From an uncultured bacterium (GTDB taxonomy: Bacteria; Patescibacteriota; Microgenomatia; UBA1400; PJMF01), in the NCBI GenBank assembly GCA_903891335.1, contig CAITDX010000044.1:1-33098 (forward strand): DNA of 33,098 bases, in the 5' to 3' direction. Made by a program: the position numbers and the translations under genes. The notes under the pieces were generated by a model, which had not been told where the DNA came from, did not search any database, and worked only from the letters and a program-made list of their open reading frames with translations. The number at the start of each line of letters is the position of its first letter. Position 1 is the stretch's first letter. Of the stretch, positions 1-33,098 are shown piece by piece.

Positions 1-861
1 AATAAACAAAATCAAAACAACTGAACTAAAAAGCAAGTAAGGAATGTCAAATTGCACCAGCGAACGATCGATCTCCCACCCACTAATGCTCGCTCCAAGG
101 CCCATCGCTACCGCAATGTTAACAACCGTCCCCCCAATTACATTACCGAGTGACAAAGCACTGGCACCGCGCAAAGCAGCACTAATTGCTACCACAATCT
201 CAGGTAAACTTGCCCCCAAACCGATTAAAAGTACGCCCACCGTCGCCTCACTCAAGCCAAGCTGACTCGCCAAGACTACGCCTTTGGCCAACACCACTTC
301 TGAGGATTTGGCAATAATCAGCAAACCTAATAAAAGTTGGGTCACATCTACGAAGCGAAGGCGGCGGCGCAATAATTTCCGCTTAAGCTTGTGCGCCGCC
401 GCCTCCAAAATATTCCGTCGACTAAGAAATGCCAAATACACAATGTACGCCAACACAAAAACAACACCTTCAGCTCGTGAAATCATCCCATCTCGACTGA
501 GAACATAAAAGGCTAAAATCGTTGCAATTGTCAGTGTTGAATCAAAGAATACTGTTTGCTTGCGAAAAATCACTGCCTTAAACAAGCCAGAAACTGCCAC
601 AATTAAAACCAACTGATTCATTGAGGCTCCAATTGCATTACCTACCACAATATTCGAATTATCTTGACCACCTAGCTTCTGCAGCGCCCCCATGACTGAA
701 ACCGTTATCTCGGGAAAACTTGTCCCTAAGGCCAAAATCGTCATCCCAATAAACCCCTCCGACATCGCCATCGAACGAGCAATGCGCAGAGCAGCCTTGG
801 TAATCAAATTTGCCCCCAGCCACAGACACACTAGGCTTAAAAAGAAAATGGACAGAGTCAT
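1..861 (-). CDS. CaCA-family sodium/calcium exchanger (YrbG-like), partial; continues past left edge
   Basis: Manual minus-strand translation from ATG (CAT at 859-861) is open to base 1 and absent from the ORF track. MTLSIFFLSLVCLWLGANLITKAALRIARSMAMSEGFIGMTILALGTSFPEITVSVMGALQ..., with a second repeat ...ATVGVLLIGLGASLPEIVVAISAALRGASALSLGNVIGG. The paired G(T/A)S(F/L)PE repeats are typical of CaCA exchangers. Confidence 0.9.
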   Translation of the reverse strand, partial: MTLSIFFLSLVCLWLGANLITKAALRIARSMAMSEGFIGMTILALGTSFPEITVSVMGALQKLGGQDNSNIVVGNAIGASMNQLVLIVAVSGLFKAVIFRKQTVFFDSTLTIATILAFYVLSRDGMISRAEGVVFVLAYIVYLAFLSRRNILEAAAHKLKRKLLRRRLRFVDVTQLLLGLLIIAKSSEVVLAKGVVLASQLGLSEATVGVLLIGLGASLPEIVVAISAALRGASALSLGNVIGGTVVNIAVAMGLGASISGWEIDRSLVQFDIPYLLFSSVVLILFI

Positions 862-891
862 CAACTATTAATTAAAACAGAAATAAACCGG

Positions 892-917
892 AAAACATAG
901 CAACAAGACTATGTTTT
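892..917. repeat. Perfect inverted repeat AAAACATAG-N8-CTATGTTTT
   Basis: Direct reading; 9-bp arms in the divergent exchanger/fur intergenic region. Confidence 0.8.
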
Positions 918-939
918 GGCGACACCTACTGACTTGCCA

Positions 940-968
940 TTGACTTATTGCAACTAAGTTGCAATAAT
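940..968 (+). promoter_or_regulatory. fur/zur promoter with embedded operator: TTGACT-N17-AATAAT overlapping palindrome TTATTGCAAC-TAA-GTTGCAATAA (945-967)
   Basis: Perfect 10-bp inverted repeat with 3-bp spacer lying between the -35 and -10 elements, 7 bp before the likely ATG at 975. Confidence 0.75.
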
Positions 969-974
969 ATCCAC

Positions 975-1382
975 ATGTCAGCGAATCTACAGCAACAACT
1001 GCAGCATCGAGGCCACCGTCTAACCAAACAACGCCAGGCGATTCTAGCGATCCTCAGTCATACCCCACAAAGCGTAGCAATGATTCGCCACACTCTTCAT
1101 GAACAAGGTTTTCATTTCGATAAAACTACCATTTATCGCAACCTCCATAGCCTAGTTCAGCATGGTTTGGTTCTCGCCACGAAACTGCAAGATGACGGCC
1201 TGTATTATGAATTAGCTAGCCACCATCACCACCATCACGTCCAGTGTCAAAACTGCGGCAGAATCGAAGATATTGAGCTAGACGAGCACGCTCTCCTACA
1301 AAATGCAGCCGCTCACAGCACATTCGCTATTAAACAACATCAATTAGAATTTTTTGGGATTTGTCCTCAGTGTCAATCGTAG
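975..1382 (+). CDS. Fur-family metalloregulator, probably Zur from context
   Basis: RLTKQRQAILAIL...FDKTTIYRNLHSLVQHGLV...YELASHHHHHHVQCQNCGRIEDIE...FGICPQCQ: Fur fold, His cluster and two CxxC pairs. Track start 948 would lie inside the operator; ATG 975 preferred. Confidence 0.92.
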   Translation: MSANLQQQLQHRGHRLTKQRQAILAILSHTPQSVAMIRHTLHEQGFHFDKTTIYRNLHSLVQHGLVLATKLQDDGLYYELASHHHHHHVQCQNCGRIEDIELDEHALLQNAAAHSTFAIKQHQLEFFGICPQCQS

Positions 1383-1401
1383 CCTTACGAAATTAGTAAC
1401 T

Positions 1402-2373
1402 ATGCAAAAGAAAATTAGCATTATCATCTTACTTGCTCTCAGTGTCATCGGAGCTTGGTTTTTTGGCCGCATGCTCACAAGCACATCACAAATAGCACAG
1501 CCAACACCCTCAGCAACAAGCGACCAGCTCCAAATATACACAAGTTTTTATCCACTTTATTTCTTCACTACTGAAATTGTTGGTGACAAAGCGCAGGTAC
1601 ATAACCTGACTCAAGCAGGCGTTGAACCCCATGATTTCGAACCCGGCACGCAAGATTTAAGGCAGCTGAGTCAAGCCGACTTAGTCATTGGTAATGGACT
1701 TGGTTTCGAGCCATGGCTCGAGAAATTTGCCGAAAACATTCCTCAAGAAAAACTGATTCTTGCTAGTGATGAGATAACAGACACCCTCATTACGTCGGCA
1801 GACTTAGAAGGAGAACACAAAATAGACGAAGATCACGCCAAAGTCGGAACTGACCCTCACGTCTGGCTCGACCCAACTCTCGCCAGTAAACAAGTCGCAC
1901 TGATTAGCACCAAACTCCAAACACTTGATCCAAAGAATGCTTCACTCTATCAAGAAAACACCATGGTTTTACAACAAAAACTACAAACACTTGACCAACA
2001 GTTTCAACAAGGCTTGGCAAGTTGCCAATTGGACCACATTATTACCGCACATCAGGCGTTTGCCTATCTAGCTGCTCGCTATGGATTTAAACAACTCAGC
2101 ATCCTTGGCCTTAATCCAGAGGAAGAACCCAGTCCCAAGGCACTCGCTGAGCTCACACAACTAGCCAAAGACTATGCAATAACCCATGTTTTCTTCGAAA
2201 CTGCTTTGAGTTCAAGGTTAGCTGAGACTCTAGCGCAAGAAGTTGGTGCAAAGACACTTGTTTTCAACCCTCTCGAAAACTTAAGCATGGAAGAGCTACA
2301 AACAGGCACTAACTACTTCAGTGTGCAAGAAAAAAATCTGGCACATCTGCGCCAAGCTCTCAACTGCCAATAA
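1402..2373 (+). CDS. znuA: Zinc/metal ABC transporter substrate-binding protein
   Basis: Signal/TM N-terminus; IYTSFYPLYFFTTEIVGDKAQVHNLTQAGVEPHDFEPGTQDLRQL...DPHVWLDPTLA...ITAHQAFAYLAARYGF. Start taken as M17 of the track ORF. Confidence 0.9.
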   Translation: MQKKISIIILLALSVIGAWFFGRMLTSTSQIAQPTPSATSDQLQIYTSFYPLYFFTTEIVGDKAQVHNLTQAGVEPHDFEPGTQDLRQLSQADLVIGNGLGFEPWLEKFAENIPQEKLILASDEITDTLITSADLEGEHKIDEDHAKVGTDPHVWLDPTLASKQVALISTKLQTLDPKNASLYQENTMVLQQKLQTLDQQFQQGLASCQLDHIITAHQAFAYLAARYGFKQLSILGLNPEEEPSPKALAELTQLAKDYAITHVFFETALSSRLAETLAQEVGAKTLVFNPLENLSMEELQTGTNYFSVQEKNLAHLRQALNCQ

Positions 2374-2383
2374 CACACTATAT

Positions 2384-3094
2384 ATGTCTACACCCATTAT
2401 TGAACTCAAGCACGTTAGTTATCGCTACCAACAAGAACTCGTTTTGCGTGATGTTTCTCTCCAAGTTAAAAGTGGAGATTTTCTAGGATTAGTGGGACCA
2501 AATGGAGGAGGCAAGAGCACGTTGCTGAAACTCATCCTTGGTTTACTACCATTACAAACCGGCGCGTTGCAACTCTTCGGACAGAAGCAGCAACAGTTTC
2601 GTGATTGGCATAAAATTGGTTATGTTGCACAACGAAGCTTCATCAAGCACGCACAACCAGTCACTGTCACAGAAGTTCTAGAAATGACTGGCGCTTCTGC
2701 AAGTGAAATCATGCGCGCCCTAGAACTAGTCGATTTGCTCAATCAAAAGCACAAAAACATCGCTGAGCTCTCTGGTGGTCAAGAACAACGAGTATTTATC
2801 GCTCGCGCGCTACTAAATCAACCACAACTTCTCATCCTTGATGAGCCAACCGTAGGCGTTGATCAGAAATCACAAAACTCCTTTTACGAATTACTCAACC
2901 ACCTCAATCAAGCCCATCAACTCAGCATTATCTTGGTTTCTCATGAAGTTGACCTAATCAGTTCCAGTGTCAAAAACCTTGCTTGCATCAATCAATCTTT
3001 GCTCTATCATGGCCATCCTGATGCGCTTCGTGACGAGCAGCTGATTAGCAAAGTCTATGGCAGCAAACAGCAATTAATCACCCATCACCACTAA
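2384..3094 (+). CDS. znuC: Metal ABC transporter ATP-binding protein
   Basis: Walker A GPNGGGKST, signature LSGGQEQR, Walker B LLILDEPT. Start taken as MSTPIIELKHV. Confidence 0.93.
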   Translation: MSTPIIELKHVSYRYQQELVLRDVSLQVKSGDFLGLVGPNGGGKSTLLKLILGLLPLQTGALQLFGQKQQQFRDWHKIGYVAQRSFIKHAQPVTVTEVLEMTGASASEIMRALELVDLLNQKHKNIAELSGGQEQRVFIARALLNQPQLLILDEPTVGVDQKSQNSFYELLNHLNQAHQLSIILVSHEVDLISSSVKNLACINQSLLYHGHPDALRDEQLISKVYGSKQQLITHHH

Positions 3095-3097
3095 ACT

Positions 3098-3898
3098 ATG
3101 TTAGAAATTTTTACCTATGGCTTTATGAATCGCGCTCTGATTGCAGGCTTAATTGTGGCTTGCATTGCTCCGGCGATTGGCAATTTTCTGATGATGAAAA
3201 AATTATCACTGGTAGCCGACACGCTTTCACACATGGCACTCATTGGAGTGGCCATCGGCCTACTCACTAATCAAGAACCGATGTTTACCACGTTGCTTGT
3301 CACCATCGTTACTGCTTGGATTATCAATCAATTACAAGTCAATCGTCGTCTTGATGCACCTGCCATTCTCGCCATGCTCAATCCAACCGGCCTGGCGATT
3401 GCATTGATTTTGATTAGTCTAGCCAAAGGTTTTAATAGCAATCTTTTCAGTTATCTCTTTGGCAGCATTAGCACTGTCAGTCAGACTGAAATTTGGCCAA
3501 TTGCCGCGCTTGGACTCATCGTATTTGGCAGTATTACTTGGTTTTATCAAAAATTAGTGTTTACTGTTTTTGATCAAGAAGGAGCTCGGGTTAAGGGAAT
3601 TGCAGTTGACCACCTCAATTTACTACTAATGACGCTCACTGCCATCACTGTTGCCCTCAGCATGAAAGTGGTGGGAGCACTCCTAGTAAGTGCGCTCATG
3701 GTTATTCCCAGTATGACTGGGGCGTTGCTTGGAACGAGTTTCCGCCAGAGTTTTATCTATAGCCTAGTAGTATCAATGCTGGCTGTTTTTTTGGGATTGG
3801 TGCTGGCTTTTTATCTCAATTTACCTGCTGGCGCAACCATTGTTTTAGTTGCCCTTGGACTCTTTGCCGTCGCCTTTTTAGTCAAGCGCCGAAACTAG
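3098..3898 (+). CDS. znuB: Metal ABC transporter permease (ABC-3 family)
   Basis: Polytopic; FMNRALIAGLIVACIAPAIGNFLMMKKLSLVADTLSHMALIGVAIG, typical of ZnuB/MntB permeases. Confidence 0.93.
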   Translation: MLEIFTYGFMNRALIAGLIVACIAPAIGNFLMMKKLSLVADTLSHMALIGVAIGLLTNQEPMFTTLLVTIVTAWIINQLQVNRRLDAPAILAMLNPTGLAIALILISLAKGFNSNLFSYLFGSISTVSQTEIWPIAALGLIVFGSITWFYQKLVFTVFDQEGARVKGIAVDHLNLLLMTLTAITVALSMKVVGALLVSALMVIPSMTGALLGTSFRQSFIYSLVVSMLAVFLGLVLAFYLNLPAGATIVLVALGLFAVAFLVKRRN

Positions 3899-4275
3899 TT
3901 TTGGTTTTTCTTTTGCATTTCCCGTTTAATTTCTTGGAGGCGAAAATCCAGGATTTTTTTCAATAATTCCTGAGGCACTGGCTTATCCAAGGGTAATTGA
4001 ATCGTTCCCTTAGAAGTTTTGTATATTTGTAATTCTTGCTGAAAATGAGCAATCGCAGCAGATCCAGGAAAAATTCCTAAGTGATTTTTAAATACCGCCA
4101 CATGCACCAAATGCTTGCCTGTCACATCAAAGGTGGGGATGCCATAACTCATGACTTCCTGAGCTGTTGGGGCAAGCTCATAAACCAGATTCTTAATAGT
4201 GTGCAATAACTTTTGAATGGTCGGCGAAAATGTTGCACTATATTCATCGAAAAGTGTTTGTGACATAAATCCCAT
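3895..4275 (-). CDS. DUF1801/YdhG-like protein
   Basis: LLHTIKNLVYELAPTAQEVMSYGIPTFDVTGKHLVHVAVFKNHLGIFPGSAAI pattern. Confidence 0.75.
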   Translation of the reverse strand: MGFMSQTLFDEYSATFSPTIQKLLHTIKNLVYELAPTAQEVMSYGIPTFDVTGKHLVHVAVFKNHLGIFPGSAAIAHFQQELQIYKTSKGTIQLPLDKPVPQELLKKILDFRLQEIKREMQKKNQN

Positions 4276-4331
4276 TATAAAGCCCTTTTTACCAGAAAAA
4301 TTCTCAAAATTTTAGATATAATGCGCAGGCA

Positions 4332-4778
4332 GTGGAAAGAAAAAAAATATACATCGATATAGAAGTATCTAAAATGCTTACCTTACTTCTAAGAGATTCG
4401 AATATCCCTGAGAAGGAAGTCGTTGATAGGCTTGGCGCAGAAATAGATGCCGAATTACATCCAGACGAAGATTCTCCTCGCTTATCAGCCAGTCAAATTG
4501 AAAAAAATATGAAAGATGGTGGAAAGCGGTATGATGAATTTTTCTTTGGCACACTCACTCGATTGGAAGATGGAACAACTGTCGATCTAGGAGTCAGTAA
4601 AATCATTGTCGCAGATTTGCTCGCTCAAGGTTTCTCTGAAGGAGAAGTGAGAGAACAAGTGGGAGAAACCATTTGGCTCTTAGTACAACCACCAAAGAAG
4701 GAAGAGGAAAAGAAAGAGAAGAAAAAAACAGTTGGAAAAAGAATTTGGGACCTCGGGAAAAAATTAATAAAAAAATAA
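4332..4778 (+). CDS. Hypothetical protein, Lys/Glu-rich C-terminus (GTG start)
   Basis: 148-aa ORF with TATAAT at 4317-4322. Confidence 0.6.
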   Translation: MERKKIYIDIEVSKMLTLLLRDSNIPEKEVVDRLGAEIDAELHPDEDSPRLSASQIEKNMKDGGKRYDEFFFGTLTRLEDGTTVDLGVSKIIVADLLAQGFSEGEVREQVGETIWLLVQPPKKEEEKKEKKKTVGKRIWDLGKKLIKK

Positions 4779-4823
4779 GTTAGATGATGGAGTGGGTGAC
4801 CAGAATCTGAGCTTGCTCACTTC

Positions 4824-4863
4824 GCCAGCATAATTTTCGTTTCACTACAATTATCGCGCTGGC
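4824..4863. repeat. Imperfect inverted repeat GCCAGC-ATAATT ... AATTAT-CGC-GCTGGC
   Basis: Direct reading; 12 paired bases with a 3-nt bulge. Confidence 0.7.
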
Positions 4864-4882
4864 TCTGGTTCCGCTTCCTCAT

Positions 4883-4938
4883 ATAACTAAGTATAGTGCA
4901 CCTCGCTTGTGCTCGTCTTGCACTATGTACTTAGTTAT
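4883..4938. repeat. Long inverted repeat ATAACTAAGTATAGTGCA-N18-TGCACTATGTACTTAGTTAT
   Basis: Direct reading; 18 paired bases with a 2-nt bulge. Confidence 0.85.
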
Positions 4939-4975
4939 CGAACTTAATAAAGCCCTCACTTTGCTTCATCACATT

Positions 4976-5017
4976 CAAATAAAAAAAACGACTCTTTCGA
5001 GTCGTCTTTTTTATTTG
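4976..5017. terminator. Bidirectional intrinsic terminator downstream of tRNA-Gly
   Basis: CAAATAAAAAAAACGACTC-TTTC-GAGTCGTCTTTTTTATTTG; stem flanked by A and T tracts. Confidence 0.85.
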
Positions 5018-5088
5018 AGCGGGTGACCAGAATCGAACTGGCTTCTTCTCCTTGGAAGGGAGACATACTACCGGTGTACTACACCCGC
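5018..5088 (-). tRNA. tRNA-Gly(TCC)
   Basis: Minus strand GCGGGTG...TCTCC-CTTCCAA-GGAGA...GCCAG-TTCGATT-CTGGT-CACCCGC-T; pairing acceptor, anticodon and T arms; no encoded CCA. Confidence 0.93.
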
Positions 5089-5141
5089 GGTGGTCTACTA
5101 TACCAAAAAAGTAAACCAAAACAAACAGCCACATTTTACCT

Positions 5142-6182
5142 TCAAAAGGTGACTGCGTCAAAAGCACGTAATGCTTTTTGGACTGCAAACAGCTGAATAG
5201 TAGGGTTGCTACTAGCATCAAAAAAACTAAATGAAGCAAAGGGGCCAGGGCTACCTTTCATAATAAATGGCGTCACGGCTTTGACCCGAGAATCGATCCA
5301 AATATATCGAAGCGCATATAAATAATACTCAGACAAATAATAGTTGGTCAGATACGAAGATGCCCAGCCAGTTTCGGTAATAAAAACTTTGAAGTCATAG
5401 CCGGTTTTATTTTTAAGCCAAGTCAGTTCATGTAAAAATCCCCGCAATGAGTTTTGGCCAGTACGCTTGGGTGAGGCAGCAAAATCTGGATTGGGATATG
5501 AGTGTGAGTTCCAATAGTCAATCGTGTCAAAGATATCAGGATCGAAATGTACCATACTCTCCAAATAGGCGAAAGCTTCCCGAGTATCTGCAGTATTACT
5601 CGCTGCCAAATCCATCGCTGCTGGCAAAATTCTAAAGTTTCGCTCCTCAGAACGGAACCAATCGCTGGTAAAACGCAAAATTGACGCATAGAGGAGAGGA
5701 TCGAGTCTATTACCCCATTCTTTGGCATGATTAACTTCATTGAAAACAATCACAAATTTCTCATCCTGACGCCAATCCAAACTCGATAAAAAACGAGCTA
5801 AGTCAGTAATATCGCGTCGCGTCGGAATTTCCCAGGCTCCAATTTCAGGGTTGAAGCGCGTGCTTAAGCGTACAATAGGGATGAGCTTGAGTCGGTAAGC
5901 CTCGTCAAAGAATTGTTGCCACTCAGTCCGCTTACTCAAATCATCTAAAGTTACGGGAATAGTCACATAGCGCCATTCCTCATCTGTATATACTCGACGA
6001 ACATCAGCAATTTCACCCGGATGCAAAATATGCATGCCTAAGACATTACCTGTGTTAGCATTTGCTGCAGAAGGCCAAAACAAAGTTGCGCTCAAAAACC
6101 ATAAGGATAAGCCCACTCCAACACTCATGTAAGTGCGAAAAATCCCGGCTATATGAGTCAATTTTGATTGATAATTAGGCAT
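5142..6182 (-). CDS. Secreted glycoside hydrolase-like TIM-barrel protein (clan GH-A-like)
   Basis: N-terminal hydrophobic signal; VIVFNEVNHAKEW (acid/base Glu-like) and VFITETGWASS (nucleophile Glu-like). Confidence 0.65.
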   Translation of the reverse strand: MPNYQSKLTHIAGIFRTYMSVGVGLSLWFLSATLFWPSAANANTGNVLGMHILHPGEIADVRRVYTDEEWRYVTIPVTLDDLSKRTEWQQFFDEAYRLKLIPIVRLSTRFNPEIGAWEIPTRRDITDLARFLSSLDWRQDEKFVIVFNEVNHAKEWGNRLDPLLYASILRFTSDWFRSEERNFRILPAAMDLAASNTADTREAFAYLESMVHFDPDIFDTIDYWNSHSYPNPDFAASPKRTGQNSLRGFLHELTWLKNKTGYDFKVFITETGWASSYLTNYYLSEYYLYALRYIWIDSRVKAVTPFIMKGSPGPFASFSFFDASSNPTIQLFAVQKALRAFDAVTF

Positions 6183-6226
6183 TTTTATTCACTTATTTTA
6201 GCATAAATGGTATACTAAAAAAAGAG

Positions 6227-6898
6227 ATGCAAAAGTTCTTCTTTGTTTTTAGTTGGTTTTTAGTATCAGCTGCAGCAGTACTTGTTGGTGCTTCAGCATA
6301 TAGTTTTTATTTCCTAGCCCAAGCCAATGGCGCACCCTCTCGCTTCGAAGGAACACAGCTGCAAAAAATTGCTGCTGCCAACCCAGCCAACCAAGGTGAT
6401 AGCCTACTGGTCACCACGATCATCGAGAGTGAAGATGCTCGAGCGGAACTCGTAGCTAAGTTTCTCGAACGTCACAACTCACCCATGCAACCTTATGATT
6501 ACTATGGTCGCAAACTAGTTGAAATTGCTGATCGCTATCATATTGACTTCCGCCTCCTGCCAGCCATTGCCATGCAGGAATCCAATCTCTGCCGCAATAC
6601 CAACCCCGGAGCTCCCAACAATTGTCTTGGCTTTGGGATTCATAAACGCGGCACCCTCGACTTTGATAGCTATGAGGCAGGTTTCGAGCGAGCCGGGAGA
6701 GAATTGAAAGCCTATTACATTGACCGTGGCTTGACTACTGTCGAGCTCATCGAGAGCAAATACACTCCTAGCAGCAATGGCTCCTGGGCCAGTTCAGTCA
6801 ATCAATGGATGGCGGAAATGCGCTATGACGATCGCCAGTTGGGGAGAGAACTCAAAGACAACACCAGCGTCACTGAATTTGCCAAACCAAGTCCTTAG
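6227..6898 (+). CDS. Membrane-anchored lysozyme/transglycosylase-like protein
   Basis: N-terminal TM; IDFRLLPAIAMQESNLCRNTN...NNCLGFGIHKRGT...KYTPSSNGSWASSVNQWMAEM, a lysozyme-like fold pattern. Confidence 0.7.
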   Translation: MQKFFFVFSWFLVSAAAVLVGASAYSFYFLAQANGAPSRFEGTQLQKIAAANPANQGDSLLVTTIIESEDARAELVAKFLERHNSPMQPYDYYGRKLVEIADRYHIDFRLLPAIAMQESNLCRNTNPGAPNNCLGFGIHKRGTLDFDSYEAGFERAGRELKAYYIDRGLTTVELIESKYTPSSNGSWASSVNQWMAEMRYDDRQLGRELKDNTSVTEFAKPSP

Positions 6899-6975
6899 GG
6901 CCGTGTCTTAGACAACCATCTACTTGAGTTGTTTTGATCTATTTTATTTACTATTGATTATCTTATAATATTTGA

Positions 6976-7064
6976 TATAATACCCATTAACTCAGAAGGT
7001 TATTCCTCACCGGGATTTACGTTCTGAGATCAAAACATCCCACTAAAAAATGGTGGGATTTTTT
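6976..7064 (+). ncRNA. Candidate small RNA: promoter TATAAT 6976-6981, hairpin 6991-7028, terminator to 7064
   Basis: Extended -10 TTTGATATAAT; CTCAGAA...TTCTGAG stem; ATCCCAC-TAAAAAATG-GTGGGAT-TTTTT terminator (7037-7064); no ORF. The transcript itself would begin near 6988. Confidence 0.5.
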
Positions 7065-7091
7065 GTGAAAGGTCAAAAAATGTCAGAAAGA

Positions 7092-7346
7092 CTAGGAAAA
7101 TTGCAGTTTTTCAGTAACTCTCCTCAAAAGATCATTGAGAAAAGCATCATTTTTTAAACCAATTCGCTTGACATATTCTTCCCAAACAGCTCTGTGCTTT
7201 TTTGCTTCAGCTACAATTGCATTAAAACACTCACCTTGATCCTGTCTCTCCATCAACACCGAAACTCGATAGTGACCAATTTTCTGGTTAACCAAGTTGG
7301 TGCATAGATCAAGAGGTGATAAAAGCTCTAATGGTTCTTCCGTCAT
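7092..7346 (-). CDS. Hypothetical small protein
   Basis: Start taken as MTEEPLELL; the longer track ORF runs into the tRNA-Leu gene and is unlikely. Confidence 0.5.
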   Translation of the reverse strand: MTEEPLELLSPLDLCTNLVNQKIGHYRVSVLMERQDQGECFNAIVAEAKKHRAVWEEYVKRIGLKNDAFLNDLLRRVTEKLQFS

Positions 7347-7350
7347 AATA

Positions 7351-7375
7351 AAAAACAATCGTAATAATCGATTGT
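7351..7375 (-). terminator. Intrinsic terminator abutting tRNA-Leu
   Basis: Minus strand ACAATCG-ATTATTA-CGATTGT followed by TTTTT. Confidence 0.75.
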
Positions 7376-7455
7376 GCCGAAGAGAGGACTTGAACCTCCA
7401 TGGATTACTCCACACGCTCCTAAGACGTGCGCGTCTACCATTCCGCCACTTCGGC
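7375..7455 (-). tRNA. tRNA-Leu(TAG)
   Basis: Minus strand GCCGAAGTGGCGGAATGGTAGACGCG-CACGT-CTTAGGA-GCGTG-variable arm-GAGGTTCAAGTCCTCTCTTCGGCA; class II variable loop. Confidence 0.93.
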
Positions 7456-7501
7456 TCACATTGTTAAAAAACAGAAATACAATGCTATTATAAACGCTAG
7501 C

Positions 7502-8161
7502 ATGCTAGATTACCAAATCAAACGCTCGAGTCGTTCGCTCAATCTACGCATTAGCATCAACAGCCAAGCACAGGTGATTGTCACCGCCCCTTCATTCGTG
7601 CCCGAGTTTCTGATCAAACAATTTGTTCACAGTCAGCAAGCTTGGATCGAAAGCAATCTACAAAAGACTAAATCCAGACAACCTCAGCTTTCAACTGATC
7701 AAGTATATATTTTCCAAAACCGCTATCAACTAGTCTACGATCACCACGCCTCACACATGGGTATTCGCGTCGATGGTGACACCATCCAGATCAATAATTT
7801 AAGCCCTAAGTCTAAAAACACACTCAAACAACAGCTTGAAGCATTTCTCAAAAAAACTGCCCACAAATATATTGCTACTCGCACCAAAATACTGGCAGAC
7901 AAGATGAATATCACGTATCAAAAAATTACCCTCCGCGAGCAGGGAAGTCGCTGGGGGAGTTGCAGCTCGCTGGGGAATCTCAATTTCAATTGGCGACTCG
8001 TCCACTATCCACCAGAAGTAATTGACTATGTCATTATTCACGAGCTTGCTCATCGGGTCGAAATGAATCATAGTGCTGCCTTTTGGCGACTCGTTAAGCG
8101 CTATGATCCAGACTATTTGATTCATAAAGGACAATTGCGTCATAAACGCTATAATCAGTAG
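7502..8161 (+). CDS. YgjP-like (DUF45) metal-dependent hydrolase
   Basis: REQGSRWGSCSSLGNLNFNWRLVHYPPEVIDYVIIHELAHRVEMNHSAAFW. Start taken as MLDYQIKRSS. Confidence 0.9.
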   Translation: MLDYQIKRSSRSLNLRISINSQAQVIVTAPSFVPEFLIKQFVHSQQAWIESNLQKTKSRQPQLSTDQVYIFQNRYQLVYDHHASHMGIRVDGDTIQINNLSPKSKNTLKQQLEAFLKKTAHKYIATRTKILADKMNITYQKITLREQGSRWGSCSSLGNLNFNWRLVHYPPEVIDYVIIHELAHRVEMNHSAAFWRLVKRYDPDYLIHKGQLRHKRYNQ

Positions 8162-8172
8162 CGAAAACACTC

Positions 8173-8862
8173 ATGCTTACTCTTATCCATGGTGACAACC
8201 AGGTCGCCTCTCGCCAACAACTGCTTACCCTCGTAGAACGCGCCAAGCAGGTGGGGCGAACCGTGACAACTTTGGTTGCTGACAAGCTTGAGCGCAGCAC
8301 TCTAGAAACCGCTCTCTTAAGTACAAGTTTATTTGGGGAAGAGAAAACGATTGTGATTGAGGGTATATTTTCTTTACCCAAATCAAAGAAAAAAGATGAA
8401 CTCATCGAACTCATAACTACTGCAGATATTGATATTATTTTATGGGAGAAAAAAAGCCTCGGCAAACTCGATCAAAAAAAACTCCCAAACACCTGCGAAG
8501 TTTTTGAATACAAAGTCACGGTCAAATTATGGACTTTCCTCGACCAGCTCCAACCCAAAGCCTCGCATCAGCAGCAACTTCTCGAACTACTGCATGAAAG
8601 CATTGCGCATGAATCAGCTGAGTTTGTCTTGCTGATGCTCGCTCGCCAAATTCGTCTCCTTATCCAAGTCAAGGAAAATGCACCCAGTCTCAAACTTGCG
8701 CCATTTATGCTCACAAAACTGCGTAAACAAGCCCAAGCTTTTTCGCTCCCAGAATTACTCAATCTGCATCAGCAACTCTATCGCATCGATCAACACCAAA
8801 AACAATCAACCAGCCTTCTGAGCCTGGAGGCACAACTTGACCTTTTGGTAATTAATCTGTAG
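8173..8862 (+). CDS. holA: DNA polymerase III delta subunit-like protein
   Basis: MLTLIHGDNQVASRQQ... LLSTSLFGEEKTIVIEG... C-terminal ARQIRLLIQVKE...LHQQLYRIDQHQKQS...LDLLVINL. Confidence 0.8.
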   Translation: MLTLIHGDNQVASRQQLLTLVERAKQVGRTVTTLVADKLERSTLETALLSTSLFGEEKTIVIEGIFSLPKSKKKDELIELITTADIDIILWEKKSLGKLDQKKLPNTCEVFEYKVTVKLWTFLDQLQPKASHQQQLLELLHESIAHESAEFVLLMLARQIRLLIQVKENAPSLKLAPFMLTKLRKQAQAFSLPELLNLHQQLYRIDQHQKQSTSLLSLEAQLDLLVINL

Positions 8863-8887
8863 ATTAGAGGCACAAAAGGAGGTACGC

Positions 8888-10252
8888 ATGTCAACTGATC
8901 CATCAATTTTCAAAGCCTATGATATTCGCGGAATTTATCCAAGCCAAATGGATGACATGACGGCCTATGAAGTTGGTCTTGCATTTGCCAATCTCATTCA
9001 GAAAGAAAAAAATCGCACCGATGTCAATTTGGTTGTTGGACGTGACATGCGTTTGTCTGGTCCAAGTCTTAAGACTGAGCTCATTCGCGGCATCACTGAA
9101 GCTGGAGCCAATGTCATTGATGTTGATTTAGCCTCTACACCAACCTTTTATTTCGCAGTGGCCTACTATGGTTATGATGGGGGAGTACAAATCTCAGCTT
9201 CTCATAACCCTGGTGAATACAATGGCTTCAAGATGGTACGAGCAAGTGCAGTCCCCGTGAGTGGTGACTCAGGCATTATGGATATCAAAGCCGCAGTGGT
9301 GGAGAAAAACTTCACTAAAGCAGCTGCTCCTGGTGCTATCACTACGAAAGAAGGCGTTTTAACAGAGCTTATTCAGATTGAAACAAAGGATATTGATGTG
9401 AGTACCATCAAGCCTTTTACGATTGTTGTTGATCCCTCCAATGCGATGGGAAGTCTAGACATCGAAGCTATTTTTGCCAAATTACCATGCAAAATTATCA
9501 AAATGAATTGGGAGTTAGACGGCAGCTTCCCCAATCACGAGGCTGATCCACTCAAAGAAGAAAATCTTGATCAATTGCGTGAACGCGTTGTACATGAAAA
9601 AGCAGATTTTGGCATCAGTCCAGATGGCGATGCTGATCGTGTTTTCTTTGTCGATGGCAATGGTAAAACATTTTCACAAGCACTGCTGCGCGGCATCATG
9701 GCGCAAATTGCAGTCAAAGAAAACCCTGGTGCGACCATTTGTTATGACATTAGACCAGGCAAAATTACTCGAGATTTAATCGATGAAGTTGGTGGCAAGG
9801 CCTCAGTTACCAAGGTTGGTCACTCACTCATTAAAGAGCAAATGATTAGAGAAAACGCCGTTTTTGGAGGAGAATCTTCTGGTCACTACTTCTATCAATT
9901 CCCTTACGGTACTTTTGAGGCACCTGCAGTGTTGATTTTGAAATTCTTGCAATTCCTATCCACAGGTGGCATGACGCTGGCAGAGTTAGCTGCCAAGTAT
10001 GATCGCTATGTCCACTCTGGAGAGATCAACTCTAAGGTTGCAGATAAGGATGAGAAAATCAAAGCCCTAGCAGAAAAGTATCAGGATGCAGAAATATCAT
10101 ATCTAGATGGCATCACCGTTACCTATCCCACCTGGTGGTTCAATGTCAGAGGTTCCAACACTGAACCAGCTCTTCGCCTCAATTTGGAGGCGGTAGATGC
10201 AGCCACTATGCAAGAGAAGCGAGATGAAGTGCTCGCGTTGATTCGCAGCTAA
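8888..10252 (+). CDS. manB: Phosphomannomutase/phosphoglucomutase
   Basis: FKAYDIRGIYP, VGRDMRLSG, ISASHNPGEYNGFKM, SPDGDADRVFFVD, GGESSGHYF; SD AAAGGAGG upstream. Confidence 0.95.
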   Translation: MSTDPSIFKAYDIRGIYPSQMDDMTAYEVGLAFANLIQKEKNRTDVNLVVGRDMRLSGPSLKTELIRGITEAGANVIDVDLASTPTFYFAVAYYGYDGGVQISASHNPGEYNGFKMVRASAVPVSGDSGIMDIKAAVVEKNFTKAAAPGAITTKEGVLTELIQIETKDIDVSTIKPFTIVVDPSNAMGSLDIEAIFAKLPCKIIKMNWELDGSFPNHEADPLKEENLDQLRERVVHEKADFGISPDGDADRVFFVDGNGKTFSQALLRGIMAQIAVKENPGATICYDIRPGKITRDLIDEVGGKASVTKVGHSLIKEQMIRENAVFGGESSGHYFYQFPYGTFEAPAVLILKFLQFLSTGGMTLAELAAKYDRYVHSGEINSKVADKDEKIKALAEKYQDAEISYLDGITVTYPTWWFNVRGSNTEPALRLNLEAVDAATMQEKRDEVLALIRS

Positions 10253-10282
10253 AGTAATACACATAACTAAACGAAAGGCCCT

Positions 10283-11371
10283 ATGTCTTTGACTGCAATT
10301 TTGGAGAGTCGCGAACTGATTAAAGAAATTGATCCTGATGGTGCACTTGCCTCGGCAGAGAGCATTGCTGATCAGGTCAAACAAGTCTGGGAAGAGCAAG
10401 AGAGCATTCAAATTGAAGGCTACAAAGACAAACCCATTTCGCAAGTAGTTGTGGCCGGCATGGGTGGATCAGCCCTTGGTGCAGACTTAGTGAAACATCT
10501 CTATCGAGATCAACTCACCGTCCCCATGGAAATTGTCAAAGACTATGATTTACCAGCCTTCGTCGGTCCAGAAACCCTGGTGATTCTGAGCAGCTATTCA
10601 GGTAACACTGAGGAGACCTTAGCTGCGGCAGCCACTGCTAAAGAAAGGGGAGCACTGATTGCGGTATTGGCTGCTGGCGGCAAACTTGCCGAGCTCGCCA
10701 AAGCCAAAAACTACCCAAGCTACCTCATCAATCCCAAGGCGAATCCTTCCAACCAACCGCGCATGGCCACTGCCTACAACATCACTGCTATGTTGCTCAT
10801 GCTGAGCAAGCTTGAACTGCTTAGTTTCAGTGAAGAGGACTATCATCAAGTCTTGGATGCCATCAATCAAACCATGGAGCGCTGTCTCGTCGAAGTACCT
10901 CAGGACAAAAATCAAGCCAAACTCCTAGCCTACATGCTACTTGAGCGACGACCCATCTTGGTTGGAGCCAGTTTCCTAGAGGGAGCACTCCACATCGCTG
11001 CCAATCAATTCAATGAAAATGCCAAGAGCTTCGCTGATTACAAGATCATTCCTGAGATCAATCATCACCTGATGGAAGGACTAACTTTTCCCAAGAGTAA
11101 TGGCCTTAACCATTTCTTCGTCTTCTTCCAATCTAAGCTCTATCGAGAAGCCATTCAAAAACGCATTACTCTGACCCAACAAGCAGTTAATCAGGCAGGT
11201 ATTGAGAGCTTCGAAGTTACTCTTGAGTCAGAAAACAAACTAATGCAAGTTTTTGAGCTAGTGACACTGAGTACTTTCACCAACTTATATCTAGCATACT
11301 TAGAAAAAACCAACCCCTGTCCAATTCCAGTAGTCGACTGGTTTAAACATGAACTAGAAAAGTTGGCATAG
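10283..11371 (+). CDS. Bifunctional phosphoglucose/phosphomannose isomerase (SIS domain)
   Basis: VVAGMGGSALGADLV, LVILSSYSGNTEETLAAA, C-terminal PGI/PMI-like region. Confidence 0.88.
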   Translation: MSLTAILESRELIKEIDPDGALASAESIADQVKQVWEEQESIQIEGYKDKPISQVVVAGMGGSALGADLVKHLYRDQLTVPMEIVKDYDLPAFVGPETLVILSSYSGNTEETLAAAATAKERGALIAVLAAGGKLAELAKAKNYPSYLINPKANPSNQPRMATAYNITAMLLMLSKLELLSFSEEDYHQVLDAINQTMERCLVEVPQDKNQAKLLAYMLLERRPILVGASFLEGALHIAANQFNENAKSFADYKIIPEINHHLMEGLTFPKSNGLNHFFVFFQSKLYREAIQKRITLTQQAVNQAGIESFEVTLESENKLMQVFELVTLSTFTNLYLAYLEKTNPCPIPVVDWFKHELEKLA

Positions 11372-11394
11372 AGTGCCTATACTAGAGCTACCCT

Positions 11395-12654
11395 ATGGCT
11401 TTGATTTACGCCTTGCAAGCCCGCGAGATTTTGGATGGTCGAGGATGGCCAACCATTGAACTCGTGCTGTGGCTTGATAACGGTTTTTCCGTGATCACTA
11501 GCGTTCCTACTGCTGTTAGTGGTGGTGATTATGATGCGGTCGAGCTGCGTGACAATGACAAACGCATGGGGGGATTGGGGGTCCAAAAAGCTATCGACAA
11601 CATCAATCAAATCATTGCCCCTCAACTTATCGGCAAAGATGTCCTCAAACAGCGCGATATCGATCACCTCCTGATTAAACTTGATGGTACCAGCCAAAAA
11701 AGCAAGCTCGGTGGCAATGCCATCCTGGCAGTTTCTCAAGCAGTCCTCAAGGCTGGCGCACTCAGTGTCGGCTTACCACTGTACCAGTACATCCAGAAAA
11801 AATATCGTCTCACCACTGATCTCACCATGCCCAGTTGCATTTTTACTATTCTCGATGGGGGTGTGCATGGTGGCAAAAACTTGGATTTTCGCGAATTTTT
11901 ACTGCTGCCCGCTAGTCACTTTTCTCTAGAGAAAGCCATTGAAATGGCTGTCGTAGTCAAACAAAAACTCGAAGATTTGCTGATCAGTAAAGGAGCCATT
12001 CACTCGATTGGTGTCACTGGTGGTTTTAGCCCCAATCTGTACAAAAATACCGATGCATTTGAGCTGATCATCGAAGTAATTCGCCAAACTGGCTATAACT
12101 TCGCTCAAGACTTATTTTTTGGCCTCAATGCTGCTGCCTACGATATTTACGAAGCAGGCAAATATCGCGTCCGGGACAATAGTCAAGGCATGAGCACTAC
12201 TGAATTGATTACTTTTTATAAAAAATTGCGCGAAAGCTATAAACTCATCTATCTAGAAGATGCTTTCGCCAAAAACGAAGCTACGGCCTGGCAAGAGTTG
12301 AGCAGAGAAATTGGTCGAACTACAACTATTGCTGGATGCAACAATGTTTCTTCTAAATCATCACTAATTCAAAAAGGCCTGCAAAACCAAGAGTTTAATG
12401 CAGTGGTCGTCAAGCCCAAACACCTGGGGACAATTAGTGAAACCATGGAAAGTATTAAGCTGGTCAAAGATTCTAAACTTGATCTCATCCTTTCCCACAG
12501 CAGTGGCGAAACGAATGAAACGCTGATTGCTGACCTGGCAGTAGCCGTAGGAGCTAACTACGTCAAATTTGGTCCGCTCAATCGTGGTGAACGCATCAGT
12601 AAATACAACCGCCTCTTAGAAATTTCTCGAGAGCTGAGTCAAGCCATCAATTAA
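11395..12654 (+). CDS. Enolase paralogue, predicted catalytically inactive
   Basis: Full-length enolase homology (ALQAREILDGRGWPTIEL, KLGGNAILAVSQAV, SHSSGETNE, RGERISKYNRLLEI) but substitutions at acid/base and metal-ligand positions; see findings. Confidence 0.88.
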   Translation: MALIYALQAREILDGRGWPTIELVLWLDNGFSVITSVPTAVSGGDYDAVELRDNDKRMGGLGVQKAIDNINQIIAPQLIGKDVLKQRDIDHLLIKLDGTSQKSKLGGNAILAVSQAVLKAGALSVGLPLYQYIQKKYRLTTDLTMPSCIFTILDGGVHGGKNLDFREFLLLPASHFSLEKAIEMAVVVKQKLEDLLISKGAIHSIGVTGGFSPNLYKNTDAFELIIEVIRQTGYNFAQDLFFGLNAAAYDIYEAGKYRVRDNSQGMSTTELITFYKKLRESYKLIYLEDAFAKNEATAWQELSREIGRTTTIAGCNNVSSKSSLIQKGLQNQEFNAVVVKPKHLGTISETMESIKLVKDSKLDLILSHSSGETNETLIADLAVAVGANYVKFGPLNRGERISKYNRLLEISRELSQAIN

Positions 12655-12789
12655 ATCCCTAGGTTTTTCCAATTTCCCGTAAATTACCCGTTGACCTTTG
12701 CCTTTTTTTCGTTTATTTTATGGTTAATCTTCGTTATAGTTAATCACCGCTTCATGCCTTCAACTTGGCTTGAAGCAGAAAGCAACCCT

Positions 12790-13410
12790 ATGGCAGTTAC
12801 CCTCTACAAGCGCCAGCGCCAAATTGTGGACTACATCGCTCAATATGTCCAAAAGAATGGGTATTCTCCCACCCTCAAGGAAATTGCCGACTCGATCAAT
12901 GTGTCTTCTCTAGCTACTGTCCATGAGCATCTCCAAGCGCTCGAACGCAAGAAAGTAATCCGCAAACATGAAGGAGCAGTGCGTGGTATCGAGCTGGTTG
13001 ACCGCACCTTTATCAATATCACCGACAGTGTGGATTTGCCATTTTTAGGCTTCATCGCAGCTGGCTCACCAATTGAACCACATCAAGATCCCAATGCTAG
13101 TTTCAAGGTTTCTCCAGAGATGATTACTGGCAAGAAGCGCGCCTATGTCCTACAAGTGCGTGGTAAATCTATGATTGAGGATCACATCGATGATGGTGAC
13201 TATGTCGTCATCGAAGAAACTCCAGAGGTGAGTAATGGCGACATCGTCGTCGCACTCCTCGACAATGGCCTGGCCACTCTCAAACGTTTCTATAAAGAAG
13301 TGACTCGCATTCGCCTCGAACCAGCCAACTCCAGCATGAGTCCAATCTATGCCACCAATGTCCAGATCCAGGGTAGAGTGGTGGGACTGATTCGGAAGTT
13401 TCGATATTGA
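12790..13410 (+). CDS. lexA: LexA repressor
   Basis: LYKRQRQIVDYIAQYVQKNGYSPTLKEIADSINVSSLATVHEHL, Ala-Gly cleavage site FIAAGSPIEP, catalytic GKSMIEDHIDDGD and LATLKRFY. Track start at TTG 12691 unlikely. Confidence 0.93.
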   Translation: MAVTLYKRQRQIVDYIAQYVQKNGYSPTLKEIADSINVSSLATVHEHLQALERKKVIRKHEGAVRGIELVDRTFINITDSVDLPFLGFIAAGSPIEPHQDPNASFKVSPEMITGKKRAYVLQVRGKSMIEDHIDDGDYVVIEETPEVSNGDIVVALLDNGLATLKRFYKEVTRIRLEPANSSMSPIYATNVQIQGRVVGLIRKFRY

Positions 13411-13437
13411 GAGTAAGACTCGCTTCGAGACCCTTGG

Positions 13438-14031
13438 CTACTTCGTAGCGTCAAATTCCACTTCTTCTATCTGTAATTGCTCATTGATCCAAGTGCGTAA
13501 GGTAAACAGATAATCAGAGATGCGATTGCTACATTGCAATACCACCTGCCTGACATCGCGCTCATTGTCTAGAGATACAAGTCGACGCTCTAAACGCCGA
13601 CAGATGGTGCGCGACAGATCTAAGAAAGCGCTTAGTTCTGAGCCTCCTGGCAAGACAAATTTATAGCGCCAATTGGCGCCCAAATCATCCTGGAGAAAAT
13701 CAATTTCTTGTTCTAAGCGTGTTACAAAAGCATCGGCTAGCTTCACTCGCGGTGAAGCAGCAATTTCTGCCCCAAGCTTGAATAACTCATTTTGCAAATC
13801 AAGCAGCAACTGTTTTTCGCGCTGAAAAATCTCCTGAGATTGCAATTCCTGTGGAGCTCGCCCACATGCCAGAACCACCACCCCCAAACTAGCATTAAAT
13901 TCGTCAAGAGTACCAAGTACTTCAAAGACCAAGCTATTTTTTGGCAAACGCTCGCCGCTGATTAAAGCAGTTTTACCTTGATCACCGGTTTTGGTGTAGA
14001 CTTTTTTGAGTGGAGTTTTAGTTTTTGACAT
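13438..14031 (-). CDS. PduO-type cob(I)alamin adenosyltransferase
   Basis: VYTKTGDQGKTALISGERLPKNSLVFEVLGTLDEFNASLG ... NRISDYLFTLRTW. Confidence 0.9.
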   Translation of the reverse strand: MSKTKTPLKKVYTKTGDQGKTALISGERLPKNSLVFEVLGTLDEFNASLGVVVLACGRAPQELQSQEIFQREKQLLLDLQNELFKLGAEIAASPRVKLADAFVTRLEQEIDFLQDDLGANWRYKFVLPGGSELSAFLDLSRTICRRLERRLVSLDNERDVRQVVLQCSNRISDYLFTLRTWINEQLQIEEVEFDATK

Positions 14032-14059
14032 AATAAGTGTCTGGTTGGTAAGTCATAAT

Positions 14060-17000
14060 TTATTTTTTGACAGAAAAAATTTCTGAAAGAGATTTGAGTT
14101 CAAGCTCACTGTTTTGATTAACTTCACGCATGAGTCTGTTAGTCCAATAGTCTAAAGTTGGGAGTATTGCATCAATAAGCGAACTAGAATTCATCAACAC
14201 TCTGCCTTTTGGCCCATCTACAAAAAAATTTGTTCTATGCAAATAGCTACCTCCAACTTTTCTCGATACTATTTTTGGACAAAAAATCGAACGCAACTCC
14301 ACTGAGCCATCTTTATTATTTTTAACTTTCCAAGACAAATGAGCATAATGTTCCATGACTGCCTGTACTTTTTCAACTGAGGGAACAAAACCAATAGATC
14401 TAAATTTACTATCACTTCCCAATCTAGCTTCAAGGTCCTTAGCCCATGACAAGCTCTTTGCCGTTTCCCCAAGTTTTTCTGTCTTTTTCAATCGTTTACT
14501 TTTTATATCAGCAATAAAAAGCTTTACCGCCTCCAACTCAGCTTTTCTTGGCTGAGAATTTCTTTTGCCGAAATGCTGTATCACCTCTAAATTATTGTTT
14601 AGTTCAACAGTCGAACTGCTGATCCATTTTTTTTCCACTCCATCAAATACTTTAATCGAAAGAATATGAGCTCTCCCTTGCGCGCATTTAACATCATATC
14701 CACCTCGACCAACACAGTGATCGAGACTACCACTTTCCTGCGCTAATAAATCTGAATCTGTTAAAACAGAAACCCCAATTTTTTGTGAATCAACTGAATA
14801 TTCAAAAAAAGAAGGTGCCACAGAATCACTATCATCATTTCCGACCAAAGATTTCCACTCTTTCCAGTCAAGCAAGTCAACAATCTCCCTTGGCATAACA
14901 CTGTGGTTTAAATGCCATTGTTTGGAAAGATCAAGTAATTCTTTAACTGAAAGTGGAATGCTTGAATTATTACTTATTTCAAAATTACCAGCCAAGATCA
15001 TTTTCTGCGCCATACTCACTGACTTTGAAATTATTTCTCTTAATTTCTCGACGGACACACCCCTGCCAATCTTGAGAATAGCTAACGGAACCAAGAGTCT
15101 AATTCCAATCTCTCGAATCACATCATTGACGTTAACGGCTTCTTCCTCGCTGTATTTAGATAATTCGTTGCCTGTTTTGACATAGGATGCCAGCATTGTT
15201 TCATCAGAAATAGCATCTGGCATAGTTATTTCCCTATTAAAAGTGGCTCTGGTAATTAAATCAAAATCTTCAGCACTATGCATTGGTAAAGCTAGGGCAT
15301 CCCATAGCTTTAAAGCAACTGTGTGCCCTTTCCAAATAGCACTCTTTTGCTCTAGAGTAAATTCAGAAAAAGTTGTTTTCTCAACTGAAACAGCCCTGCT
15401 GAGAGCATTTACCACCGGCAGCTGCAATAGAATATTCCTCGTCTCTTCTCCAAATTCATGAAATTTGCTATCCATGTAATCTAAAACTAGAAAACCCAAC
15501 CTTCCCCAGTCTTTATTTTTGACAGCCCGCTCAATAGGCGAATCATTTGAATCATATGGTTTATGTGAAATAACTTTTAGCCAATTATCTCTACCTATTT
15601 TATTTCTAATCAGCTCCATCTCATCTTGACTATAAAGAAATAAGGGTAATCCATAATTTTTATATAAATGAGTGTTAAGCATCTGAACCAAAACATCATT
15701 TTCGGTATTATCGAGAATGAATTGCAAAACTTCTCTATTATTCCTAGTCTTAGACAGAATATTTTCCCCAACTCGATGACTTTTCATGATGATGTTCCAA
15801 TCGTAGTCATTCATCTTCTGCCTAAATATTCTGAGAACATCAACATCTAGCTTACCTTCCATTTCGATAAATAAGCCATACATTGATTGGCCAAGCAAGC
15901 TACTTCTAATAGTTTCTGAATCAACTCCCTCAACTATTAGTTCTAAAATTGCTATTCTTTTATCTGCTGAAATTTCCTCAGTCAAACCCCTACTTTCCCT
16001 TGCAATTAACACTGCTTTTAATGTGGAGGGGTATATTAGCCTAGACCAAGTTGCAGAAATGGGTTGTCTTTGACCCTCAACTTCTTCTCTCGCGGAGAGC
16101 TTTGACTTAATTTGTTGTAATAAAATTAAATTCCCCTCCCTGATTATTTCAACCAACTTATCTACATCCATGGTTTCGCGCCAATCTTCCTCAGATACTC
16201 CCTCCATGATCAAATCAACTGTTTCTGTGGATTGCGACTGTTCTGTAGCAGGAATTCTCGATATGCGGAAACTTCTTCCTATTAAATGAGACCATTGTGG
16301 ATAAAATTCTTCAGTCACTCCACTTTTCAGTATTTTCAATAAATCAGGTCTTAAACTCATCGTCACTGAATCTAAACAGTCTGGAGACATTCGATACCCA
16401 CTCTGTCCCTCAAGAAACTTGAGCCACATCTCTGTTGGGATTCCATCCCTAATTTCAGCAAGTGTCTTAACCCAAGCGTATTGAGCTGCAGCCATTGCCA
16501 TCTCAATTTTACGATTATCTTTATTCCTATAAAACAATTTCGGTGTAAAAACTTTTGAACTCTTTAGCCAAGCCAAATAATTCGCAACGCCATCTCCATT
16601 TAAGTCGTCTACCTGATCTAATTCAAATTGTTTTTTTATTTCTTTAACTAGAATTGCCATTTTTTCATCAGCTTGTCTTACTGATAATTCTGCATAATAA
16701 TCACAGTTCTTGACCAAACTGGTTAATTCTTCCTGATTCATTCCTACGATGAATTGAGAGAACTGTTCTAAACTCATCTTTAATAAAATTTTATTGAGAA
16801 AATCTTTCGTAAAAGGTTCTAGAAATTTCACTTTTGCTTTTGAGCCTAAATTTCCCAAGATTGCATCAATCTTTTCCTGACTCAAATCTAGAATCATTAT
16901 GTCAATTTCCTTATACCAAGATGATGATTCTTTGTTTAACTTTAATAAAAAATCAACCCATTCTTCATCAGAAAAATGAGACCGAGCATCTTTAATTTCA

Positions 17001-17071
17001 TCAACAGACCATTCTTTTTTTTGAACAGATAGTGTTTCTGCTGGGGCTCCCAATGTTTCTTCTCTATTCAT
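14060..17071 (-). CDS. Large protein with PcfJ-like C-terminal domain
   Basis: About 1000 aa; C-terminal LLAQESGSLDHCVGRGGYDVKCAQGRAHILSIKVF...SSSTVELNNNLEVIQHFGKRNSQPRKAE matches the HCVG ... TVEL ... Q..GK.N pattern of PcfJ-like proteins. ATG at 17071 preferred over upstream TTG. Confidence 0.7.
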   Translation of the reverse strand: MNREETLGAPAETLSVQKKEWSVDEIKDARSHFSDEEWVDFLLKLNKESSSWYKEIDIMILDLSQEKIDAILGNLGSKAKVKFLEPFTKDFLNKILLKMSLEQFSQFIVGMNQEELTSLVKNCDYYAELSVRQADEKMAILVKEIKKQFELDQVDDLNGDGVANYLAWLKSSKVFTPKLFYRNKDNRKIEMAMAAAQYAWVKTLAEIRDGIPTEMWLKFLEGQSGYRMSPDCLDSVTMSLRPDLLKILKSGVTEEFYPQWSHLIGRSFRISRIPATEQSQSTETVDLIMEGVSEEDWRETMDVDKLVEIIREGNLILLQQIKSKLSAREEVEGQRQPISATWSRLIYPSTLKAVLIARESRGLTEEISADKRIAILELIVEGVDSETIRSSLLGQSMYGLFIEMEGKLDVDVLRIFRQKMNDYDWNIIMKSHRVGENILSKTRNNREVLQFILDNTENDVLVQMLNTHLYKNYGLPLFLYSQDEMELIRNKIGRDNWLKVISHKPYDSNDSPIERAVKNKDWGRLGFLVLDYMDSKFHEFGEETRNILLQLPVVNALSRAVSVEKTTFSEFTLEQKSAIWKGHTVALKLWDALALPMHSAEDFDLITRATFNREITMPDAISDETMLASYVKTGNELSKYSEEEAVNVNDVIREIGIRLLVPLAILKIGRGVSVEKLREIISKSVSMAQKMILAGNFEISNNSSIPLSVKELLDLSKQWHLNHSVMPREIVDLLDWKEWKSLVGNDDSDSVAPSFFEYSVDSQKIGVSVLTDSDLLAQESGSLDHCVGRGGYDVKCAQGRAHILSIKVFDGVEKKWISSSTVELNNNLEVIQHFGKRNSQPRKAELEAVKLFIADIKSKRLKKTEKLGETAKSLSWAKDLEARLGSDSKFRSIGFVPSVEKVQAVMEHYAHLSWKVKNNKDGSVELRSIFCPKIVSRKVGGSYLHRTNFFVDGPKGRVLMNSSSLIDAILPTLDYWTNRLMREVNQNSELELKSLSEIFSVKK

Positions 17072-17170
17072 ACACAAAAATACACAGTTCTATAGTATTC
17101 TTCATTAAGGATCAAAGACTTAAAAATTACTACTATCAAAATAGTCATCTCTCACCTACAATAAAATCCC

Positions 17171-18889
17171 GTGATGATAGACATTCGCGGCTTCCTCAAA
17201 CCCAAAAACGGCTCTCGAGCCACCAAGTACATTTTCGTCTCCGGCGGCGTTCTTTCTGGCTTAGGCAAAGGCGTTACCGCTGCCTCGCTCGGTGTTTTGC
17301 TCAAAGAACAGGGCTACAGCGTCACCAACATCAAGTGTGAGAACTACCTCAATCTTGATTCTGGCAACATCAATCCAGTTGAGCACGGTGATGTCTTTTT
17401 GTGTGAAGATGGCCTCGAAGCTGATCTCGATCTTGGCTCCTATGAGCGTTTCCTTGGCAAGGAAGTTGGCTACAAAAACTTCACCACCATGGGTCAGATC
17501 TACACTTCCGTCATCGAACGCACCAAAAACCTCGAGTATGGCGGCGCCACGGTCGACGCCATTCCCTACGTACCAGAGGAAGTCATTCGCCGCATCCGTG
17601 AGGCCGCTGAAGGCCACGACATCATCCTAATTGAGTTAGGTGGTACCGCTGGCGAGTATCAAAACATCATCTACTACGAGGCATACCGGATCATGAAAAT
17701 GACCTTACCTCAGGATGTGATTTTGCTCCACGTCACCTATTTCCCAGCTCCATCACACATCAATGAATTGAAATCCAAACCCACCCAACTTTCAGTTAAA
17801 GCCCTAAACTCCATGGGTATTCAGCCTGACTTCATCGTCGGACGGGGCGAGCTGGAAATTGACGAAAAACGCAAAGAAAAAACTGCCTATTTCTGCAACA
17901 TGGACAAAGAAGACATTATTTCCAATCCTGATTGCAAATCGATCTACGAAATTCCCTTGATTTTCAATCGCCAAGATTTTAGTCAGAAAGTCCTGGCTAA
18001 ACTCGGTCTAACTGCTAAGAAAATCAATCTCACTGCCTGGCAGCAAATGGTTGATAATATCTATGCAGACAAGACCAAAAAGGTCAAAATCGGCATTATT
18101 GCTAAATATATTGCTACAGGCGACTACGAGCTCAAAGACTCTTACACCTCACTGCTTGAATCAATTAGTCACTCATCTTGGCATGAAAAAATTGACGCCG
18201 AAATTGTCTTTATCAATGCCGAGAGTCTTGAGAAAAAAGACGCCAGTGCTCTCAAAAATCTCCAAGAAGTCGATGGCATTATTGTGCCCATTGGTTGGGG
18301 CGGCCGGGGAGTGGAAGGCAAAATTGAAGCCATTCGCTATGCTCGGGAACACAAGATCCCTTACTTAGGACTCTGCTACGGCATGCAATTAGCCTCAATC
18401 GAATTTGCCCGCCACGTCGTCGGCTTGACCGATGCCAACACTGAAGAAGTCGATCCAACTGCCGCTCACCAGATTATCCACTCAATTCCTTTTGAGGAGC
18501 GTTACCAAAAAATCAAAGGTACTGGTGCCAGTATGCGCCTTGGCGCCTACGATTGCATTCTCAAACCGGGCACCCTCGCCCATAGCATCTACAAGAAGCA
18601 TCAAGCCTTCAAAGATCCCAAAAACAACCTGATTTCCGAGCGTCACCGCCACCGCTTCGAGTTCAACAATGACTATCGTCAAGCACTTGAAGAAAAAGGC
18701 TTTGTGATTTCAGGCACCAGCCCAGATGATTTCTTCGTCGAGATGATTGAACTCTCGCCCAAAGAGCATCCCTTCTTTTTAGCGACTCAAGCGCACCCAG
18801 AGTACAAGTCTGCACCGCTGGCACCACACCCAATTTTTATCGAATATTTGCGCAGTATCTGGGAAGAAAAGAATAAACGCTCGAGCTAA
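17171..18889 (+). CDS. pyrG: CTP synthase
   Basis: [46 protein letters not shown], glutaminase [26 protein letters not shown]. Confidence 0.95.
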
Positions 18890-18963
18890 TCAAACTCAGA
18901 TCGAAGCGATTCATAACTTCTGCTAGTTTTTTCTTGATCTATTTGCTACAATACCCGTTTGTT

Positions 18964-19317
18964 ATGGCACAGACTTTTATCTATCAACAAGAAACAGTTA
19001 ACGTTGGTGACACCATTCGCGTCCACCAAGAAATCTCTGAAGGCAAAAAAACCAGAGTTCAGGTTTTTGAAGGCTTGGTTATTGCCATCAAAAACCGTGA
19101 AACTGGCAAAAGCTTCACTGTCCGCAAAATCGCCAGCAATGGCGTTGGCGTAGAGAAGATTTTCCCCATGCTCATGCCCAGCATCAAGAAAATTGAAGTA
19201 AAACGCCGTGGTGAAATCAAGCGCAGTAAGCTATATTACCTGCGTGAGAAGATCGGTAAAGCCGCCAGCAGAGTTAAAGAAAAAAGTCTTTTCAAAAACA
19301 CAGCGAAAGCTGCCTAA
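18964..19317 (+). CDS. rplS: 50S ribosomal protein L19
   Basis: [33 protein letters not shown]...[31 protein letters not shown] upstream at 18947. Confidence 0.95.
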
Positions 19318-19669
19318 TTTCGCTCATGGGTTAGCTGCTGAAGATTTAGCCCTCCACTTTCTCCTTCTGAAGAACTATCGTTTGCTCGACCGCAATGTGC
19401 GGCTTGGCAATTTCGAAATTGATCTCATTATGCTTGATCTGACTTTTGATGAAATTGTTTTTGTCGAAGTCAAATATCGCCGTTCTATGCAAGCTGGAGA
19501 GGGGAGTATCAGTGTCGATGCGCGCAAAATCAATCGCATGAACCAGGTTGCTCACGCCTTTTTACGCAAACACGACTACCAAAAAGCGTATCGATTTGAT
19601 ATCATATCCATCGTTGGTAATTTGCAGAGTCCAGAGATACTTCATTTCGAGAATATCACTTGGCTCTAA
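19208..19669 (+). CDS. YraN/UPF0102 family nuclease-like protein (true start uncertain, probably near 19300)
   Basis: [52 protein letters not shown]; overlaps the rplS 3' end. Confidence 0.85.
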
Positions 19670-19701
19670 ATCAAATGAACAAACCAGCGCACAATCTAGA
19701 C

Positions 19702-19773
19702 GGCCCCATCGTCTAGCGGTTAGGACTTCGGGTTTTCATCCCGGCAACTGGGGTTCGATTCCCCATGGGGTCA
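19702..19773 (+). tRNA. tRNA-Glu(TTC)
   Basis: GGCCCCATCGTCTAGCGGTTAGGACTTCGGGTTTTCATCCCGGCAACTGGGGTTCGATTCCCCATGGGGTCA. Confidence 0.95.
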
Positions 19774-19780
19774 CAAGATA

Positions 19781-19807
19781 AAAAGAGCGGTTTATCCGCT
19801 CTTTTTT
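19781..19807 (+). terminator. Intrinsic terminator after tRNA-Glu
   Basis: AAAAGAGCGG-TTTAT-CCGCTCTTTTTT. Confidence 0.9.
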
Positions 19808-19958
19808 GTTATTTTATCCTCGCTGGAGAATTTGTAGCAAGCAATCTCGTATTCCCCATGATGAATAAACACAACTAACCCACAAGAAACTACCTCGCTT
19901 GCACAAATGAAGCGCAATGGACTACAATATACTCAGTACCAATTTTACGGGATATACA

Positions 19959-20903
19959 ATGCCAAACATCGCCAATGACCAAGCAACGGCAACAGCAAGT
20001 GAGCAAGCACAACAAGCTTCCATCATGCAAGCGCCAACAGAAACAAAGAGTCAAGATCAAAAACCAGCTAAAAAACCCATGATGGTTGTAGCTGGAGTAG
20101 CTGCGGTCGCTATTATTGCCGCAGGCATTTACTTCATTGCTAGTTCATTGGCCGCTCCTGCCAAAATTCGTGAGCAAGCTCTCCTAACTCAAGATGTTGT
20201 CACCGACTATAACAAAACCCTCAGTGATATCATGACTGCAGTAGTTGAAGATGAACCTGAAACTTCTGCGGGAATGGAGCGCAGTCTTGAGGAAGCTGAA
20301 AACTCATTGAGAAATGCAGAAGAACAGCAAAAGAATCTTAATGAATTGAGTGAAAAAATCACCATGCGCCAACTTAAAGAATACCGAACTGCACTTGATG
20401 AATACATCCAAGTAGCCAATGAAGTCGTTGCCGTTCAAAAAGACTACGTCGCTATTGGCGAGAAATATATTGCTCCCTTCAAAGCATATGAAGAATTTAA
20501 CGTCGCCATCGCTGGCGTCAGCAATTACATGTACTCAGATCCAGGTAAATATGTATCTGAACTAGAAAAATATATCGGTCAACATGATGACATCTACCAG
20601 CAATTCAAAGGCATGCAGCCAGCTGGCTGGTTTGTTGAAGGCCATGATGTCCTCCTGAAATCAATTGATGCGACCACTGGTCTGCTTAAATCAATGAAGG
20701 ACGCTGTCGGCAAACGCTCACAACAAGACATCATTGCTGCTACTCAAAAATTTGAAGAAGTCATGCAAAGCATCAACACTGATTCAGAAAAAGCTGAAGA
20801 TGGCTTCGATAAGAAAGCCAAAGAGCTATCTGATCGTCTTGAGGACGCCTACAATGATGTCGAGGATGAGTACAACAGTATTAAAGTCCAATACAAACTC
20901 TAA
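19959..20903 (+). CDS. Hypothetical single-TM protein with long helical/coiled-coil exterior
   Basis: KKPMMVVAGVAAVAIIAAGIYFIASSLAA TM followed by charged helical sequence; start taken as MPNIAND. Confidence 0.65.
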   Translation: MPNIANDQATATASEQAQQASIMQAPTETKSQDQKPAKKPMMVVAGVAAVAIIAAGIYFIASSLAAPAKIREQALLTQDVVTDYNKTLSDIMTAVVEDEPETSAGMERSLEEAENSLRNAEEQQKNLNELSEKITMRQLKEYRTALDEYIQVANEVVAVQKDYVAIGEKYIAPFKAYEEFNVAIAGVSNYMYSDPGKYVSELEKYIGQHDDIYQQFKGMQPAGWFVEGHDVLLKSIDATTGLLKSMKDAVGKRSQQDIIAATQKFEEVMQSINTDSEKAEDGFDKKAKELSDRLEDAYNDVEDEYNSIKVQYKL

Positions 20904-20904
20904 A

Positions 20905-21969
20905 TTACTCTGATAACGGAATCCAACCAATTTCAGCAGCGGTGTGCCGGTTAATCACCAGTTCACCCTGCTGAAATTCGGCTCGGTGAAACTCACCTTC
21001 TCTTTGTTCAATCAATCCACACATAATATCGCCAGTTTTCTGAGGAAAAGTCGGCTGCTGATCGGGATTACCGCGACCAGTTGCCTCACAACCATATTCA
21101 TTTTCTAGATATTTATCCTTGGCTCCAAAGAGGTGAAGGGTCTCATGAGCTGCAATCTCAACGAGGGTGGAGGCAAATGCCACTGAGAAATCATAGGCGT
21201 TGACATACGCTTGTCGCTGTCCTTCATCGCTAAAGGAACGAAAAGCTTTCTGATCATAGAATGAATCAGCAGTCTCATCGCCTAAAAAACTATCATCAAA
21301 ATAAATAAAAAGCGCAGATTTTCCTTCGCCAAGGACAATCTTGTGCTTGGCAAGAATAGTTGCAAATTGATCCTGTAACTTCTGGACTGCATAGACATCT
21401 CGATCCCAAAACTCCATCACATCACCAACTCGATTAACTGCAAGCTCTTCAATGGTGGGAGCCAGATGGAGGACAAGCGTAAATGGCTTGGCTCGATAGT
21501 TACGCGCTTGCTCTGCAAAAAAGGTGTGCATCGCAAAAAGAGAATCGTAGCGAGTGCTAGAAAATTGTTGTAATTGTTTAATGAGAGGCATGATTTGTGC
21601 ATCGCTTGTGTCTGGCGGACGCACAAAAAAGACATAGAGGTTTTGAATCCCAACCAGCTGTGGACGCTCGAGTGGTGCCTGCTGTCGCAATTGCGCACGC
21701 TCTGCCTGCTCTTGGGTTTGTTGCTCAAGCAACGCCTGATAAGCTACATCGGCTGCCTCTCTTGCAGCTTGCTTGTCCTGCTGCCGTTGGTGCAGGCTCA
21801 CCCGCAATCGCAGATTTGCCACTACCACCTGCAGAAGTGCTAGTGAAACCACTACAACTCCCAGCCAAATTAACAAGCGTTTCTTTGACTGAGCTTTGAG
21901 CCACTTTGAAAGAGTAATCATTAAGTGGTAGATGCGTTCTTGAAGGTGATTGAAATGAGCCGACAACAT
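20905..21969 (-). CDS. Membrane-anchored metzincin-like zinc metalloprotease
   Basis: N-terminal TM; AAHETLHLFGAKDKY (HExxHxxGxxD) followed by TGDIMCGL (Met-turn-like). Confidence 0.6.
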   Translation of the reverse strand: MLSAHFNHLQERIYHLMITLSKWLKAQSKKRLLIWLGVVVVSLALLQVVVANLRLRVSLHQRQQDKQAAREAADVAYQALLEQQTQEQAERAQLRQQAPLERPQLVGIQNLYVFFVRPPDTSDAQIMPLIKQLQQFSSTRYDSLFAMHTFFAEQARNYRAKPFTLVLHLAPTIEELAVNRVGDVMEFWDRDVYAVQKLQDQFATILAKHKIVLGEGKSALFIYFDDSFLGDETADSFYDQKAFRSFSDEGQRQAYVNAYDFSVAFASTLVEIAAHETLHLFGAKDKYLENEYGCEATGRGNPDQQPTFPQKTGDIMCGLIEQREGEFHRAEFQQGELVINRHTAAEIGWIPLSE

Positions 21970-21995
21970 ACTGCTATTAGTATACGCGCAGAGAA

Positions 21996-22550
21996 CTACT
22001 CAGTCGCTGGCTGTTGTATCAGTAACCCCAACTTCTTGGTCGTATTCCAATTTCTGATGGTCATTTCCTGATAAATTGGCAACTGCACGATACGACTGAG
22101 GTGACTTTGGCTGAGTTTAGCGATCTGACGAGTGAAGTAGAGCACTCCTGGACCAGCGGTAACCTTATCAACTCCTTGTTTGAGTGTCAGTTGCGAAAGC
22201 GCTGTTTCTACTAACTCTGGGGCACTGAGAAAAAGCACGTCATAGCGATACTGATCAGGATTTTGACCAAATGCAGGCGGTTTCTGTTTGATAATCTGCT
22301 CAACTGCCGCCTGCGTTAGCACCCAAACTCGAATGGCAATACCAAAACGCTCTTGTATAACTGCCTGCACTTGTTGTTGTAATGCTTTTTCAGATAAGTG
22401 GCTGCAAAGTAAGACATTGCCGCTCTGGATATAGGTCTGAACTTGAGTGAAACCAGCTGCTGTTAGAGAATCCCTCAAGGCACTCATTGCAATGATGTTT
22501 TTGCCACCGACATTGATGCCACGTAGAAGAATGAGAAAAGGCTGAGACAT
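21996..22550 (-). CDS. DUF1697 family protein
   Basis: FLILLRGINVGGKNIIAMSALRDSLTAAGFTQVQTYIQSGNVLL. Confidence 0.88.
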   Translation of the reverse strand: MSQPFLILLRGINVGGKNIIAMSALRDSLTAAGFTQVQTYIQSGNVLLCSHLSEKALQQQVQAVIQERFGIAIRVWVLTQAAVEQIIKQKPPAFGQNPDQYRYDVLFLSAPELVETALSQLTLKQGVDKVTAGPGVLYFTRQIAKLSQSHLSRIVQLPIYQEMTIRNWNTTKKLGLLIQQPATE

Positions 22551-22663
22551 TAGTGGAAATTATAGACAAAAATATGCGAATCTGGCAAGAAAGCTAAAAA
22601 TGTGCTCTATCGCTACTGTTACTATTTGATATATTTTGATATAATACATTATATTATTATATT

Positions 22664-22694
22664 GATAGATATAGATATGTAGTTTCTATCTATC
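22664..22694. repeat. Inverted repeat GATAGATATAGA ... TCTATCTATC in leader of surface-protein gene
   Basis: Direct reading; lies between TATAAT (22640-22645) and ATG 22713. Confidence 0.6.
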
Positions 22695-22712
22695 CAAATA
22701 AATAAAATCTAT

Positions 22713-23899
22713 ATGAAGACCACCTTCAAAATCAGCACTAACTTCTGCATGGCTCTTACTGTATTTAGTATGATGCTTTTTTCAGCTACAAATGCGGAAA
22801 AAATTAATAGCATCGTTCGACCAGTCGAAGCAGCTAGACCAGAAAAAATTGATATTTGTCATGCTACTGACTCTCACACTAATCCTTATGATAACGGCAA
22901 AAAAGAAGTTAGCTATGACTCAATCGTCACCGTGCCAAATGGTCATGACACTCACAATGGCCCAGTTTGGTATGCTGGCATTGCCGATCATAGTTGGGGA
23001 GATATCATCCCTCCATTTAGCTGGACAGAGTGTCCTGAGGATGAGGCTGCATATACTAGTGATGACTCAACTAAGGCATGCAAAATTAATTTACCAGGAG
23101 GTGTAAAAAAATACACTGATGAAGTTGCAAAAAACTACGCCGGTAAAAACTGGACTACTGAAGGTCAGGCCGTTTTCAACAACAACTGTGAAATCCCAGG
23201 AGACACCTGTGAAGAAACCGTCGCTTGTCCCACTCAATGTGACTACGAAGGCGGAGAAATTGAAGGTGAATGTGGCCCAATTGAATGTGATGCGACAGAA
23301 TCTTGTGAAGAGGTTGATCCTTGCGAAGAAAACCCTGAATTAGAGGAATGCCAGGAACCAACTCCTACTCCCACCGCAACTCCTACTCCAAGTGTGACTC
23401 CAACCGCAACTCCCACTCCAGAAGATCCCAACAATGAGTCTTCCAAGCTGTGGGTAGAGCACTTGGCTTGTGACCAATATGATTTCCGTGCTGAGATGGA
23501 TCTGAAAACTGATGACAAACCAGTCCAAGATGTGCTCGTCACCTTCACTTACAATGGTTTAAGCAAGAATGCCTACACCAACAAAGATGGCCGTGCTTCA
23601 ACTTTGTGAACAAACAATTCACAACCTCTTTCACCTTCACTGGTGAAGCAGTCGTCAAGGCTACTCCAAACAATGGTTTTGCTACTCAAGAAACCAAAGC
23701 AACTGCCGAAACTAACTGTCAGGAAATGGGTGCCATCAGTACTCCAGTCAGCACTCCAGCTAGTTCTGGTCAAGTCCTTGGTGCGAATACCTACGCCGAA
23801 ACTGGTGTCTTCGAAGACGTGCTTATGAGCATTGTCGGTCTCAGTGGTGCTACAATGACTTCTGTCGGAGCCATGTTGCATGCCAAGAAGAAGAACTAA
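22713..23899 (+). pseudogene. Secreted cell-surface protein with PTPT linker and C-terminal sorting signal, interrupted by a frameshift near 23595-23606
   Basis: Frame 1: signal peptide, IDICHATDSHTNPY...HSWGDIIPPF, Cys/Glu-rich region, PTPTPTATPTPS linker, VLVTFTYNGLSKNAYTNKDGRAS then TGA. The -1 frame continues FNFVNKQFTTSFTFTGEAVVKATPNNGFATQ...GQVLGANTYAETGVFEDVLMSIVGLSGATMTSVGAMLHAKKKN. Confidence 0.75.
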
Positions 23900-24485
23900 A
23901 CAGATTCAAAAGCCAGCAAAACGCAAACAGCGCTTTGCTTCACTATCACAACTGAATATCCCTATCGCCTTAATGGTGGTAGGGATATTTTTGATGGCTC
24001 TCTCAGGTCTACACTGGTATTTCCGCTATCAAGCGCTTACCATCAGTGAGACAATACTCGGTCAATATGCTTCCTATGAAGTTGAAGGGGCAGAGCGTCG
24101 ACCAGTCCACATCAAGATTCCTTGGTTTGTCGATGTCGACATTAGCCAACAAACCTTAGTGGCAAATCAGTGGACAATCGCTGAGAAAGAAGCTTCGCAT
24201 CTAGCCAGCTCGGCCCGACCTGGCGAGCAAGGCAACATCATCATTTATGGCCACAACACGCGGCAAATCATGGGCAATATTCGCGCACTCAAAGGTAATG
24301 AAATCATCACCCTGACTACCGCTGACGGCCAAGAACATCGCTATCGCATCACCAAGATTGCCGAAGTTCAACCAGATGAAACTGAGTTTCTCCTGCCAAC
24401 ACAAACGGAAACCCTGACGCTCTATACTTGCTCAGGATTCATGGACCGCCTCAGATTTGTGGTGAGGGGGGAGAGGGTGGAGTAA
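23880..24485 (+). CDS. Sortase
   Basis: N-terminal TM; NIIIYGHNTRQIMGNIRAL (His), LTLYTCSGFMDRLRFVVRG (Cys/Arg). Overlaps the 3' end of the surface-protein reading frame. Confidence 0.85.
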   Translation: MPRRRTKQIQKPAKRKQRFASLSQLNIPIALMVVGIFLMALSGLHWYFRYQALTISETILGQYASYEVEGAERRPVHIKIPWFVDVDISQQTLVANQWTIAEKEASHLASSARPGEQGNIIIYGHNTRQIMGNIRALKGNEIITLTTADGQEHRYRITKIAEVQPDETEFLLPTQTETLTLYTCSGFMDRLRFVVRGERVE

Positions 24486-24488
24486 AGT

Positions 24489-25028
24489 CTAAATTTGCTT
24501 CCAAACAAAGAAAGTTTTTTTGTCTTTTTGGACTTCAATATATCCACTAGGATTAAAATCTCTTTCAGAGAGATTTACGGATCCTTCGTGTTTTTTGTAC
24601 TCTGTCTTTAATCCTGGATAACTTGGAGAATCAATCGTTTCGTCTTCTCGGCCAATATATTCAATGTCAGTGCTATGCGTGACTCCTAATTCCTCTCTAA
24701 GAGCTCGAGTAATGGCATTCATAACATTCTCATTCGGAGACATTTTTTCACTCACTCCAGACAAACCTCGTCGGCGAGTCCGTCCATCACTAAATTCTTG
24801 CCTATCTTCAATTAGTTGAAAAGTGACTCCATCCTTGCTAAAGTACACTTCGACGTGCACAAATTCAACTCTTCTCAATAGTTCATTCCCTGACTCAACT
24901 AAGTGTGTTTCACCTGCAAGCACTTCTTTGACGAGGTGTTCAAGAGTTTTAGCTTTTCCAACACCCCAATTTTCAGTACTAATGCCATGTTTTTCTAACT
25001 TTTGTTTTATCTGATGTTCAATTGACAT
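24489..25028 (-). CDS. Nudix-like protein (degenerate Nudix box)
   Basis: GLSGVSEKMSPNENVMNAITRALREELGV resembles ...E-X7-R..REELG. Confidence 0.45.
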   Translation of the reverse strand: MSIEHQIKQKLEKHGISTENWGVGKAKTLEHLVKEVLAGETHLVESGNELLRRVEFVHVEVYFSKDGVTFQLIEDRQEFSDGRTRRRGLSGVSEKMSPNENVMNAITRALREELGVTHSTDIEYIGREDETIDSPSYPGLKTEYKKHEGSVNLSERDFNPSGYIEVQKDKKTFFVWKQI

Positions 25029-25093
25029 AAAAAATCTTTCATTATAATTAGTTAATTATACACCTCATCTAAAAGAAACCCATAAAAATCTTA

Positions 25094-25924
25094 CTACTTT
25101 ATCTCCTCTAACATTCCCTTCTTCTCATCGGGAGTCAAACCCTTCAAATCATCACCTTTGCCCTTATCTTTACCTTGGTTGTCCTCGCCGTTGCCGTTCT
25201 TACCATTTCCACCCTTATTTTCACTCTCATCTTCCTCTTCGCCTTCAAACTCCATGTCTTCTAATTCTTGGATAATTTGCTCGATGTTTGATTGGGTTTG
25301 CTCAATTTGCTGGGCTACTTGCTCAGAAGTAGTTGGAACAAGCGGAACAGCGGGAGCAGTAGTTGTATTGGCAGAAGGCATATTATTTCCGGTGGCATTC
25401 GTTGGTGGAAGCTGAGCATCCTGCTGGGTAGTCGTTGGCTGAGTAGTTCCAACCACACCTGATTGACCCATCTTACCTTGCGGCGCGGCTGCTTGGTGAG
25501 TCGTCGTCTGACTCGTTTCTTGCACAACCACTCGTTTCTGTTCTTCCAAATCAGCGTTCATTTTCTTGAGCGTAGCTACATAGGTATTACGCGCCTCTGT
25601 TTTGACCGTCGCACTTTTAATTTGCTTGATATCAGTAGTTGTCGCTGACAACTGTTGGTTGAGCTGGACGATACCAGTGGCAGCATATTCGCTGGTCGCA
25701 ACTTTTTGAAATTCATTGAATCGGCGCTCGGCGATCTTAACCTGCGTCGCAGATTGCAAGGCATCGGAGGGACTTAGTAAGGCAAGTGCAACTTTCTCTA
25801 GCGACAACTTCCATGAATAGGTTGCGTCTCCTGGTACAGCATTCCAAGAAGCCAGTGCCATTCCACTGGGAGTAATGAGGAAAAGAAGCAAAGCCCACAC
25901 CGCGATATCGAGGTATTTTTTCAT
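25094..25924 (-). CDS. Secreted DUF5667-type protein with acidic G/N/K-rich tail
   Basis: Signal peptide MKKYLDIAVWALLLFL; NAVPGDATYSWKLSLEKVALALLSPSDALQSATQVKIAERRFNEF. Confidence 0.7.
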   Translation of the reverse strand: MKKYLDIAVWALLLFLITPSGMALASWNAVPGDATYSWKLSLEKVALALLSPSDALQSATQVKIAERRFNEFQKVATSEYAATGIVQLNQQLSATTTDIKQIKSATVKTEARNTYVATLKKMNADLEEQKRVVVQETSQTTTHQAAAPQGKMGQSGVVGTTQPTTTQQDAQLPPTNATGNNMPSANTTTAPAVPLVPTTSEQVAQQIEQTQSNIEQIIQELEDMEFEGEEEDESENKGGNGKNGNGEDNQGKDKGKGDDLKGLTPDEKKGMLEEIK

Positions 25925-25969
25925 ACAAGAAAAACTCCTTCTCTTCCATGGTATCATATCTACCATCTC

Positions 25970-26551
25970 ATGAATCTATCTTCTTATTCTCACCTCATCT
26001 TCGACTTCGACGAAACCATCGCCACACTACAGATTCGCTGGCCAGAGTGGCATAGGCAAATCGCATCAGTCGTCCAAAACTATGAGGCAGATTTCAACGC
26101 TGAGGACGCTGCCAAGCTGACCATGTACGACATTCACGGCTACATCGATCGTTATGGCAAGGCTTTTCGCGATGATTTTGTGGCTTTTGAGCAGCGAATT
26201 GAGACGCAAAATTATCAGGGTTTTGACATTGTCCCGGCTGGTTTCGCCTTACTTAAACAGGCACAGCAAGAGCAGAAGCAACTTTACCTACTAACCTCCA
26301 ATTGCCGAGCGGTAGTGGGACCAGTCCTGATTGAACTCAGTATCAAAGATTATTTTCAGCGCATTATCACCGTTGATGATGTCGACAATCTCAAACCGAG
26401 TGCTGCACCATGGCAACTCATTGCTACAACTAAAGCGGAACAGCAAATTCCTAAAGCCAAGTGGTTGATGGTGGGAGATAGTGCTTCGGATAGTGGCTTC
26501 GCAGCAGCAGTTGGGATTGATTTTGTTAATGTCAATCAACTTACTCACTAA
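25970..26551 (+). CDS. HAD-superfamily hydrolase
   Basis: LIFDFDETIATL, LLTSNCRAVV, KWLMVGDSASDSGFAAAVG. Confidence 0.85.
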   Translation: MNLSSYSHLIFDFDETIATLQIRWPEWHRQIASVVQNYEADFNAEDAAKLTMYDIHGYIDRYGKAFRDDFVAFEQRIETQNYQGFDIVPAGFALLKQAQQEQKQLYLLTSNCRAVVGPVLIELSIKDYFQRIITVDDVDNLKPSAAPWQLIATTKAEQQIPKAKWLMVGDSASDSGFAAAVGIDFVNVNQLTH

Positions 26552-26854
26552 GTGCAACCCAAACTGAATGTACGTCTAACTTAAGGTTTCTGATCCCTAA
26601 TTCTGGAATAAATAGCTCAAACTGAATGTTCTTTCCATCTCTGGTAATTTCCCTTCCACTCTGATAATGGTCTTCCATGAGTGCCTTGAGTAATGGAGAG
26701 TAATCATCGATTTCTATGATGTGAGACCAATCCTTCGATATTTAATTTGACCCTCGAAAGTCTTGTTGGTCTTCTTACATGTAGCAGAAGCCTCTACAAC
26801 CTGATATTCTCTACTGAACTGACCTTCTGGCGGTGTTGATGGAACTTCAATCAT
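26541..26854 (-). pseudogene. Small frameshifted hypothetical gene not in ORF track
   Basis: Minus strand: MIEVPSTPPEGQFSREYQVVEASATCKKTNKTFEGQIKY then shift to SKDWSHIIEIDDYSPLLKALMEDHYQSGREITRDGKNIQFELFIPELGIRNLKLDVHSVWVALSE*; adding one T near 26738-26741 joins the frames. Confidence 0.6.
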
Positions 26855-26896
26855 AGGTGGTTAATTTATAAAATAGATTGCGCCACAAATAAACCT

Positions 26897-27649
26897 TCAA
26901 ATCATCAGGTTTCCAAAAATTACTGCTGAACAATCCTCAAAAATCCCCACTCCCACATGACTCCAATCGCCAAGTTGGTTACCATCATGATCAGGGTCGG
27001 CAGCATACATCCACTCAATCAGATGAGTGCCACTCAAGCGCATGTGCGTGCTCATGTTTTCCCCCAACCAATAAAAACCCAAGGTTTTATAGCCTTCTTC
27101 TTCACTCACATACCGCTTGAAACCCTCATGACTGTCTGAGCCATGCTGACAGATGAACGTTGCTCGCTCGAGCGCATAGCGAGCCAAGCGATCATCCCAG
27201 GTCAAATTTGACTTACCTTTGGTATAGCGATAGTGGTTGAGGGCCTGGAAGGTTTCCTGAGGGGTGCCCATTTGCTCATCGAAGCCCACTTTCATCCGCC
27301 AACCTGTTTCACTGACTTGCACTGCTTGTCCCCAGGGTACATCACGCAAATCGGGATCATGAGCATAGGGGTCGACTGGAGCTGGCGTGGGAGTTGCAGT
27401 CAGAGAGGGAATTGAAGATGATGAAGGTGCCTCAGCCGTAGCACTGCCTGTGGCCTCGCGAGTAGCTGCTGTCCTTGTTGACTGCTGACGCTGATCAAAA
27501 GTAAGCAAAGTTCGCCAGAGATTAGGTAGGCTCCAGGCTTGCAATTTACCCTGATTATAGAAGTTCAGCGCAAAAGCCACTCCAGCGAACAATGCGATTG
27601 CCACAACCAATACAAGAATAATTCGCTGCCAATGACTAAAGAGCTTCAT
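26897..27649 (-). CDS. Membrane-anchored CAP/SCP-domain protein
   Basis: N-terminal TM, Ser/Thr/Pro linker, then FQALNHYRYTKGKSNLTWDDRLARYALERA...GENMSTH...W...GDWSHVGVGIFED. Confidence 0.75.
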   Translation of the reverse strand: MKLFSHWQRIILVLVVAIALFAGVAFALNFYNQGKLQAWSLPNLWRTLLTFDQRQQSTRTAATREATGSATAEAPSSSSIPSLTATPTPAPVDPYAHDPDLRDVPWGQAVQVSETGWRMKVGFDEQMGTPQETFQALNHYRYTKGKSNLTWDDRLARYALERATFICQHGSDSHEGFKRYVSEEEGYKTLGFYWLGENMSTHMRLSGTHLIEWMYAADPDHDGNQLGDWSHVGVGIFEDCSAVIFGNLMI

Positions 27650-28124
27650 GATTCAATAGAGTTTGGGCGTCAGCCAACACTTCACTAGCGTGTGAGGCGG
27701 GCTTGACCGCTGGATAAATTTTAGCAATTTTTCCCTCTGAATCAATTAAAAATGACATGCGCTTAATGCCAATAAATTTCTTACCGAACATGCTTTTTTC
27801 GGCCAAAACGCCATATGCTTGCAGCATGGTTTTGTCAGTGTCAGCCAGCAAGGGGAAGGGCAGCTTGAATTTATCAGCAAACTTGGCGTGGCTCTGTACC
27901 GAATCAGCACTAATACCCAAGACCGCCACTCCCAGCTCAGTTAGCTCTGACCAGGCATCACGCAATCCACAAGCTTCAGTGGTACAACCAGGCGTATCGT
28001 CTTTGGGATAGAAATAGAGCAGCAACAAGCGCCCCACATAGTCACGAAGCTGGTGTAACTGACCATTTTGATCTAATAAAGAAAATTCTGGAGCTTTAAC
28101 CCCAGTCGAGAGGGTTGTTGTCAT
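27636..28124 (-). CDS. bcp: Peroxiredoxin, BCP/PrxQ type
   Basis: VKAPEFSLLDQNGQLHQLRDY...YFYPKDDTPGCTTEACGLRD...VLGISADS. Start taken as MTTTLSTG. Confidence 0.93.
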   Translation of the reverse strand: MTTTLSTGVKAPEFSLLDQNGQLHQLRDYVGRLLLLYFYPKDDTPGCTTEACGLRDAWSELTELGVAVLGISADSVQSHAKFADKFKLPFPLLADTDKTMLQAYGVLAEKSMFGKKFIGIKRMSFLIDSEGKIAKIYPAVKPASHASEVLADAQTLLNHEAL

Positions 28125-28148
28125 ACTTCTATTGTACAATAGCTTTCT

Positions 28149-28958
28149 ATGATCAAAGCACTTATCTCTGATTACGACGGTACCCTGACTGACCACACTC
28201 ATCAACTCACCGAAGCAGTGGTGGAAGCAGTGCGCGCCTTTCAAAAGCAAGGCTTCATTTTCTCAATCGCCACTGGTCGAATGTATCAAGGTATCGTCGC
28301 TGCTTCGGCAGCGGAGTTAGGAGTCAGCACTCCACTGATTGTTCGTGGTGGCTCAGAAATTATTAATCCAAATACCAAAGCAGTGCTCTGGAGTAAATAT
28401 ATCGATTCAGAAACGGTGACCGCACTGATTCCATATCTACACACCTTCGCTGATCAATTTCACTTCGCTGCTGAGAGCGGCGATTTTGCTTATACCAAAG
28501 ACGGCATCATCGTCAAAGAATTTGGTACCGGCGCACAATTTGCCGATCTCGCCACTATTCCCCATGATCGCGTCCCCAAAATAGTCATCGAGCCAGCCTC
28601 TCCAGAGCCAATGGTTGATGAACTAATCAGTGACCTTGCTGCTAAATTTCCTTTACTTCACCTGGCAAAAATCACCAGTCGTCGCGGCTATGGCATCGAC
28701 ATCAATAGTCACGAAGCCGGCAAGGAAAACGCGCTCAAAGCCTGGGCGAGCCTGATGAATCTAGAACTCACCGAAATCGCTGGCATCGGCGATGGTCACA
28801 ACGACTATCCACTCCTTATTAACTGCGGCTATAAGATCGCCATGGGCAATGCCCCAGACTCACTCAAAGCAATTGCTGATCTGGTGGTTAGCACTCAAGC
28901 AGAGGATGGAGTGGCAGAGGCGGTAGAAACTTTGGAAAATTTGACAAAGAGAGACTAG
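28149..28958 (+). CDS. Cof-type HAD-superfamily phosphatase
   Basis: LISDYDGTLTDHTHQLTEAV, FSIATGRMYQG, AGIGDGHNDYPLLINCGYKIAMGNA. Confidence 0.9.
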   Translation: MIKALISDYDGTLTDHTHQLTEAVVEAVRAFQKQGFIFSIATGRMYQGIVAASAAELGVSTPLIVRGGSEIINPNTKAVLWSKYIDSETVTALIPYLHTFADQFHFAAESGDFAYTKDGIIVKEFGTGAQFADLATIPHDRVPKIVIEPASPEPMVDELISDLAAKFPLLHLAKITSRRGYGIDINSHEAGKENALKAWASLMNLELTEIAGIGDGHNDYPLLINCGYKIAMGNAPDSLKAIADLVVSTQAEDGVAEAVETLENLTKRD

Positions 28959-28978
28959 GGAGTAGAATTTGCCTTTAT

Positions 28979-29275
28979 ATGGCAGAAAAACAAAAAATAG
29001 AGGTTTTCGTACTCCCTGATTTACCTCAAACTGTATTTGAATTCATGCGCACTACAGTCCAAGAGAACTATGCTGGTCCAGAAGCTTTTCCCATGGGACG
29101 AGCAGACTGGGATGCAAATCGACAAAAATACTTAGAAAATAAAGGCTGGTCCTTTACTTTTGGTGTTGATGGATCTTTGACTAGAATCCCAGCCCCCTTC
29201 ACCGTCATTGCCGAAAAAAATGGCAAAAGATTCAAATTTGCGCAGGGATGGGCAGAGCCAATCCAACTGGGCTAG
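28979..29275 (+). CDS. Hypothetical small protein
   Basis: 98-aa ORF with near-consensus promoter TTGACA-N16-TAGAAT at 28941-28968. Confidence 0.55.
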   Translation: MAEKQKIEVFVLPDLPQTVFEFMRTTVQENYAGPEAFPMGRADWDANRQKYLENKGWSFTFGVDGSLTRIPAPFTVIAEKNGKRFKFAQGWAEPIQLG

Positions 29276-29314
29276 CCCGAGTTGCTTCATTTCTACAATT
29301 TTCTCTCGCTTTAC

Positions 29315-29343
29315 TTGACTTTTGGTGTCGTTTATGACACAAT
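29315..29343 (+). promoter_or_regulatory. Promoter TTGACT-N17-CACAAT with inverted repeat GTGTC-N6-GACAC (29325-29340)
   Basis: Direct reading; palindrome lies in the spacer and start of -10. Confidence 0.55.
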
Positions 29344-29345
29344 AA

Positions 29346-29441
29346 TATTTCAGCGGATTTATCAAAAAACAACAAAAAACTCCTCATAAAGAGATCATCA
29401 AAGCCACCAACAGACTGCAAGAATATAAAAACAAACTATGA
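29346..29441 (+). pseudogene. Truncated HigB-like toxin remnant (C-terminus only)
   Basis: In-frame YFSGFIKKQQKTPHKEIIKATNRLQEYKNKL*, like the HigB/Gp49 C-terminus (GF.KK..KTP..EI..A..RL..Y); in-frame stop at 29343 upstream. Confidence 0.55.
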
Positions 29442-29746
29442 AAGCACATAAACTCAATCCTCAAAAAATCAAAAAGCTTAGCATTCCCCTCGAGGAATTT
29501 GATAAAAGATTCTCAGAGGAAGAAAAAAGAGCCATCGCAGAGGAGGTTTCGTACCTCGAAATTCTCATGGGACTCAAGCAAAATCGCCAGGAACTCGGAC
29601 TAAGTCAAGAAGAATTAGCAAAACGTTCGCAAGTGCCTCGAGCCACCATCACCAAAATTGAAAATGGCCAACGCAATGTTACCCTCAAAACAATGCTTGC
29701 CCTTGCTAACGCTATGGGCAAACGCTTGAAGATTTCTTGGATTTAA
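29438..29746 (+). CDS. HigA-like XRE-family antitoxin/transcription regulator
   Basis: LKQNRQELGLSQEELAKRSQVPRATITKIENGQRNVTLKTMLALANAMGKRLKI; ATGA overlap with upstream remnant. Confidence 0.85.
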   Translation: MKAHKLNPQKIKKLSIPLEEFDKRFSEEEKRAIAEEVSYLEILMGLKQNRQELGLSQEELAKRSQVPRATITKIENGQRNVTLKTMLALANAMGKRLKISWI

Positions 29747-29762
29747 AAACATTCAACCAAAA

Positions 29763-30503
29763 CTACTTCTTCTTCGTCTGATTCTTGATACTTTCAATCA
29801 CGCGCTGCACTTCCTCATCGGGAGCCAAGTAGTAGTGACGAATCGGTCGAGCCTGATCATCAAATTCGTAGACCAGTGGAATGCAGTAGGGCACGGTCAA
29901 ATCGACCACCGCTTCATCAGAAAGATTATCAAGATATTTGATAATCGAACGCAGGGAATTATGATGACCTGAGAGAATGATTTGCTTGCCTTGCTTGATC
30001 AATGGCTCAATTTCAGCTTGCCAATAGGGCACACTACGCGCATAAGTATCCTTAAGACACTCTGTCGAAGGCAAAAGGGCCGGATCGATATCTTTGTACT
30101 TAGGATCGTGACTGGGGTGACCAGGATCAGTGATGTCGAGTGTTGGTGGTGGCACATCATAGCTGCGACGCCACAGCGCCACTTGCTCCGCACCGTGTTT
30201 CTCGACGGTTTCTGGTTTATTGAGTCCCTGCAGTGCGCCATAGTGGCGCTCATTGAGCTTCCAACTGTTGACGATGGGAATATACATTTGCTCAGTTGCA
30301 TCAAGCACTGTCCAGAGCGTGCGAATCGCCCGCTTCAGATAAGAAGTAAAGGCAATATCAAAGGTAAAGCCAGCCTCTTTGAGCTTCAAACCATACTGAT
30401 AGGTTTCCTTGATGCCTTCTGGAGTGACATCAATGTCAATCCAACCAGTGAAGCGATCGCTCCAGATAGAGGTACCATGGCGAATAATGACGACTTTAGT
30501 CAT
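29763..30503 (-). CDS. gpmA: 2,3-bisphosphoglycerate-dependent phosphoglycerate mutase
   Basis: VVIIRHGTSIWSDRFTGWIDIDVTPEG, WKLNERHYGALQGLNK, LSGHHNSLRSIIKYL. Confidence 0.93.
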   Translation of the reverse strand: MTKVVIIRHGTSIWSDRFTGWIDIDVTPEGIKETYQYGLKLKEAGFTFDIAFTSYLKRAIRTLWTVLDATEQMYIPIVNSWKLNERHYGALQGLNKPETVEKHGAEQVALWRRSYDVPPPTLDITDPGHPSHDPKYKDIDPALLPSTECLKDTYARSVPYWQAEIEPLIKQGKQIILSGHHNSLRSIIKYLDNLSDEAVVDLTVPYCIPLVYEFDDQARPIRHYYLAPDEEVQRVIESIKNQTKKK

Positions 30504-31771
30504 TAGGAAGCTCCTTTCGTAATGCGCTCGATTTCCATCAAGCGATTATATTTCGAGACACGTTCACCTCTAGTCGGACCGACCTTGACGAAAGCAGAAC
30601 CCACTGCCACTGCCACATCCACCATGGTCGCATCATTGGTTTCACCGCCACCTCGATGTGAAGTGGTGGTCATCAAACCATGACGATTGGCCAGCATACA
30701 GCAATCAACAGTCTCAGTAAGCGTGCCAATTTGGTTCAACTTGATCAAAATGGCTGAAATTGCCTTAGTGTCGATCGCTTTTTGCAGACGCTCTACGTTG
30801 GTGACCGTTAAGTCATCGCCAATTAAAGCAACTTTGTGCTGATCAGCGACTACTTTTAGTTTCGTCCAATTTTCCCAATCATCTTCATGCAACATATCTT
30901 CGATGGTGACAATGGGATATTTAGCCAGCCAGGTCTCATAATAGGCAATCAGCTCAGCAGCGTTGAGTTGGCGTTTCTCGACTTTGAGATCATACTTGCC
31001 ATCGACAAAAAACTCACTCGCAGCCGCATCGATCGAGAAGCCAATCTCTGAGCCGGCACTATAACCCGCTCGCTTAATTGCCTCGAGCATGTATGCAAAA
31101 GGAGCTTCGTTGCTCGGTATGCCATTGGGAGCAAAAGCACCCTCATTACCCACATTGGTAGAGAGTTTATTTTCTTTAAGCACTTTGCCGAGTTGATGAT
31201 AGGTTTCCATGATCATGCGGACGTTTTCAGCTACACTGGCATTACTGCGCACCGCCGAAAAACAAAATTCCTGTAGATCGGTGGTTTCATCGGCATGCTT
31301 GCCGCCTTCAATTGCAACCACCATTGGCTGAGGCAGTTTACTCAGGTCAACTCCTGTCTGATAGGTTTCAATAATATGTTGGAAAAGTTCAATTTTTTTA
31401 CTCACTGCCGCAGCATTGGCTACTGCTACTGACACTGCCAAAATGGCATTGCCGCCAAGCTTAGCTTTGTTGGGTGTACCATCAAGCGCAATCATTTTTT
31501 CATCTAGGCTACGCTGATCATAGGCGTCCATGCCGATGACTGCAGGTGCAATAATTTGCTCGATGTTGGCGATTGCTTGCAGCATACCCTTGCCATGCCA
31601 GCGCTTCGCATCGCCATCCATGAGGACAGTGGCTTCGTGAGAACCAGCTGAAGCACCATAGGGCACTGAAGCTCGACCTCGAGAACCATCCTCAAGCGTA
31701 GCAATCACCTCAATGGTGGGGTAGCCACCAGATGCCAAAATTTCTTGGGCCTTAATATTTGAAATTGTCAT
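30503..31771 (-). CDS. eno: Enolase (canonical catalytic residues retained)
   Basis: GGKHADETTDLQEF, NVGNEGAFAPN, SIDAAASEFF, TIEDMLHEDDW, GDDLTVTN, ILIKLNQIGTLTET, SHRGGGET; stop/start overlap TAATG with gpmA. Confidence 0.95.
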   Translation of the reverse strand: MTISNIKAQEILASGGYPTIEVIATLEDGSRGRASVPYGASAGSHEATVLMDGDAKRWHGKGMLQAIANIEQIIAPAVIGMDAYDQRSLDEKMIALDGTPNKAKLGGNAILAVSVAVANAAAVSKKIELFQHIIETYQTGVDLSKLPQPMVVAIEGGKHADETTDLQEFCFSAVRSNASVAENVRMIMETYHQLGKVLKENKLSTNVGNEGAFAPNGIPSNEAPFAYMLEAIKRAGYSAGSEIGFSIDAAASEFFVDGKYDLKVEKRQLNAAELIAYYETWLAKYPIVTIEDMLHEDDWENWTKLKVVADQHKVALIGDDLTVTNVERLQKAIDTKAISAILIKLNQIGTLTETVDCCMLANRHGLMTTTSHRGGGETNDATMVDVAVAVGSAFVKVGPTRGERVSKYNRLMEIERITKGAS

Positions 31772-31833
31772 TGCTGACCTTTCTAAATAATACTGATTTG
31801 CTAAATAAGCAAGCTATTTATATACTACTCTTG

Positions 31834-32172
31834 ATGTTAATTCTACTAGATCAACGCGCAACCAACCAACAAATCCAACAAGCAGCTGAAGATTTGGACG
31901 GCTATATTAAGTTTGTAGTTGATGTCGAATCTGGAAAACTAACCATTGGTGGCGCTCGCCATGTCGATGGAGAACAGCTGTTATTACAACAAGGTAGTCA
32001 ACAAAAAAATCTCTGGGGAGGTGGCTTTGACAGTGACGACGAAAGCTTAGATTTTGATTCAATGATCAATATTCGCCCTCATGACAATAATCCGAGTCGA
32101 GAAGTCATTAGCCTAGAAACTCGTGGTCAAATTATTGTCAAACTTAAGGAAAAATTACCATGGAACATCTGA
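31834..32172 (+). CDS. DUF5674 family protein
   Basis: LLDQRATNQQIQQAAEDLDGYIKFVVDVESGKLTIGGARHVDGEQLLLQQGSQQKNLWGGGF...SMINIRP; start taken as MLILLDQ after TTGCTA-N17-TATACT. Confidence 0.75.
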   Translation: MLILLDQRATNQQIQQAAEDLDGYIKFVVDVESGKLTIGGARHVDGEQLLLQQGSQQKNLWGGGFDSDDESLDFDSMINIRPHDNNPSREVISLETRGQIIVKLKEKLPWNI

Positions 32173-32462
32173 GTACTAAAGCCATTTTGCTTGATATGAC
32201 CACTGATTTGTCAAGAGTTGGGAATTTTACTTTACAAGGAAAAGAAAAGAGAATGCTACAATTCCTCGAAAAACTAAAAACAGCAAAAACCGTGCTGAGC
32301 AACAGAGCTATACCAACAAAAATTAGCTTTTTTGTAGATAGAATCGGTGACTTAATCCAAGCACTTCAGCAAGAAGAAATTCAAGATAAAAGGTTGTTGG
32401 CAGAAGATGCGTTTACGTACGGTAATATTTTGAGTCGGCGAGCAAGTAAACTAATTTCTTAA
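32160..32462 (+). CDS. Hypothetical protein, translationally overlapping the DUF5674 gene
   Basis: 100-aa helical ORF, 13-nt overlap with preceding ORF. Confidence 0.65.
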   Translation: MEHLSTKAILLDMTTDLSRVGNFTLQGKEKRMLQFLEKLKTAKTVLSNRAIPTKISFFVDRIGDLIQALQQEEIQDKRLLAEDAFTYGNILSRRASKLIS

Positions 32463-32478
32463 AAACCAAAACAACCAC

Positions 32479-33098
32479 CTAAAGGGTAATTTTACTTCCA
32501 AATAAAGATTTTATTCTACTTTCAGCTGTAAAAAAATATTCTTCTGCTCCTTGCAAAGCGTGTGTAATTAGATTTTGATACATAACTAACTTGCCTTGCT
32601 CTATATTAAATTCCTTAAAAATTTCTTCAATTGCTGCCCGATAAAGATCCGCGAATCTTTGTCGCACCATACTCACCGACTCTTCAAAATCATTAAGAAT
32701 CAAACTCTCTGAAACATAACCTACTTTTTGACTCATTAACTCTTCCATTCTATCGAGAAGCATAATCAAAGGATCAGTAAATTTCATTTTTCTCATCTCA
32801 ATATCAAAATACTTCCAAATCAAAAAAGCATAGCTATACTTTGCACCTTTGAGTTTTGGATCCCAGAAACCAATACTTTTTAGTTCGTTAAATAAAACCT
32901 TCCCTTCTTCTTCGAGCAACAACATTTTTGGATCAACTCTATCGAAATACGCATAAGGAATGCCTTCGAGCACTTCTGGCAAAATACTCATTATTCTTAG
33001 ATGAGGCCACCTTTTAAAAGCCATTAAGTGCCATCTTTCATGTCGTTCATGCTCCATTCTTCCTTCAGGTGTATTTGCATATTTCAGTGCACCAGTAG
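32479..33098 (-). CDS. Hypothetical protein, partial; frame open through right edge
   Basis: Frame continues upstream of the listed Met as TGALKYANTPEGRMEHERHERWHLMAFKRWPHL with no stop. Confidence 0.6.
   Translation of the reverse strand, partial: TGALKYANTPEGRMEHERHERWHLMAFKRWPHLRIMSILPEVLEGIPYAYFDRVDPKMLLLEEEGKVLFNELKSIGFWDPKLKGAKYSYAFLIWKYFDIEMRKMKFTDPLIMLLDRMEELMSQKVGYVSESLILNDFEESVSMVRQRFADLYRAAIEEIFKEFNIEQGKLVMYQNLITHALQGAEEYFFTAESRIKSLFGSKITL

Follow-up and report, generated by a model that had tools for sequence, protein, structure and literature searches.

The window analyzed here, the whole 33,098-nucleotide stretch of bacterial DNA, carries two genes of the enolase family, and one of them (ENOA) lacks catalytic residues that the other (ENOB) retains. 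The question raised by this locus is whether ENOA is still an enzyme and, if it is not, why the gene is kept. The features that bear on the answer are as follows. Replaced residues are given in yeast numbering, and the codes for genomes (G), loci (L), genera (g), and families (f) used below are working labels.

8888..10252, plus strand: PMM/PGM (Pfam), the operon neighbor upstream of ENOA; synteny identifies the locus, and the copy is xenologous
10283..11371, plus strand: bacterial PGI/PMI (Pfam), ending 23 nt ahead of ENOA
11395..12654, plus strand: ENOA, predicted pseudo-enolase of 419 amino acids, with an ATG start and an intact open reading frame
12013..12018, plus strand: V207-T208 of ENOA, replacing D210-E211, where E211 is the general acid
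12127..12129, plus strand: N245 of ENOA, replacing the metal ligand D246
12337..12342, plus strand: C315-N316 of ENOA, replacing the metal ligand D320 and D321
12412..12414, plus strand: K340 of ENOA, the catalytic base position (K345), kept
12499..12501, plus strand: S369 of ENOA, replacing the phosphate-binding R374
12790..13410, plus strand: lexA, conserved downstream neighbor of ENOA, from the in-frame ATG at 12790 (the reading frame opens at 12691)
29763..30503, minus strand: histidine-phosphatase family gene (His_Phos_1), overlapping ENOB; the same adjacency is found in L091-L093
30503..31771, minus strand: ENOB, enolase with catalytic residues retained

Family models place ENOA among the enolases. 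The protein scores 392.5 bits against the TIGR01060 enolase profile (cut-off 300) and contains the Pfam domains Enolase_N and Enolase_C; its score against the enolase-related model NF006223 (PRK08350) is 75.2 bits, below the cut-off of 624. When ENOA is aligned to two enolases of solved structure, 1iyx and 3tqp, almost no gaps fall within the catalytic stretches. The general-acid motif VGDEGG reads IGVTGG, with T208 in place of E211 and V207 in place of the preceding Asp. The motif GDDL reads GCNN, N245 occupies the column of D246, and R374 is replaced by S369. Among the metal ligands D246, E295, and D320, ENOA retains E295 alone (as E288). Also retained are H158, E167, K340, H368, and K391, which correspond to yeast H159, E168, K345, H373, and K396. 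A sequence-only reading of the window had proposed each of these substitutions (the altered acid motif, Asn at D246, GCNN, and Arg to Ser) together with a preserved base Lys, GGxH, LED Glu, and C-terminal Lys. Both sets hold in this alignment, where acidic ligands are indeed missing at the columns it had singled out. Compared with canonical enolase (EC 4.2.1.11; TIGR01060), ENOA has the common fold, domain order, base lysine, E295, H159, and K396, but it lacks the general acid, two metal ligands, and R374. This pattern, in which catalytic residues are gone while homology and fold are retained, is that of a pseudoenzyme, and it suggests that ENOA is without activity.

The fold of ENOA is predicted to be intact. 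An AlphaFold2 model built from a 30-sequence alignment has a pLDDT of 90.9 and a pTM of 0.91, shows the two-domain enolase architecture, and matches solved enolases in the PDB with TM-scores of about 0.91-0.95. The least certain part of the model comprises residues ∼201-220, which include the altered general-acid loop.

ENOA and ENOB are 36% identical and are the only enolases in the whole genome to which the window belongs (843 kb, 98% complete). ENOB retains E211, D246, E295, D320, K345, H373, R374, and K396. The earlier statement that this second gene keeps the residues missing from ENOA is correct for the catalytic set, but the gene lies on the minus strand and its motif contexts, VGNEGA and SHRGGGE, are not textbook ones. 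The histidine-phosphatase family gene that overlaps ENOB is likely to encode a cofactor-dependent phosphoglycerate mutase.

The altered enolase is not peculiar to this genome. Among 47 sampled genomes representing 23 genera of the window's family, ENOA is present in 45 and in every genus, and was not found in G005 (84% complete) and G064. A second enolase with a complete catalytic set occurs in 46 of the 47, and both genes occur together in 44. The nearest relatives of the window's ENOA, within the genus, are 74%-83% identical. Glu is present at the E211 position in none of the 50 family ENOA sequences, in 18 of 19 outgroup ENOA sequences, and in all 40 ENOB sequences; the residue is kept in ENOA of nearly all sampled outgroup families. 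In the family, the position is occupied by V, T, L, N, D, G, Q, I, or C, and in most members E211 is the sole first-shell residue lost. The window's genus (g1) and its sister genus g4 have additionally lost D246, D320, and R374, and the Thr, Cys, and Ser that replace E211, D320, and R374, respectively, are the same in 11/11 sequences. We conclude that the pattern is not due to chance or assembly error, because the metal-site losses are found in all 11 sequences of two genera, the loss of E211 in 50/50, and because CP011212.1 is a complete, one-contig genome whose matching genome (G002) carries both ENOA and ENOB.

The metal-site losses appear to have followed the loss of the general acid. Among the 94 columns with ≥90% conservation in other ENOA sequences, the window's clade departs completely at only five, three of which are D246, D320, and R374 (hypergeometric P = 0.002, a value that is indicative only because the sequences share ancestry). 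At the same time, K340, E288, H158, H368, and K391 are invariant across this clade, and some function of the pocket may therefore survive there.

One genome, G006, might be mistaken for one that has only a dead enolase, and we make no such claim for it. Its iPGM gene is truncated by the edge of the contig carrying ENOA (C8), and in some of its genus-mates ENOB adjoins iPGM, so the gap at ENOB is likely to be an assembly edge.

The origin of the two genes was examined with a tree of 139 enolase sequences. All ENOA sequences of the family form a single clade (SH-aLRT 100) nested among intact members of the order, and the closest sequences, from families f8 and f13, both have E211. In outgroup families the gene order is PMM, PGI, PEP synthase, ENOA, iPGM, and lexA frequently lies nearby. 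In the window's family it is holA, PMM, PGI, ENOA, lexA, cobO, pyrG, rplS, yraN, with PEP synthase and iPGM optional. Tree and synteny together indicate that ENOA is the resident, vertically inherited enolase of this Microgenomates/Pacebacteria order. The sequence-only reading had described ENOA as an enolase paralogue in a sugar-phosphate gene run. A second enolase does exist, but on the tree ENOA is ancestral in situ and not a duplicate of ENOB. Likewise, the PMM/PGM and PGI/PMI genes do precede ENOA, but the run is better described as a remnant of an ancestral PMM-PGI-PEP synthase-enolase-iPGM cluster.

The history of ENOB is different. Family ENOB sequences fall into at least five separate, unrelated clades, and even within genus g1 the ENOB type of G002 and G003 differs from that of G000, G001, G004, G005, and G007. 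As judged from the tree, the catalytic enolase has been exchanged repeatedly, even within a genus, and the predicted non-catalytic ENOA has not. The PMM/PGM gene of the window is a separate case: it shares only ∼30% identity with its positional counterparts in genus-mates, which are 83%-91% identical to each other, and is a replacement in place.

The PEP synthase gene next to ENOA has also changed. In most outgroups of the order, an intact PEP synthase precedes ENOA and carries the motifs GGQTSHA (phosphohistidine), VRSS (ATP site), and CGQ (cysteine). All three are missing from the PEP synthase beside ENOA in the family, which persists as an open reading frame of ∼500-770 codons predicted to keep the PEP-synthase domains. 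Examples of these degenerate genes are L105:4161-5990, L110:3988-5961, and L123:3796-5982, among others. A match to this gene is found in 14 of the 23 genera and is absent from about nine, among them the window's genus, where the gene has been lost; a few weak or distal matches may be true PEP synthases. Few genes in the family match the phosphohistidine domain well. Pyruvate kinase, in turn, is encoded in nearly all family genomes and is missing from many outgroups, and in several genomes it lies close to the second enolase on the same contig. This distribution suggests that a PEP-synthase arrangement gave way to a pyruvate-kinase arrangement and that both original enzymes, PEP synthase and enolase, then lost catalysis. 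The iPGM that adjoins ENOA retains its metal-binding motifs. In many of these iPGM genes (L105:7257-9038, L128:7294-8937, and others) Thr is found at the catalytic Ser position (GNTETGH).

In a PEP-synthase tree the family copies form one clade, and long branches make the placements of f2 and f7 uncertain. PEP synthase is degenerate in f2 as well, where ENOA retains E211 but has lost H373 (SNR, SCR), and an independent start of the same inactivation process is possible there. In f7 (L060:2648-4909, L063:816-3017), a degenerate PEP synthase adjoins a canonical enolase of the ENOB type, which would fit a substitution of ENOA at its own locus. We also asked whether ENOA has eroded further where the degenerate PEP synthase was lost. 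An uncorrected comparison gives p = 0.0007, but independent tree pairs (two on supported branches, five when all branches are used) provide no support, and we claim no such link.

We judge it probable that ENOA is a pseudo-enolase that has been relieved of catalysis and is kept for a non-catalytic role, likely one of binding or scaffolding. Under this explanation, the ancestor of the order would have had one enolase, located in the PMM-PGI-PEP synthase-enolase-iPGM cluster. In the family ancestor, catalysis would have been handed to an acquired second enolase paired with pyruvate kinase; the general acid would have disappeared from the resident enolase, and the phosphohistidine, ATP, and cysteine motifs from the PEP synthase next to it. 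ENOA would then have been retained for a task that needs the fold and not catalysis, and the metal and phosphate site would have been dismantled next in the two genera of the window's clade. The proposal made from the window alone, that this enolase is catalytically dead, has kept its fold, and has been repurposed, agrees with the clade-wide fixation of the substitutions, the low dN/dS described below, the intact predicted fold, and the presence of a complete ENOB.

A scaffold role seems to us the most likely one. ENOA might act as a binding or scaffold protein in the way that moonlighting enolase does in the RNA degradosome of Escherichia coli. In that complex enolase binds RNase E (5ohg), and a non-catalytic role for this fold is well established. 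Degradosome enolases are active enzymes, unlike ENOA, which is predicted to be inactive. A more extended version of the proposal, namely that enolase and PEP synthase were jointly stripped of catalysis in the family ancestor and kept as a pseudoenzyme pair that shares a structural or regulatory task, with the ancillary function of ENOA needed apart from glycolysis, is tentative and somewhat doubtful.

Most other family members lack only E211 among the first-shell residues, so a new reaction or ligand binding is possible for them. ENOA could be a new enzyme that applies the proton-abstraction chemistry of the enolase superfamily to another substrate. Carboxyphosphonoenolpyruvate synthase, an enolase homolog with new chemistry, is not counted in favor of this reading. 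Most genera retain the metal site and the base lysine, and their general acid has become a small or hydrophobic residue. Among 21 sampled ENOA proteins that accompany a degenerate PEP synthase, 17 keep every first-shell residue but E211, and changes near the site such as D321 to Ser and T40 to Val or Ile are shared. However, the window's clade has lost D246, D320, and R374, and other genera have lost differing sets of first-shell residues: S39, H159, E168, D320, and H373 in g6; S39, H159, and H373 in g7 and g9; and various residues in g3, g5, and g8. The protein persists in all of them. A new enzymatic activity is therefore an unlikely explanation for the family as a whole.

Equally improbable is that ENOA serves as a sensor, binding PEP or 2-phosphoglycerate without turnover and regulating the neighboring sugar-phosphate enzymes or transcription. 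The D241A, E163A, E204A, and K335A mutants of Mycobacterium tuberculosis enolase are non-functional, and the crystal structure of E204A, which corresponds to E211, still holds PEP (7e4f; PMC10619443). Basal ENOA proteins resemble natural E211 mutants, and by this precedent they should be non-catalytic and could bind PEP; the clustering of ENOA with PGI and PMM also fits a regulatory role. The first step in ENOA evolution thus parallels E204A, but unlike the engineered mutant ENOA is natural, and in the window it also lacks metal and phosphate ligands. Since two metal ligands and R374 are gone, ENOA of the window's clade is not expected to convert 2-phosphoglycerate or to bind Mg-PEP normally, which argues against such a sensor there.

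Enolases form dimers and octamers, and the co-occurrence of ENOA and ENOB in 44 genomes could reflect a hetero-oligomer in which ENOA is a non-catalytic subunit. An obligate partner should resist exchange, and the polyphyly of ENOB, with its replacement inside g1, makes this arrangement very unlikely.

The stepwise loss of catalytic residues, and the loss of the adjoining PEP synthase from about nine genera, would also be expected if ENOA were a relic decaying toward loss. This reading can be tested against selection, which was estimated as pairwise Nei-Gojobori dN/dS between relatives wherever dS was computable. ENOA values are mostly 0.037-0.070, with 0.11 for one pair that has a long low-complexity tail, and those of comparison genes are 0.05-0.17 (PGI), 0.03-0.08 (PMM), and 0.04-0.09 (ENOB); all are rough figures because dS exceeds 1 for most pairs. 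The constraint on ENOA equals that on its working neighbor enzymes. Long-term retention under purifying selection, another hallmark of pseudoenzymes, is thus evident. No interrupted copy of ENOA was seen in the sample, complete replacement in the window's clade spares 89 of the 94 conserved columns, and the gene is found in nearly all relatives, so recent decay is rejected and a relic is highly implausible. Finally, continued enolase catalysis by the substituted residues, for which the TIGR01060 score and the retained base Lys might be cited, can be dismissed almost with certainty given the missing general acid and two metal ligands, the non-functional equivalent single mutants of the M. tuberculosis enzyme (PMC10619443), and a complete ENOB in the same genome.

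The closest parallel to ENOA, a counterpart in kind and not a member of the same group, is an archaeal in-situ enolase paralog. Thermococci and Methanococci have two enolases per genome: the in-situ copy is fast-evolving and, according to the proposal, no longer serves glycolysis and retains only an ancillary role, whereas glycolysis stayed with the relocated copy, which gave up the ancestral context (PMC4390880). Our synteny and tree reveal the same division, with the altered enolase in the ancestral context and a second enolase elsewhere. The archaeal paralog lies in a ribosomal superoperon, whereas ENOA is surrounded by holA, PMM, PGI, lexA, cobO, and pyrG. Moreover, ENOA is bacterial, its active counterpart has been repeatedly exchanged, and a PEP synthase was inactivated alongside it. 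In the part of its text drawn on here, a glycolysis survey covering the Candidate Phyla Radiation describes enolase as patchy and laterally transferred and mentions no inactive copy (PMC7304191). In the literature searched, which included few subscription journals, no report of a bacterial pseudo-enolase, a Pacebacteria enolase, or a Patescibacteria pseudoenzyme was found.

Because enolase also performs glycolysis, it is difficult to establish whether its moonlighting functions are themselves selected. Here evolution appears to have separated the two roles: The catalytic enolase is replaceable and often exchanged, and the dead enolase is kept almost everywhere. This suggests a second, non-catalytic job for enolase that can be studied on its own in these bacteria. 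The series from intact protein to loss of the acid, and then to loss of the metal site and other later erosions, is a natural mutational path along which the requirement for the enolase fold can be probed. Since family models call ENOA an enolase, metabolic reconstructions of these bacteria will probably assign it to glycolysis.

Two further observations concern enolases elsewhere in the order and family. In family f9, the single enolase of G053 (L030:1453-2784) has Gly at the E211 position and no enolase was found in G042; lower glycolysis may be on its way out in f9. C-terminal tails rich in Pro, Ala, and Thr, the longest of 247 residues, extend many family ENOA proteins (L033, L041, L042, L049, L019, L022) but are absent from the window's genus, and the long-tailed proteins of L033, L041, L042, and L049 have in common a short AQxxIDxTLxEIG-like motif near the end.
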